Below, in pieces: positions 1-47,741 of a stretch of 47,741 nucleotides of DNA. The translations under genes and the position numbers were made by a program. The notes beneath the pieces are model-generated. The model did no database searches, was not told where the DNA came from, and saw only the letters and a list, made by a program, of their open reading frames with translations. How positions within the stretch are numbered: position 1 is the first letter of the stretch; every line of letters begins with the position of its first letter. The stretch is from Lachnospiraceae bacterium (lineage in GTDB: Bacteria; Bacillota; Clostridia; Lachnospirales; Lachnospiraceae), in NCBI GenBank assembly GCA_017450485.1, contig JAFSTN010000038.1:1-47741 (forward strand), given 5' to 3'.

Positions 1-324
1 CTTATGGATAAAATCAGATGCCCCGAGCTTCAGACCTTTATGCTCGGTCTCAGTGTCCTTATCGCCTGTCAGAAAAATTACCGGTATCTCATTTCTTTCA
101 TTCTGTTCCTCAAATATTCGAAGCCTGCGGTATGTCTCAAAGCCGTCCATTTCAGGCATGATCACGTCCAGAAGAATTACATCCGGCTCGCTTTTTTGTA
201 TGAACCTAAGGAGTTCCCCGCCGGATCTAAGACATGTAACGCGGTTTTTCTCACCTGCAAGTATGCTCCGTATATGCGTGAGGTTTAAGGGTTCGTCATC
301 AACTACCACAACCCATCCTTCCAT
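1..324 (-). CDS. Response regulator receiver domain, C-terminus outside window
   Basis: The reading frame starts at an ATG at 324 behind GGGAGG and stays open to the left edge (108 codons visible). The translation has the hallmarks of a CheY-like phospho-acceptor domain: an acidic pair after the first strand (VVVDDEP, about residues 7-12), the phosphorylated Asp in VILLDVIMPEMDGFE, the switch Thr in FLTGD and the conserved Lys in DFIHK. It should receive phosphate from a sensor kinase. The output domain (DNA-binding, GGDEF or other) lies outside the window, so the regulated process cannot be named. It is not linked to the carB side: two minus-strand terminators lie just upstream. Confidence 0.9.
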   Translation of the reverse strand, partial: MEGWVVVVDDEPLNLTHIRSILAGEKNRVTCLRSGGELLRFIQKSEPDVILLDVIMPEMDGFETYRRLRIFEEQNERNEIPVIFLTGDKDTETEHKGLKLGASDFIHK

Positions 325-369
325 CCTACAATATCGCCTCCCGATTATAGGAAATTATTCATTTCCCTA

Positions 370-420
370 ATATAAAAAGCCTTGGAAATCTTCATTTATA
401 CCGTGCATTTCCAAGGCTTT
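370..420 (-). terminator. Rho-independent terminator-like hairpin
   Basis: A perfect 14-bp inverted repeat (376-389 pairs with 407-420, 17-nt loop) is followed on the minus strand by TTTTTATATT. It would stop minus-strand transcripts arriving from the lipoprotein remnant and insulate the response regulator. Confidence 0.7.
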
Positions 421-440
421 CCCAAACTATTATGTGCTAC

Positions 441-464
441 AAAAAAGACAGTATTAACCGTCTT
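441..464 (-). terminator. Rho-independent terminator, minus strand
   Basis: An 8-bp stem with one G-U pair (445-452 with 457-464) and a TAAT loop is followed on the minus strand by a run of T (441-446). It is the first terminator downstream of the truncated lipoprotein at 708-821 and forms a tandem pair with the hairpin at 370-420. Confidence 0.65.
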
Positions 465-707
465 GTCTTGTCAAAAATCGTCATATGTTTCACTCCATAT
501 GTCAAGCATACTTCGCATTGATCATAAGCTCTTCTCGCGGTTCCTATGCATCATAATGTTAGCCGGCGCAAAGAATTGTATATTTATAGTTTTTATAAAA
601 GCTCCCTTCGTGTGTTCGACTAATCAATTCGTATACACACAATAAACAATAGTAAACATACAGCAAAAGCCAGCCTCTGTCAATTACTTTCCTGTCATTA
701 AGCAGCA

Positions 708-821
708 TTAATCGGCACTGAACGATACCAGACAATGCTGCACATCACTTTCTGTAGCGCCACAAGCCGCAGTAGCCATAACCATGCTTACTGCTAGAAT
801 AATTCCGATCAACTTTTTCAT
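708..821 (-). pseudogene. Truncated lipoprotein leader, copy A
   Basis: ATG at 821 has a good ribosome-binding site (GGAGGAAGATTGTAT). The 37-codon product begins with a classic lipoprotein signal peptide: MKK, a hydrophobic core and the lipobox ATAAC (Cys20). It then stops after only 17 residues. The signal peptide and upstream region are clearly related to those at 2169-2390, where the product continues into a Ser/Thr/Glu/Pro-rich linker. I read it as the 5' stub of a decayed lipoprotein gene whose promoter and start are intact. A genuine 17-residue lipopeptide is possible but less likely. Confidence 0.6.
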
Positions 822-913
822 ATACAATCTTCCTCCGTGATACGTTAATTTTCCCACATTCTCCATATATAGAAATGCATCACGGATATGGTATCCCCAC
901 TTTTTATTGTCAA
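738..913 (-). repeat. Lipoprotein promoter/leader repeat, copy A
   Basis: This stretch aligns with 2307-2484 over the signal-peptide codons, the ribosome-binding site, a dyad (835-843 with 877-885, CCGTGATAC against GCATCACGG) and a minus-strand promoter: TTGACA at 908-913 and CATATC 17 nt further on. The inner arm of the dyad directly abuts the AGGA of the ribosome-binding site. Confidence 0.75.
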
Positions 914-1208
914 CACGGAGAAATCCGGTACCCCTCTTTCGGCTTTTTTGACATACTTTTTCTGTCTATTCTGCCGATTGTTTTCGTATTTTCCCTTTGC
1001 TATACTCTCTTCAAGCATAAATTCCAATGGCCGGTCAACGCCCACTGGTTCTATTGTTCAGAATATCATATCGAACATTTCTGTTTATATTCTAAGAATC
1101 TATGCTTACTCACATTTTTCATATCTGTTGTAGGCAGGATTCTTAATACGGTTCCTGCCATAGTCTGTCACACCCTGATAAGGCTGTGATCCAAAGGGAG
1201 GAATCTGT
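822..1208. other. Intergenic region upstream of the Rpn-family gene
   Basis: The left half is the minus-strand lipoprotein leader repeat (copy A). From about 914 to 1190 I see no supported gene. Open frames on both strands lack ribosome-binding sites and recognisable motifs. The last 20 bases carry the AAAGGGAGGA site of the Rpn-family gene. Confidence 0.5.
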
Positions 1209-2189
1209 ATGAATGAAAACAGGGAATACAAGAGCGATGTCTTCTCCATGCTGATGGAGGACAAATCCTATGCATTGCAGGTATACAATGCATTAAACGG
1301 ATCATCATATGATGATCCCGAAGCAATCGAGATCGTAACACTCGAAAGCGATATATACATATCTGTCCGGAACGATGCATCGTTCATAGTAGATGCTGAC
1401 ATAAGCTTCTATGAACATCAGTCAAGTTATAATCCGAACATGTCCGTGAGGTTCCTGATATACTACACCTCTACCCTGCAGGATTTGCTTAAGAACAGGG
1501 ACCTGTATAGCACACATCGGATCCTGATACCTGTTCCGCACTTCGCTGTATTCTATAACGGGGTAAGTGACAGGCCTGCCATAGAAACGATAAAGCTCTC
1601 ATCATCGTACGAGAAGCCCACGGACGAACCTGAACTTGAGCTGACTTGTACCATATACAATATTAACCCTGATAAGGGAAAAGAACTGCTGGACAGATGC
1701 GCTGTCCTTGATGAATACACCCGGTTCGTCGAGACGGTCAGAAGATTCAAGGCAGAGAAAAACAAAGAGCCTATCAAGAGTGCAATAAAATACTGTATAG
1801 ATCACCATATCCTGGAGTCATTTCTTCGGGAGCGTGGCGCGGAGGTAATCAAAAACATGGGCATCGATATGTCATTCGAAAGACGTGAAGGTCTGATCCG
1901 TGAGGAAGAACGTAACCTCGGGCGTGAAGAAGAACGTGCAAATACTGAACGTGAGCGTAAACGTGCCGAAGCAGCTGAAAAGGAGCTTGCAGAGTTGAAA
2001 AAAACAATGTTCATCGATATGTCATTCGAGAGACGTGAAGGTCTGATCCGGGAAGAGGAACGTAACCTCGGGCGCGAAGAAGGACTCCGTGAAGAACGCG
2101 CCAATACTGAGCGTGAACGTAAACGTGCCGAAGCTGCCGAAAAGCGTGTCGCCGAACTCGAAGCACTGTTAAAACAGAAATCTGAATGA
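1209..2189 (+). CDS. Rpn-family PD-(D/E)XK nuclease / putative transposase with duplicated coiled-coil tail
   Basis: ATG at 1209 follows AAAGGGAGGAATCTGT. The 326-residue product has the N-terminal signature of the Rpn (recombination-promoting nuclease) / PD-(D/E)XK transposase-like family: an Asp near residue 62 and the E-x-Q motif in YEHQSSYNPNM (about 68-78), followed by RILIPVPHFAVFYNG. Family members are DNA endonucleases linked to RecA-independent recombination in E. coli, and they are multicopy in Lachnospiraceae. From residue 219 the protein is a charged coiled coil made of a 50-residue unit present twice (219-268 and from 269), the second copy carrying a four-residue insertion. The gene lies between two copies of a lipoprotein leader, and its last 21 bases overlap the convergent truncated lipoprotein frame. 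Its cellular role here is unknown. Confidence 0.85.
   Translation: MNENREYKSDVFSMLMEDKSYALQVYNALNGSSYDDPEAIEIVTLESDIYISVRNDASFIVDADISFYEHQSSYNPNMSVRFLIYYTSTLQDLLKNRDLYSTHRILIPVPHFAVFYNGVSDRPAIETIKLSSSYEKPTDEPELELTCTIYNINPDKGKELLDRCAVLDEYTRFVETVRRFKAEKNKEPIKSAIKYCIDHHILESFLRERGAEVIKNMGIDMSFERREGLIREEERNLGREEERANTERERKRAEAAEKELAELKKTMFIDMSFERREGLIREEERNLGREEGLREERANTERERKRAEAAEKRVAELEALLKQKSE
1863..2156 (+). repeat. Tandem in-frame duplication in the Rpn tail
   Basis: Two near-identical copies with a 150-bp period start at 1863 and 2013, both encoding IDMSFERREGLIREEERNLG. Most differences are synonymous. Copy 2 has a 12-base insertion (residues GLRE). It is a recent in-frame duplication that lengthens the coiled coil. 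Confidence 0.9.
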
Positions 2190-2390
2190 TTGAATCGAGG
2201 ATCCTGCAACTTCAGATTCTTCCTTAGATGCCTCTGTTTCAGGTTCTGAAACCTCAGATGTAGGAGCTTCTACAGTTTCAGATTCTACTGTGGGTACAGG
2301 TTCCGTCTGTACATCATCTCCGGCAGAACCGCATGCTACAACGACCATTACCATGCTTATTGCTAAGACTATACCTATCAACTTTTTCAT
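2169..2390 (-). pseudogene. Truncated lipoprotein (signal peptide plus linker), copy B
   Basis: ATG at 2390 is preceded by GGAGGAGAAGTGCAT; an in-frame GTG two codons earlier is less well placed. The 73-residue product has MKK, a hydrophobic core, a lipobox (VVVAC) and then a Glu/Thr/Ser/Pro-rich linker of about 40 residues, as normally found before the folded domain of Lachnospiraceae lipoproteins. It ends in a few unrelated residues that overlap the antisense strand of the Rpn-family gene end (2169-2189). No folded domain follows, so I take it as a gene cut off by arrival of the Rpn gene. Expression of a short surface lipopeptide cannot be excluded. Confidence 0.6.
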
Positions 2391-2484
2391 ATGCACTTCT
2401 CCTCCGTGATACGTCCGTTTTCTCAGGCTAGTTATTCCTAAGATGTATCACGGATATGGTACCCCCCCCCACTTTTCTTGTCAG
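2307..2484 (-). repeat. Lipoprotein promoter/leader repeat, copy B
   Basis: Second copy of the element at 738-913. It includes a perfect 9-bp dyad (2404-2412 with 2445-2453), a ribosome-binding site next to its inner arm, and a minus-strand promoter with CTGACA at 2479-2484. The spacer contains nine consecutive G on the minus strand (2462-2470) where copy A has four, so the -35 to CATATC distance is 20 nt here against 17 nt in copy A. Confidence 0.7.
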
Positions 2485-2724
2485 CATCAGGGAGTACAGT
2501 GTGGATATAAATGGCCCGGCCCGCATATATCTGCACAAAACAATTAGCGATGAGCACTTAGCAAGTCGGTTTTTCGAATGGGCTCTGGCGAGGACTGTCT
2601 GAGGAGCGCAGCGACGAGTTCCGCAGACAGGGCCCACGTAATGAGAAAGGCCGACGAGCTTAGTACTCATCAGCCGTTTTGAGCAGATTTATGCGGGCCG
2701 GGCCGTAGAGACCGGACCATGTTT
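2391..2724. other. Intergenic region between carB and the lipoprotein remnant
   Basis: No gene is supported. The region holds the copy B promoter and dyad (2404-2484) and the 192-bp palindromic element (2513-2704). The carB stop codon is 20 bases to the right of that element. Confidence 0.6.
2513..2704. repeat. 192-bp MITE-like palindromic element
   Basis: The ends are 22-bp inverted repeats (2513-2534 and 2683-2704) with one mismatch, rich in GGCCCGG. Nested inside are imperfect complementary arms (GATGAG...GTCGG near 2549-2569 with CCGACGAG...CTCATC near 2650-2670) and an inner CTGTCTG/CAGACAG pair around GAGCGCAGCGACGAGTT. The whole unit could fold as one long hairpin on either strand. 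It contains no ORF and lies just 3' of carB, so it may act as a terminator or mRNA-stabilising structure as well as a mobile repeat. Confidence 0.7.
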
Positions 2725-5700
2725 TCAGAATACGGTCTTCACCTTGATCGTCAGCTCTTCGAGGACATCAAGCAGCACTCGGACTGTATCAAGAGACGTG
2801 AATATCGTCACATTATTCTCGATCGCACATCTGCGCAATGCCACTCCGTCTTCATAATGAACTCCGGACAGGATCGCGCGTGTATTGACCACATAGCTGA
2901 CATATCCCGAGCGTATGGAGTCAAGCATCTCCTGCGAACCCTCGGAAAGTTTGTGGAGAAGCCTGGTCTTCACACCATGATCCTTGAAGTACTGTGCAGT
3001 GACTGTAGTAGCTTCGATATTGAATCCCAGATCGTAGAATCTCTTGACGAGGGGCAGTCCTTCAGCCTTATCCTCATCGGCCAGAGTAAACAGCACCGTA
3101 CCGTAGTTGGGCATATTTACACCGGATGCGATGAGTGCTTTATACATAGCCCTGTGAAGTGTCTCATCATATCCTATGGCTTCACCTGTGGACTTCATCT
3201 CGGGACTAAGGTACGCATCCATTCCCTTAAGCTTGGAGAAAGAAAATGCCGGTGCCTTGACGTACCACATCTTCCGCTCCTCAGGATAGAGTTCGAATAT
3301 CCCCTGCTCTTTCAGAGTTATGCCCAGCATAACTCTGGTCGCGATATCAGCCAGCTGATAACCTGTCGCCTTTGACAGAAAAGGAACCGTTCTCGAGGAT
3401 CTCGGATTCACCTCTATGATATATACGTTCTCATCATCATCCACGATAAACTGTATGTTGAACAGGCCTTTTATTCCGATACCGATCCCGAGTTTCCGGG
3501 CGTATGTCAGTATGGTTCCCTTTACACGATCGGATATGCTGTACGGCGGGTACACACTGATGGAATCTCCGGAATGAACGCCGGTCCTCTCGACCAGTTC
3601 CATGATGCCCGGAACGAATACGTCTGAGCCGTCGCATACGGCATCAACCTCTACCTCACGTCCGCGTATATATTTATCTACCAGAACGGGCTTATCTACA
3701 TCCACTTCCACGGCTGTCTTTAGGTAGTGACGCATATCCGCTTCCTTGGATACTATCTGCATGGCTCTGCCGCCGAGCACGAATGACGGTCTGACCAGCA
3801 CGGGATAGCCTATCTCGGCTGCCACTCTCACACCGTCTTCTATGTTTGTTACTGCCTGTCCTTTGGGCTGGGGGATGTTTAATTTGATCAGGAGTTTCTC
3901 AAACAGTTCCCTGTCCTCTGCCCTGTCTATCGCATCACAGTCAGTACCTATGATGGGAACATTGTATTCTTTCAATGCATCTGCCAGATTGACCGCGGTC
4001 TGCCCGCCCAGGGTTACGATCACTCCACGGGGTTTCTCATGATCGATCACGTTCATGACATCCTCTATGCACAGAGGTTCGAAATACAGTTTATCGGACG
4101 TCGTATAGTCGGTAGAAACTGTTTCGGGATTATTGTTGATGATGATCGCCTGATAGCCGGATTCCCTGATGGTCATCACTGCATGTACGGTCGAGTAGTC
4201 AAACTCAACACCCTGCCCGATCCTGATCGGACCCGAGCCGAGAACAATTATCTTCTCTTTATCATCGCATCTGGATTCGTTCTCGCCTTCATATGTCGAA
4301 TAAAAGTATGGAACATAACTCTCAAACTCCGATGCACAGGTATCGATCATCTTATACGTGGGCACGATTCCGGATGATTGTCTCATGTCGTAGACCTCAT
4401 GCGGATCAATGCCCCACAGTCGTGCTATCTCACGATCCGAGAAACCCATCTTCTTTGCTTCGGCAAGTATATCCGCGGACTTATCGTCACGATGAGCTGC
4501 TACTATCTGCTCCATATCCACTATATGCTTGAACACGTTCACGAACAATCTGTCTATTCCCGTAATATCATGTATCACATCAACACCCGTACCACGCCTT
4601 ATGAGTTCCGCTATCGCATAGATCCTGTCATCGCGACCTTCCTCGATATATCTGAGGAGTTCATCCGTGGAAGTTTCATCGAACGCGGGGCTGTATAAAT
4701 GATATACTCCAGTCTCCAGAGATCTGATGCCTTTGAGTAAGCTTTCCTCCATGGTCCGCCCGACACTCATGACTTCACCGGTAGCCTTCATCTGGGTGCC
4801 GAGAGTATTGCTCGCATCAGTAAATTTGTCAAAAGGAAATCTCGGCAGTTTGGATACTACATAATCGAGTGAGGGTTCAAAAGATGCCGGTGTATTTGCC
4901 AGCATAATCTCTTCGAGGCGGAAACCCACGGCGATCTTGGCTGAGACTCTCGCGATCGGATAGCCCGATGCTTTGGATGCAAGTGCCGACGAACGCGACA
5001 CTCTGGGATTCACTTCGATCAGATAGTAATCAAAAGACTTCGGATCAAGCGCAAACTGAACATTACATCCCCCCTCGATCTTAAGTGCGCGTATGATCTT
5101 AAGCGCCGAGTCACGGAGCATGTGATATTCTCTGTTGGTCAGAGTCTGAGAAGGACATACGACTATCGAGTCACCCGTATGTATTCCGACCGGATCTATA
5201 TTCTCCATGTTGCAGACAGTGATCGCGGTATCGTTGGCATCACGTATGACTTCATACTCTATCTCTTTGTATCCGCGTACGGATTTCTCTATCAGGACCT
5301 GACTCACGGGTGAGAGATCCAGACCGTTACGGAGCAGTTCCTTAAGTTCCGTCTCGTTATCCGCAAATCCGCCTCCCGTTCCTCCGAGTGTAAATGCCGG
5401 TCTGACCACGACCGGATATCCGATCTGCTCAGCTGCATCCAGACCATCGGCGATCGTTTCCACCGTTACCGACGGAAGCACAGGTTCACCCAGGGATATA
5501 CACAGTTCCTTGAAAAGTTCCCTGTCTTCGGCCCTGTCTATACTCTCGAAGTTCGTCCCCAGCAACTCGGTACGACACTCATCCAGAATCCCTTTCGATG
5601 CCAGTTTCATGGCAAGATTGAGTCCGGTCTGTCCGCCTATACCCGGAAGTATGGCATCGGGTCTCTCAGTCCTTATGATACGCGCCAGATACTCGAGTGT

Positions 5701-5907
5701 AAGCGGCTCCATATATACCTTATCCGCTACAGCCGGATCAGTCATGATCGTAGCGGGATTTGAGTTGCAGAGTATTACCTCGTATCCTTCTTCCTTTAAC
5801 GCAAGACAGGCCTGTGTGCCGGCATAGTCAAACTCGGCTGCCTGACCGATAACGATAGGACCGGAACCGATCACCATTATCTTCTTCAGATCATCTCTTC
5901 TCGGCAT
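2725..5907 (-). CDS. carB: Carbamoyl-phosphate synthase, large subunit
   Basis: This 1060-residue protein has the expected length and two-fold layout: an N-terminal carboxyphosphate ATP-grasp half beginning MPRRDDLKKIMVIGSGPIVI, a matching second half beginning IIVLGSGPIRIGQGVEFDYS, and a C-terminal MGS-like allosteric domain. With CarA it makes carbamoyl phosphate from bicarbonate, ammonia and two ATP in the cytoplasm for pyrimidine and arginine synthesis. Motifs such as LIEVNPRVSRSSALASKATG-type loops (here SKASG and SKATG) occur in both halves. ATG at 5907 follows AAGGAGGACTGAG, and the ribosome-binding site overlaps the end of carA, which stops three bases before this start. The gene is the last of purF-carA-carB. 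Confidence 0.97.
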   Translation of the reverse strand: MPRRDDLKKIMVIGSGPIVIGQAAEFDYAGTQACLALKEEGYEVILCNSNPATIMTDPAVADKVYMEPLTLEYLARIIRTERPDAILPGIGGQTGLNLAMKLASKGILDECRTELLGTNFESIDRAEDRELFKELCISLGEPVLPSVTVETIADGLDAAEQIGYPVVVRPAFTLGGTGGGFADNETELKELLRNGLDLSPVSQVLIEKSVRGYKEIEYEVIRDANDTAITVCNMENIDPVGIHTGDSIVVCPSQTLTNREYHMLRDSALKIIRALKIEGGCNVQFALDPKSFDYYLIEVNPRVSRSSALASKASGYPIARVSAKIAVGFRLEEIMLANTPASFEPSLDYVVSKLPRFPFDKFTDASNTLGTQMKATGEVMSVGRTMEESLLKGIRSLETGVYHLYSPAFDETSTDELLRYIEEGRDDRIYAIAELIRRGTGVDVIHDITGIDRLFVNVFKHIVDMEQIVAAHRDDKSADILAEAKKMGFSDREIARLWGIDPHEVYDMRQSSGIVPTYKMIDTCASEFESYVPYFYSTYEGENESRCDDKEKIIVLGSGPIRIGQGVEFDYSTVHAVMTIRESGYQAIIINNNPETVSTDYTTSDKLYFEPLCIEDVMNVIDHEKPRGVIVTLGGQTAVNLADALKEYNVPIIGTDCDAIDRAEDRELFEKLLIKLNIPQPKGQAVTNIEDGVRVAAEIGYPVLVRPSFVLGGRAMQIVSKEADMRHYLKTAVEVDVDKPVLVDKYIRGREVEVDAVCDGSDVFVPGIMELVERTGVHSGDSISVYPPYSISDRVKGTILTYARKLGIGIGIKGLFNIQFIVDDDENVYIIEVNPRSSRTVPFLSKATGYQLADIATRVMLGITLKEQGIFELYPEERKMWYVKAPAFSFSKLKGMDAYLSPEMKSTGEAIGYDETLHRAMYKALIASGVNMPNYGTVLFTLADEDKAEGLPLVKRFYDLGFNIEATTVTAQYFKDHGVKTRLLHKLSEGSQEMLDSIRSGYVSYVVNTRAILSGVHYEDGVALRRCAIENNVTIFTSLDTVRVLLDVLEELTIKVKTVF

Positions 5908-5910
5908 CTC

Positions 5911-7047
5911 TCAGTCCTCCTTCATCATCCGTATAAATCTGTCAAACAGGTGGATACTGTCATTTGGCCCCGGAGCACTCTCCGGATGATACTGTATCCC
6001 GAATGAATGATCCGATGTATGTGCGATCCCTTCCACGGTATTGTCAAGCAGATTGATATGCGTAACTACCAGACCCGTCCCCGTCAGGCTGTCGGTATCG
6101 ACCGCATAAGAATGGTTTTGCGATGTTATGTCAACCTTACCTGACTCCAGATCTTTTACGGGATGATTACCCCCTCTGTGTCCGAACTTGAGTTTATAGG
6201 TAGATGCTCCGTAGGACAGGGACAGTATCTGATGTCCCAGGCATATGCCGAATATCGGATATCTCCCGTGTAATGTCTTGACCGTCCTTATCGTTGCCTT
6301 TACGTCGGTCGGGTCTCCGGGACCGTTTGAGATAAATACTCCGTCGGGTTTCATTTCCTCTATCGTGCCGGCACCCGTATCATATGGCACCAGCGTCACC
6401 CTGCATCCCAGAGAATTGAGGCTACGTATGATATTTGACTTGATACCGCAGTCTATCGCCACCACATGATAGAGTTCATCGGACACTGCCGGGAACTCTC
6501 TGATCTGCGGGGTGCTGACCCGGCTTACCTGATCTGTGGCGTAAGTCCACTGCCGAAGCTCATCCACACATTTCTCATCGTCATCGTCTGCATCCGTGAT
6601 CATGACCTTACAGCTCCCATAGTCCCTGATCCTGCGGGTGATCTCCCTGGTATCGACACCGTATACGCCGGCTATTCCACGTTCGGCCATATGCTTGGAC
6701 AGTGTCATCCCGCATCTGAAATTGGACGGCACATCCGTATAATCCCTGACTATGAGCGCGCCGGGGCCTGCGATACCGGAGACGTCTCCGCTCCCCTGTA
6801 TCCCGGATTCATAATCATCCCGGTTGATCCCGTAGTTGCCTATCACCGGATAGGTCATCACTATCGCCTGATCCGTATATGACGGGTCCGATATGATCTC
6901 CTGATATCCTACCATCGATGTATTAAAAACAAGTTCAAGCATACGCTTCCCGTCACTTCCGAATCCGAATCCGCGATATGCGGTTCCGTCCTCCAGAATG
7001 ATCTTACGCGATGGAATACTCCTGCCTGATCCCACGGTTTCACTCAT
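5911..7047 (-). CDS. carA: Carbamoyl-phosphate synthase, small (glutaminase) subunit
   Basis: This is the class I glutamine amidotransferase subunit that releases ammonia from glutamine for CarB. The N-terminal CPSase small domain begins at KIILEDGTAYRGFGFG. The C-terminal amidotransferase domain has the nucleophile in GICLGHQ and the His-Glu pair in IQYHPESAPGP. I start it at Met 7047 because AAAGGAG lies six bases upstream; an earlier in-frame ATG at 7083 lacks such a site. From 7047 the product has 378 residues, typical of CarA. Its ATG overlaps the purF stop by eight bases (ATGAGTGA), which suggests translational coupling. Linking purF to carAB puts a purine and a pyrimidine/arginine entry enzyme under one promoter. 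Confidence 0.96.
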   Translation of the reverse strand: MSETVGSGRSIPSRKIILEDGTAYRGFGFGSDGKRMLELVFNTSMVGYQEIISDPSYTDQAIVMTYPVIGNYGINRDDYESGIQGSGDVSGIAGPGALIVRDYTDVPSNFRCGMTLSKHMAERGIAGVYGVDTREITRRIRDYGSCKVMITDADDDDEKCVDELRQWTYATDQVSRVSTPQIREFPAVSDELYHVVAIDCGIKSNIIRSLNSLGCRVTLVPYDTGAGTIEEMKPDGVFISNGPGDPTDVKATIRTVKTLHGRYPIFGICLGHQILSLSYGASTYKLKFGHRGGNHPVKDLESGKVDITSQNHSYAVDTDSLTGTGLVVTHINLLDNTVEGIAHTSDHSFGIQYHPESAPGPNDSIHLFDRFIRMMKED

Positions 7048-8467
7048 ATTTATCTCCTTTCCGGCCGGTATTCTCTTCATCACCGCTTAACACCTGCGTC
7101 GGATAATGCCCGTCAAAGCATGCCCTGCACAGCCCCAGCTCTCCGGTCATCGAGCTTAAGTCCTCCAGCCTCATATATGCCAGAGAGTCCGCACCTATCT
7201 GCTGTCTGATTTCCTCGACCGAATGCCGGTTTGCAATCAGCTGCGAATTGTCCGGGACATCCGTACCATAATAACACGGATACAGAAAAGGCGGCGAACT
7301 GATCCTGACATGGACCTCACGCGCGCCTGCCTCCCTGAGCATCATTATGAGATTGGAAATGGTCGTGCCCCTGACTATCGAATCATCGATGAGCACGACT
7401 CTCTTCCCGGTAACCGTCCCCGGTATGACACCGAGCTTCATGCTGACAGCCGATCTTCTCTCACTGTCCGTGGGCTTGATGAAAGTCCGGCCGATATAAC
7501 TGTTCTTATGAAAAACTCTTACAAAAGGAAGCCCCAGCCGGGACGCGTATCCTTCAGCAGCGGTAAGCCCCGACTCGGGAACTCCCGTCACTATATCCGC
7601 ATCTGCAGGATGAGCCGCAGCCAGCGCACGGCCACCGCGATGTCTGGATTCATATATACCCACTCCGTCCATCACGGAATCGAGACGTGCGAAGTAAATA
7701 TATTCAAAAATACAGTGCGCATGCCGGGCTGTGTCCGTGCATGATCCCGTATCTGATCCAAGTCCGTGTCCGGATACGGTCACTATCTCTCCCGGAGCTA
7801 CATCTCTCATATACCGGGCTCCGACCGCAGACAGCGCACAGCTCTCCGATGATATCACATATCCGTCATCCAGCTGTCCTATACACAACGGTTTGAGCCC
7901 CAGAGGATCACGTACCGCAATGATCTTGCGCGGACTCATGATGATGATCGCATACCCGCCGTTAAGAAGCGGTACGGCTTCTCTAACGGCCTCTTCGATC
8001 GATCCGGTACGGGCTCTGATCTTGGCTATAAGTGTTGCTATCACTTCGGAGTCCGACGTTGCATGAAACACACTGCCCTCCTTTAGGAGATCATGTTTGA
8101 CCGCACCGGCATTTACTATGTTGCCGTTATGTACGAGAGCCAGAGTTCCCTTCATATATTGAAAAGCTATCGGCTGTGCATTGCGTACGGTACTGTCACC
8201 TGTCGTGGAATACCTGACATGACCCACACCGATATTGCCGTTAAGCGCACTGAGAGTAGCCTCATCGAACACCTCGGATACCAGTCCCATATCCTTGTGC
8301 AGAGACATATTCCCGCGCTCTCCGGCAGTATCACATACAGCTATTCCGGCGGACTCCTGTCCTCTGTGCTGCAGTGAGAGCAGTCCGTGATATATGTCTG
8401 TCGCACATTCCGCTCCGGGTTCTCTCCACACTCCGAAGACACCGCATTCTTCTCTGACTTCATCCAT
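7040..8467 (-). CDS. purF: Amidophosphoribosyltransferase
   Basis: PurF catalyses the committed step of purine synthesis, PRPP plus glutamine to 5-phosphoribosylamine. The 475-residue protein has an N-terminal Ntn glutaminase domain whose nucleophile would be Cys8 (EECGVFGVW) after removal of a short propeptide. The C-terminal phosphoribosyltransferase domain has the PRPP loop VVLIDDSIVRGTT. Cysteines in AHCIFEY, FLYPCYYG and LCRACFDG match the positions that hold the oxygen-sensitive 4Fe-4S cluster in the Bacillus-type enzyme. ATG follows AGAGGATAGCTT. It is first in purF-carA-carB and has its own promoter and leader hairpin at 8524-8607. Confidence 0.96.
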   Translation of the reverse strand: MDEVREECGVFGVWREPGAECATDIYHGLLSLQHRGQESAGIAVCDTAGERGNMSLHKDMGLVSEVFDEATLSALNGNIGVGHVRYSTTGDSTVRNAQPIAFQYMKGTLALVHNGNIVNAGAVKHDLLKEGSVFHATSDSEVIATLIAKIRARTGSIEEAVREAVPLLNGGYAIIIMSPRKIIAVRDPLGLKPLCIGQLDDGYVISSESCALSAVGARYMRDVAPGEIVTVSGHGLGSDTGSCTDTARHAHCIFEYIYFARLDSVMDGVGIYESRHRGGRALAAAHPADADIVTGVPESGLTAAEGYASRLGLPFVRVFHKNSYIGRTFIKPTDSERRSAVSMKLGVIPGTVTGKRVVLIDDSIVRGTTISNLIMMLREAGAREVHVRISSPPFLYPCYYGTDVPDNSQLIANRHSVEEIRQQIGADSLAYMRLEDLSSMTGELGLCRACFDGHYPTQVLSGDEENTGRKGDKYE

Positions 8468-8523
8468 AAGCTATCCTCTGTTATGATCGGGACAGACTTC
8501 TTACGCAGTCCCATCTATATGCA

Positions 8524-8559
8524 TAAAAAACGGCGCTCCAACCTAACGGTCGAAGCGCC
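8524..8559 (-). terminator. Attenuator-like terminator in the purF leader
   Basis: A 12-bp stem with two G-U pairs (8532-8543 with 8548-8559) and a GTTA loop is followed on the minus strand by TTTTTTA (8524-8530). It lies downstream of the purF promoter and about 56 nt before the start codon. It would therefore cut transcripts from that promoter as well as read-through from uxaA. Confidence 0.8.
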
Positions 8560-8578
8560 TTTGCCTCTACTGAATAAT

Positions 8579-8607
8579 AATATATGCCCGCCTCACGGGA
8601 TTGTCAA
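8579..8607 (-). promoter_or_regulatory. Sigma-A promoter of purF-carA-carB
   Basis: On the minus strand TTGACA (8602-8607), a 17-nt spacer and TATATT (8579-8584) form a near-consensus promoter. The expected start near 8572 is only about 13 nt before the attenuator-like stem. The spacer contains a small CCCG/CGGG dyad that could be part of an operator. Confidence 0.8.
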
Positions 8608-8655
8608 TCTAAGCTTATCACCTTTATACACCTGATATAAGGACCTGAAACGGAA

Positions 8656-10137
8656 TTAAAGTATAACTCCGTCTTTGAAGATAGAAATCTCACGGAAGCC
8701 TGCTTCTTCCTGCCTGGTTTTTTTGCCGCTTGCGACATCAAGTACCAGATCAAGAAGCCTGTCTCCGGCTTCGTCAAGTGTTTCTTTTCCTTCAGCAACC
8801 GTTCCTGCGTTAAAGTCGATCCAATTTCCCTTTTTCTCATAAAGCGCAGTATTGGTCGAAATCTTGACGGTAGGTGCGGGTGCCCCGAAAGGAGTTCCTC
8901 TTCCTGTGGTAAAGAGGATCATATGCGCTCCCGCTGCCGTAAGATCGGTGGTTGAAACCATATCATTGCCCGGCCCCGACAGCAGAGACAGACCCTTCAT
9001 CGTAACAGGCTCCGCGTATTCAAGTACATCAACCACGGGAGCGCTTCCGCCCTTTTGGACACAACCGCATGATTTGTCCTCGAGAGTGGTTATTCCGCCT
9101 GCTTTATTTCCGGGACTGGGATTCTCATAAACCACCTGTCCGTGTGAAGTAAAATACCTCTTGAAATTGTCCACCATCGAAACCGCTTTGTTAAACGTAT
9201 CTGTGTCCTTGCAGCGATTAAACAATATGGATTCGGCGCCGAACATCTCCGGGACCTCTGTAAGCACAGTAGAGCCGCCAAGTGCAATCAGTCTGTCGGA
9301 GAATCTTCCGACAGCAGGGTTTGCCGTAATACCGGAAAGTCCGTCCGACCCGCCGCATTTCAAGCCGACGATCAGCTCTGACGCATCTATCTCTTCACGC
9401 TCAAATCCATTCACATATCCGGCAAGCTTTTCAAGAAGTTCTCTGCCGTCTGCCAGCTCATCCTCCGAATTCTGGCATGTAAGAAATTTGACCCTGTCGC
9501 TGTTCCATTCACGCAGTTCTCCCTTAAACTGATCTTCTGTGAGATTCTCACATCCAAGTGATAAAACAAGTACACCACCTGCATTCGGATGCTGGACCAG
9601 CGCCGCCAGAACCTTTCTGGTATTGGCATGATCGTCACCCATCTGCGAACAGCCAAAGGGATGGGTAAAAGCATACAAGCCTTCGACATTGCCTTGTACC
9701 AGATCCTGGTTGTCTTTTACAAGCTTTTCGGCTATAGAGTTAACACAACCGACTGTGGGAATTATCCATATCTCATTGCGGATACCGACCTTTCCCTTGG
9801 CTCTGCGATACCCCATAAAAGTACGTCCGGACAGCTCCGGAAGAGGATATGTTACCGGCTGGTATTCGTATTTACCGCCCTCTGAAAGCGCGGTCTGCAC
9901 ATTCTGGACATGAACATGCGAACCGGCGGGGATATCAGCGGTGGCAAGCCCGATCCGATTACCGTATTTGATGATGGGATCACCTTTTTTGATATCGATA
10001 AGCGCTATCTTATGACCGCGGCTGATATCATCAAGTGCGATTTCGCTGATGCCTTCCGCGCTTACCTGCCCGCCCTTTTTTATATCCTCAAGAGCGACCG
10101 CTACATTATCATTCGGATGTATTTTGATACATTTCAT
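8656..10137 (-). CDS. uxaA: Altronate dehydratase
   Basis: UxaA removes water from D-altronate to give 2-keto-3-deoxygluconate, the third step of galacturonate catabolism. The 493-residue protein has an N-terminal SAF-like domain (about 1-90) and the large UxaA domain, with Cys-containing motifs THPFGCSQMG, LSLGCENL and LKCGGSDGLSG that fit an iron-dependent lyase. Length agrees with bacterial UxaA. Its ATG overlaps the uxaB stop by four bases (ATGA). It is the last gene of kdgA-kdgK-uxaC-uxaB-uxaA; the next terminator downstream is the one in the purF leader. Confidence 0.95.
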   Translation of the reverse strand: MKCIKIHPNDNVAVALEDIKKGGQVSAEGISEIALDDISRGHKIALIDIKKGDPIIKYGNRIGLATADIPAGSHVHVQNVQTALSEGGKYEYQPVTYPLPELSGRTFMGYRRAKGKVGIRNEIWIIPTVGCVNSIAEKLVKDNQDLVQGNVEGLYAFTHPFGCSQMGDDHANTRKVLAALVQHPNAGGVLVLSLGCENLTEDQFKGELREWNSDRVKFLTCQNSEDELADGRELLEKLAGYVNGFEREEIDASELIVGLKCGGSDGLSGITANPAVGRFSDRLIALGGSTVLTEVPEMFGAESILFNRCKDTDTFNKAVSMVDNFKRYFTSHGQVVYENPSPGNKAGGITTLEDKSCGCVQKGGSAPVVDVLEYAEPVTMKGLSLLSGPGNDMVSTTDLTAAGAHMILFTTGRGTPFGAPAPTVKISTNTALYEKKGNWIDFNAGTVAEGKETLDEAGDRLLDLVLDVASGKKTRQEEAGFREISIFKDGVIL

Positions 10138-11615
10138 TTTTGAATCTCTTTCATTGCTTCGTACATACCCTTTTCTCCGATAAGCTTAAGGTCAGCTTTG
10201 ACCGCTTCCGCAAATCCGGGCAGTTCTTTTAAAGACTTATCCCACATCTTCTCATTTTTGATGATCTCATCTGCGAGTTTTTCATCATCGGCATCTTTAA
10301 GCGCGAGGAAATCTTCGAGAACCCATGCATCATCTTTTATAAGAAATTCGCTATCTCCTCTTTTGGCAGCAAGCGCACCGTCCTTCATCTCCGTACCCAT
10401 ATGATAGAAGCATAAGAATGCCGCAAAAGAGAATGTCAGAACAGGCGGAAGCTCCTTTTTCTGCTCATAATATTCAAGCACTGTAGGCATAACTCTGGCC
10501 TTCCACTTGGAAGCGGAATTAAGGGATATCGACAGAAGCTCGTGGTCGATGAACGGATTGGAGAATCTGTCGGTAACCGCAGCGGCAAACTCCAGCTTGT
10601 CACTGTCTTCAAGGCCTGTAAGTACCGGAATGATCTCATCATACAACGCTTTGTTCATGAAGCCTCTTATCACATCATCCTTCATGCAGTCTCTGACGAT
10701 ATCCTGTCCCGAGAGGTATGCTGCCATGATCATTGATGTATGCGCGCCGTTAAGGATCCTTACCTTGCGTTTCTTATAAGGATCGACATTATCTACTACA
10801 AGTATGGGAAGACCGGCTTTGTCCACGGGTAATTCCTTTTTGATGCTCTGAGGGCCCTCTATGACCCATGCTCCGAATACTTCTGCGGTGTCGATGATAT
10901 TATCCTGATATCCGAGTTCTTCGCATATGGAAGCGGCTTCCGCTCTGGGATAACCGGGGACGATACGGTCAACAAGCGTTGAGCAGAAGATGTTTTCCGA
11001 TGATACCCAATTCTTAAAATCCTCCGAAAGACCCCAGAGCTCTATATACTGGTCAACGCACTTCCTAAGCTCGTCGCCGTTCCTGTCTATCAGCTCACAG
11101 GAAAGAATGATAAATCCGGGCAGTCCGTTGTTGTACCTGGCATACAAAAACTGAGTCAGTTTGCCGGGGAAGCTTGATGCGGGCTTATCGTCTGCTTTGC
11201 ATTCGGGATCAAACGCTATACCCGCTTCCGTCGTATTGCTCACGATAAAACGAAGATCCGGATTAGCGGCACATGCAGTGTACGCGTCAAAATCATTGTA
11301 CGGATTGATGCATCTTGATACGCAGGAGATAACCCTCTTACGGTTTACCTTCTCGCCGTTCTCCTGTCCTCTTAAGAAAAGCGTATACAGCCCCTCCTGA
11401 TCGTTTATCATATCGGCAAGTCCGGTAGCGATCGGCTGGCAGAGCACGACCTTGGAATCAAAGCCTGCCTTCTCGTTCATCAGATCAATAAAATAATCCA
11501 CAAATGCGCGTAAGAAGTTGCCTTCACCAAACTGCAGCACGCGCTCCGGTGCTTCCTTTAACAGATATCCGTCATACCCTTTATCTTCCAGGGTTTTATA
11601 ACTTAATTTTTCCAT
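10134..11615 (-). CDS. uxaB: Tagaturonate reductase
   Basis: This NADH-dependent reductase turns D-tagaturonate into D-altronate. The 493-residue sequence belongs to the long-chain mannitol dehydrogenase family: an N-terminal Rossmann part with VLQFGEGNFLRAFVDYFID (about 26-44) and a C-terminal helical domain with KVRILNGAHTSMIM, including the catalytic-region Lys and Asn-Gly-x-His pattern. A fructuronate reductase of the same family is the alternative, but adjacency to uxaA and uxaC favours UxaB. The ATG follows GGAGGATAAGCAA. Confidence 0.93.
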   Translation of the reverse strand: MEKLSYKTLEDKGYDGYLLKEAPERVLQFGEGNFLRAFVDYFIDLMNEKAGFDSKVVLCQPIATGLADMINDQEGLYTLFLRGQENGEKVNRKRVISCVSRCINPYNDFDAYTACAANPDLRFIVSNTTEAGIAFDPECKADDKPASSFPGKLTQFLYARYNNGLPGFIILSCELIDRNGDELRKCVDQYIELWGLSEDFKNWVSSENIFCSTLVDRIVPGYPRAEAASICEELGYQDNIIDTAEVFGAWVIEGPQSIKKELPVDKAGLPILVVDNVDPYKKRKVRILNGAHTSMIMAAYLSGQDIVRDCMKDDVIRGFMNKALYDEIIPVLTGLEDSDKLEFAAAVTDRFSNPFIDHELLSISLNSASKWKARVMPTVLEYYEQKKELPPVLTFSFAAFLCFYHMGTEMKDGALAAKRGDSEFLIKDDAWVLEDFLALKDADDEKLADEIIKNEKMWDKSLKELPGFAEAVKADLKLIGEKGMYEAMKEIQK

Positions 11616-11638
11616 TTGCTTATCCTCCGACGGGCAGA

Positions 11639-13072
11639 TTATAACCCGAAATACCTTTTAGCGTTATAGTATGAGATACCCTCAACTATTCTCTTAAGTG
11701 CAGCGTCATCATTCGGATATTCGCCGTTTTCGACCCATTCTCCTATGACATTGCACATGATCCGTCTGAAATAATCGTGTCTTGTATATGACAAAAACGA
11801 CCTCGAATCCGTAAGCATACCTATAAAGTTCCCGAGAAGTCCGAGGTTTGCAAGTGACTTCATCTGGTTCTCCATACCGGACTTCGTATCATTAAACCAC
11901 CATGCGGGACCATGCTGGATCTTACCGGGGACCTCGGATGACTGGAAACAACCCAGAATAGTTCCGATCTGCTCGTTATCCGCAGGATTAAGCGAAAAGA
12001 TAATGGTCTTCGGAAGCTCGTTTGTCTTATCCAGTTCGGATAACAGCTCGGCAATGCTTCCGCCGCATGAATTGTTGGCTATCATATCAAATCCGGTATC
12101 GGGGCCTTCAGCCTTAAACATTCTCTCGTTCATATTTCGAAGACATGAATAATGAAGCTCCATGGCAATACCGTACTTATGATATGCCTTACCTATAGCT
12201 ATAAGAAGTGCCGTCTGGTATCCTTCTGCTTCCTCTGTGGTTACGGCTTCGCCCTTCATTGCTTTGGCAAATGCAGCATCGCAGACCTCCATGGGAAGCT
12301 TCCTGAAGGGTATATAATCAAGTCCGTGATCGGAAGCAACACATCCGTGAGCAGCAAAAAAACCTATCCTGTTAACAAGCGCATCGATCACATCCTGCGT
12401 TGAATCAAGGCTGTCCCTGCCTACAGCGTGGGCAAGTGACTGTATGTATTCCTTAAAGCCGGCTTTGGTGATATTGATCGCTTTATCCGGTCTGAAGGAA
12501 GGTCTTACCGTAAAATCTATGGTGGGATCAGCTGCGATCTTCTCATGCCATTCAAGAGAATCAACCGGATCATCGGTTGTGCCCACATATGCTACATTGC
12601 TCTGCTTTATAAGTCCGCGCACAGTCATGTCAGAGCCGTTTTCAAGCAGGTCATTGCACTTATTCCAGATCTCTTCCGCATTAGCTTCCGTCAAGGGCTC
12701 TTTTATCCCGAAATACTTCTTAAGCTCAAGGTTGCACCAATGATACATGGGATTGCCTATTGCAAGTGAAAGCGCGTCGACAAATCCCTTAAAGCGTCCG
12801 AGTTCATCGTCGCGTCCGGTAACCTTATCCTCAGGCATACCGTTGGAACGCATAAGCCTCCATTTATAGTGATCTCCGAAGAAGGTTCCGTCAGGCTGCT
12901 TCCCGCCGAACCATACATCCCCGAGACTGTCAAACCTTTTATCTTCGTATATCTCTTTCGGAGAGATATGACAGTGGTAATCGATTATCGGAAGGCTCTC
13001 GGCATAGTCATGGAAAAGGTGCTTCGCGGTGTCATTGCCAAGTAAAAAATCGTCATCCATAAAATTCTTCAT
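11639..13072 (-). CDS. uxaC: Glucuronate/galacturonate isomerase
   Basis: UxaC converts D-galacturonate to D-tagaturonate, and D-glucuronate to D-fructuronate. It is an amidohydrolase-fold protein. The N-terminal metal motif IDYHCHISP, the KWRLMRSNG segment and the C-terminal GMLTDSRSFLSYTRHDYFRR signature are all present. I start it at ATG 13072 (MKNFMDDDFLLGN) because GGGAG lies seven bases upstream. Frames that begin earlier overlap kdgK and have no site. From 13072 it has 477 residues, close to the family norm, and begins 13 bases after kdgK ends. Confidence 0.94.
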   Translation of the reverse strand: MKNFMDDDFLLGNDTAKHLFHDYAESLPIIDYHCHISPKEIYEDKRFDSLGDVWFGGKQPDGTFFGDHYKWRLMRSNGMPEDKVTGRDDELGRFKGFVDALSLAIGNPMYHWCNLELKKYFGIKEPLTEANAEEIWNKCNDLLENGSDMTVRGLIKQSNVAYVGTTDDPVDSLEWHEKIAADPTIDFTVRPSFRPDKAINITKAGFKEYIQSLAHAVGRDSLDSTQDVIDALVNRIGFFAAHGCVASDHGLDYIPFRKLPMEVCDAAFAKAMKGEAVTTEEAEGYQTALLIAIGKAYHKYGIAMELHYSCLRNMNERMFKAEGPDTGFDMIANNSCGGSIAELLSELDKTNELPKTIIFSLNPADNEQIGTILGCFQSSEVPGKIQHGPAWWFNDTKSGMENQMKSLANLGLLGNFIGMLTDSRSFLSYTRHDYFRRIMCNVIGEWVENGEYPNDDAALKRIVEGISYYNAKRYFGL

Positions 13073-13085
13073 GATCATTCTCCCG

Positions 13086-14108
13086 TTATCTCTGAACCCT
13101 GCCTGATGCATCGCCGCCCACCAGCTTCTTGACCTCATCTACGGTCACACGGTTAAAGTCACCCTCAACCGAATGCTTGAGAGCAGAAGCCGCTACCGCA
13201 AACTCAATCGCATCCTGTGTGGAATAATTATTTACAAGCGAATATATAAGTCCGCCTCCGAAGCTGTCTCCGCCTCCGACTCTGTCAACTATGTGAAGGT
13301 GATACTGCTTGGAGAAACAATAATCGGTTCCGTCATAAAGCATTCCCTGCCAGTCATTGTCATTAGCCGAGATGGAAGTACGTAGGGTTATAGCCACCTT
13401 TTCAAATCCGAATCTGTCCGCAAGCTGCTTTGCCACCGACTTATATCCGTCTGTATTTAACTTGCCGCCGGTGATATCGGTACCCTCGGCCGCGATGCCG
13501 AATACATCCTTGGCATCCTCTTCGTTCGAGATACATACATCAACATATTCACAAAGCTTTGTCATAGCTTCTCTTGCCTGATCTCTGGTCCAAAGCTTGC
13601 CTCTGTAGTTTAAGTCACAGCTTATCTTGACGCCCTTGCTCTTGGCTGCTTTGCAGGCTTCCAGGCAGATCTCAACGAGATTTTCTCCCAGAGCGGGCGT
13701 GATGCCCGTAAAGTGGAACCACTCAGCTCCGTCAAATATCTTATCCCAGTCAAAGTCAGATGCGGATGCCTCCTGAATAGCGGAATGAGCACGATCATAG
13801 ATGCATACGCTGCCTCTCTGTGAAGCGCCCTTTTCAAGGAAATAAATGCCTATACGATCTCCGCCTCTTGCAATGAAGCTTGTATCAACACCGAAATATC
13901 TTAAACTGTTTACGGCCGCCTGTCCTATCGCATGCTTGGGGAGTTTGGTAACAAAAGCGGTATCGAGTCCGTAATTGGCAAGCGAAACACTTACATTTGC
14001 CTCTCCGCCGCCGAATGTAGCCTGTAACTGGTCATCCTGAAAAAATCTGTAATAGCCGTTAGGCGCAAGCCTTAACATTATCTCTCCGAAAGTAACTATT
14101 CTGCCCAT
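13086..14108 (-). CDS. kdgK: 2-keto-3-deoxygluconate kinase
   Basis: A PfkB/ribokinase-family sugar kinase of 340 residues that phosphorylates KDG to KDPG with ATP. Visible features are the N-terminal FGEIMLRLAP, the substrate-side FGGGEANVS and the C-terminal ATP/anion-hole motif DRVGGGDSFGGGLIY, where the usual GAGD is GGGD. The catalytic Asp would be the one in GGGDSF. It sits between kdgA and uxaC, exactly the step it should catalyse. ATG follows AAGGAGGTATAT. Confidence 0.93.
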   Translation of the reverse strand: MGRIVTFGEIMLRLAPNGYYRFFQDDQLQATFGGGEANVSVSLANYGLDTAFVTKLPKHAIGQAAVNSLRYFGVDTSFIARGGDRIGIYFLEKGASQRGSVCIYDRAHSAIQEASASDFDWDKIFDGAEWFHFTGITPALGENLVEICLEACKAAKSKGVKISCDLNYRGKLWTRDQAREAMTKLCEYVDVCISNEEDAKDVFGIAAEGTDITGGKLNTDGYKSVAKQLADRFGFEKVAITLRTSISANDNDWQGMLYDGTDYCFSKQYHLHIVDRVGGGDSFGGGLIYSLVNNYSTQDAIEFAVAASALKHSVEGDFNRVTVDEVKKLVGGDASGRVQR

Positions 14109-14147
14109 ATATACCTCCTTAATATGTTGGAATGATTGGTTTTGGAT

Positions 14148-15107
14148 CTATTTTCTTATCAGGTGGATCGCAAATCCGCCGAATTCTCCGTTCAAATAGA
14201 TGAATTTCGTACCCTTTTCATCGGTCGTTCTGGTGCTCTCATCAAATGTCGCTCCGGCCCGCCCGATATGGAAGATCGCACGATCCACGTCATTAACCGC
14301 AAGTGCGATGTGTCCGTGGGTTCCCTTTCCGCCGGGCTTCATCACTTCAAAGGGCTTGCCCGCAAATATTGAACTGTTACCGGGCTTATATTCAAGATCG
14401 AAAAGTGTGCAAAGACATTTTGCTATGCTTGTCGTTTCCTCCTCTGAACCGGTATTGATACCGATATGGCGGAGCTCAAGTCCCAGCATATTCTTAACCG
14501 CTGCCTTGCATATCGCGGTTATCTCATCCCACTTCTCACCTTCTATAAGCTCCTTCTTCACCATCCATGTACCGCCGCAGGCAAGTATCTGATGGAAGCT
14601 CATATAGTTGGCAAGATTATCCGTGTTAACTCCGCCTGTAGGCATCCATTTAAGGTTCCTGTAAGGACCTGCCAGCGCTTTGAGTTTTGCTATTCCTCCG
14701 TTTTGTTCAGCCGGAAAGAACTTGACCGCTTCAAGGCCGAGTGCCATTGCCTGCTCCATTTCGCCTGCCGTAGCGGTACCGGGAAGCATACACACTCCCT
14801 TGTCAAGCACATATTTGGTTATCTCGGGATTAAAACCGGGACTTACTACGAAACTGACTCCGGCGGCTATGGCGCGGTCTGCCTGATCCTTGGTCAGCAC
14901 GGTTCCGGCACCGACGATCATATCGGGTACTTCTTTAACTATAGCTTTGATCGCATCCTCGGCAGCCGCTGTACGAAAGGTTACTTCGGCAGCGGGAAGT
15001 CCCCCCGCAACGAGTGCTTTGGCGAGCGGAACAGCTTTGGAAGCATCATCTATCGCGATAACGGGCACTATTCCTATGTCATGGATCTTTTGTAGAAGTT
15101 CGTTCAT
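14148..15107 (-). CDS. kdgA: KDPG aldolase with C-terminal glyoxalase-like (VOC) domain
   Basis: Residues 1 to about 205 are a class I KHG/KDPG aldolase. Glu in AAEVTFRT, the Schiff-base Lys in LEAVKFFPAEQ and the phosphate-binding PTGGV are all visible. It splits KDPG into pyruvate and glyceraldehyde 3-phosphate. The remaining 110 residues (from LRHIGINTGSEEETTSIAKC to HLIRK) look like a single vicinal-oxygen-chelate module, with HIGIN near its start, HIALAVNDVDRAI and a C-terminal FAIHLI. A lone aldolase has about 210 residues. I start at ATG 15107 with the perfect site AGGAGGTAAAA; an earlier ATG at 15140 has none. First gene of the galacturonate operon, behind a promoter and hairpin. The function of the extra domain is unknown. 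Confidence 0.9.
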   Translation of the reverse strand: MNELLQKIHDIGIVPVIAIDDASKAVPLAKALVAGGLPAAEVTFRTAAAEDAIKAIVKEVPDMIVGAGTVLTKDQADRAIAAGVSFVVSPGFNPEITKYVLDKGVCMLPGTATAGEMEQAMALGLEAVKFFPAEQNGGIAKLKALAGPYRNLKWMPTGGVNTDNLANYMSFHQILACGGTWMVKKELIEGEKWDEITAICKAAVKNMLGLELRHIGINTGSEEETTSIAKCLCTLFDLEYKPGNSSIFAGKPFEVMKPGGKGTHGHIALAVNDVDRAIFHIGRAGATFDESTRTTDEKGTKFIYLNGEFGGFAIHLIRK

Positions 15108-15160
15108 TTTTACCTCCTCGTAAAGAAACAGTGTATGCATGAAAACGCAGTCTGATACCT

Positions 15161-15204
15161 AAAAATAATGTACCCCTTTTGCAGTAAAATAACTACAAAA
15201 GGGG
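15161..15204 (-). terminator. Hairpin between kduI and kdgA (terminator/attenuator)
   Basis: A 12-bp stem (15173-15184 with 15193-15204, CCCCTTTTG against CAAAAGGGG plus three weaker pairs) and an 8-nt loop are followed on the minus strand by TACATTATTTTT. It can end transcripts from kduI. It also lies downstream of the promoter at 15218-15247, so it may attenuate the kdgA operon. Confidence 0.65.
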
Positions 15205-15217
15205 CATCGAATTGCAA

Positions 15218-15247
15218 ATAATACAACAAGTAGAACAAGATTTGCAA
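15218..15247 (-). promoter_or_regulatory. Probable promoter of the kdgA-uxaA operon
   Basis: TTGCAA (15242-15247), an 18-nt spacer and TATTAT (15218-15223) on the minus strand. A second TTGCAA lies at 15212-15217, thirty bases from the first, and the pair could be regulator half-sites. Assignment rests on sequence only. Confidence 0.45.
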
Positions 15248-15251
15248 GATG

Positions 15252-16115
15252 TTACATGAAGTCCTTCATTGCCACATCATCCATGTCATCAAAATCCTGA
15301 TTTTCACCGACCATTCCCCAGATAAAGGTATATGCCTGTGTTCCGGCTCCTGAGTGGATCGACCAGCTGGGACTGATGACAGCCTGTTCGTTTCTCATGA
15401 TGATATGTCTCGTCTCCTGAGGCTCTCCCATAAAATGACACACAAACGCATCCTCGGGAATATCGAAATAAAGATATACCTCCATTCTCCGGTCATGTGT
15501 ATGACAGGGCATCGTGTTCCATACGCTTCCGGGCTTAAGCTCGGTCATACCCATTTCAAGCTGGCAGGTTTCAACCTGTCCGGGCAGAATGTATTTGTTG
15601 ATAACTCTGTGATTGGAGCCTTCAAGGGAACCCAGTTCCTTCTTGTTCTCCTCCTTGATAATGACTACATCCTCAGAGGGGGTTCCTTCTCTCTTTATAA
15701 GGACCGTGGGATAAGTCTTGTGTGCCGGTGCCGAATTCATATAGAATTTTGCAGGCTTGTTTTTATCTGCGGAGGCAAAGGAAATATCCTTTTTGCCCAT
15801 ACCTATGTACATACCCTCTTTATAGCCCACTTCATAGTCACGGCCGTCTACTGTGATCACACCTGCTCCGCCTATATTGATTACACCAAGCTCACGACGC
15901 TCAAGGAAATAATCCGCCCGTAATTCCTCGCCTGCGGTGAGGATCAGTTTTTCCTTTACGGGAACGGCTGAGCCGGTGATTATCCTGTCTATATGACTGT
16001 ATACAAGTTTGATCTCGTCAGGATGAAAAAGATCATCGATCAGGAATTCCTCCCTGAGTCTCTTGGTGTCATAATACTTCTCGTCTTTGGGTGAACATGC
16101 TGTACGTAATTCCAT
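15252..16115 (-). CDS. kduI: 5-keto-4-deoxyuronate isomerase
   Basis: KduI isomerises 4-deoxy-L-threo-5-hexosulose uronate, released from unsaturated pectin fragments, to 2,5-diketo-3-deoxygluconate. The 287-residue double-cupin protein keeps the zinc ligands: His205 and His207 in PCHTHDRR, Glu212, and His254 in SWSIHSGAG. Length and start agree with the E. coli enzyme. ATG follows AAAAGGAGACAAAACA. Its partner KduD is 16 kb away on the other strand, at the far end of the same locus. GH105 in this locus supplies the unsaturated uronate. Confidence 0.96.
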
Positions 16116-16166
16116 TGTTTTGTCTCCTTTTCTTATAAATCCTGTGTGTTTAATGCCGGGATCACA

Positions 16167-17003
16167 TCAGATCCGGTCATACATATCCTGTATATATTCC
16201 CTCGTTCTTACCGCGTTCTCCGGACTTGTATTCTCAAGCGTACATTGAATATACGGTTTGGATTCCTTGATATGTGACAGAAGCAGCCCGTAATTAAGAC
16301 CTCCCGTTCCCGCAGGTATGGATTTAAGGTCTCCGCTTTCTTCGACAAAATCCTTCATATGAACAACTGCGATATCATCCTTAAGAAGCTTAAAGGTTGT
16401 ATTGATTATCTCATCCTGTCTGTCGATATTGCCGGGATACAGCATATTTACCGGGTCAAATATGATCTGCAGATTGGGGCTTGCCACTTCATCGAGGACA
16501 TATCTGGCCTGCTCCGGTCCGTAAACTATATGCTTCCAGACCGGCTCGATCGCAAGTATCACTCCAAACTTCTCCGCTGCGGCAACTACGGGGCGGACAC
16601 GGCTCACAAACAGATCGAGAGCTTCTCTTTCATGGTTCGCGGGCTCGTACTTGTATTCCGCATTAACCGCGCCTGTCTCAGTTCCTACTACTCCGGGCTT
16701 GAGGATAGATGCAAATCTCATATGCGCCACATATTTCTCCGTGATCTCCTTAAGCTTGACCGGATCGGGATGTGCAAGGTTTAAATAATTACCAAGCACA
16801 GCGATATCAATATGGTTCTCGTAACACAACCTCTTAATATACATGGCAAAACCCGGAGTCATTGAAGAAACACCCGGTGTAAACTCTTTTACGGACTTGC
16901 TCAAAGCAAGGTGCATACAGGTAAAACCCTGTTGCCTGATCCTGGGTATCAGAATATCAAGCGGCCCGTATTCCACATCATGGGCACGTATTCCAAGCTG
17001 CAT
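16167..17003 (-). CDS. Sugar phosphate isomerase/epimerase-like TIM-barrel protein
   Basis: A 278-residue member of the xylose isomerase-like TIM-barrel superfamily (AP endonuclease 2 / sugar epimerase type). Metal-ligand-like residues can be seen in LAIEPVW (Glu), IIFDPVNML (Asp), VVHMKDF (His) and CTLEN (Glu). It is probably a cytoplasmic epimerase or isomerase for a uronate or related sugar acid of the locus, but the substrate cannot be read from sequence. ATG follows GAGGAGGACTAAC and lies one base after the pectinesterase stop, so the two are co-translated. Confidence 0.75.
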   Translation of the reverse strand: MQLGIRAHDVEYGPLDILIPRIRQQGFTCMHLALSKSVKEFTPGVSSMTPGFAMYIKRLCYENHIDIAVLGNYLNLAHPDPVKLKEITEKYVAHMRFASILKPGVVGTETGAVNAEYKYEPANHEREALDLFVSRVRPVVAAAEKFGVILAIEPVWKHIVYGPEQARYVLDEVASPNLQIIFDPVNMLYPGNIDRQDEIINTTFKLLKDDIAVVHMKDFVEESGDLKSIPAGTGGLNYGLLLSHIKESKPYIQCTLENTSPENAVRTREYIQDMYDRI

Positions 17004-17004
17004 G

Positions 17005-17973
17005 TTAGTCCTCCTCTGAATTCATTGATCGGCGAAAGCAGTCAAGATCAGGCAGTTCATCTTCACCAAGCAGTCTGACCCAGGGATTCCTCCCGGATAT
17101 ATCTATCGGAGTACCGCTCATATCCATCGGTGAGTACTCTGCCATATATGCTTCATCTTCAGGCTCATCGACACCTTTCCAGCCGCTGAATCTTTTATTG
17201 TTTATGCAGCCGTCATACCTGCACTCGATGAAAGTTGCTTTTCCGGAATCGCGCCACGGACGCCCAAGAAAAACAGTTCCGTCCATATCGGACATCTCGC
17301 CTCTTATCACGCACCTTCTGAACACGAATCCCATTCCTCCCGGGCATTCACACGGTGCCGCAACATATCCGTTTACATCACGGCCGCGATCACAGATTAT
17401 GATCTCACATCCGTCAAAAAGTGCATCGGCTCCGCCGAATATAAAATCCACATCACCGCGTATGATACAGTTTTTGTAATACTGTTTGGTTGGTCTTCTG
17501 CTGTTTAACATGCCCGGACCCATAAAGCCTCCGGGATGTCTTTCCTTAACAGGCAGCGGTGCCAGAAACAATGTATCCTGGTGTGACGACAGCTCTGTGT
17601 TTTCCATGATCACTTCCGCCGCATCCGCATATACGGCAAGTGCTTGTCCTGCTGTGTCCCCGTCACCGGCAGTGTTTCTGACCGTCATGTCTTTAAGGGT
17701 TATCCTGCCACCGCCCAGATAAACGGTCTGCGACCTGAACGTTCCGCGTCTTGAGCCGTCGGGCATAGTCTCATTTGCGCCGTCACCGTATTCAATCACC
17801 GTACGTCTTCTTCCCGCGCCGATCAGAGTGATATTTCCTTTTTCGATAAAAAGCTTTTCCCTGTAGGTTCCGGCGGAGATCCTGACAGTTACCTCCTCGT
17901 CATATCTGGCTGCTTCCACAGCTTCACCTATTGTGGTGTAATCGCCATCCGGTCCTACATTTATCGTCATCAT
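17005..17973 (-). CDS. Pectin methylesterase (CE8), cytoplasmic
   Basis: It removes methyl groups from galacturonate residues of pectin. The right-handed beta-helix family signature is complete: Gln in AGQALAVYADAAE, Gln-Asp in SSHQDTLF, catalytic Asp in GDVDFIFGGADALF and Arg in LGRPWR. There is no signal peptide, unlike most plant and secreted bacterial enzymes, so it should act on imported methylated oligosaccharides. I prefer ATG 17973 (AAAGGCGG seven bases upstream) to the GTG at 17991. It has 322 residues and sits between the GH28 gene and the isomerase gene. Confidence 0.92.
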   Translation of the reverse strand: MMTINVGPDGDYTTIGEAVEAARYDEEVTVRISAGTYREKLFIEKGNITLIGAGRRRTVIEYGDGANETMPDGSRRGTFRSQTVYLGGGRITLKDMTVRNTAGDGDTAGQALAVYADAAEVIMENTELSSHQDTLFLAPLPVKERHPGGFMGPGMLNSRRPTKQYYKNCIIRGDVDFIFGGADALFDGCEIIICDRGRDVNGYVAAPCECPGGMGFVFRRCVIRGEMSDMDGTVFLGRPWRDSGKATFIECRYDGCINNKRFSGWKGVDEPEDEAYMAEYSPMDMSGTPIDISGRNPWVRLLGEDELPDLDCFRRSMNSEED

Positions 17974-18004
17974 CCTCGTACCGCCTTTCACCGCATACGT
18001 CTGT

Positions 18005-19582
18005 CTACATGATTCCGGTTATCATATCAACCCCGTCAACATCGGGTCCCTTATCTGTTATTCCGTGAATTATGATATTATTCATTCTAAGCTCGCTGAC
18101 ATTTCTTGCATATATCCCGACACCGCTCATCGGATCCATCCCGTCCATCATAACGGGGACCGCCGGAATCCTTTCACTTTCAGGTCTGAAATCGGCATTG
18201 ATATTCTCAAGGGATACCAGCCCCACTTTTCTTTCCGGCAATCCGTATACCGTAAGCAGTGTAACATCCACACCGGTACATCTTATATTTTTGGCCTCGA
18301 TGCTTCTTATCTCGGGAGTCAGTTCATCGACGGGAAGTGGCTCCTTGCACTGGCAGTACTCACTGTGCCCGTCCGGGTCGCAGAAATAAAACATATTTAC
18401 GGTAAAGGGCATACGAACGTCCTTCATATAGATATTGTCAAACACGATATTGTCCAGTATCGAGCCCGATCCTCTGCCTCTTCTTGATTTGATCCTCAAG
18501 CCCCTGTCCGTACTGTCAAAAATACATTTTGTAACCAGCACATCCCTGACGCCGCAGGCGCATTCACTGCCGATCGTCACGCTTCCGTGTCCGTGATTCA
18601 GTACACAGTTTCTTACTGTCACTCCGGATGTCTGTTTATAATGTTTTCTGGCCATATAATACTTGCCCGATTTGATGGCTATACAGTCATCGCCTACGGA
18701 TATATCCGCACCCACGATATTCACATGCGAACAGCTTTCCGGATCTATACCGTCAGTATTCGGCGAGTTGTCGGGATTTCTTATGGTAACGTCTATAACG
18801 CTTATATGATCGCTGTAATACGGGTGAATACTCCAGCATGGGGAATTGACTGCCCTTATGCCTGACAGTGTCACATTTTTGCAGTTGCACAGATACACCA
18901 GCCGCGGACGCCAGGCTCCCCTTCTGACCTTGGGATTGTCCCACCAGTCCGATTTATCGGCATTTCCGTCTATACATCCCCTGCCGTATACGGATATATT
19001 TTCGACGTTTATACCTGTTATAAGGGAAGCAAAGCAATCAAGAGGATTTCCTTCCCATGTACCCAGATTATATTCACCGGTTTCATCAGTGGTACAGGTC
19101 ATACCCGGCAGCACCGGATATTCATCCCTGGATACGGCGCCCAATATGACCGCACCCTCATCCAGATGTATCCTTATGTTGCTTTTCAGAAAAAGAGGAT
19201 CGCATAAATATGTTCCTTTTCCCACATATACGGTTCCGTCGGCCGGACATGAATATATGGCGGCCTGAACGGCTGCGGTATCATTCCTGACACCGTCACC
19301 GGCCGCACCGAAGCTTCGGATATCCAGCAGCACGGATTCATACCTCGTTCTGAAATCCACGGAGCTTTCGGCTCCCGTTTCCGTATCCGTAACCCTGAGA
19401 CTGTGTAGAGAATCCGGAACCATGCCGTCAACCGTTATCACATTGACATCAAATTCTCCGATCCCTTCCCCGTCAAGAAATAACCTTACCGGTGCCGCAG
19501 GCTTATAGGGGGTGTCATTATCCAGTTCTATTGTGATCTGGGTAGGCTGTATATCTATGATCTTAAAATCCATTTTGTTCAT
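18005..19582 (-). CDS. Polygalacturonase-type glycoside hydrolase GH28, cytoplasmic
   Basis: Residues 1 to about 85 form an Ig/fibronectin-like domain; the rest is a beta-helix GH28 domain. All four family motifs are present: NTDGID (275-280), GDDCIAIKSG (297-306), NHGHGSVTIGSE (329-340) and RIKS (about 367). The three aspartates act as acid/base and the His supports catalysis. Together with the N-terminal domain this is the layout of exo-acting GH28 enzymes that release galacturonate from oligogalacturonides. No signal peptide is visible. The first ATG (19582) touches GAAGG directly; the second (19573) has better spacing from it, so the true start may be nine bases further in. Confidence 0.93.
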   Translation of the reverse strand: MNKMDFKIIDIQPTQITIELDNDTPYKPAAPVRLFLDGEGIGEFDVNVITVDGMVPDSLHSLRVTDTETGAESSVDFRTRYESVLLDIRSFGAAGDGVRNDTAAVQAAIYSCPADGTVYVGKGTYLCDPLFLKSNIRIHLDEGAVILGAVSRDEYPVLPGMTCTTDETGEYNLGTWEGNPLDCFASLITGINVENISVYGRGCIDGNADKSDWWDNPKVRRGAWRPRLVYLCNCKNVTLSGIRAVNSPCWSIHPYYSDHISVIDVTIRNPDNSPNTDGIDPESCSHVNIVGADISVGDDCIAIKSGKYYMARKHYKQTSGVTVRNCVLNHGHGSVTIGSECACGVRDVLVTKCIFDSTDRGLRIKSRRGRGSGSILDNIVFDNIYMKDVRMPFTVNMFYFCDPDGHSEYCQCKEPLPVDELTPEIRSIEAKNIRCTGVDVTLLTVYGLPERKVGLVSLENINADFRPESERIPAVPVMMDGMDPMSGVGIYARNVSELRMNNIIIHGITDKGPDVDGVDMITGIM

Positions 19583-19588
19583 CCTTCG

Positions 19589-20743
19589 TCAGTCGGCAAG
19601 TCCCGGAAGCTCGGTATAGGCAAGCAGTAAGGGTGCAGTTCCTTTGGCATCATTCTCAACTACCGGCTCACTGAAATAGTATTCAAGGCTTCCGTCCCTG
19701 TGCTGTTCACCGCCAAGTCCTGCCACCAGACATATCCCTCCCAGCTTCGGAGTCCCGTCCTCGTTTTTTGACAGATACCTGTCCGTAATCCCGTAAAATA
19801 TCTCCTCCGCAATATCCGCATATCTCTTCGGAAGATATCCGAGTCTGACGCCTTTAAGAAGGGCATATGCTATAAGCGCCGAACCGGAAGTCTCAAGATA
19901 GTTTCCCTGCGCGTCCTTTTTGTCTATTACCTGATAAAACATATGGCTTTCTTTGTCCATATATTTTAATAGAGAATCCGCAAGCTCCTTAAGCATATCC
20001 TGAAGCGTACGGTATTCGTTATACAGCTGTTCACCCATTGCTTCGGCGGTATCGACAAGTGATGCCATAAACCAGCCTGTTGCCCGAAGCCAGAAGTTCG
20101 GACTGCATCCGGTCTCCTTATCCGCCCAGTACATTTCACGGGATTCGTCGTAGCCGTGGTAATACAGTCCGGTCTCTTCATCACGCATAAGCCTTCTCAC
20201 ATTTTGAAACTGTTTATATGAATCTATGCAACCCGACATCTTGTTGAACCGCTTTTCGTATTCCACATAGAACGGCTGTGCCATGTACATGCCATCCAGC
20301 CAGACCTGATAAGGATATATCTTTTTGTGCCAGAAATTCCCTTCATTTGTACGCGGCATCGTATCAAGCTGACTTCTTACGGTGTCCATGGCCTTTCGGT
20401 ATTTCTCCTTGCCGGTCAGATCATACAGTGTAAACAGATTGCATGCAGGTCTGACATTATCAAGGTTATATTCATCAACCGAGTAAGTCCCGACAGTCCC
20501 GTCCTCATTCACAAATGCGGACACGAACCCGTCGGAAAAATCAAGATACTTGCGTATACCGGTTATCTCATACATTCTCAGCAATGCTGTGATCATACAG
20601 CCGTCAATATAATTCCATTTATTGGGTTTCCCGCTTCTGATCTTCTCAATATTCCACATAGGATGAGCCGCATCCGAATTATCTATCAGATATGAAACAT
20701 ACTCATCAATAACCTGTCTGGTTTCTTCTCTGGTCATACTCAT
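19589..20743 (-). CDS. Unsaturated rhamnogalacturonyl hydrolase GH105
   Basis: An (alpha/alpha)6-barrel enzyme of the YteR/YesR family that hydrates and removes the unsaturated galacturonyl residue left by rhamnogalacturonan lyases, without acting on the rest of the chain. The catalytic Asp is D150 in YQVWLDGMYM. The substrate-groove segment SPNFWLRATGWFM and the C-terminal LGGICLVAGLGG match the family. The 384 residues carry no signal peptide, so the enzyme is cytoplasmic. It provides substrate for KduI. ATG follows GGGGAAGAAACGC. Confidence 0.93.
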   Translation of the reverse strand: MSMTREETRQVIDEYVSYLIDNSDAAHPMWNIEKIRSGKPNKWNYIDGCMITALLRMYEITGIRKYLDFSDGFVSAFVNEDGTVGTYSVDEYNLDNVRPACNLFTLYDLTGKEKYRKAMDTVRSQLDTMPRTNEGNFWHKKIYPYQVWLDGMYMAQPFYVEYEKRFNKMSGCIDSYKQFQNVRRLMRDEETGLYYHGYDESREMYWADKETGCSPNFWLRATGWFMASLVDTAEAMGEQLYNEYRTLQDMLKELADSLLKYMDKESHMFYQVIDKKDAQGNYLETSGSALIAYALLKGVRLGYLPKRYADIAEEIFYGITDRYLSKNEDGTPKLGGICLVAGLGGEQHRDGSLEYYFSEPVVENDAKGTAPLLLAYTELPGLAD

Positions 20744-20758
20744 GCGTTTCTTCCCCTG

Positions 20759-21805
20759 TTACATGCTTAAAATGGTGTCAAACCTTGTTGTGATCTCGGC
20801 AATCGGTTCATCATGGAAATGATGCCCGCCCTGTCTTATATCGTGCACCAGATTCTCCTCTTTTCCATAGAGTTCATATGCCTTTTTGATGATATCCATC
20901 TGTTCGTAAACATTGGTCATTCCCCCGGGGCCGTTTAAATGATCCTCCGAACACGACTGTATGAACAGCGGTCTCGGCGCTATCATGCAGGCTATATCTC
21001 CCATATCGAAATGCTCCCAGAGCCCGGGGACATAATTGCAGCTGCAGTTGTTATTTAAGATCAAAAGAGAGTCCCTGAAGCCGTACATATAACCGCTGAT
21101 ATATGCCTGTCTGATCCTTTCATCCAACGCAGCCAGATACAGTGTCTGCATACCTCCGCCGGAAAAACCAAGACACCCGAGTTTACTTATATCAAATCGG
21201 CCGGACTGCTCTAAGTGATCGATAAGCCTGATGCAGTCATATGTCAGCAGTCCTATGACTGACAGTCCCAGGGATATAGCCATATTGCTCACATTACGGC
21301 AGCTACCCAGAATAAACTTATCATCTTCATCGCCCTGAAGTACACTGTCTCTTCTTTCACCGAAACCTCTGGGGTCCGGACAGATCACCGTATATCCGAG
21401 CTTGCAGAGTTTATAACCGTAATCGTAATTAAAGAAGCCGATCCTGTCAGCCACAATCCCTATATCTTTTACCCCGGCAACGGAATACTTGCCTCCACCC
21501 TGGTGACCTGCCAAGGCCAGGAATGTTCCTTTGGACTCACAGTCCGGAGTGAGCAAATAAAGGGGCATAATGGTATGATCATCAACCCTGAAAAGACAAT
21601 GAGTACGTCTTATTCCGTCTTCAAGCAATTCCTCATTCGTTTCGGAAAGATCTGTCTTCTGACCTTCGGAGTACGCGGCAAGCTTATCAAGACCGATCAA
21701 TCTCTCAAGCAATGCTCTCTTTTCTGTCTGCCATTCAGTCAGGCTCTCTGCAGACTCACCCTCAAATCTGTCTGCAGCCGCTGTCTTTCCATACATATCA
21801 AGCAT
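20759..21805 (-). CDS. Alpha/beta hydrolase, acetylesterase-like
   Basis: Nucleophile elbow GFSGGGMQT (Ser), an acid-side Asp in SCSEDHLNG and the His in QGGHHFHDE make a complete alpha/beta-hydrolase triad. The overall layout resembles the acetyl xylan esterase/dienelactone hydrolase-like enzymes common in polysaccharide loci, so removal of acetyl groups from imported pectin fragments is likely but not proven. Start: the ATG at 21805 has no ribosome-binding site. The frame is open upstream, and an AUA at 21865 lies seven bases after GGAGGAGG and overlaps the preceding stop, which would add 20 residues (see findings). No in-frame ATG, GTG or TTG exists between them. No signal peptide. Confidence 0.8.
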   Translation of the reverse strand: MLDMYGKTAAADRFEGESAESLTEWQTEKRALLERLIGLDKLAAYSEGQKTDLSETNEELLEDGIRRTHCLFRVDDHTIMPLYLLTPDCESKGTFLALAGHQGGGKYSVAGVKDIGIVADRIGFFNYDYGYKLCKLGYTVICPDPRGFGERRDSVLQGDEDDKFILGSCRNVSNMAISLGLSVIGLLTYDCIRLIDHLEQSGRFDISKLGCLGFSGGGMQTLYLAALDERIRQAYISGYMYGFRDSLLILNNNCSCNYVPGLWEHFDMGDIACMIAPRPLFIQSCSEDHLNGPGGMTNVYEQMDIIKKAYELYGKEENLVHDIRQGGHHFHDEPIAEITTRFDTILSM

Positions 21806-21861
21806 TTCTTCAAGTGAGTCATAATACCTGTCTATGTGTTTACCGGTTTTTTTCTGATTCT

Positions 21862-23655
21862 TTATCCCAGTTCCTCCTCCATGCTGTAGAAGTATCCTTT
21901 CCGGTCCATAAGTTCGTCATAAGTTCCGCTCTCAACCACTTTGCCGTCTCTCATGACCATGATGATATCCGCTTTTCTTACAGTCGCAAGTTTATGCGCA
22001 ACTATAAAAGTAGTGCGTGATTCAGACATATTGTCGAGCGCTCCCGACACCTCTCTCTCAGAGATCGAATCAAGTGCGGAAGTAGCCTCATCGAGGATTA
22101 TGACTTTAGGATCCCTGATAAGTGCCCGTGCGATGGAGATCCTTTGCTTTTGACCACCGGATAGTTTATCTCCGTGTTCACCCACGAAGGTATCTATACC
22201 GTCAGGCAGTTTTTCCAGAACACGAAACAGACCCGATTCACTGATCACCCTGTTCAGGGTTTCATCCGAAACATCACTGGTTCCGTATAGTATATTATCC
22301 CTGATCGAACCGGAGAACAGCGCTGTCGTTTGAGGGACCACAGCCAGATTCCTGCGGTAGCTTCTGAGATCGATCGACTCTACCGGCATCCCGTCTATGT
22401 TCAGTCTTCCGGATGTCGGCATGATAAACCCTATCAGCATATTCATGATCGTAGTCTTACCCGCACCGGACTCTCCTACAAAGGCAACCGTCTGCCCGGG
22501 AGTGACCTTGAATGACAGCTCATGCAGGATCAGTTTATCCGTTTTCGGATAAGCATATGATACATGATCAAACTCATATTCACCGCGCAGATCAATGATC
22601 TCGGTCTTGCCCTCGTTGTCCTCCACATCATCTACTTCAAGAACCTCACCGATACTGTTTACGGATTCCAGGCCCTTGGATATAGTAGGCAGGAGATTAA
22701 GCATACTCGATACCTGACCGACTATGGTCGTAAAATAGCTCTGGTAAAGAACGACATCACCGGTCTTTATAACGCTCCTCAAAGCAAGAAAAGCTGTAAA
22801 AACCAGACATATGACCTGGAATATCTGGAAACACGCCCAGCTTACCGCGCCGAAATTGGTCTGGATCATATCCAGATGATATCCCTCGACCGCGATCTGT
22901 CTGACCTGTTCGTTCATTCGGTTGATCTCTTCCTCTTCCAGCGCGTGAGCTCTCGTCACGGGAACCAGTTCCACCATCTCTGATACCTTGGCACTGGTCG
23001 CTTCCACTTCCTTACGGAATCGCTGGTTATGAGCCTTGATCGGTTTCTTGAACATATACACGAGCGTCGCCGCCAGAGGCACCATCAGAAGAAAGAACAA
23101 AAAAACGACCTTGCTCTTGGATACCGTGACCGCAAGCGCAACTGCCACATTTATGATGATATTCATGAAATTGACAAAAATCTGGTCGGACAGAGTCTCT
23201 ATCGACTCGACATCCCTGATTATCTTGGATTGAAGTCTGCCCGACTGAATATCCTTCTCGGACAGGATCGACATCGTCTGTATCTTATGCACGAGAGTGC
23301 TTCTAAGGCCCGCTTCCACATCCCTGACCGCCGATGCCCGAAAATGCATGTGCAGATAATTCATCGGGATATTAAGCAATAGCAGTATCACAAGAACGGC
23401 TGCATTCAACAGGATCAGTCTTTTGGCATCCGCCACGGAATCCGTCACATAGTTAATGATATTGGCTGTAGCTATAGGCAATACCCAGGTCGGAGAATGC
23501 TTGATGATATAAAAAAACGTGGATAAAAAGAAATTATGATAATATCCTTTATAAAACCCTATAAGCGTCATTAAAGGGTTTCCGCGATGAAGCTTATAGC
23601 TGTTCTCAAATATCTCTATATCAGGTATATTCCTTTTATATAATCTCATACTCAT
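21862..23655 (-). CDS. ABC exporter-type transporter, fused permease and ATPase
   Basis: A half-transporter of the MsbA/MdlB type. An N-terminal membrane domain with about six hydrophobic segments (roughly residues 40-300) is followed by an ATPase with Walker A GESGAGKTT, signature LSGGQKQR, Walker B VIILDEATSALD and the switch His in VAHKLA. It probably works as a homodimer that exports a small molecule or lipid; nothing shows its substrate. It is unusual inside a sugar-catabolic operon. I start at ATG 23655 (AGGAAATCAAAT upstream, 10 bases after the preceding gene); longer versions overlap the GH43 gene. 597 residues. Confidence 0.88.
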   Translation of the reverse strand: MSMRLYKRNIPDIEIFENSYKLHRGNPLMTLIGFYKGYYHNFFLSTFFYIIKHSPTWVLPIATANIINYVTDSVADAKRLILLNAAVLVILLLLNIPMNYLHMHFRASAVRDVEAGLRSTLVHKIQTMSILSEKDIQSGRLQSKIIRDVESIETLSDQIFVNFMNIIINVAVALAVTVSKSKVVFLFFLLMVPLAATLVYMFKKPIKAHNQRFRKEVEATSAKVSEMVELVPVTRAHALEEEEINRMNEQVRQIAVEGYHLDMIQTNFGAVSWACFQIFQVICLVFTAFLALRSVIKTGDVVLYQSYFTTIVGQVSSMLNLLPTISKGLESVNSIGEVLEVDDVEDNEGKTEIIDLRGEYEFDHVSYAYPKTDKLILHELSFKVTPGQTVAFVGESGAGKTTIMNMLIGFIMPTSGRLNIDGMPVESIDLRSYRRNLAVVPQTTALFSGSIRDNILYGTSDVSDETLNRVISESGLFRVLEKLPDGIDTFVGEHGDKLSGGQKQRISIARALIRDPKVIILDEATSALDSISEREVSGALDNMSESRTTFIVAHKLATVRKADIIMVMRDGKVVESGTYDELMDRKGYFYSMEEELG

Positions 23656-23665
23656 ATTTGATTTC

Positions 23666-25609
23666 CTATATGCCTGCCGTGTATACGAATTCTTCGAATC
23701 TACGGCAGATTGTATCGGACACATCTCTGCTTCTTACGGCATAAACTCCAATCATTGCACCCGTGAACCGTTTCCCCCGCTCAAGTCCCTCATCACACAG
23801 ATAATAGACGTTTTTAAGAGTATATATAAGCTTATCCCGTAGATACAGATCTCTCTCAAGACAGTCCGTCCTCATGCTTATACGGATGTCCGTTTCACCC
23901 TGTTCTATCCGATCCAGCAAATAAGCCGTATCCGTATCACCTATGTGCTCTTTTACACATAATCTGACGGATCCGTCCATACATATGATCCCATATGTAC
24001 AGTAGGTGTTCTCGTCATAATATCCTGTGATTCCTATCTCCTCACCCTCCGACATATCTTCCGGAATCATGACCGAAACCTCCGCCGTAAACGCAAAATC
24101 CGTCTGTCTTCTTAAGACCACGCTTCTGCATCTTACGTCGGATAAAGGATAAGCGGATGGTTTTAATCCGATGTTATGGCCTCCGTCTTCTGCCGGATCA
24201 CACTCTATGTCGCCGGCGGCAAAGGTCCTGGGGGTCATGAACTCCAACGGAAGTCCGCATTCCGACAGGGTTTGTTTTTTGTAAGATGTTGTAGCAAATA
24301 TCTCCGGATGGGGCTTTTTATTCAGTACCGACGGTCCTTTAAGCCCGTTTACGACAGGCCATCCGTCAGCGGTCCATGTTACCGGATCAAGCGCGGTCTC
24401 CCGTCCGAGAATACTGTATTTACCCTCAAGCATCCTCCCGCACAGGTAGACCATAAACCATCTTCCGTCAGAGGTTTCCACAAGATCGCCGTGACCGCAT
24501 CTTTGTATAGCCGCCTGCATATCCGTCTGTCGCATAATGGGATTATACGGGCAGGCTTCATAATCACCCATCAGACTCTTTGATCTGAATGCCGTCACTC
24601 TGTGGCCTGTTCCCGTTCCACCCTCTGCAAGCAGCAGGTAATAATATCCGTCCTTTTTATATAAATGCGGACCTTCCGGTGCGCGCTTCATATCGCCGTA
24701 CATGAGGAGCTTTGCTTCGGATATCTGTCTTGTGCCGCTCTTATCAAGCTCCAGTATTCTTGCGCCCCGGTTCAAAAGCATATACCTGCGGCCGTCATCA
24801 TCATTGAAGATGCTCGGGTCTATTCCGTCCTCCTCTATATAGGCCGGCTCTGTGTACGGACCCTCCGGTCTGTCCGATGAAACGACGATCTGTCTTCTGT
24901 ATTGCCCGGTGCCGTCAGCGGCCATATGCGGTGTATCGTCGTTATATCTCAGGGTCGCGGTGATATAAAACCTGTCCTCATAAAAAGAAATGTCCGCAGC
25001 CCAATACCCGCGCCCGCCGTCAAGCCCGTCTATTCCGGTCCATTCCCTGTTAGTGATCGCGTGTCCTATGATCTCCCAATGGATCAGATCCGTTGAATGT
25101 GATACGGGAATGCAGGGATAAAATATGAAGGATGAGTTGACCATATAATAGTCATCGCCCACTCTTACTATAGACGGGTCCGGATACATCCCAGTCCGCA
25201 CCGGGTTCTTGTAGTAGTCCGATATATGTCCGTATTTTGCCTCCATATAGGCGGTTATTTCCGTGCTGCTGCACTGTACTGCCAATTCCCACGGTGTTGT
25301 CCCGTCTTTATCCCCGGCAAAGGGATCCATTCCGCATCTTCTGATCAGATAATCCCACAACCCGACATTGTCCGACAATGCACAGTGATGCAGTACATCC
25401 CTGCCTTGATCGTCAAGCTCGTTCAAACTTATACGTGAATATTCGACCAGATATTTTACGATTGCATAATGTCCGGCTCTTGCCGCGCAGAACAGATGCC
25501 GCCCTTCTATCAGTGCCGGTTCGTCACCGAGTATCCTCTTTACGCTGTCTATGTCCGCGCTTGATATGTATCTGTACAGAATATCTTTATCACACATGGT
25601 TTCTGTCAC
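23666..25609 (-). CDS. Ankyrin-repeat / GH43 fusion glycosidase
   Basis: Residues about 10-128 look like three or four ankyrin repeats: HLFCAARAGHYAIVKYLVE, then DDQGRDVLHHCALSDNVGLW and DKDGTTPWELAVQCSS, each with the helix-turn-helix and loop spacing. From residue 132 a GH43 five-bladed propeller follows: base Asp in YPDPSIV (near 144), Asp in GIDPSIF, and the acid Glu in APEGPHLYKKDGYYYLL. A beta-sandwich domain fills the C-terminal 190 residues. GH43 enzymes cleave arabinosyl, xylosyl or galactosyl side chains, here probably from pectin. It has no signal peptide. It starts with GTG (25609) or ATG (25597), both with weak sites. The ankyrin part is odd in a glycosidase. Confidence 0.88.
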   Translation of the reverse strand: MTETMCDKDILYRYISSADIDSVKRILGDEPALIEGRHLFCAARAGHYAIVKYLVEYSRISLNELDDQGRDVLHHCALSDNVGLWDYLIRRCGMDPFAGDKDGTTPWELAVQCSSTEITAYMEAKYGHISDYYKNPVRTGMYPDPSIVRVGDDYYMVNSSFIFYPCIPVSHSTDLIHWEIIGHAITNREWTGIDGLDGGRGYWAADISFYEDRFYITATLRYNDDTPHMAADGTGQYRRQIVVSSDRPEGPYTEPAYIEEDGIDPSIFNDDDGRRYMLLNRGARILELDKSGTRQISEAKLLMYGDMKRAPEGPHLYKKDGYYYLLLAEGGTGTGHRVTAFRSKSLMGDYEACPYNPIMRQTDMQAAIQRCGHGDLVETSDGRWFMVYLCGRMLEGKYSILGRETALDPVTWTADGWPVVNGLKGPSVLNKKPHPEIFATTSYKKQTLSECGLPLEFMTPRTFAAGDIECDPAEDGGHNIGLKPSAYPLSDVRCRSVVLRRQTDFAFTAEVSVMIPEDMSEGEEIGITGYYDENTYCTYGIICMDGSVRLCVKEHIGDTDTAYLLDRIEQGETDIRISMRTDCLERDLYLRDKLIYTLKNVYYLCDEGLERGKRFTGAMIGVYAVRSRDVSDTICRRFEEFVYTAGI

Positions 25610-25627
25610 ACTTACCGGCCTGCGGGA

Positions 25628-27457
25628 TCACTCCCATACATATCCTTCCACTATCACGTATCCGCCCCTTGAGGCTTTGGATATGGCGTATATGCCAAGT
25701 TTTGCACCGGTCCATGTGTGATCGGACGGAGCAAAGGACTCACCTGCTGCGGAAATATCCGACGTTTTGTATATGCCGTTTTCATCCGGCCGGTCCGTAC
25801 GGAAACCGAAAGATACAACCGGTCTGCACTGATTTACGTTATCCGATACACCGTTATCTGTTTGCCGGATCTTAACGGTAAACACGGATTCAGCTGCGGA
25901 TACCGTACACACCTGTGCTTTTTTCTCTTCCATGCCGTTTCCGGAGTCCCTGCCTGTCCCATAATTGATCCTGTAATTATCACTACCCGGCTCTATAGAT
26001 ATCCGCTCACATTCAACGAATGCATATTCACCGCCGATAACGGTGACCCCGGCTCTGTCTCCGGTATTTAAGCCCGATACATCCAGCGTGACGCTGACCG
26101 TATAATTTCTCGCATCTACCTTGCGTGTAAGGACATTCGGACTCTTCCATATGATCGGCATGATCCCCTGCATATTAAGCGCCTGAAGCTTTAGCCTGTT
26201 TTGTCCTCCCCCGTATACGCTCTTTCCGTAATACAGGTCCGTCATATCCTTTGATACGACTATATCCCTGTTAAGTACAACTTCAAAAAATTCAGTGGAA
26301 TAATCCCCCATCCACTGCAGATCCGTATCTGAGGGAGCGGGAAACCGGCCGTTAATACCGTCCGGGCCGCTGATATGGGGCACGGCATATTCATACACCG
26401 GTTCGCCGCAGCCGGAGCCGTCCGCATCACTGCCTATGAGCGGCCAGTCATTTTCCCATTTCACGGGCTGTAAATGACACACTCTGCCATATGGTCCCAT
26501 GTCCTGGAAATGCATAAAGAAATCCTCTCCGGCATCATCCGAGACCATTCCGCCCTGATGAGGTCCGTTTATCTGCGATCCGCCCTGATGGCAAACGACC
26601 CTGTATTCATAAGGACCGCTTATATCCTTTGACCTGAGTGCCAGCTGCCATCCGAATCTGACGCCTCCGGCAGGAGCTAAAATATAAAAATATCCATTTC
26701 TTTTATATACCTTGGGTCCTTCTATCGTGACAGCGGGATGAAGCTTTTCATCCGGTGTTTCATCCGTAATATATTTATATTTAAGATCCGTATTCTCTTT
26801 GCCGGACTCATCAGCTATATTGCCGTTAAAGATTATCCGGTCTGCAGATATCTTCTTCAGGCCGGTCTTATCAAGCTCGATCATACCAAGCATACTCTTA
26901 AAGCCTATCCGGCTTTTGGCATAAGCATGTATCAGGAAAAACCTGCCGTCTTCATCAACAAAAGGGCACGGATCTATCAGTCCCTTGCCCTTCATGACGC
27001 AAACCGGCTTATCCCATATTATTGAAGTATGCTCAAGTCCCGGCACATCAAGGCTCATTCCGTGATCGTGTATATATGACCCTTCCGGTACTTCCGTGCT
27101 TCCTGTTTCAAGTACCCTCATATCCGCGGGAAGACTATCTCTGAATCGTCCGCGTATGACAAAAAGACCCTCATCAGGCATCCCGTAATAGATATAGAAC
27201 ATATCATTGATGTACCGGATCGAGGGCGCCCATATCCCCTCGGAATGTCTGGGCTCTTCAAATCCGATCCCTAGGCTTTTGATCGCATAGCCTATATGTA
27301 TCCAGCGGATAAGATCCCTTGAATACAGTATCGGCAGTCCGGGAGTATAGTTAAAGCTTGAAGCGGTCATATAGTAGCCGTCCTGCACCCTCACAAGATC
27401 GGGATCGGAATAATCCGCAAATATAACAGGATTACGATATGTTTTACCGATACTCAT
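25628..27457 (-). CDS. GH43 glycosidase (arabinofuranosidase/xylosidase-like)
   Basis: The propeller domain begins NPVIFADYSDPDLVRV, with the catalytic Asp in YSDPDLV. Asp in GLIDPCPF and the acid Glu in AVTIEGPKVYKRNGYFYIL complete the GH43 triad. The C-terminal third is a concanavalin-like beta-sandwich, as in GH43 subfamilies with an accessory domain. It should trim neutral side chains from imported oligosaccharides. I start at ATG 27457 (MSIGKTYRNP), where GAGGGTG lies about seven bases upstream; this overlaps the end of the esterase gene by 14 bases. Earlier ATGs add an unrelated stretch. 609 residues, no signal peptide. Confidence 0.9.
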   Translation of the reverse strand: MSIGKTYRNPVIFADYSDPDLVRVQDGYYMTASSFNYTPGLPILYSRDLIRWIHIGYAIKSLGIGFEEPRHSEGIWAPSIRYINDMFYIYYGMPDEGLFVIRGRFRDSLPADMRVLETGSTEVPEGSYIHDHGMSLDVPGLEHTSIIWDKPVCVMKGKGLIDPCPFVDEDGRFFLIHAYAKSRIGFKSMLGMIELDKTGLKKISADRIIFNGNIADESGKENTDLKYKYITDETPDEKLHPAVTIEGPKVYKRNGYFYILAPAGGVRFGWQLALRSKDISGPYEYRVVCHQGGSQINGPHQGGMVSDDAGEDFFMHFQDMGPYGRVCHLQPVKWENDWPLIGSDADGSGCGEPVYEYAVPHISGPDGINGRFPAPSDTDLQWMGDYSTEFFEVVLNRDIVVSKDMTDLYYGKSVYGGGQNRLKLQALNMQGIMPIIWKSPNVLTRKVDARNYTVSVTLDVSGLNTGDRAGVTVIGGEYAFVECERISIEPGSDNYRINYGTGRDSGNGMEEKKAQVCTVSAAESVFTVKIRQTDNGVSDNVNQCRPVVSFGFRTDRPDENGIYKTSDISAAGESFAPSDHTWTGAKLGIYAISKASRGGYVIVEGYVWE

Positions 27458-28202
27458 CAGCCACACCCTCATCATGCAAGTTCGCTTCGTATACCATATC
27501 AAGGTCTTTAAGCACACTGATATCTATAAGCGACGCATAAGGCTCACCATATTCAACAAGCTCTCTTGCCAGCAGTTCGCCAAACTTCATGGCACCTTCA
27601 TATTTCAGATGGGTATTATCGGTAGACAATCCGTCAGGTAACCAGAATACTTCACCGGGCTTTATATGCATAAAAAACCTTTTGCTCGGTTCATCACCGA
27701 TGCTTTCAAGGAAAGCGTGACTTGCCTTGCACAAATCTATAAGCGGAACTCTGAAGCGTTCGGCGGCTTTGTAATAACCCTCCACATAGGCTTTATGCGT
27801 GGATTCCCGCATATGTATACCGTCCGCCTCGAAATTTCTGCGTTCAATGGGCGTTATCAGAAGCGGGATCGCGCCTTTATTCCTCGCCACATTTACATAC
27901 TTGCCCAGATTATCTATAAAATCGGAATCCGGGTCCGTATATCTGCTGAGATCGGTTTTTTTCTCGTCATTATGTCCAAACTGTATGAAAAGGAAGTCTC
28001 CTTCCCTGATCTCATCATATATGATTGCAAGACGCCCCTGGTCTATGAAGCTTTTGGTGCTCCTGCCGTTGACCGCATGATCATAGATGACCACATCAAA
28101 TGCGGTAAAACGATCAAAAGCCTGCGCTATACCGGTCTGCGGATATTTGTTGGCCTTGTTGCATGTATTGGTAGAGTCTCCCGCCCAGAATATAACTCTC
28201 AT
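27444..28202 (-). CDS. SGNH/GDSL esterase, rhamnogalacturonan acetylesterase-like (CE12)
   Basis: The SGNH blocks are in order: nucleophile Ser in WAGDST (near residue 10), Gly in AVNGRSTKSF, Asn in FIQFGHNDEKK and the C-terminal Asp-x-x-His in DNTHLKYEGA. The GDST form and FGHNDEK are typical of rhamnogalacturonan acetylesterases, which remove acetyl groups from galacturonate in the RG-I backbone. I start at ATG 28202 because AAAGGAAAAGAT precedes it; an earlier start at 28253 lies in the terminator stem. 252 residues, no signal peptide. It is the first enzyme gene after the transporter genes, behind a strong terminator. Confidence 0.9.
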   Translation of the reverse strand: MRVIFWAGDSTNTCNKANKYPQTGIAQAFDRFTAFDVVIYDHAVNGRSTKSFIDQGRLAIIYDEIREGDFLFIQFGHNDEKKTDLSRYTDPDSDFIDNLGKYVNVARNKGAIPLLITPIERRNFEADGIHMRESTHKAYVEGYYKAAERFRVPLIDLCKASHAFLESIGDEPSKRFFMHIKPGEVFWLPDGLSTDNTHLKYEGAMKFGELLARELVEYGEPYASLIDISVLKDLDMVYEANLHDEGVADEYR

Positions 28203-28237
28203 ATCTTTTCCTTTTGTCGATTTCTGTTCCCTGCGAG

Positions 28238-28289
28238 AAAAAACCGCGCACAAAGTGATTTATAGATTTCTTTGCTGCGCGGGTTTTTT
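28238..28289. terminator. Strong bidirectional terminator between transporter and enzyme genes
   Basis: An almost perfect stem (28244-28255 with 28270-28282, one bulged base; CCGCGC and CTTTG arms) has six T on either side, so it can stop transcription on both strands. It splits the minus-strand locus into a transporter part (binding protein and two permeases) and the enzyme part. No clear promoter is seen between it and the esterase gene, so the enzymes may depend on read-through. Confidence 0.85.
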
Positions 28290-28300
28290 AATTCGCGATA

Positions 28301-29167
28301 TTATTCTTTGACTGCTCCCACATTTACACCCTTCACGAAATACTTCTGCAGGAAAGGATACAGCAGCATGAAAGGAAGTATCGCACAGATGATCGCCGCA
28401 TAATAAAGCGTGGTCTGAGAAACGCTGTATTGCGTTACAGGCGTATCACCGTCCATGACCATGACTCGCAGGATATACTGGAAGTTAACCTGATCACGAT
28501 TTGTGATATAGATCTGTACCGTTGAATAATCGTTCCATACCGTAACGGCATACATCAGACCGATGGAGGCAAGTGCTGCCTTGGAAAGCGGAAGAACTAT
28601 CTTAAAGAATATTCCCATCGGCGTGCATCCGTCGATCTTGGCCGCTTCAAACAACGAACCGGGAATGCCCTCAAAAAAGTTACGCATAAGCACCAGGTTG
28701 TAAACGTTCATTCCATGTTTGACAACCAATATCCACATGGAGTTTACCAGATGCAGTTTCTTCATTACCAGGTACTCGGGGATCATGCCGCCCGAGAATA
28801 TCATTGTGAAAAGAAGAAAGTAAGCCAGAGCTGTCCGGCCGGGCATATCCTTCTGCGCAAGTACATATCCTCCGAGTGTGGACATTACAAGCCCGAGAAG
28901 AGTTCCTATGACCGTAGTGACAACCGAATTAACGAACGGTCTGTACAGTTTCTGGGTCGTCATTATGACCTTATATCCGTCCAGTGTGAACTTGTTGGGG
29001 AACAACTGGAATTTATACACACCGACCGCATTAAACGAATCGGATAATACTTTCCAGATTGGAATCAGGATTATCAGGCCAATGATAATGAATACTATAT
29101 AGTTTACGACGTCGAATACGCCGGTTCTGTGCTTTCTTCCAGCAGTAAATTCTTTTTTTCTAGCCAT
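28301..29167 (-). CDS. Sugar ABC transporter permease (CUT1, YtcP/LplC type)
   Basis: A 288-residue inner-membrane permease with six predicted segments, the first at about residues 22-40. The EAA loop that contacts the ATPase is EAAKIDGCTPMGIFFKIVLPLS-like (residues near 190), and the protein ends with VKGVNVGAVKE, a tail typical of YtcP/LplC permeases that import complex oligosaccharides. It pairs with the LplB-type permease upstream, 11 bases away. No ATPase gene of the CUT1 kind is in the window, so a shared ATPase such as MsmX elsewhere is expected. ATG follows GAGGTGACGGAAT. Confidence 0.93.
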   Translation of the reverse strand: MARKKEFTAGRKHRTGVFDVVNYIVFIIIGLIILIPIWKVLSDSFNAVGVYKFQLFPNKFTLDGYKVIMTTQKLYRPFVNSVVTTVIGTLLGLVMSTLGGYVLAQKDMPGRTALAYFLLFTMIFSGGMIPEYLVMKKLHLVNSMWILVVKHGMNVYNLVLMRNFFEGIPGSLFEAAKIDGCTPMGIFFKIVLPLSKAALASIGLMYAVTVWNDYSTVQIYITNRDQVNFQYILRVMVMDGDTPVTQYSVSQTTLYYAAIICAILPFMLLYPFLQKYFVKGVNVGAVKE

Positions 29168-29178
29168 ATTCCGTCACC

Positions 29179-30132
29179 TCACAGTATTCCGCGTCCGCGT
29201 ACTTTTTTACTTGCCCAGTTACATACGATAACCAGGAAGCAACCGACAAGTGACTTAAACAATCCAACCGCAGTTGTATATCCGTAGTTCGGAATGGCAG
29301 TCAGGAATGTCTTGCGGTAAATGTATGTGGAAATAACATCCGATACTTCAAATACGCGGTTGTTATACATTACAAATACCGACTCGAAAAGGTTAAGAAC
29401 CTTGGCAAGATTTAAGATGAGTACGATGATAATGGTATTGGCAAGCTCCGGTACCGTTACATACCATATCCTCTGAAGACGGGTCGCACCGTCGATATCT
29501 GCGGCTTCATAAAGCTCGGGATTTATACCGGCCAGCGTTGCAAGGAAAATAACAGTGCCCCATCCGGTTTCCTTCCATATGTTAACCAGATAGTAAACTA
29601 TACGCCATAAGCTGGTTTCATGCATAAAGTCTATGCTTTCCTTTATCCATCCCCAGTTCTTCAGTGTTTCGTTTACAAAGCCCGTGGAAGATGTGGAAAG
29701 AAACAGAGTAAAGATAGCCGCCGTAACTGTCCATGACATAAAATGCGGCAGATAGATGACAGTCTGCAGGACCTTCTTGGCAAACAAATTAGCCATCTCA
29801 TTGATAAATACCGAAACTATTACCGAAGCAGCGGTAGTTATGAACAGCTTGGTAACGGACAGTACAAGTGTATTTGTAAAGGCCTTCCAGAATTCCTTTT
29901 CCGAGAACATTTTCTGAAAATGCTTAAGGCCTACGAATTCGATCTTCTTTAATGTGTAGTCATAAAAAGAATAGCGTATACCGAGCATCGGCCAGTAATA
30001 CACTATCAAAACATAAACAAGCACAGGAATAAACATCAAATAAAAGCCCCTGTTATTCCATATCCGCTTACCCAATGGCTTCTTCTGGATCGGCCGTCCC
30101 GTAGATGTTGTGAGTTTCTGTTTTTTTGCTAT
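29179..30132 (-). CDS. Sugar ABC transporter permease (CUT1, LplB type)
   Basis: The sequence from KRIWNNRGFYLMFIPVLVYVL to the end has six membrane segments and the EAA loop YEAADIDGATRLQRIWYVTVP, with the common LplB features IKKIEFVGLKHF-like first loop and GRGIL end. Start codon: the only upstream ATGs (30216, 30201) lack ribosome-binding sites and would translate through the stem-loop at 30156-30187. An AUA at 30132 lies eight bases after ACGGGG and gives a normal-length 317-residue protein starting (M)AKKQKLTT. I place the start there, as inference (see findings). Works with the permease at 28301-29167 and the binding protein. Confidence 0.85.
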   Translation of the reverse strand: MAKKQKLTTSTGRPIQKKPLGKRIWNNRGFYLMFIPVLVYVLIVYYWPMLGIRYSFYDYTLKKIEFVGLKHFQKMFSEKEFWKAFTNTLVLSVTKLFITTAASVIVSVFINEMANLFAKKVLQTVIYLPHFMSWTVTAAIFTLFLSTSSTGFVNETLKNWGWIKESIDFMHETSLWRIVYYLVNIWKETGWGTVIFLATLAGINPELYEAADIDGATRLQRIWYVTVPELANTIIIVLILNLAKVLNLFESVFVMYNNRVFEVSDVISTYIYRKTFLTAIPNYGYTTAVGLFKSLVGCFLVIVCNWASKKVRGRGIL

Positions 30133-30155
30133 AAGAATTACCCCGTTAAGTGGTT

Positions 30156-30187
30156 GTGTGGGCACCCTTGCGCACGGGTGCCCACAC
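30156..30187 (-). other. 12-bp stem-loop between binding-protein and permease genes
   Basis: A perfect 12-bp stem (30156-30167 with 30176-30187) and an 8-nt loop without a T-run. A smaller palindrome (30218-30232, TCAGGCC/GGCCTGA) lies just before it. Such hairpins after a solute-binding gene commonly protect its mRNA 3' end and lower permease expression; that role is inferred here. Confidence 0.75.
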
Positions 30188-30237
30188 GGTATTACTAACA
30201 TATGTGTCGTAATCATTTCAGGCCGGGCCTGATTTTA

Positions 30238-31926
30238 TTATTGAGCGTTCAGCTCATCCAATACCTGCTGTATGGTATCTCCCCACTCAGCCTGATACTC
30301 TGCTATCGCATCCTCTGCAGTCTTCTTACCTGCTACTACTTCGTTCATAAGAGTAGTCTTATCAACCACAAGATCTGCCTCGATAACAGTGAGAGACTCG
30401 GAAGAGGGAGACTGAGGTGCATCTACACAGTTCTCTGTGAAGAACTTGTTGCCTTCCTCGATAAGGGGATCGTTATCAACGAAACCATTTGTAAGAGGAG
30501 CAATTACAAGTACGGGATCAAGATGATTCTTTTTCCATACAGTGTTGGGATCGTTAGGAGCCTGCTTTAAGTGGAATTCACCATCGGCATACTCATAATC
30601 TTTCTTCTTCTCAGGATCGTCAGGATTGGTCGTGAATGATTCAGCCTTTGTTGACCAGTGAACATCCTCTGCACCATATGTCCAAAGTGTCTGAACGGTA
30701 TCACCGTCAAGCATTGTCTCAAGAAGTGCATCGAAGATAGCCTGCTCACGTGCATTATCACCGTCACCGTCGTCAGTGATTACCCATACAGGAGCTTCGC
30801 GGTTGATGTATCCGCCCCAGGTATCTTTGATCTCCTTGATGGGAGGAAGCTGTACAAGTCTGTCATCTCCGAGATCGGTATCAACCTCGTTCTTATCAAG
30901 GTTATCTGTCAGAGTACGAAGCCAGGTGCCGGCCCAGTATGTAAATACTCCTTCGGAAGTGGACTGGTCATTTGAGAACCATTTCTCTCTTGCGGTCTTG
31001 GTTGATGCTTCCTCTGTATCCTTATCGATAACGCCGTCAGCATAACCCTTGGCAAGTCTGTTTAATGCGTCGATGGTAGCCTGCTCCTGGAAACCGTCAA
31101 CCCACTGTCCGTCCTTCTGATAGATTGCCGGATAAGCACCCTGCCAGAATTCGGGCATATAGTTAATGTAAGGAGCCTCGTCAAGCTTACCGAAGCCGGC
31201 GGCGATCACACCGGTCTGTCCGCCCTGGGTAAATGCCTGGAGCATATTATAATAATCATCGAAAGTCTTGATATCTTCGATCTTAAGCCCCGCCGCATCA
31301 AGCCATGACTGCTTAACATAGGTAACACATCCGTTGCCGTATGTAGGTGCAAATCCGTAAAGCTCACCGGATGCGGTCTTCATATTCTCGTTGATCAAAG
31401 GAAGTGTAACCCTTGCCTGGAACTCCGCATTCGCATATGCATCTGCCATGTCCCAAAGGATACCCGTGTTCTGATACTGCTTAAACATTGTTGCGCTCAT
31501 GATAAGAGCATCAGGATACTGTCCGTCACCGGGCTCTCCTGTCGTAAGGAGCTGAGCTACATTATCTTTATAGCCTGAATGCTCGGGCTGGTTGATATGA
31601 AGCTTGATAGGGTGTCCGAGTTTCTCGGATACAGCTGCTTCCCACTGTTCGATGAACTTATCCTGACCGCTGTCTACGTTAGCGGTAAGAGTACCGTCTA
31701 CCGTAATGTAAAGATCGGTAAGTTCATAATCGGAAGCGGGTGCACTTTCCTCGGTTGAAGCTTCTGCAGAGCTATCTGCTGCTTCTGTGGTTGCTTCTGT
31801 GGTTGCTTCTGCGCTATCTGCTGCAGGAGCTGCGGTATCTGCGCCCGAATCGCTGCTGCTTCCGCAGGCTGCAAGCGAAGCTACCATAGCTGATGATAAC
31901 AGAATAGCAAGCAATTTCTTTTTCAT
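30238..31926 (-). CDS. Extracellular solute-binding lipoprotein of an oligosaccharide ABC transporter
   Basis: The product begins with a lipoprotein signal peptide (MKKK, hydrophobic core, lipobox SLAAC with Cys21), then an Ala/Ser/Thr/Glu-rich linker to about residue 70, then a family 1 (LplA/CUT1-like) binding domain. At 562 residues it is in the size class that binds complex oligosaccharides. Anchored outside the membrane, it should capture pectin-derived oligosaccharides and deliver them to the two permeases encoded downstream. ATG follows AGGAGGAAAACCAT. It is the first gene of the minus-strand locus and is divergent from kduD across 267 bases. Confidence 0.93.
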   Translation of the reverse strand: MKKKLLAILLSSAMVASLAACGSSSDSGADTAAPAADSAEATTEATTEAADSSAEASTEESAPASDYELTDLYITVDGTLTANVDSGQDKFIEQWEAAVSEKLGHPIKLHINQPEHSGYKDNVAQLLTTGEPGDGQYPDALIMSATMFKQYQNTGILWDMADAYANAEFQARVTLPLINENMKTASGELYGFAPTYGNGCVTYVKQSWLDAAGLKIEDIKTFDDYYNMLQAFTQGGQTGVIAAGFGKLDEAPYINYMPEFWQGAYPAIYQKDGQWVDGFQEQATIDALNRLAKGYADGVIDKDTEEASTKTAREKWFSNDQSTSEGVFTYWAGTWLRTLTDNLDKNEVDTDLGDDRLVQLPPIKEIKDTWGGYINREAPVWVITDDGDGDNAREQAIFDALLETMLDGDTVQTLWTYGAEDVHWSTKAESFTTNPDDPEKKKDYEYADGEFHLKQAPNDPNTVWKKNHLDPVLVIAPLTNGFVDNDPLIEEGNKFFTENCVDAPQSPSSESLTVIEADLVVDKTTLMNEVVAGKKTAEDAIAEYQAEWGDTIQQVLDELNAQ

Positions 31927-32006
31927 ATGGTTTTCCTCCTAAACATTGTTTTATGTGTTGGCATTTTTTGCATTTATCTGCGTTTGTTGCCACATCGGAT
32001 AAAGAA

Positions 32007-32036
32007 ATTATATCGATTCTACAGAGTTAACAACAA
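32007..32036 (-). promoter_or_regulatory. Probable promoter of the binding-protein/transporter operon
   Basis: Perfect -10 TATAAT (32007-32012) on the minus strand, with TTGTTG (32031-32036) 18 nt upstream as a weak -35. A weak -35 fits activation by a regulator bound at the repeats next to it. Confidence 0.6.
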
Positions 32037-32040
32037 TGAT

Positions 32041-32081
32041 AAACTTGTCGCCAACCTTGCATAAATTGCTTAAACTTGCAT
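32041..32081. promoter_or_regulatory. Direct repeats, candidate AraC-type operator
   Basis: CTTGCAT occurs at 32056-32062 and 32075-32081, 19 bases apart, with a related AAACTTGTC at 32041. Direct half-sites about two helical turns apart are the usual target of AraC-family proteins. The sites lie between the divergent promoters of the binding protein and kduD, and the regulator gene follows kduD. Confidence 0.45.
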
Positions 32082-32087
32082 TTCTCT

Positions 32088-32144
32088 TTGCTTTTTTGTT
32101 TTGATTCAATATGATTAAAGTGTGCACCGGATCGGCTCCGGTGC
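32088..32144 (+). promoter_or_regulatory. Possible kduD promoter and downstream dyad
   Basis: TTGCTT (32088-32093), a 16-nt spacer and TATGAT (32110-32115) make a modest promoter. Just downstream is a perfect 8-bp dyad, GCACCGGA and TCCGGTGC (32124-32131, 32137-32144). The dyad would lie at the start of the transcript, as an operator or a leader hairpin. It has no T-run. Confidence 0.4.
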
Positions 32145-32193
32145 CGAATAACTGACCTATAACCTTATAACAGAAAAAATCGGAGGATACAAA

Positions 32194-33060
32194 ATGGCAG
32201 GTATAATTGACAGTTTCAGACTGGATGGAAAGGTTGCATGGATAACGGGTGCGTCATATGGCTTAGGTCTTGCTTATGCAAAAGCTTATGCCGAGGTCGG
32301 CGCCAAGATCGTGTTTAACGATATCAAACAGGAGCTTGTTGACAGGGGACTCGAAGAATACAGGAAACTGGGTATAGATGCATACGGTGCCGTATGTGAT
32401 GTTACCAGTGAAGATCAGGTGACCGCATTTGTCAAGGATGTTGAAGAAAAGGTGGGTACCATAGACATACTTGTAAATAATGCAGGTATCATTAAGCGAA
32501 TACCGATGACAGAGATGAGCGTTGACCAGTGGAATCAGGTTATCGGCGTGGATCTCACCGGGCCTTTCATCTGTTCCAAGGCAGTTCTTCCCGCTATGAT
32601 AGCCAAAGGATCGGGCAAAATCATAAATGCATGCTCGATGATGAGTGAGTTCGGACGCGAAACGGTATCCGCTTACGCTGCGGCCAAGGGAGGTCTTAAG
32701 ATGCTCACAAGAAATATCTGCTCCGAATACGGCCAGTACAACATCCAGTGTAACGCAATCGGTCCCGGTTATATTGCAACACCTCAGACGGCGCCTCTTC
32801 GTGCTCGTGGTGAGGACGGCAGCATGAATCCTTTCGACCGTTTCATCAGATCCAAGACTCCCGCGCAACGTTGGGGGCGTACGGAAGATCTTCAGGGACT
32901 TGCCGTATTCCTCGCATCTCCCGCATCCGACTTCATCAACGGACAGGTCGTTTATATCGACGGTGGCATTTCCGCATACATCGGTCAGGATCCCAGCAAT
33001 CTGGATGAATCCAAATTCGCAGCAGAGAAAGAAGACGAGGACATAATAGTTAACGATTAA
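32194..33060 (+). CDS. kduD: 2-keto-3-deoxygluconate 5-dehydrogenase-type SDR
   Basis: A classical short-chain dehydrogenase: NAD-binding TGASYGLG (near residues 18-25), LVNNAG, catalytic Ser in NACSMMSEFG and Tyr-Lys in SAYAAAKGG. It should reduce 2,5-diketo-3-deoxygluconate, the KduI product, to KDG. In Lachnospiraceae this type is often labelled gluconate 5-dehydrogenase; presence of kduI in the same locus favours KduD. The acidic C-terminal tail (about 15 residues after ISAYIGQDPS) is longer than in E. coli KduD. Read from its own promoter on the plus strand and followed by a terminator. ATG follows CGGAGGATACAAA. Confidence 0.9.
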   Translation: MAGIIDSFRLDGKVAWITGASYGLGLAYAKAYAEVGAKIVFNDIKQELVDRGLEEYRKLGIDAYGAVCDVTSEDQVTAFVKDVEEKVGTIDILVNNAGIIKRIPMTEMSVDQWNQVIGVDLTGPFICSKAVLPAMIAKGSGKIINACSMMSEFGRETVSAYAAAKGGLKMLTRNICSEYGQYNIQCNAIGPGYIATPQTAPLRARGEDGSMNPFDRFIRSKTPAQRWGRTEDLQGLAVFLASPASDFINGQVVYIDGGISAYIGQDPSNLDESKFAAEKEDEDIIVND

Positions 33061-33090
33061 TCCTCTTCATTTACAGCCTCCTTATAAAGA

Positions 33091-33127
33091 ACAGACCGCA
33101 GAAAAACTCTGCGGTCTGTTTGTTTTT
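33091..33127 (+). terminator. Terminator of kduD
   Basis: An 11-bp stem (33091-33101 with 33109-33119; ACAGACCGCAG) is followed by TTGTTTTTG on the plus strand. It ends kduD transcription 30 bases after the stop codon and overlaps the -35 region of the next gene. Confidence 0.85.
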
Positions 33128-33148
33128 GACGATCTGATACGATACAAT
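33120..33148 (+). promoter_or_regulatory. Promoter of the AraC-type regulator, possibly leaderless
   Basis: TTGTTT (33120-33125), a 17-nt spacer and TACAAT (33143-33148). The start codon at 33155 is only seven bases after the -10 box and has no ribosome-binding site, so the mRNA may begin at or within a base or two of the AUG. Confidence 0.5.
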
Positions 33149-33154
33149 AAGACC

Positions 33155-34045
33155 ATGAAAGAAAAACTCACCACCAATTATGATGACAGACAATATATGG
33201 AGGCCACGAATTTTGAGCTGTATTACTATCATGACAGCAAGATGAACAAGCGAACCGGCCTTCACACCCATCCGTATTACGAGTTTTATTTTTTTCTTGA
33301 AGGCCATGCCGAGGCCCAGGTCAAAAAAGAGCATTATATGCTTGCTTACGGAGATATACTGATCGTGCCTCCGGGAGTTTCACATGGTATTTTCGTTCAT
33401 GATTTTGATATACCTTACAGGCGCTTTGACCTGTGGATGAGCGTATCTTTCTACAACAACCTGGTCAACATGAGTGAAGATTATGCTTATGCCGTTAACA
33501 AGGCTTCAAACGAAGACCGGCATGTCATCCATACAGACCGGATCACATTTAATTCTATTCTTTCAAAGCTCTTTTATATTATCGGGGAAGAAAAAGGAAA
33601 ACGTTTCGGAAGAGAAACCCAGCTGATGATCAGTCTGGGAGATCTGCTGATGCATATCAACAGACTGGCGTTTGAACAGTTCACGACTCATAGGGTCACT
33701 CAGGACGCGCTTTATCAAAACATCTGCGATTATATCGAACATAACATAGACGAAAACCTGTCACTTGATAATATCGCCGATCATTTCTTCTTAAGCAAGT
33801 ACTATATATCACACGTCTTCAAAGATAACATAGGTATATCCATTCATAAATATATCGCCAAAAAAAGGCTCCAGCTCTGCCATGACGCGATCATGGGAGG
33901 GGAACCTATTTCACATGTATACAATACCTACGGATTTGACGATTATTCCAGTTTCTATCGTGCTTTCAAAAAAGAATACAATATGTCTCCCAAGCAGCTT
34001 ATACAACAGGCAAAAATAAACACAGCCGATGCGATGCACGAATAA
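33155..34045 (+). CDS. AraC-family transcriptional regulator with cupin sensor domain
   Basis: Residues about 15-100 form a cupin-like ligand domain (THPYYEFYFFLEGHAE, then GDILIVPPGVSHG). Residues about 185-290 hold the two helix-turn-helix motifs of the AraC/XylS family, with LSLDNIADHFFLSKYYISHVFK and the second ending YGFDDYSSFYRAFKKEYNMSPKQ. It is probably the local activator of the pectin locus and senses an intermediate such as a uronate or KDG; this is inferred from position next to kduD and the divergent transporter operon. No ribosome-binding site precedes the ATG. It ends three bases from the convergent GGDEF gene with no terminator between them. Confidence 0.88.
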   Translation: MKEKLTTNYDDRQYMEATNFELYYYHDSKMNKRTGLHTHPYYEFYFFLEGHAEAQVKKEHYMLAYGDILIVPPGVSHGIFVHDFDIPYRRFDLWMSVSFYNNLVNMSEDYAYAVNKASNEDRHVIHTDRITFNSILSKLFYIIGEEKGKRFGRETQLMISLGDLLMHINRLAFEQFTTHRVTQDALYQNICDYIEHNIDENLSLDNIADHFFLSKYYISHVFKDNIGISIHKYIAKKRLQLCHDAIMGGEPISHVYNTYGFDDYSSFYRAFKKEYNMSPKQLIQQAKINTADAMHE

Positions 34046-34048
34046 ACG

Positions 34049-35857
34049 TCAGCTCTCCCTGAGTTTCAACAGTTCGCCGAGCGTACACCCAAGTATGGTC
34101 AGTATATCCACATCGGCATCTGACCATTTCCGGTTTGTATTGAACACGTCAAAATCCACAAAAACAAAAGGTTTATCACTGTTTTTGACCACACATCTTA
34201 CTGAAGCGCCTATCTCCTGTTCAATTGCCGATTCATATGCCTTCTCGCTAATCGACTTGAGCCTATTGATATTACTGATCGTAAGCACGGTTTCATGCTC
34301 ATACTGTTCCGGATATGTTCCGTCTGCCGCTATGACCGATCTGTCTTCCGGTTTCCGGGAATAGTCACCAAACCTTAGTATAACTCTTCGTCCGTAATCG
34401 CCGTATATGGTTATGCCGTCAAGATCAAACAGGTCGAGCAGACCCTGCTGGAGATTCGGATTACCCAGAAATCTTTCTATACCGTGCTCCTGGATATCAC
34501 TTATACAACGAACAAGCATCCCTCTTCTTTTCTCTCTGGAAACCATATATGAAACGGTCTGGTATTTTATGGAATCCTCGGAATACTCTCCGTGTATTTT
34601 TTCATCATAGATTATATGACGGTTTTTGCCTTTTTCCTTGGCAATATAAAGCGATTTATCCGCTTTCCCGAAAAGAATATCAAATCTCGTGCCGTCTTTG
34701 GGATACTGTGAGACACCTACCGAAATCGTGAGTTTGATCTTATCATCGAATGCATACATCAGATCCTTGGATATGACTTTGAGGATGAGCTTCAACTCTT
34801 CTCTGCCGGGAACGTCATGCATCAAAGCATAAAACTCATCACCACCAAATCTTCCGATGATCCCATGTTTGCCTATATGCTTCTGAAGGGTATCGGCAAC
34901 CATGCGTATGACCGTATCGCCGAAAGCATGTCCGAAATTATCGTTGATCGATTTAAAATCATCGATATCTATTATGACCATCCACATGATATCAGTGGGT
35001 GAATCAGCTATCTTTTCAACCGAATACTCAGTGGCTGCTTTCTTATTGAGAAGGCCGGTAAACGAATCTTTACCGGCGGCGGTCAGATAATATGCCATAT
35101 CATCCGACTTGCCTTCCGATGAGATCACACCGGTGACTATATCGGGATTATATATCGATATACCGCCACGGAGCAGATAATTGCCTTCGCTGCCTTCCAT
35201 GGAACCGCTGCTCTTCCATTTCATTTCAAAAGAAGTATTTCTTCCCTTTAAATACCTCGTGAACTGGTTCATCTGCTCGGCCATGCGATCAGTGTCTTTA
35301 GCCTCAGCTATTATTTTTTCGGAATATTCATCGAAGTCACCGTTATAAACTGTAATCGCTTTACCGTTAATGTATTTATAGACAGTATAATGATTGCTTT
35401 CCGGGTAGTATTCAAAATAATACTCATCCTTGATAGACATATAAAAACGATATTTTTGAGCTGCGTTGTTTAAATACGTGATCCGCTTGCCCGCATCGAT
35501 AATATCTATCAGATCGATCCTGTATAGTTTTTTCCCTTCTTCGGTACGATCGGACGATTCCAGCTTGATATATACATTACGCCAGCCCTCATCCAGATGA
35601 TTGACCAGCCTTGTATAGAGTTCCACCTCTTCCCGGCAACCATTCGAAATGCTGTCTTTGAGAATATCCGCATCTTCGGAATCTATGAGTTCAGTAAAAG
35701 GAAGAACCGAGTTCTCGCCCACAAATTCGTAGTAGTCCTCGGTTGCACTTGACACAGTAAAATCACCGCGTACATAGAGTACACAGTTGTACATCGGAGT
35801 ATTTATCCTGCTTTTATCATCAGTGTCGGAACTGTTGTGATATCTGTCTATCTTCAT
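34049..35857 (-). CDS. GGDEF diguanylate cyclase with PAS-like and GAF-like domains
   Basis: The central domain (from DSFTGLLNKKAA) has the active-site motif GRFGGDEFYAL and the metal-side Asp in VIIDIDDFKSIND, so it should make cyclic di-GMP from two GTP. No RxxD inhibitory site precedes GGDEF. The N-terminal 260 residues look like one or two PAS-type sensor folds; the C-terminal 170 look GAF-like (VRCVVKNSDKPFVFVDFD). There are no membrane segments, so it is a soluble sensor. I start at ATG 35857, whose A is shared with the stop of the GH9 gene (TAATG), giving 602 residues. The one-base overlap implies coupled translation with GH9. Confidence 0.9.
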   Translation of the reverse strand: MKIDRYHNSSDTDDKSRINTPMYNCVLYVRGDFTVSSATEDYYEFVGENSVLPFTELIDSEDADILKDSISNGCREEVELYTRLVNHLDEGWRNVYIKLESSDRTEEGKKLYRIDLIDIIDAGKRITYLNNAAQKYRFYMSIKDEYYFEYYPESNHYTVYKYINGKAITVYNGDFDEYSEKIIAEAKDTDRMAEQMNQFTRYLKGRNTSFEMKWKSSGSMEGSEGNYLLRGGISIYNPDIVTGVISSEGKSDDMAYYLTAAGKDSFTGLLNKKAATEYSVEKIADSPTDIMWMVIIDIDDFKSINDNFGHAFGDTVIRMVADTLQKHIGKHGIIGRFGGDEFYALMHDVPGREELKLILKVISKDLMYAFDDKIKLTISVGVSQYPKDGTRFDILFGKADKSLYIAKEKGKNRHIIYDEKIHGEYSEDSIKYQTVSYMVSREKRRGMLVRCISDIQEHGIERFLGNPNLQQGLLDLFDLDGITIYGDYGRRVILRFGDYSRKPEDRSVIAADGTYPEQYEHETVLTISNINRLKSISEKAYESAIEQEIGASVRCVVKNSDKPFVFVDFDVFNTNRKWSDADVDILTILGCTLGELLKLRES

Positions 35858-37527
35858 TAGCCCAAAGTGTTCCCCCGGCCCGTGCCTAAATACAATACGT
35901 ATGCCAGTACAAATACAAAAGGTGAATTCCAGTAAATGGTGATCTCGTTCAGTGAATAGCAATCCTCATGATCCAGATAGCATTTCATGGGAGCGCTGTC
36001 CGGATCTATGGCCTTTGCCCTGGCATCCTGGAGTCCCGTATTCGGTCCGCCCGATACAAGTCCGGGCCATGGCTCATCTATACCGTCCACGGCCGTAGGG
36101 CGCAGATGAGGATTTTTATATGCATGCTCTCCGTGTCCGGTGACATAGCTTGTATCCATCGAATTCATGCCAAGCAGATAATCAATGCCGGACAGGATCA
36201 CGTCATTGTATTTGTCAGTCTTGTCCAGTCTGCCTGCTATGGCGAGTATCATCATATACTTGAGCAGCTCCATATTGCTGCCCCAGATGAAATCCTCCCT
36301 GGCCATGCACAGATTGAATCCGTTTTTCCGCGCGTTCGCACACAGCCTGTCAGCCTCCGATATGAAGCTCTGTCGGATGCTGTCGGTCAGGGCATTATTG
36401 TCATCCTTAAGTATCAGTGAAAGCGAACCGAGTCCTGCAACTTCCGCCCAGCCCATACAGGTAAATACATTGCCCTGATACCCTTTCCTCGCGGCATGAG
36501 CGTCATAATCCGCAAGAGACTTGTACCTCGCGCACGCATCCTTCAGATACTTATCCTCTCCGGTAGCCTCATGCAATGAACATGCGGCCCAGAATCTGTT
36601 TGATATATCCTCATCCTCGCTGTACTCTCCCGTGCCGTTTCCCGGTGGGTTACGGAACATCAGCGGCTCCGGATGTGTTTCCAGCCATGTGTATGCTTTG
36701 AGTGAAGCCTCAAGCAGTTTGTCCGCATACGCTGCGTCATAGTCCTTATATATCGTATAAGCCAGTGCGAATACAGCAGCTATATCGGCCGTGGCCATTG
36801 ATGATACCGGGAAAAGATACAGATCATCATGGTCATCCTCGGGCATGATGAAATCCGCATGGCGAAGTGTCGTGACCTTATGCCATACTCCGCCGTCCTC
36901 GCGCTGCATCTTAAACAGGAAGTCAAGCTCTACCTTAGCTTCCGCCAAAATATCCGGAAGAGTTCCTCTCTCCATGTCAACCTTGGGTATGTCATAATCC
37001 ACATTCAGAAGATCAGCGAAAAATCTCACGCCGTACAGCAGATGTGCTATCGCTACGGCACCCGCTGTCGAGTATCTGCCGAAATCGCCGGCATCATGCC
37101 AGCCACCGGTCACATCCACCTCAGGTGAATCCTCTCCGAAAACTTTCGCCGGCGACAAATGGCAGGGGGCGTGATAATACTCGCCTGCATACTTAGGATC
37201 CAATGCATCTCCGCACCGCAGATAATAGAAACACTTAAGCAGATCTTTCATCAGAGTATCGTATGCACCGGCTGATATTCTGAATGCCACAGATGAAGAA
37301 CCTCCTGCATTCACCCGATATACTCCGTCTGTCTGCAGTTCATCGAACACGGCCACATATACATCCTCGCCTGATATCTCATCCGTACCGAAGTGTTCCG
37401 CATGCCCGCTCAATACAGCCTTTCCGTCTTCGTCCGTCACTTCGAACTCCCCCGCGTCGAAGTTGAGTATCGCTCTTTTTTTGCTTCCAGGCAGATATCC
37501 CACCTGATTTACCCATATAGAGTTCAT
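35857..37527 (-). CDS. Glycoside hydrolase family 9, cytoplasmic cellodextrinase-like
   Basis: Residues 1-85 form the Ig-like CelD_N domain, the rest the (alpha/alpha)6 barrel. The catalytic base region is GGWHDAGDFGRY (Asp145 and Asp148) and the acid Glu is E528 in LNEITIYWNSP. VTGHGEHAYKNPHLRP matches the His-containing substrate motif. There is no signal peptide. Non-secreted GH9 enzymes of this size, such as Ced1 of Butyrivibrio, split cello-oligosaccharides inside the cell. ATG follows AAGGAGGGATA, 28 bases after the DUF2974 gene. Confidence 0.92.
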   Translation of the reverse strand: MNSIWVNQVGYLPGSKKRAILNFDAGEFEVTDEDGKAVLSGHAEHFGTDEISGEDVYVAVFDELQTDGVYRVNAGGSSSVAFRISAGAYDTLMKDLLKCFYYLRCGDALDPKYAGEYYHAPCHLSPAKVFGEDSPEVDVTGGWHDAGDFGRYSTAGAVAIAHLLYGVRFFADLLNVDYDIPKVDMERGTLPDILAEAKVELDFLFKMQREDGGVWHKVTTLRHADFIMPEDDHDDLYLFPVSSMATADIAAVFALAYTIYKDYDAAYADKLLEASLKAYTWLETHPEPLMFRNPPGNGTGEYSEDEDISNRFWAACSLHEATGEDKYLKDACARYKSLADYDAHAARKGYQGNVFTCMGWAEVAGLGSLSLILKDDNNALTDSIRQSFISEADRLCANARKNGFNLCMAREDFIWGSNMELLKYMMILAIAGRLDKTDKYNDVILSGIDYLLGMNSMDTSYVTGHGEHAYKNPHLRPTAVDGIDEPWPGLVSGGPNTGLQDARAKAIDPDSAPMKCYLDHEDCYSLNEITIYWNSPFVFVLAYVLYLGTGRGNTLG

Positions 37528-37555
37528 TATCCCTCCTTAATCCGCACATATCTTT

Positions 37556-38653
37556 TCAGGACAGCATATTTTCAAGTTCATTCATGAAATGCACTTTAGC
37601 ACAGTCTATCAGCTTTCTGCTGATCCGCCTGAGCATGTCTGTCGTATCCGCATCCGTGTCTTTATAAGATGAAATGATCTGTTTTGAGTTCTCCATGAAC
37701 CTGTCCATGAACTCAGCCACCGTATCCGCTTCACATCCGGATATGATCTCATACAGAGAGTCCACGAACTTCTGTCTGCTCTCGGGCGGCAGACTTTCGA
37801 TCCAGTCATTGATGGCATCATCACGTATCCTGGCAGTCTCTTTCAGATCACTTTCAGGGACCAGTTCTCCGTTTTCCACACGCCACGTATAGAGATTATG
37901 CTGCAAAAGACCGATACCGATACTTTTGATCACAGTATAGTTGTCGTCCCTCTGCTGAAGCATGCCTATCAGACTGGATTGAGGCAGGTACTTGACTATA
38001 CGGTCACGGATGCGCTCATAACCGTCCATCTGCAGCATTCCCTTCATGAATCCCGGACCGTCCAGACAATATATCTCAGTCAGGCGATCCTGTATCTCCT
38101 CGGAAGCGTGCATGGCAGCGTAGATCGACAGATGACCTCCCTTGGAATGCCCGCCGATACGAAAACGTCCATCTATCATCGAAGCCGCATTGGTCAGATA
38201 TTCGATCGCCAGACGCTGTGCCGGTATCTGAGTCATGTATGTCAGATTGAAATCCTCTTTCCATCCGATCATAGAATCATCGGTCCCGCGGTAAGCCACA
38301 AAGGGATCGATCCCCGGCACCAGGAATGTTACCGCACTGAACTGTGTCTGTACTTCCCTGTCGAGGATATTTACATAGTGAGATATCTTCAGATCCGAAT
38401 AGCGTCTGCTCTTTAAGAGTCTGTCAAAGAGCCCCCTATTCAGTTTGCCGTATATACGCTCTCCGAAGATGCTCACACCATCCCCGCCAGCCTGTATATC
38501 ACGCAAATATATATCTTCGCCTTCACGGACCGCATCGTCATATTTCAGATAACTCAGCTGTGCAAGTACCAGACTGTCCGCATCACCAAATGGTCTGTCT
38601 TCAAAAGATGTGTCTCCGTATTCATCCAGATATTCAAGTATTGAAGCCGGCAT
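37556..38653 (-). CDS. DUF2974 (Mbeg1-like) alpha/beta hydrolase
   Basis: A 365-residue protein of the DUF2974 family, which has an alpha/beta-hydrolase fold with a lipase-like serine motif, here GGHSKGGHLSIYAA (Ser near residue 170). FVAYRGTDDSMIGWKEDFNL, a conserved block of the family, precedes it. The natural substrate of these proteins is unknown; a lipase or esterase role is likely. The start overlaps the end of the GTPase-nuclease gene by 20 bases, with GAGGAG inside that gene as its ribosome-binding site, so the two are co-translated. No signal peptide. Confidence 0.85.
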   Translation of the reverse strand: MPASILEYLDEYGDTSFEDRPFGDADSLVLAQLSYLKYDDAVREGEDIYLRDIQAGGDGVSIFGERIYGKLNRGLFDRLLKSRRYSDLKISHYVNILDREVQTQFSAVTFLVPGIDPFVAYRGTDDSMIGWKEDFNLTYMTQIPAQRLAIEYLTNAASMIDGRFRIGGHSKGGHLSIYAAMHASEEIQDRLTEIYCLDGPGFMKGMLQMDGYERIRDRIVKYLPQSSLIGMLQQRDDNYTVIKSIGIGLLQHNLYTWRVENGELVPESDLKETARIRDDAINDWIESLPPESRQKFVDSLYEIISGCEADTVAEFMDRFMENSKQIISSYKDTDADTTDMLRRISRKLIDCAKVHFMNELENMLS

Positions 38654-41342
38654 TTTCTCTGAATCTCCTCACATCTTCTTCAAGTTCGCGCGCTGACATA
38701 AGCTTTGCATTCTCACCCAGAATGATCAACTGGACCAGACTGTCGGATGTAGCTACGGTGATGTCCATGTCACCCGCATTTAAGACAGTGAAGCGTGCGA
38801 TGTACTGATCAGCAGTCTCCGCTTCCTTTGTATATACCACATGAACACCCAAATAGTCTATCTTTTCCGTGATATGGCCTTTGACCTTATATGCATCAAA
38901 CACGGCTATGATCTCGGTGTCCTTAAGTACTCTGTACTCTGACAGTATATCAAGAAGTCTGTACTTTGCGCCATCCATCTCATAGGTATCACCTGTGAGC
39001 AGGCATTTTAATTCATCCCAGGCATGAATGATGTTATAGCCGTCCACCAGAAGATACCTGGGGCGTTTCTTCGGCTCGCGTTTTGAGTACTTATCATCAC
39101 CGCCGGCCGCAGATTTTGATGAGATCACTCTCTTCTGATGATAGACACGTTTCGTTCTGCCGCGTCTCGAACCGGCATTGGCATGAGTCGTACGGTTCAG
39201 GATCTCATCTATCTCATCGGTTCCCATGGCATACAGCTTGTCCGACAGTTCACCCGATCTGCTGTGAGCTCTGGATACAGCGATCCTTTCAGCCATCTGT
39301 GCCTCACGTTCAAGCTTCTCATCTTCGGTCTCAGTCTCACCGTATATATACTCCGCTTCGCGTGACGGTACATGCATCATGCTTTCGCATTCATACCACG
39401 GAACATAGTATCCAGCCCCATGATCTATGAATACACTTCCGGAGAGGTTCAGGGGATCCGTATCGGGATCGTATGAGGTGCTCTCGATCACGCGGTCCGC
39501 ATCCTCTTCGCTGCACTCTTCATATCCGGAGAAAGTAAGTGTTATCCGCCCGTGTCCGGACGTATATTTTGTCAGTTCACTTTGATAATTATATATCTTC
39601 CCTGCAGGTGCCACTCCGGTGATCACACTCATCAACTCATCCTGGCTCTCTATCGATGATGAACCGTTCATCAGATTGATGTCATTCATCGCCTTTCCGA
39701 TATTGGCAGTTGGGAGAGTCATCGTATATGAGTAATACGGCTCCAGAAGCGTACACTCGGTCTTCATAAGTGCTTGTCTGACGGCACGTCTAGCTGCTTC
39801 CCTGAAGTCATTGCTCTCACTGTGCTTCGTATGCGATCTCCCGCCTATCAATGTGATCCTCATATCGGTCAGCTGAGAGCCGGTAAGCACACCTGCCGGC
39901 AGGTCTTTCGCCAGGGTGGCGAGTACTGTTTTCTGCCAGTTGATGTCCAGTTCGTTCACGGACAGGTCGGTGCCGATCTCTATACCGCTCCCCGCCGGCA
40001 GAGGTTCCAGCAGAAGCTGCACTTCGGCATAGTGTCTCAGAGGCTCGAAATGTCCGAATCCGATGACGGGATCAAGTATCGTCTCCTTATATATGATCCG
40101 GCCAGGACTGAATGTTACCCTGACACCATATCTTTCCTCAACAGTCTGAGCCAGTATCTCCAGCTGGAACTCACCCATTACGGATATCGATACGGAATTG
40201 CGGGATGAAGAGATTATGCTTCCGCTGTCGGGATGACTCCCCGACTCGTTATCAAGAGCGAGCAGCGGATCCTGCGAAGCCAGCTCTCTCAGCCTGGGTA
40301 TGAAGGTCCTCACAGGCACATCATCGGGCAGGATCATATCATAACACAGCACGGGTCTGTTAACGGGTTCCTTATCATCAGGCTCCGCGCCTATTCCCAT
40401 GCCGATAAAAGTTCTTTCCGGACCGCACAGAGTGACAACATCACCCGGTTCAGCCTTATCCACGGACTCATATCCGCCACCGCTGTAACGTCTGATCTGA
40501 GTCACTTTCTGACCTTCGAGGCGCGTATCCGGCAGACTGTCCCGGACAGATATACTGCCTCCGATGACCTTGACGAAACTTAGTTTATGACCGTCCTCAT
40601 ATGCGATCTTAAAGACTTTGGCGGCAGGCTCATCGCGATACCGGATATCCGGCATATGGTGCGTGATGAACCTGATAAGATCATCCGTACCTTCATTGTG
40701 AAGTGCCGACCCGAACACCGCCGGATGAAATCTGCCGGAGTATACAAGCGCCGTAACGTCATCATCCGTTACGGTACCTGTCTCGAGGTACTTTTCTATC
40801 AGATCGTCACTTAACGAAGCAATGTCTTCGATATGATCATCCGTGTAAGGCATTACACCCGGATCCAGCTCGTTCTTAAGAATGCGTAACAGATCCGATC
40901 GTCGCTCGCGTTCACACATATCGGTCTTATTGACATACACCACATATGGTACACGACGATCCGCGAGCATCCGTTTAAGACGCTTTACCGAATCGGTCAC
41001 TCCGTCAGGCGCGCTTATGAGAAGTATCGCCAGATCCATGACAGACAGACTTCTCTCAGTCTCACCTATGAAGTCGGCATGTCCCGGAGTGTCTATCAGC
41101 GTGATCCTGACGTCATCCCCGGACATATTGAGATCGTGAGCAATCGGCAGATCGATCACGGCCTGCTTGGAATATATGGTCACTCCGCGCTTTTTCTCCA
41201 GAGTCTCCGTATCCAGATAAGCATCGCCTGCATCCACTCTGCCCTGTGATCTGATCATTCCGGTCAGATACAGCATGCTTTCGGTCAGAGTAGTCTTGCC
41301 TGCGTCTACATGTGCGATTATTCCTATACTGAGTTTCTTCAT
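38634..41342 (-). CDS. TetM-like ribosomal GTPase fused to a YacP/Rae1-type NYN endoribonuclease
   Basis: Residues 1 to about 650 are an EF-G-like translational GTPase of the TetM/TetO class: G1 AHVDAGKTTL, G2 RGVTI, G3 DTPGHADF, G4 NKTD and G5 GSA. Domains II-V follow, with the domain IV region LLEPYYSYTMTLP. After a basic linker, residues 760-902 are a complete NYN domain like B. subtilis YacP/Rae1, the A-site mRNA endonuclease: LLVDGYNIIHAW, VFDAYKVKG, YTKEAETADQYIAR, ATSDS and SARELEEDV, with acidic catalytic residues kept. One chain thus joins a factor that enters the ribosomal A-site region with a nuclease that cuts mRNA there. I start at MKKLSIGII (41342); the ATG at 41384 is inside a hairpin. 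Neither has a good ribosome-binding site. Tetracycline resistance cannot be assumed. Confidence 0.9.
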   Translation of the reverse strand: MKKLSIGIIAHVDAGKTTLTESMLYLTGMIRSQGRVDAGDAYLDTETLEKKRGVTIYSKQAVIDLPIAHDLNMSGDDVRITLIDTPGHADFIGETERSLSVMDLAILLISAPDGVTDSVKRLKRMLADRRVPYVVYVNKTDMCERERRSDLLRILKNELDPGVMPYTDDHIEDIASLSDDLIEKYLETGTVTDDDVTALVYSGRFHPAVFGSALHNEGTDDLIRFITHHMPDIRYRDEPAAKVFKIAYEDGHKLSFVKVIGGSISVRDSLPDTRLEGQKVTQIRRYSGGGYESVDKAEPGDVVTLCGPERTFIGMGIGAEPDDKEPVNRPVLCYDMILPDDVPVRTFIPRLRELASQDPLLALDNESGSHPDSGSIISSSRNSVSISVMGEFQLEILAQTVEERYGVRVTFSPGRIIYKETILDPVIGFGHFEPLRHYAEVQLLLEPLPAGSGIEIGTDLSVNELDINWQKTVLATLAKDLPAGVLTGSQLTDMRITLIGGRSHTKHSESNDFREAARRAVRQALMKTECTLLEPYYSYTMTLPTANIGKAMNDINLMNGSSSIESQDELMSVITGVAPAGKIYNYQSELTKYTSGHGRITLTFSGYEECSEEDADRVIESTSYDPDTDPLNLSGSVFIDHGAGYYVPWYECESMMHVPSREAEYIYGETETEDEKLEREAQMAERIAVSRAHSRSGELSDKLYAMGTDEIDEILNRTTHANAGSRRGRTKRVYHQKRVISSKSAAGGDDKYSKREPKKRPRYLLVDGYNIIHAWDELKCLLTGDTYEMDGAKYRLLDILSEYRVLKDTEIIAVFDAYKVKGHITEKIDYLGVHVVYTKEAETADQYIARFTVLNAGDMDITVATSDSLVQLIILGENAKLMSARELEEDVRRFRENAGFNT

Positions 41343-41370
41343 ATACGGATATGCCGGATATACGGACACA

Positions 41371-41401
41371 ATCGCCGCATCCATGTAATGAATGCGGCGA
41401 T
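41371..41401 (-). other. Stem-loop between the GGGtGRT and GTPase-nuclease genes
   Basis: A 13-bp stem with one mismatch (41371-41383 with 41389-41401) and a 5-nt loop. On the minus strand it is followed by TGTGTCC rather than a T-run, so it is a poor terminator. It may control expression of the GTPase-nuclease gene, whose start is 29 bases further on. Confidence 0.6.
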
Positions 41402-41430
41402 GATAAGTTAATGTGATTGCGGTAAGCCTA

Positions 41431-42450
41431 TCAGAACTTACCTGCCTTAGCTGCTTCCTCGATCGAAACCGCTGTGGATACAGTCATACCAACCATAGGG
41501 TTGTTACCGGCTCCGATAAGTCCCATCATCTCAACGTGAGCGGGAACTGATGAAGAACCTGCAAACTGCGCATCCGAATGCATACGTCCCATGGTATCGG
41601 TCATGCCGTAAGAAGCAGGACCTGCAGCCATATTATCGGGATGAAGTGTACGGCCAGTACCACCGCCCGATGCAACAGAGAAGTACTTCTTGCCTGCCTC
41701 AAGTCTCTCCTTCTTATAGGTACCTGCAACGGGATGCTGGAATCTGGTAGGGTTGGTTGAGTTACCGGTGATGGATACGTCAACGTTCTCCTTCCACATG
41801 ATCGCAACACCTTCGCAGACATCATTTGCACCATAGCAGTTAACCTTTGCTCTGGGTGACTCGGGATCCTTGGAATAGCACTTTCTGGAAACTTCCTTTA
41901 CGGTGTTGGTATAAGGATCGTACTCGGTCTCAACGAAGGTAAATCCGTTGATACGTGAAATGATCTGTGCAGCGTCTTTTCCGAGACCGTTAAGGATAAC
42001 GCGCAGAGGTTTCTGACGAACCTTGTTGGCCTTCTCGGCGATACCGATAGCTCCCTCAGCAGCTGCGAATGACTCGTGGCCTGCAAGGAATGCGAAGCAC
42101 TCGGTCTCCTCCTCGAGGAGCATCTTGCCGAGGTTACCGTGTCCGAGACCAACCTTACGTGTGTCGGCAACGGATCCGGGAATACAGAATGCCTGGAGTC
42201 CCTCTCCGATAGCAGCTGCAGCATCTGCAGCCTTACGGCATCCCTTCTTGATAGCGATGGCAGCACCTACGGTGTATGCCCACTTTGCGTTCTCAAAACA
42301 GATGGGCTGAATGCCCTCGATCAGGTGGTAAATATCAAGTCCTGCATCCTTGGTGATCTTCTCGGCCTCATCGATCGACCCGATACCGTACTCAGCGAGT
42401 TTGGCAAGGATCTGGGGCTCTCTTCTTTCATATGATTCAAATTTTGCCAT
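41431..42450 (-). CDS. GGGtGRT protein (conserved, function unknown)
   Basis: This 339-residue protein carries the defining motif SGGGTGRT at 261-268, followed by LHPDNMAAG. It belongs to the GGGtGRT family, found mostly in anaerobic Firmicutes next to a NifU-like scaffold gene, as here (18-base gap). Other glycine-rich blocks (GLGHGNLGKMLL, ILNGLGKDAAQI, GAGNNPMVGM) suggest phosphate or nucleotide binding. It is cytoplasmic, with no membrane segment. The function is not known; a role in iron-sulphur or sulphur metabolism is inferred only from the constant partner. ATG follows GGGAGGATTAGAAA. Confidence 0.9.
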   Translation of the reverse strand: MAKFESYERREPQILAKLAEYGIGSIDEAEKITKDAGLDIYHLIEGIQPICFENAKWAYTVGAAIAIKKGCRKAADAAAAIGEGLQAFCIPGSVADTRKVGLGHGNLGKMLLEEETECFAFLAGHESFAAAEGAIGIAEKANKVRQKPLRVILNGLGKDAAQIISRINGFTFVETEYDPYTNTVKEVSRKCYSKDPESPRAKVNCYGANDVCEGVAIMWKENVDVSITGNSTNPTRFQHPVAGTYKKERLEAGKKYFSVASGGGTGRTLHPDNMAAGPASYGMTDTMGRMHSDAQFAGSSSVPAHVEMMGLIGAGNNPMVGMTVSTAVSIEEAAKAGKF

Positions 42451-42468
42451 TTTCTAATCCTCCCTATA

Positions 42469-43161
42469 TCACTCTTTACGAGGGTCAATGAGTCTGACAG
42501 CATCTGCAACACGTCCGTACTGACCGGAAGCCTTCTCTACTGCCTTAACAGCATCGTCGCCGGCTTTGATGAAGTCCATCATCTTGCCGAAGTTGATGTA
42601 TTTGTATCCGATGATCTCATCGTTCTCATCAAGTGCCAGATGAGTGATATAACCATCTGTAAGCTCGAGATATCTGGGGCCCTTCTCAAGTGTTCCGTAA
42701 GTGGTACCTACCATTGAACGTGCACCCTTACCGAGGTCCTCAAGACCTGCACCGATCTGAAGTCCGTCCTCAGAGAATGCACTCTGGGTACGTCCGTAAA
42801 CGATCTGAAGGAACAGCTCTCTCATGGCGGTGTTGATGGCATCACATACCAAGTCGGTATTCAGCGCTTCCATAACGGTAAGTCCGGGAAGGATCTCGGA
42901 TGCCATGGCAGCGGAGTGAGTCATGCCGGAGCATCCGATAGTCTCAACGAGTGCCTCCTGGATGATACCGTCCTTAACATTGAGAGACAGCTTGCATGCG
43001 CCCTGCTGAGGTGCACACCAGCCGATACCATGAGTATAGCCGGAGATATCTTTAACTTCTTTGGCTTTGACCCATTTTGCTTCTTCCGGTATCGGAGCGG
43101 CGCCATGATGAACGCCCTGATGTACCGGACACATTGCCTTTACTTCTGTAGAATAGATCAT
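42469..43161 (-). CDS. NifU-like iron-sulphur cluster scaffold protein (GGGtGRT-associated)
   Basis: The core (about residues 45-130) resembles the NifU/IscU scaffold: Cys49 and Cys56 in GWCAPQQGACKL, Cys77 in ETIGCSGMTHSAAMASE and Cys106 in LVCDAIN, with the usual spacing. Such scaffolds hold a transient 2Fe-2S cluster. The N-terminal extension (MCPVHQGVHHGAA, Cys and His) and the C-terminal YKYINFGKMMDFIK segment are not part of standard NifU. I start at ATG 43161 because AAGGAGGTTTGTTAC precedes it; earlier starts have none. 230 residues. It forms an operon with the GGGtGRT gene and probably serves it rather than general cluster assembly. Confidence 0.88.
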   Translation of the reverse strand: MIYSTEVKAMCPVHQGVHHGAAPIPEEAKWVKAKEVKDISGYTHGIGWCAPQQGACKLSLNVKDGIIQEALVETIGCSGMTHSAAMASEILPGLTVMEALNTDLVCDAINTAMRELFLQIVYGRTQSAFSEDGLQIGAGLEDLGKGARSMVGTTYGTLEKGPRYLELTDGYITHLALDENDEIIGYKYINFGKMMDFIKAGDDAVKAVEKASGQYGRVADAVRLIDPRKE

Positions 43162-43221
43162 GTAACAAACCTCCTTAATAGATTGTTTTCTGATAGAAAG
43201 ACTACTGTACAATGATAACAC

Positions 43222-43261
43222 AAAACTCCGAATGATAACATCCGGAGTTTTGCGTTTTTTT
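43222..43261 (+). terminator. Terminator-like hairpin pointing to the plus strand
   Basis: A perfect 10-bp stem (43222-43231 with 43244-43253, CAAAACTCCG) is followed on the plus strand by CGTTTTTT. No plus-strand gene lies to its left within kilobases, so it may block antisense transcription; on the minus strand it would be a leader hairpin of the NifU-like gene without a T-run. Confidence 0.6.
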
Positions 43262-43310
43262 CATAACAACTTGGGTATTGTTAATGAGATTGAATGGATT
43301 ATGTTTACGA

Positions 43311-43376
43311 TCAACCTTCGCGATGTGAAAACTCATCGTAATACTCTCTGAAGAACTCTGCTATCTTTGCTAACAT
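43311..43376 (-). CDS. Small ORF, 21 residues, strong ribosome-binding site
   Basis: ATG at 43376 is preceded by GGAGAAAGGAGTACGAT, one of the best ribosome-binding sites in the window. The product, MLAKIAEFFREYYDEFSHRE plus Gly, is short, charged and potentially an amphipathic helix. It lies in the same orientation as, and 149 bases before, the NifU-like gene, with a hairpin between. It could be a small protein of that operon or a leader peptide; there is no run of one amino acid to suggest classical attenuation. I do not recognise it. Confidence 0.5.
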   Translation of the reverse strand: MLAKIAEFFREYYDEFSHREG

Positions 43377-43444
43377 ATCGTACTCCTTTCTCCCGGCTCC
43401 CTGTCGGGTGTGAGATTGTTTCCTGTTGATATCATAGTAGTACA

Positions 43445-43473
43445 TTGACCATTATACGTAAAATACATATAAT
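43445..43473 (+). promoter_or_regulatory. Promoter of the LysR-family gene
   Basis: TTGACC (43445-43450), a 17-nt spacer and TATAAT (43468-43473), close to consensus. It faces away from the small ORF and NifU-like gene. Confidence 0.75.
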
Positions 43474-43476
43474 ATA

Positions 43477-43540
43477 GGTATTACGATACCCAAAAGGTAT
43501 GATTGCACCATTCGAGCGGTAAATAGTTATGTTAACTATT
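43477..43540. promoter_or_regulatory. Two dyads, candidate LysR binding sites
   Basis: GGTAT and ATACC flank four bases at 43477-43490, on the expected transcription start. An 8-bp dyad, AATAGTTA and TAACTATT, lies at 43522-43540. Both have the symmetry of LysR-type sites. Their place between the LysR promoter and gene suggests autoregulation, and they may also act on the divergent small ORF/NifU-like unit. Confidence 0.45.
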
Positions 43541-43568
43541 AAGTATTCGTTTATCTTGTGAGGTGGTC

Positions 43569-44453
43569 ATGGAACTCAGACATTTAAGATACTTTCTCAC
43601 TCTTGCAGAGGAGCTGAATTTCACAAGGGCAGCCGAGAGACTTATGATCGCTCAGCCGCCTCTCAGCAGACAGATACACGACCTGGAGGATGAACTTGGC
43701 TCTCCTCTTTTCATACGTGGGCATCATTCTCTCGAACTGACCGAAGAAGGAATTCTTTTCAGAGACTACGCCACCCATATCATCACCCTTGCTGACCAGT
43801 CGGTATCGGATGTACGCGATATCAGTCACGGTCTGCAGGGAACGCTCTATCTCGCCGAAGTCGAAGGGAAGGGGCCGCATCTCATGGCCCGGTGGATCTC
43901 GGAGTTTTCCAAAGAATATCCGAATGTACAGTACAGTCTATGGAACGGTAATTCCGATGAAGTCGTAAACCGGATCAGAAAAGGCTTAAGTGACGTGGCC
44001 GTGATAATGGAACCATTCGACCCTGACGGAATACACGGCATACAGGTCTACAGCGAGCCGTGGGTGGCTATGTTCCGCTCCGACCATCCTCTCGCATCCA
44101 CCGGTTCCGATACCATAACCATGAAGGAGATCGCAGATCAGGAGCTTATCATACCGTCCAGAGAATCAAGGCTTCAGGAGATCACCGACTGGTTTGGACC
44201 GGGCACCTGGCGTCCGAGGATACGCGCCCGTATCGCCAATGTGGTGACCGCATACGAACTGTGCAAGCAGGGCCTCGGCGTGGCCATATATCCCGCAGCG
44301 GTTGAGGATATCGTGACCGAAAGTGACGATATGTGCATAAAGCCCATATCCGACAAACGGATACGGGCTTCTTATGTACTCATATATTCCGATGAACATC
44401 CTTTAAGAAATCTGGCTCAGAGATTCGTGGATCATATCCGCGAGACCGAGTAG
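43569..44453 (+). CDS. LysR-family transcriptional regulator
   Basis: N-terminal winged helix-turn-helix MELRHLRYFLTLAEELNFTRAAERLMIAQPPLSRQIHDLEDELG-type sequence (residues 1-60; the recognition helix is PPLSRQIHDLE), then a periplasmic-binding-like effector domain with VAVIMEPFDPDG and CKQGLGVAIYPA. The form is closest to the BenM/CbbR-like group; the inducer cannot be told. I start at ATG 43569, with AGGTGG just upstream; a GTG two codons earlier is possible. It is divergent from the NifU-like/GGGtGRT unit and the likely regulator of it. 294 residues. Confidence 0.92.
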   Translation: MELRHLRYFLTLAEELNFTRAAERLMIAQPPLSRQIHDLEDELGSPLFIRGHHSLELTEEGILFRDYATHIITLADQSVSDVRDISHGLQGTLYLAEVEGKGPHLMARWISEFSKEYPNVQYSLWNGNSDEVVNRIRKGLSDVAVIMEPFDPDGIHGIQVYSEPWVAMFRSDHPLASTGSDTITMKEIADQELIIPSRESRLQEITDWFGPGTWRPRIRARIANVVTAYELCKQGLGVAIYPAAVEDIVTESDDMCIKPISDKRIRASYVLIYSDEHPLRNLAQRFVDHIRETE

Positions 44454-44496
44454 TCTTACGGCCGCGTTTTCTTCAGATCAGTTTATTTCTCAATCG

Positions 44497-45381
44497 TCAC
44501 TTCAGATTCAGAATCACAACCGCGGACAAAACCAGCAGGATCCCCAGCCCTGATATGAGCGTTAACGGCTCCGAGAAAAAAAGTATTCCGATCAATGTCG
44601 CGACCACGGGTTCGACAGTGGCTATTATCCCTGCTTTGCTCGCTTCCACCCTTTCAAGTCCGAGTGTATATGCAAGAAAAGGAATCACCGCGGTGATCAG
44701 AGCGGTCAGACAGCAAAAAAAAGCTAAAAAGCCGGGATCCGACACGCCCGAAAACTTCTGAAACATATCCGCCGGCCGGCATATGATCCATGACCCCACA
44801 GCAGCAAATATAAATGTATATGTCGTGACCGTATATGGAGAATACTTCCGTAACGCGATCGTTCCCAAAATGCTGTATAGTCCGTATCCTATGCCGGCTC
44901 CGAGGCCAACTGCCAGTCCCGTCAGCGTCACTCCTTCACCGGAGATCCCTGAAACAAGTACACAGCCCGCAAAGGCAAGAACAAGAGCCGCAAGCTTCTT
45001 TCTGTCCAGCTTTTCCCTAAAAAAAAGAACCGACATGAGCATGATCCATACAGGTGACGTATAAAGCAGGATCGCCGCGGTCGAAAGCGGCATCATCGTG
45101 ATCGCGGAAAAATAACAGACTGTGAAAAACAGAATGCTCCCCAGGCCCAGGCCCAGGAAAAGCGGAATATCCCTGAATGAAACTCTAAAGCCGGAACGCT
45201 CCTTTACAAACAGCACCAGTGAAAAGATAAGAGCAGCCAGCGTCACACGTATCGAAACGATCTGTATGGAGTCGAATCCGTATGTCCCCAGCGTTCTTAC
45301 AAAAATCCCCATGCTTCCCCAGAAGCATCCGGCGATAAGAATGAATGCTGTACCAAGTTTTCCGTCAACACGTTTTTCCAT
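44497..45381 (-). CDS. EamA/DMT-superfamily transporter
   Basis: A 294-residue protein with ten hydrophobic segments in two repeated EamA halves. The family's Pro-containing block YTSPVWIMLMSVLFFREKL appears in the first half and VEPVVATLIGILFFSEPL in the second. Such proteins export or import amino acids, nucleosides or other small metabolites; the substrate is not readable. It follows the Ser/His-rich protein gene by 32 bases in the same direction. The ATG has only a weak ribosome-binding site, so it may be read by coupling. Confidence 0.9.
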   Translation of the reverse strand: MEKRVDGKLGTAFILIAGCFWGSMGIFVRTLGTYGFDSIQIVSIRVTLAALIFSLVLFVKERSGFRVSFRDIPLFLGLGLGSILFFTVCYFSAITMMPLSTAAILLYTSPVWIMLMSVLFFREKLDRKKLAALVLAFAGCVLVSGISGEGVTLTGLAVGLGAGIGYGLYSILGTIALRKYSPYTVTTYTFIFAAVGSWIICRPADMFQKFSGVSDPGFLAFFCCLTALITAVIPFLAYTLGLERVEASKAGIIATVEPVVATLIGILFFSEPLTLISGLGILLVLSAVVILNLK

Positions 45382-45413
45382 TTTATATCTGCATCAGCAA
45401 TATCCGTATGGGT

Positions 45414-46439
45414 TCATTCATACGCATTGGTATATTCATCCGTCATGTGCCAGAGCATCGACGTGTCGTAATCTGCCGGCAGATGCACCCAGTTACCGTT
45501 GTCTGTTTCGATATACCATGCATCCTCGCTCATATCATATTCCATCCAGCCATAGTCCCCGTAGTCGGAGGAGATCCCTTCATACCAGTACTGCCACTGA
45601 TAAGGTGATACGGAATCGTTATAATAAAACCAGCATTCGGTCTCACTGTCATACCAGTCTTCACCATCCAGATAACAGGTCCTGCCTATCTCATCCACAT
45701 ATATGGAATTCCTGGCAGATTCCGTTTCGTATCTCGAACTGCCCGAGCTGTGGTTTGAAATACCGGCGGCGATCAAACCGACAAAGATTATCAGAAACGG
45801 CAGCGCAATGCTGCATACAAACAAGCCTATAGCGATCTTACCCATGAGCGGAAGACGGGGAATGACCGACTTTATGCTGCCGTCATCCTGTGAAGCATTG
45901 CCACTGTACGATTCTTTCGCTTTATCTGTTATATCTATCTGAAGCGGGGCACCGCACTTGTCACAGACGGGCACGTCTCCTTCTTTCCACTTATACACCA
46001 TGTGGTTTCCGCAGTACTCACACTTAAGCATCGTTTCCGCCCCGGACATGATCATATTATCATAATGCCGGCCGTTTTCATCATAGTATCCCTCTTCAAA
46101 ATACTGTCCGTCCGATGCTGTCCATCCCTGCGGATAATAGTCATAATCATGTGCAGCACCATAGAAATGACCGATGGTGCCATGTGATACATTATTCCAG
46201 TCGTAGGGCTGCGATTTCCGCGTACGGTGGACAGGTGTACTGCTTCTGTAACTGCTTCGTGCAGGTGAAGCATATGAGCTGTGATGACTCGACGAATGAC
46301 TCGAGTGACTTCTGCCCGAATGACTGCGGCTGCTCGAATAGCTTCGACTGCTCGAATGACTGCTGCTGTGATGTGAACTGCTGTGTGAGCTGTGATGACT
46401 GCTGCTGTGATGTGAACTGCTGTGTCCGCTGGGTGGCAT
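45414..46439 (-). CDS. Ser/His-rich zinc-ribbon membrane protein, unknown function
   Basis: From ATG 46439 (AAGGAGAAATAGAA upstream) the product has 341 residues in four parts. Residues 1-70 are almost only Ser and His with some Arg/Tyr (about 14 His within 55 residues). A zinc ribbon follows, CEYCGNHM and CDKCGAPLQ. One membrane helix spans about residues 197-222 (GKIAIGLFVCSIALPFLIIF). The C-terminal 110 residues are acidic and aromatic, rich in Trp and Tyr, with repeated D-E-D-W-Y patterns. By charge, the zinc ribbon is probably cytoplasmic and the acidic tail outside. A metal-sensing or metal-buffering role is possible but unproven. I do not recognise the family. Confidence 0.75.
   Translation of the reverse strand: MPPSGHSSSHHSSSHHSSHSSSHHSSSHSSSRSYSSSRSHSGRSHSSHSSSHHSSYASPARSSYRSSTPVHRTRKSQPYDWNNVSHGTIGHFYGAAHDYDYYPQGWTASDGQYFEEGYYDENGRHYDNMIMSGAETMLKCEYCGNHMVYKWKEGDVPVCDKCGAPLQIDITDKAKESYSGNASQDDGSIKSVIPRLPLMGKIAIGLFVCSIALPFLIIFVGLIAAGISNHSSGSSRYETESARNSIYVDEIGRTCYLDGEDWYDSETECWFYYNDSVSPYQWQYWYEGISSDYGDYGWMEYDMSEDAWYIETDNGNWVHLPADYDTSMLWHMTDEYTNAYE
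46357..46425. repeat. Tandem 30-bp direct repeat in the Ser/His-rich coding region
   Basis: The 30 bases at 46357-46386 recur exactly at 46396-46425 (period 39 bp, 13 codons). It keeps the reading frame, so changes in copy number would lengthen or shorten the Ser/His segment. Confidence 0.85.
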
Positions 46440-46570
46440 TTCTATTTCTCCTTCGATCAATGTCTGCTTATCCGGAACGCCCGACAAGCAAATATTTGCT
46501 GTTTATGACCCATTGACAAGGTTTTATCAACTTTTACGGCCGATTAGGTCATATTTCGGATACTACGATT

Positions 46571-47323
46571 CTACCGCAAAAAACAAACACTATCGACTGT
46601 TGCTTCGGATTCCAAGGGCAGAGCAGTAATTTCTTTTCCCTTTACCGGCATAGGAAAATTGAATACGATATTCCTGATCCAGCAGCCGTTTTCTGGCTTT
46701 TCGTGGTATATATCAATACGCTCGATAAACGATCTCATGAAGTCTCTCTGCTCTACCTCAGTGAATGTATTATACAGCTTATCGAATGCAAGCAGAAGCT
46801 GATATACATTATCGGCGGATATCTTTTCCTGCCGTACACTCAGAAGACGGTTGTTCCATTCATCCATCTGTGATTCTATATTTTCTGCCTTATCATACTG
46901 TTCGTCATATCTGCGCTGGAGATCGGATATCTTCTTGTTATAGTGGGTGTCCGTCACATCAAGATTGTCCATCTGATGCTCCAGACGAGTCTTTGTCCCC
47001 TGTACCTGCTTTAACTGAGTGCGGAGTGCTTCAATACGCTCTTCCATCTCCGATGTATCTACTGCGGTGCCAATCTTGGTCTTAATCGCACCTTTAAATC
47101 GATCATCTTTGACCATTGCTGATATGATCGCAGCAACCATGCGGTTCATCTCTGTCTGCTCGATATTGAGTCTGAACAAGCATTTATGACCGGTCGCTCC
47201 GAGAGTATTCTTGCAGTAATAGTAGTATCTCGTGTATTTATCCTTACTGTGTGCCTTGGCTATACCCATCCACCTGTATCGCTGTGGATACACGAGTGTA
47301 GATGTAGCATTTCTTTTTTTCAC
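46571..47323 (-). pseudogene. Large serine recombinase, internally deleted
   Basis: The visible C-terminal part is that of a large serine recombinase: a zinc-ribbon remnant (YYYYCKNTLGATGHKC), a long coiled coil (about residues 90-170) and the end TFTEVEQRDFMRSFIERIDIY. The N-terminal catalytic domain is missing. In another frame, 47244-47309 encodes CYIYTRVSTAIQVDGYS, the hallmark N-terminus with the catalytic Ser, after a GTG start with AGGAGG. A run of seven A (47314-47320) would need an eighth to connect start and stub. So the gene kept both ends, lost about 200 or more codons between them and shifted frame in the A-run. The 250-codon frame now open begins with a nonsense N-terminus. Confidence 0.8.
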
Positions 47324-47335
47324 TTCTGTTTCCTC

Positions 47336-47741
47336 CTACGGAAGCTGTAATACTCCGTTTTTCAATAATTTCTTGACCAGCGGATCATATTTGCCAATCC
47401 CAAAATCTTCTACTATACTGGTAATTCGTGCTCCTGCATCTCTTGAGGAAGCCCCGCAAAGGAATACCCGCTCATCCTTGGTTCCATAATCCAATACTAT
47501 GAATCTGTCGTGATATACGCCTCCGGTATGCTGCAGGGTAAGCTTGATATTTGGATATTCCTTGCAGAAATCGGTATATTCGACATTATGGAGTCTTCCG
47601 CTTCCGATATTATCGCTGAATATCTTGATATCAACGCCATCGGGGGCATTTTTAAGCAACACAAGTGTACGGAGTCCAATATAGTTGTCTATCAGGTAGA
47701 CCGACTTCTTCGCCTGGCTGTATATGGAAGAATAGGCAACA
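47336..47741 (-). CDS. PLD-like domain protein, C-terminal part only
   Basis: The frame is open to the right edge, so its start is outside. The 134 visible residues end with YHDRFIVLDYGTKDERVF and LCGASSRDAGARI, the HxD/GASS pattern of a phospholipase D-like fold. They begin with SIYSQAKKSVYLIDNYIG, a typical start of the same fold. I recall this module as the C-terminal half of ORF6N/RhuM-like DNA-binding proteins of prophages and mobile elements, but the N-terminal part that would confirm it is not visible. It ends 12 bases before the recombinase pseudogene start. Confidence 0.65.
   Translation of the reverse strand, partial: VAYSSIYSQAKKSVYLIDNYIGLRTLVLLKNAPDGVDIKIFSDNIGSGRLHNVEYTDFCKEYPNIKLTLQHTGGVYHDRFIVLDYGTKDERVFLCGASSRDAGARITSIVEDFGIGKYDPLVKKLLKNGVLQLP

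What the first reader, a model, noticed from the sequence alone, without database searches (positions are those of the whole stretch)
38634..41342. Single-chain TetM-like GTPase plus Rae1/YacP-type ribosomal mRNA endonuclease
All five GTPase motifs of a ribosomal-protection-type factor and all recognisable NYN/YacP blocks sit in one 902-residue protein, joined by a basic linker. Rae1 is known to bind the ribosome and cut mRNA in the A site; TetM-like factors bind the same site. The fusion suggests a factor that senses a stalled or drug-blocked A site and cuts its message, i.e. a ribosome-rescue or antibiotic-response system. Co-translation with a DUF2974 hydrolase adds an unexplored partner. 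I cannot verify how widely the fusion has been described.
Basis: partly seen in the sequence, partly recalled or inferred. Interest (0 to 1): 0.8.

Follow-up and report, generated by a model that had tools for sequence, protein, structure and literature searches.

The report
EF-G-like GTPase fused to Rae1 nuclease
Many gut Clostridia carry one protein that joins a ribosome-binding type of GTPase to an enzyme thought to cut messenger RNA inside stalled ribosomes; it is probably a house-keeping quality-control factor rather than the tetracycline-resistance protein its database name suggests.

Summary
Confirmed, on the minus strand: one 902-aa protein holds a complete EF-G/TetM-fold GTPase and an intact-looking Rae1/YacP-type NYN nuclease, joined by a disordered linker. 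The architecture is not new: Atkinson 2015 noted it for ten Clostridiales species. Added here: (1) It is the usual form of Rae1 in this family: 99 of 120 sampled genomes fused by frame length, 7 free; fused and free rarely coexist. (2) The GTPase is not TetM: it forms its own clade beside an unfused sister group, scores half the curated Tet cut-off, and has another domain IV tip (HxKHTEGGDF, not YSPVSTPADF). (3) The nuclease keeps the catalytic residues in 136 of 136 fusions, while two arginines invariant in 40 of 40 free Rae1 proteins, and in part the C-terminal tail, are relaxed or lost, as expected if the GTPase now docks it. (4) DUF2974 is not a conserved partner. Best reading: a GTPase-tethered A-site mRNA nuclease that cuts the message of stalled ribosomes for tmRNA rescue. 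The mechanism is inferred, not tested.

The parts
38634..41342 (-). Fused GTPase-NYN gene, 902 aa (start ATG 41342, stop 38634-38636)
   Evidence: model mean pLDDT 83.4
40650..41342 (-). G domain, residues 1-231, with G1-G5 motifs
   Evidence: Pfam GTP_EFTU 4-231
40410..40622 (-). EF-G-like domain 2, residues 241-311 (Pfam match under its cut-off)
   Evidence: fold
39759..40103 (-). Domain IV, residues 414-528
   Evidence: Pfam EFG_IV
39804..39842 (-). Domain IV tip loop GRSHTKHSESNDF (residues 501-513); clade signature GRxHxKHTEGGDF
39492..39749 (-). Domain V, residues 532-617
   Evidence: Pfam EFG_C
39372..39491 (-). Clade-specific extension after domain V, residues 618-657 (consensus GSVFCxHGAGFxVPW...MH)
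39060..39371 (-). Linker, residues 658-761; 690-756 predicted disordered
38646..39059 (-). NYN/YacP (Rae1-type) nuclease domain, residues 762-899, without most of the C-terminal tail of free Rae1
39042..39044 (-). Predicted catalytic Asp767 (= Rae1 D7)
38895..38897 (-). Conserved Asp816 (= Rae1 D53)
38808..38810 (-). Predicted catalytic Asp845 (= Rae1 D81)
38742..38744 (-). Predicted catalytic Asp867 (= Rae1 D104)
37556..38653 (-). DUF2974/Mbeg1-like gene, overlaps the end of the fused gene by 20 nt; not a conserved neighbour
41371..41401 (-). 14-bp RNA hairpin in the gap between the upstream gene and the fused gene (role unknown)
   Evidence: z -3.07

Best explanation
It is most likely a house-keeping ribosome factor of Clostridia: a Rae1-type endoribonuclease tethered to its own class of EF-G/TetM-fold GTPase. 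Likely action: the GTP-bound GTPase lands on the factor site of a ribosome whose A site stays empty or blocked and puts domain IV, with its HxKHTEGGDF tip, into the A site (inferred from the fold and from TetM and EF-G). GTP hydrolysis lets domain IV leave, and the NYN domain, held by a flexible linker, enters the vacated A site and cuts the mRNA there, as described for free Rae1 (inferred). The cut leaves a non-stop complex for tmRNA-SmpB, which this genome has. The GTPase would take over part of what docks free Rae1 on the ribosome. Shown here: one chain, intact motifs, one clade of fused GTPases, near mutual exclusion with free Rae1, relaxed Rae1 arginines and tail. Inferred: ribosome binding, order of events, A-site cutting, rescue.
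For: Domains and fold. Catalytic residues in 136 of 136 fusions and 40 of 40 free Rae1; 74 of the 136 had been found with patterns that contain some of these residues, the other 62, not so chosen, also keep them 62 of 62. Fused and free are alternatives: own family 99 fused by frame length, 7 free of 120 genomes; order 51 fused, 2 of them with a free copy too, 80 free only, of 147 (Fisher 1.9e-22, shared ancestry not removed). Own genome: one NYN_YacP, the fusion. GTPase tree: 76 fusions plus one frame-split copy form one clade, 99 support, beside an unfused group; one origin of the NYN part not rejected, p-AU 0.92. R118 and R165 (Rae1 numbering) in 40 of 40 free; in 38 and 19 of 136 fused, in 33 and 14 of the 62 not chosen by pattern. 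Tail under 35 aa in 42 of 136 fusions (16 of the 62), 0 of 40 free, 9 changes on the tree. R166P is a Rae1 allele among class II suppressors, which the authors conclude disrupt YacO or Rae1 activity (PMC6613710, passages). Rae1 is described as attacking mRNA in the A site in PMC12320835 and PMC6613710 (passages). tmRNA and SmpB present.
Against: No activity was measured. Domain IV and the NYN domain cannot both fill the A site, so the two-step order is a guess. Unfused GTPases occur without any NYN_YacP match in 5 of 15 class genomes, and their association with free Rae1 is not significant (p 0.09), so the GTPase has a function of its own. About half of the fusions not chosen by pattern keep R118 (33 of 62), and many keep a full tail, so the loss of Rae1 docking features is partial. 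12 of 120 family genomes show neither part, so it is dispensable or was missed in incomplete genomes.
Confidence: 0.5

Rival explanations
1. It is a tetracycline (or other A-site drug) ribosomal protection protein with an added RNase, as NCBI's product name for the Agathobacter copy says and as Atkinson 2015 suggested.
For: Fold and 28-31% identity to TetM; TetM is the first PDB sequence hit; best NCBIfam hit is tet_protect; the Agathobacter rectalis copy is named TetM/TetW/TetO/TetS family and lies on a 252-kb plasmid; Atkinson's sentences.
Against: 377 bits against a curated cut-off of 775; outside the TetM/O/S clade, 99 support; tip loop GRxHxKHTEGGDF and loop GHFEPLRHYAEV instead of YYSPVSTPADF and NPFWAS; in 99 of 120 family genomes like a core gene; no neighbour family shared by most fusions (neighbours were clustered, not annotated).
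Confidence: 0.14
2. The NYN part cuts rRNA or tRNA, not mRNA: a GTPase-guided ribosome maturation or inactivation factor.
For: Atkinson 2015 cites a proposed role of this domain in rRNA and tRNA maturation and raises rRNA RNase activity. The loss of Rae1's tail and arginines could mark a new substrate.
Against: The nearest relative by sequence and fold is Rae1, and the two forms replace each other among genomes; of the columns at least 85% conserved in free Rae1, only R118, E107, A116, E123 and the tail residues are relaxed.
Confidence: 0.17
3. The two halves work separately, for instance a backup translocase or rescue GTPase and an ordinary Rae1, joined only for shared expression.
For: Free GTPase and free Rae1 occur as separate genes, far apart or on different contigs, in 10 of 236 class genomes; the long disordered linker allows independence.
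Against: The fused GTPases form one clade that includes Desulfosporosinus, Anaerovorax and Clostridium, and the fusion is kept in most genomes of the family; the tail of the nuclease is short only in fusions.
Confidence: 0.14
4. Artefact: assembly error, or two proteins made from this locus.
For: A few relatives are split by a frame change or stop (G033, G443).
Against: 137 fused frames among the fetched loci, some in single-contig genomes such as G140 and G026; no stop or frame change in the window.
Confidence: 0.01

Closest known systems
Rae1/YacP of Bacillus subtilis (ribosome-associated endoribonuclease, PDB 5mq8)
   Same: NYN_YacP domain, same invariant Asp/Asn set, same fold, as a rule one per genome
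   Different: Free Rae1 is mostly 170-200 aa, with a C-terminal tail and invariant R118 and R165; its neighbours differ from those of the fusions. Here it is the C-terminal domain of a GTPase and most of the tail is missing
TetM/TetO/TetS ribosomal protection proteins (PDB 3j9y)
   Same: EF-G-like GTPase fold, about 30% identity
   Different: Different clade, different domain IV tip and loop, extra extension after domain V, NYN domain; curated Tet cut-off missed
Tet proteins of ten Clostridiales species with a YacP-like NYN RNase domain (Atkinson 2015, PMC4342817)
   Same: Same architecture, same class of bacteria; the window protein is very probably of this kind
   Different: There classed as Tet and read as a possible resistance mechanism; here a separate clade that stands in for free Rae1. 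The paper's sequence list was not available to me
EF-G
   Same: Fold, GTPase motifs, a histidine in the domain IV tip
   Different: About 25% identity; the genome has two other genes with EF-G domain IV; EF-G cut-off missed

Membership tests
Rae1/YacP (NYN_YacP, PF05991) | Profile match over the curated cut-off | tested here: met
   132.9 bits against 24.6
Rae1/YacP (NYN_YacP, PF05991) | Acidic active site (Rae1 D7, D53, D81, D104) and N10 | tested here: met
   All present; 136 of 136 fusions and 40 of 40 free
Rae1/YacP (NYN_YacP, PF05991) | PIN-like fold nearest to Rae1 | tested here: met
   First three hits are 5mq8/5mq9
Rae1/YacP (NYN_YacP, PF05991) | Stand-alone protein with C-terminal tail, R118 and R165 | tested here: not met
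   Fused; tail 19 aa, L881 at R118, no R165
Rae1/YacP (NYN_YacP, PF05991) | Translation-dependent mRNA cleavage in the A site | not testable with these tools
   Needs biochemistry
TetM-type ribosomal protection protein | EF-G-like multi-domain GTPase fold | tested here: met
TetM-type ribosomal protection protein | NCBIfam equivalog cut-off (NF012153, 775 bits) | tested here: not met
   377.3 bits
TetM-type ribosomal protection protein | Groups with TetM/TetO/TetS in a tree | tested here: not met
   Separate clade, 99 support, quick tree
TetM-type ribosomal protection protein | Domain IV tip YSPVSTPADF as in TetM, TetO and TetS | tested here: not met
   SHTKHSESNDF here; HxKHT..DF in 72 of 76 fusions and 16 of 19 rows fetched as free
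TetM-type ribosomal protection protein | Confers tetracycline resistance | not testable with these tools
   Needs an MIC test
Elongation factor G | NCBIfam TIGR00484 cut-off (659 bits) | tested here: not met
   210.2 bits
Clostridial Tet-NYN fusion of Atkinson 2015 | EF-G/Tet-type GTPase plus YacP-like NYN in one chain, in Clostridia | tested here: met
   named relatives are Lachnospiraceae and other Clostridia
Clostridial Tet-NYN fusion of Atkinson 2015 | Same orthologous group as the ten species' sequences | not tested
   Supplement not available

The most novel reading that the evidence does not exclude
A bacterial translational GTPase that delivers an mRNA nuclease: GTP hydrolysis acts as a timer that lets normal elongation win and releases the tethered NYN cutter only into A sites that stay unfilled. 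It would be the default no-go mRNA surveillance enzyme of Lachnospiraceae, and the unfused sister GTPases would be its ancestral partner or a separate A-site probing factor still without a known function.
Probability: 0.3. Interest if true: 0.85.

Novelty: new variant of a known kind. Interest (0 to 1): 0.56.

Why it matters
If right, a large group of gut bacteria cuts mRNA in stalled ribosomes with a GTPase-gated enzyme that B. subtilis does not have, and a resistance name (TetM/TetW/TetO/TetS family, seen on one record) is attached to a house-keeping translation factor, which could inflate resistome counts. It also makes an open question testable, how Rae1 chooses stalled ribosomes, because nature has swapped part of its docking surface.

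Tried and rejected
DUF2974 as partner: no relative of P0002 in ORFs of 60 loci or of the wider set made from L002, L003, L045-L104, L119-L134, L165-L308; some of these loci are cut by contig ends. Shared operon: among the 25 largest neighbour families none is near most fusions; one that reads like UvrA (name recalled, not searched) is near 21 of 137. Phage-defence profiles: none. Co-occurrence of free GTPase with free Rae1: looked strong in hand-picked genomes, not significant in the class sample (10 of 15, p 0.09); dropped as evidence. Two origins of the fusion: suggested by the free NYN tree, not supported by the AU test (three long rows left out). Promoter and terminator scan: no more than shuffles. 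Tetracycline susceptibility of Lachnospiraceae in print: listing only, nothing used. NYN hits in phage records: 12, not followed.

Known slants: the 80 named loci were found with patterns that hold part of the active site and ranked by likeness to the window's domain, so I give the 62 other fusions apart. Rows left out before counts: frames touching a locus end, matches starting after query residue 10, the split copy L092 and the four named loci without a fused frame. Fused or free was read from frame length and then recounted by script; fetched loci bore it out in 59 of 59 regions taken as fused. On rechecking I lowered the main odds from 0.52 to 0.50, because R118 is kept in 33 of those 62, and raised two rivals by 0.01 each.
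Full report

Distribution. Of 120 genomes drawn from the window's family, 108 have NYN_YacP: 99 in fusion-length frames (96 of at least 780 aa, 3 of 516-690), 7 free, 1 split by a frame change (G033), 1 cut by a contig end (G078); 12 have none. G030 has, besides a fusion, a second piece at a contig end that could be either. Of 147 genomes of the order (which include 19 of the family), 132 have it: 51 fusion-length, of which 2 (G225, G241) also have a free copy, 80 free only, 1 unclear (G212). The own genome has the fusion only and two further genes with EF-G domain IV. Of 236 genomes of the class, a profile of domains IV-V plus extension finds 101 at E 1e-28: 85 fused, seven of them cut or broken, 15 unfused, 1 fragment; of the 15 unfused, 10 have a separate NYN_YacP and 5 none. 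In the class three genomes of one genus have two NYN matches. In a phylum sample 19 of 249 have the GTPase. Named carriers include many Lachnospiraceae, Hungatella, Anaerostipes, Desulfosporosinus acididurans, Anaerovorax odorimutans and Clostridium punense. Of the 80 named loci kept, 76 hold a fused frame, but they were ranked by likeness to the fused NYN domain.

The GTPase is not TetM. In a quick tree of 104 rows, the 76 fusions and one frame-split copy form one clade (99); an unfused clade of 15 rows (96) and one more unfused row lie next to it, unresolved among the three; TetM, TetO and TetS lie outside a branch of 99. The groups differ in the parts that reach the decoding site: tip loop GRxHxKHTEGGDF here, GLYYSPVSTPADF in TetM, GSYHxVDSSEMAF in EF-G; the loop near residue 430 is GHFEPLRHYAEV here, NPFWAS in TetM, QSGGRGQYGH in EF-G. 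HxKHT..DF is present in 72 of 76 fusions and 16 of 19 rows fetched as free (the other 3 lie outside the new clade or at its base), in none of 3 Tet and 5 EF-G rows. That the tip loops of Tet interact with and dislodge tetracycline is from Atkinson 2015 (passages). The NCBIfam Tet score is 377 against a cut-off of 775. NCBI nevertheless names the Agathobacter rectalis copy a tetracycline-resistance protein.

The nuclease has let go of part of Rae1. Free Rae1 proteins keep 48 or more residues after Ser120 (40 of 40); 42 of 136 fusions have under 35 (16 of the 62 not found by pattern), the window 19, with 9 changes on the GTPase tree among 76 fusions. R118 and R165 are in 40 of 40 free proteins, but in 38 and 19 of 136 fusions (67 have a gap at R165), and in 33 and 14 of the 62; the tail alignment of fusions is uncertain. 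Other relaxed columns are E107, A116, E123 and E164; the catalytic ones are not relaxed. The next residue, R166, was changed in one of the rae1 suppressor alleles that the authors read as disrupting Rae1 (PMC6613710, passages), and a W164L form was crystallised (title). I infer that this tail helps free Rae1 on the ribosome and is less needed when a GTPase docks it; that role was not tested here or read in print.

Mechanism. [quoted passage not shown] The GTPase fold would place domain IV in the same site (recalled from EF-G and TetM). Both cannot be there at once, so I propose a sequence: the GTPase probes and leaves, the tethered NYN enters and cuts, tmRNA-SmpB (present) rescues. This is inference.

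Surroundings. The upstream gene is GGGtGRT (PF14057), the downstream one DUF2974/Mbeg1-like; the latter does not recur. Of 45 loci with an unfused NYN frame, 33, 31 and 24 share neighbours that I read as rlmB, mrnC and cysS (families; names recalled). A 14-bp hairpin lies in the 88-nt gap before the fused gene. A frame at 46571-47323 near the window's end looks to me like the end of a site-specific recombinase (recalled likeness; no Pfam match), and the Agathobacter copy lies on a plasmid next to a BrnT/CopG toxin-antitoxin pair, so mobility is not excluded for single copies.

Prior print. Atkinson 2015 (PMC4342817; passages read) reports Tet proteins of ten Clostridiales species with a YacP-like NYN domain and suggests an RNase-based resistance mechanism. 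The listings (20 of 40 shown; 15 of 75 shown) showed no other title on the fusion; the library holds only openly licensed papers. Leroy 2017, Condon 2018 and Deves 2023 were seen only in reference lists, so an earlier mention there is possible.

Noticed in passing
L165-L172, L176-L183 (free GTPase loci): Unfused EF-G/TetM-fold GTPases, mostly about 650-730 aa, with the tip HxKHT[ES]GGDF and a C-terminal extension, no known function; one genome (G363) has two copies.
   Followed up: partly
L184 4263-6983 (G443): Fused gene interrupted by an in-frame stop codon between the G domain and the rest; left as it is.
   Followed up: no
L173, L174, L175: More divergent TetM-related GTPases (tips such as HLEHTHGGDF) that lie between the new clade, TetM and EF-G in the tree.
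   Followed up: no
L305 5531-8775 (Agathobacter rectalis NZ_CP143948.1): The fused gene lies on a 252-kb plasmid there, next to a BrnT/CopG toxin-antitoxin pair, and is named a tetracycline-resistance protein by NCBI.
   Followed up: partly
window 41371-41401: 14-bp hairpin in the 88-nt gap upstream of the fused gene, no clear T run; the alternative ATG at 41384 lies in it.
   Followed up: partly
MT835514.1, MT835563.1 (phage collection): Records labelled as phage carry a NYN_YacP domain about 50% identical to the window's; may be host DNA.
   Followed up: no
window 46571-47323: Frame that looks like the C-terminal part of a site-specific recombinase; no Pfam match.
   Followed up: no
window 45414-46487: Protein that begins with a long run of Ser and His repeats; no Pfam match.
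   Followed up: no
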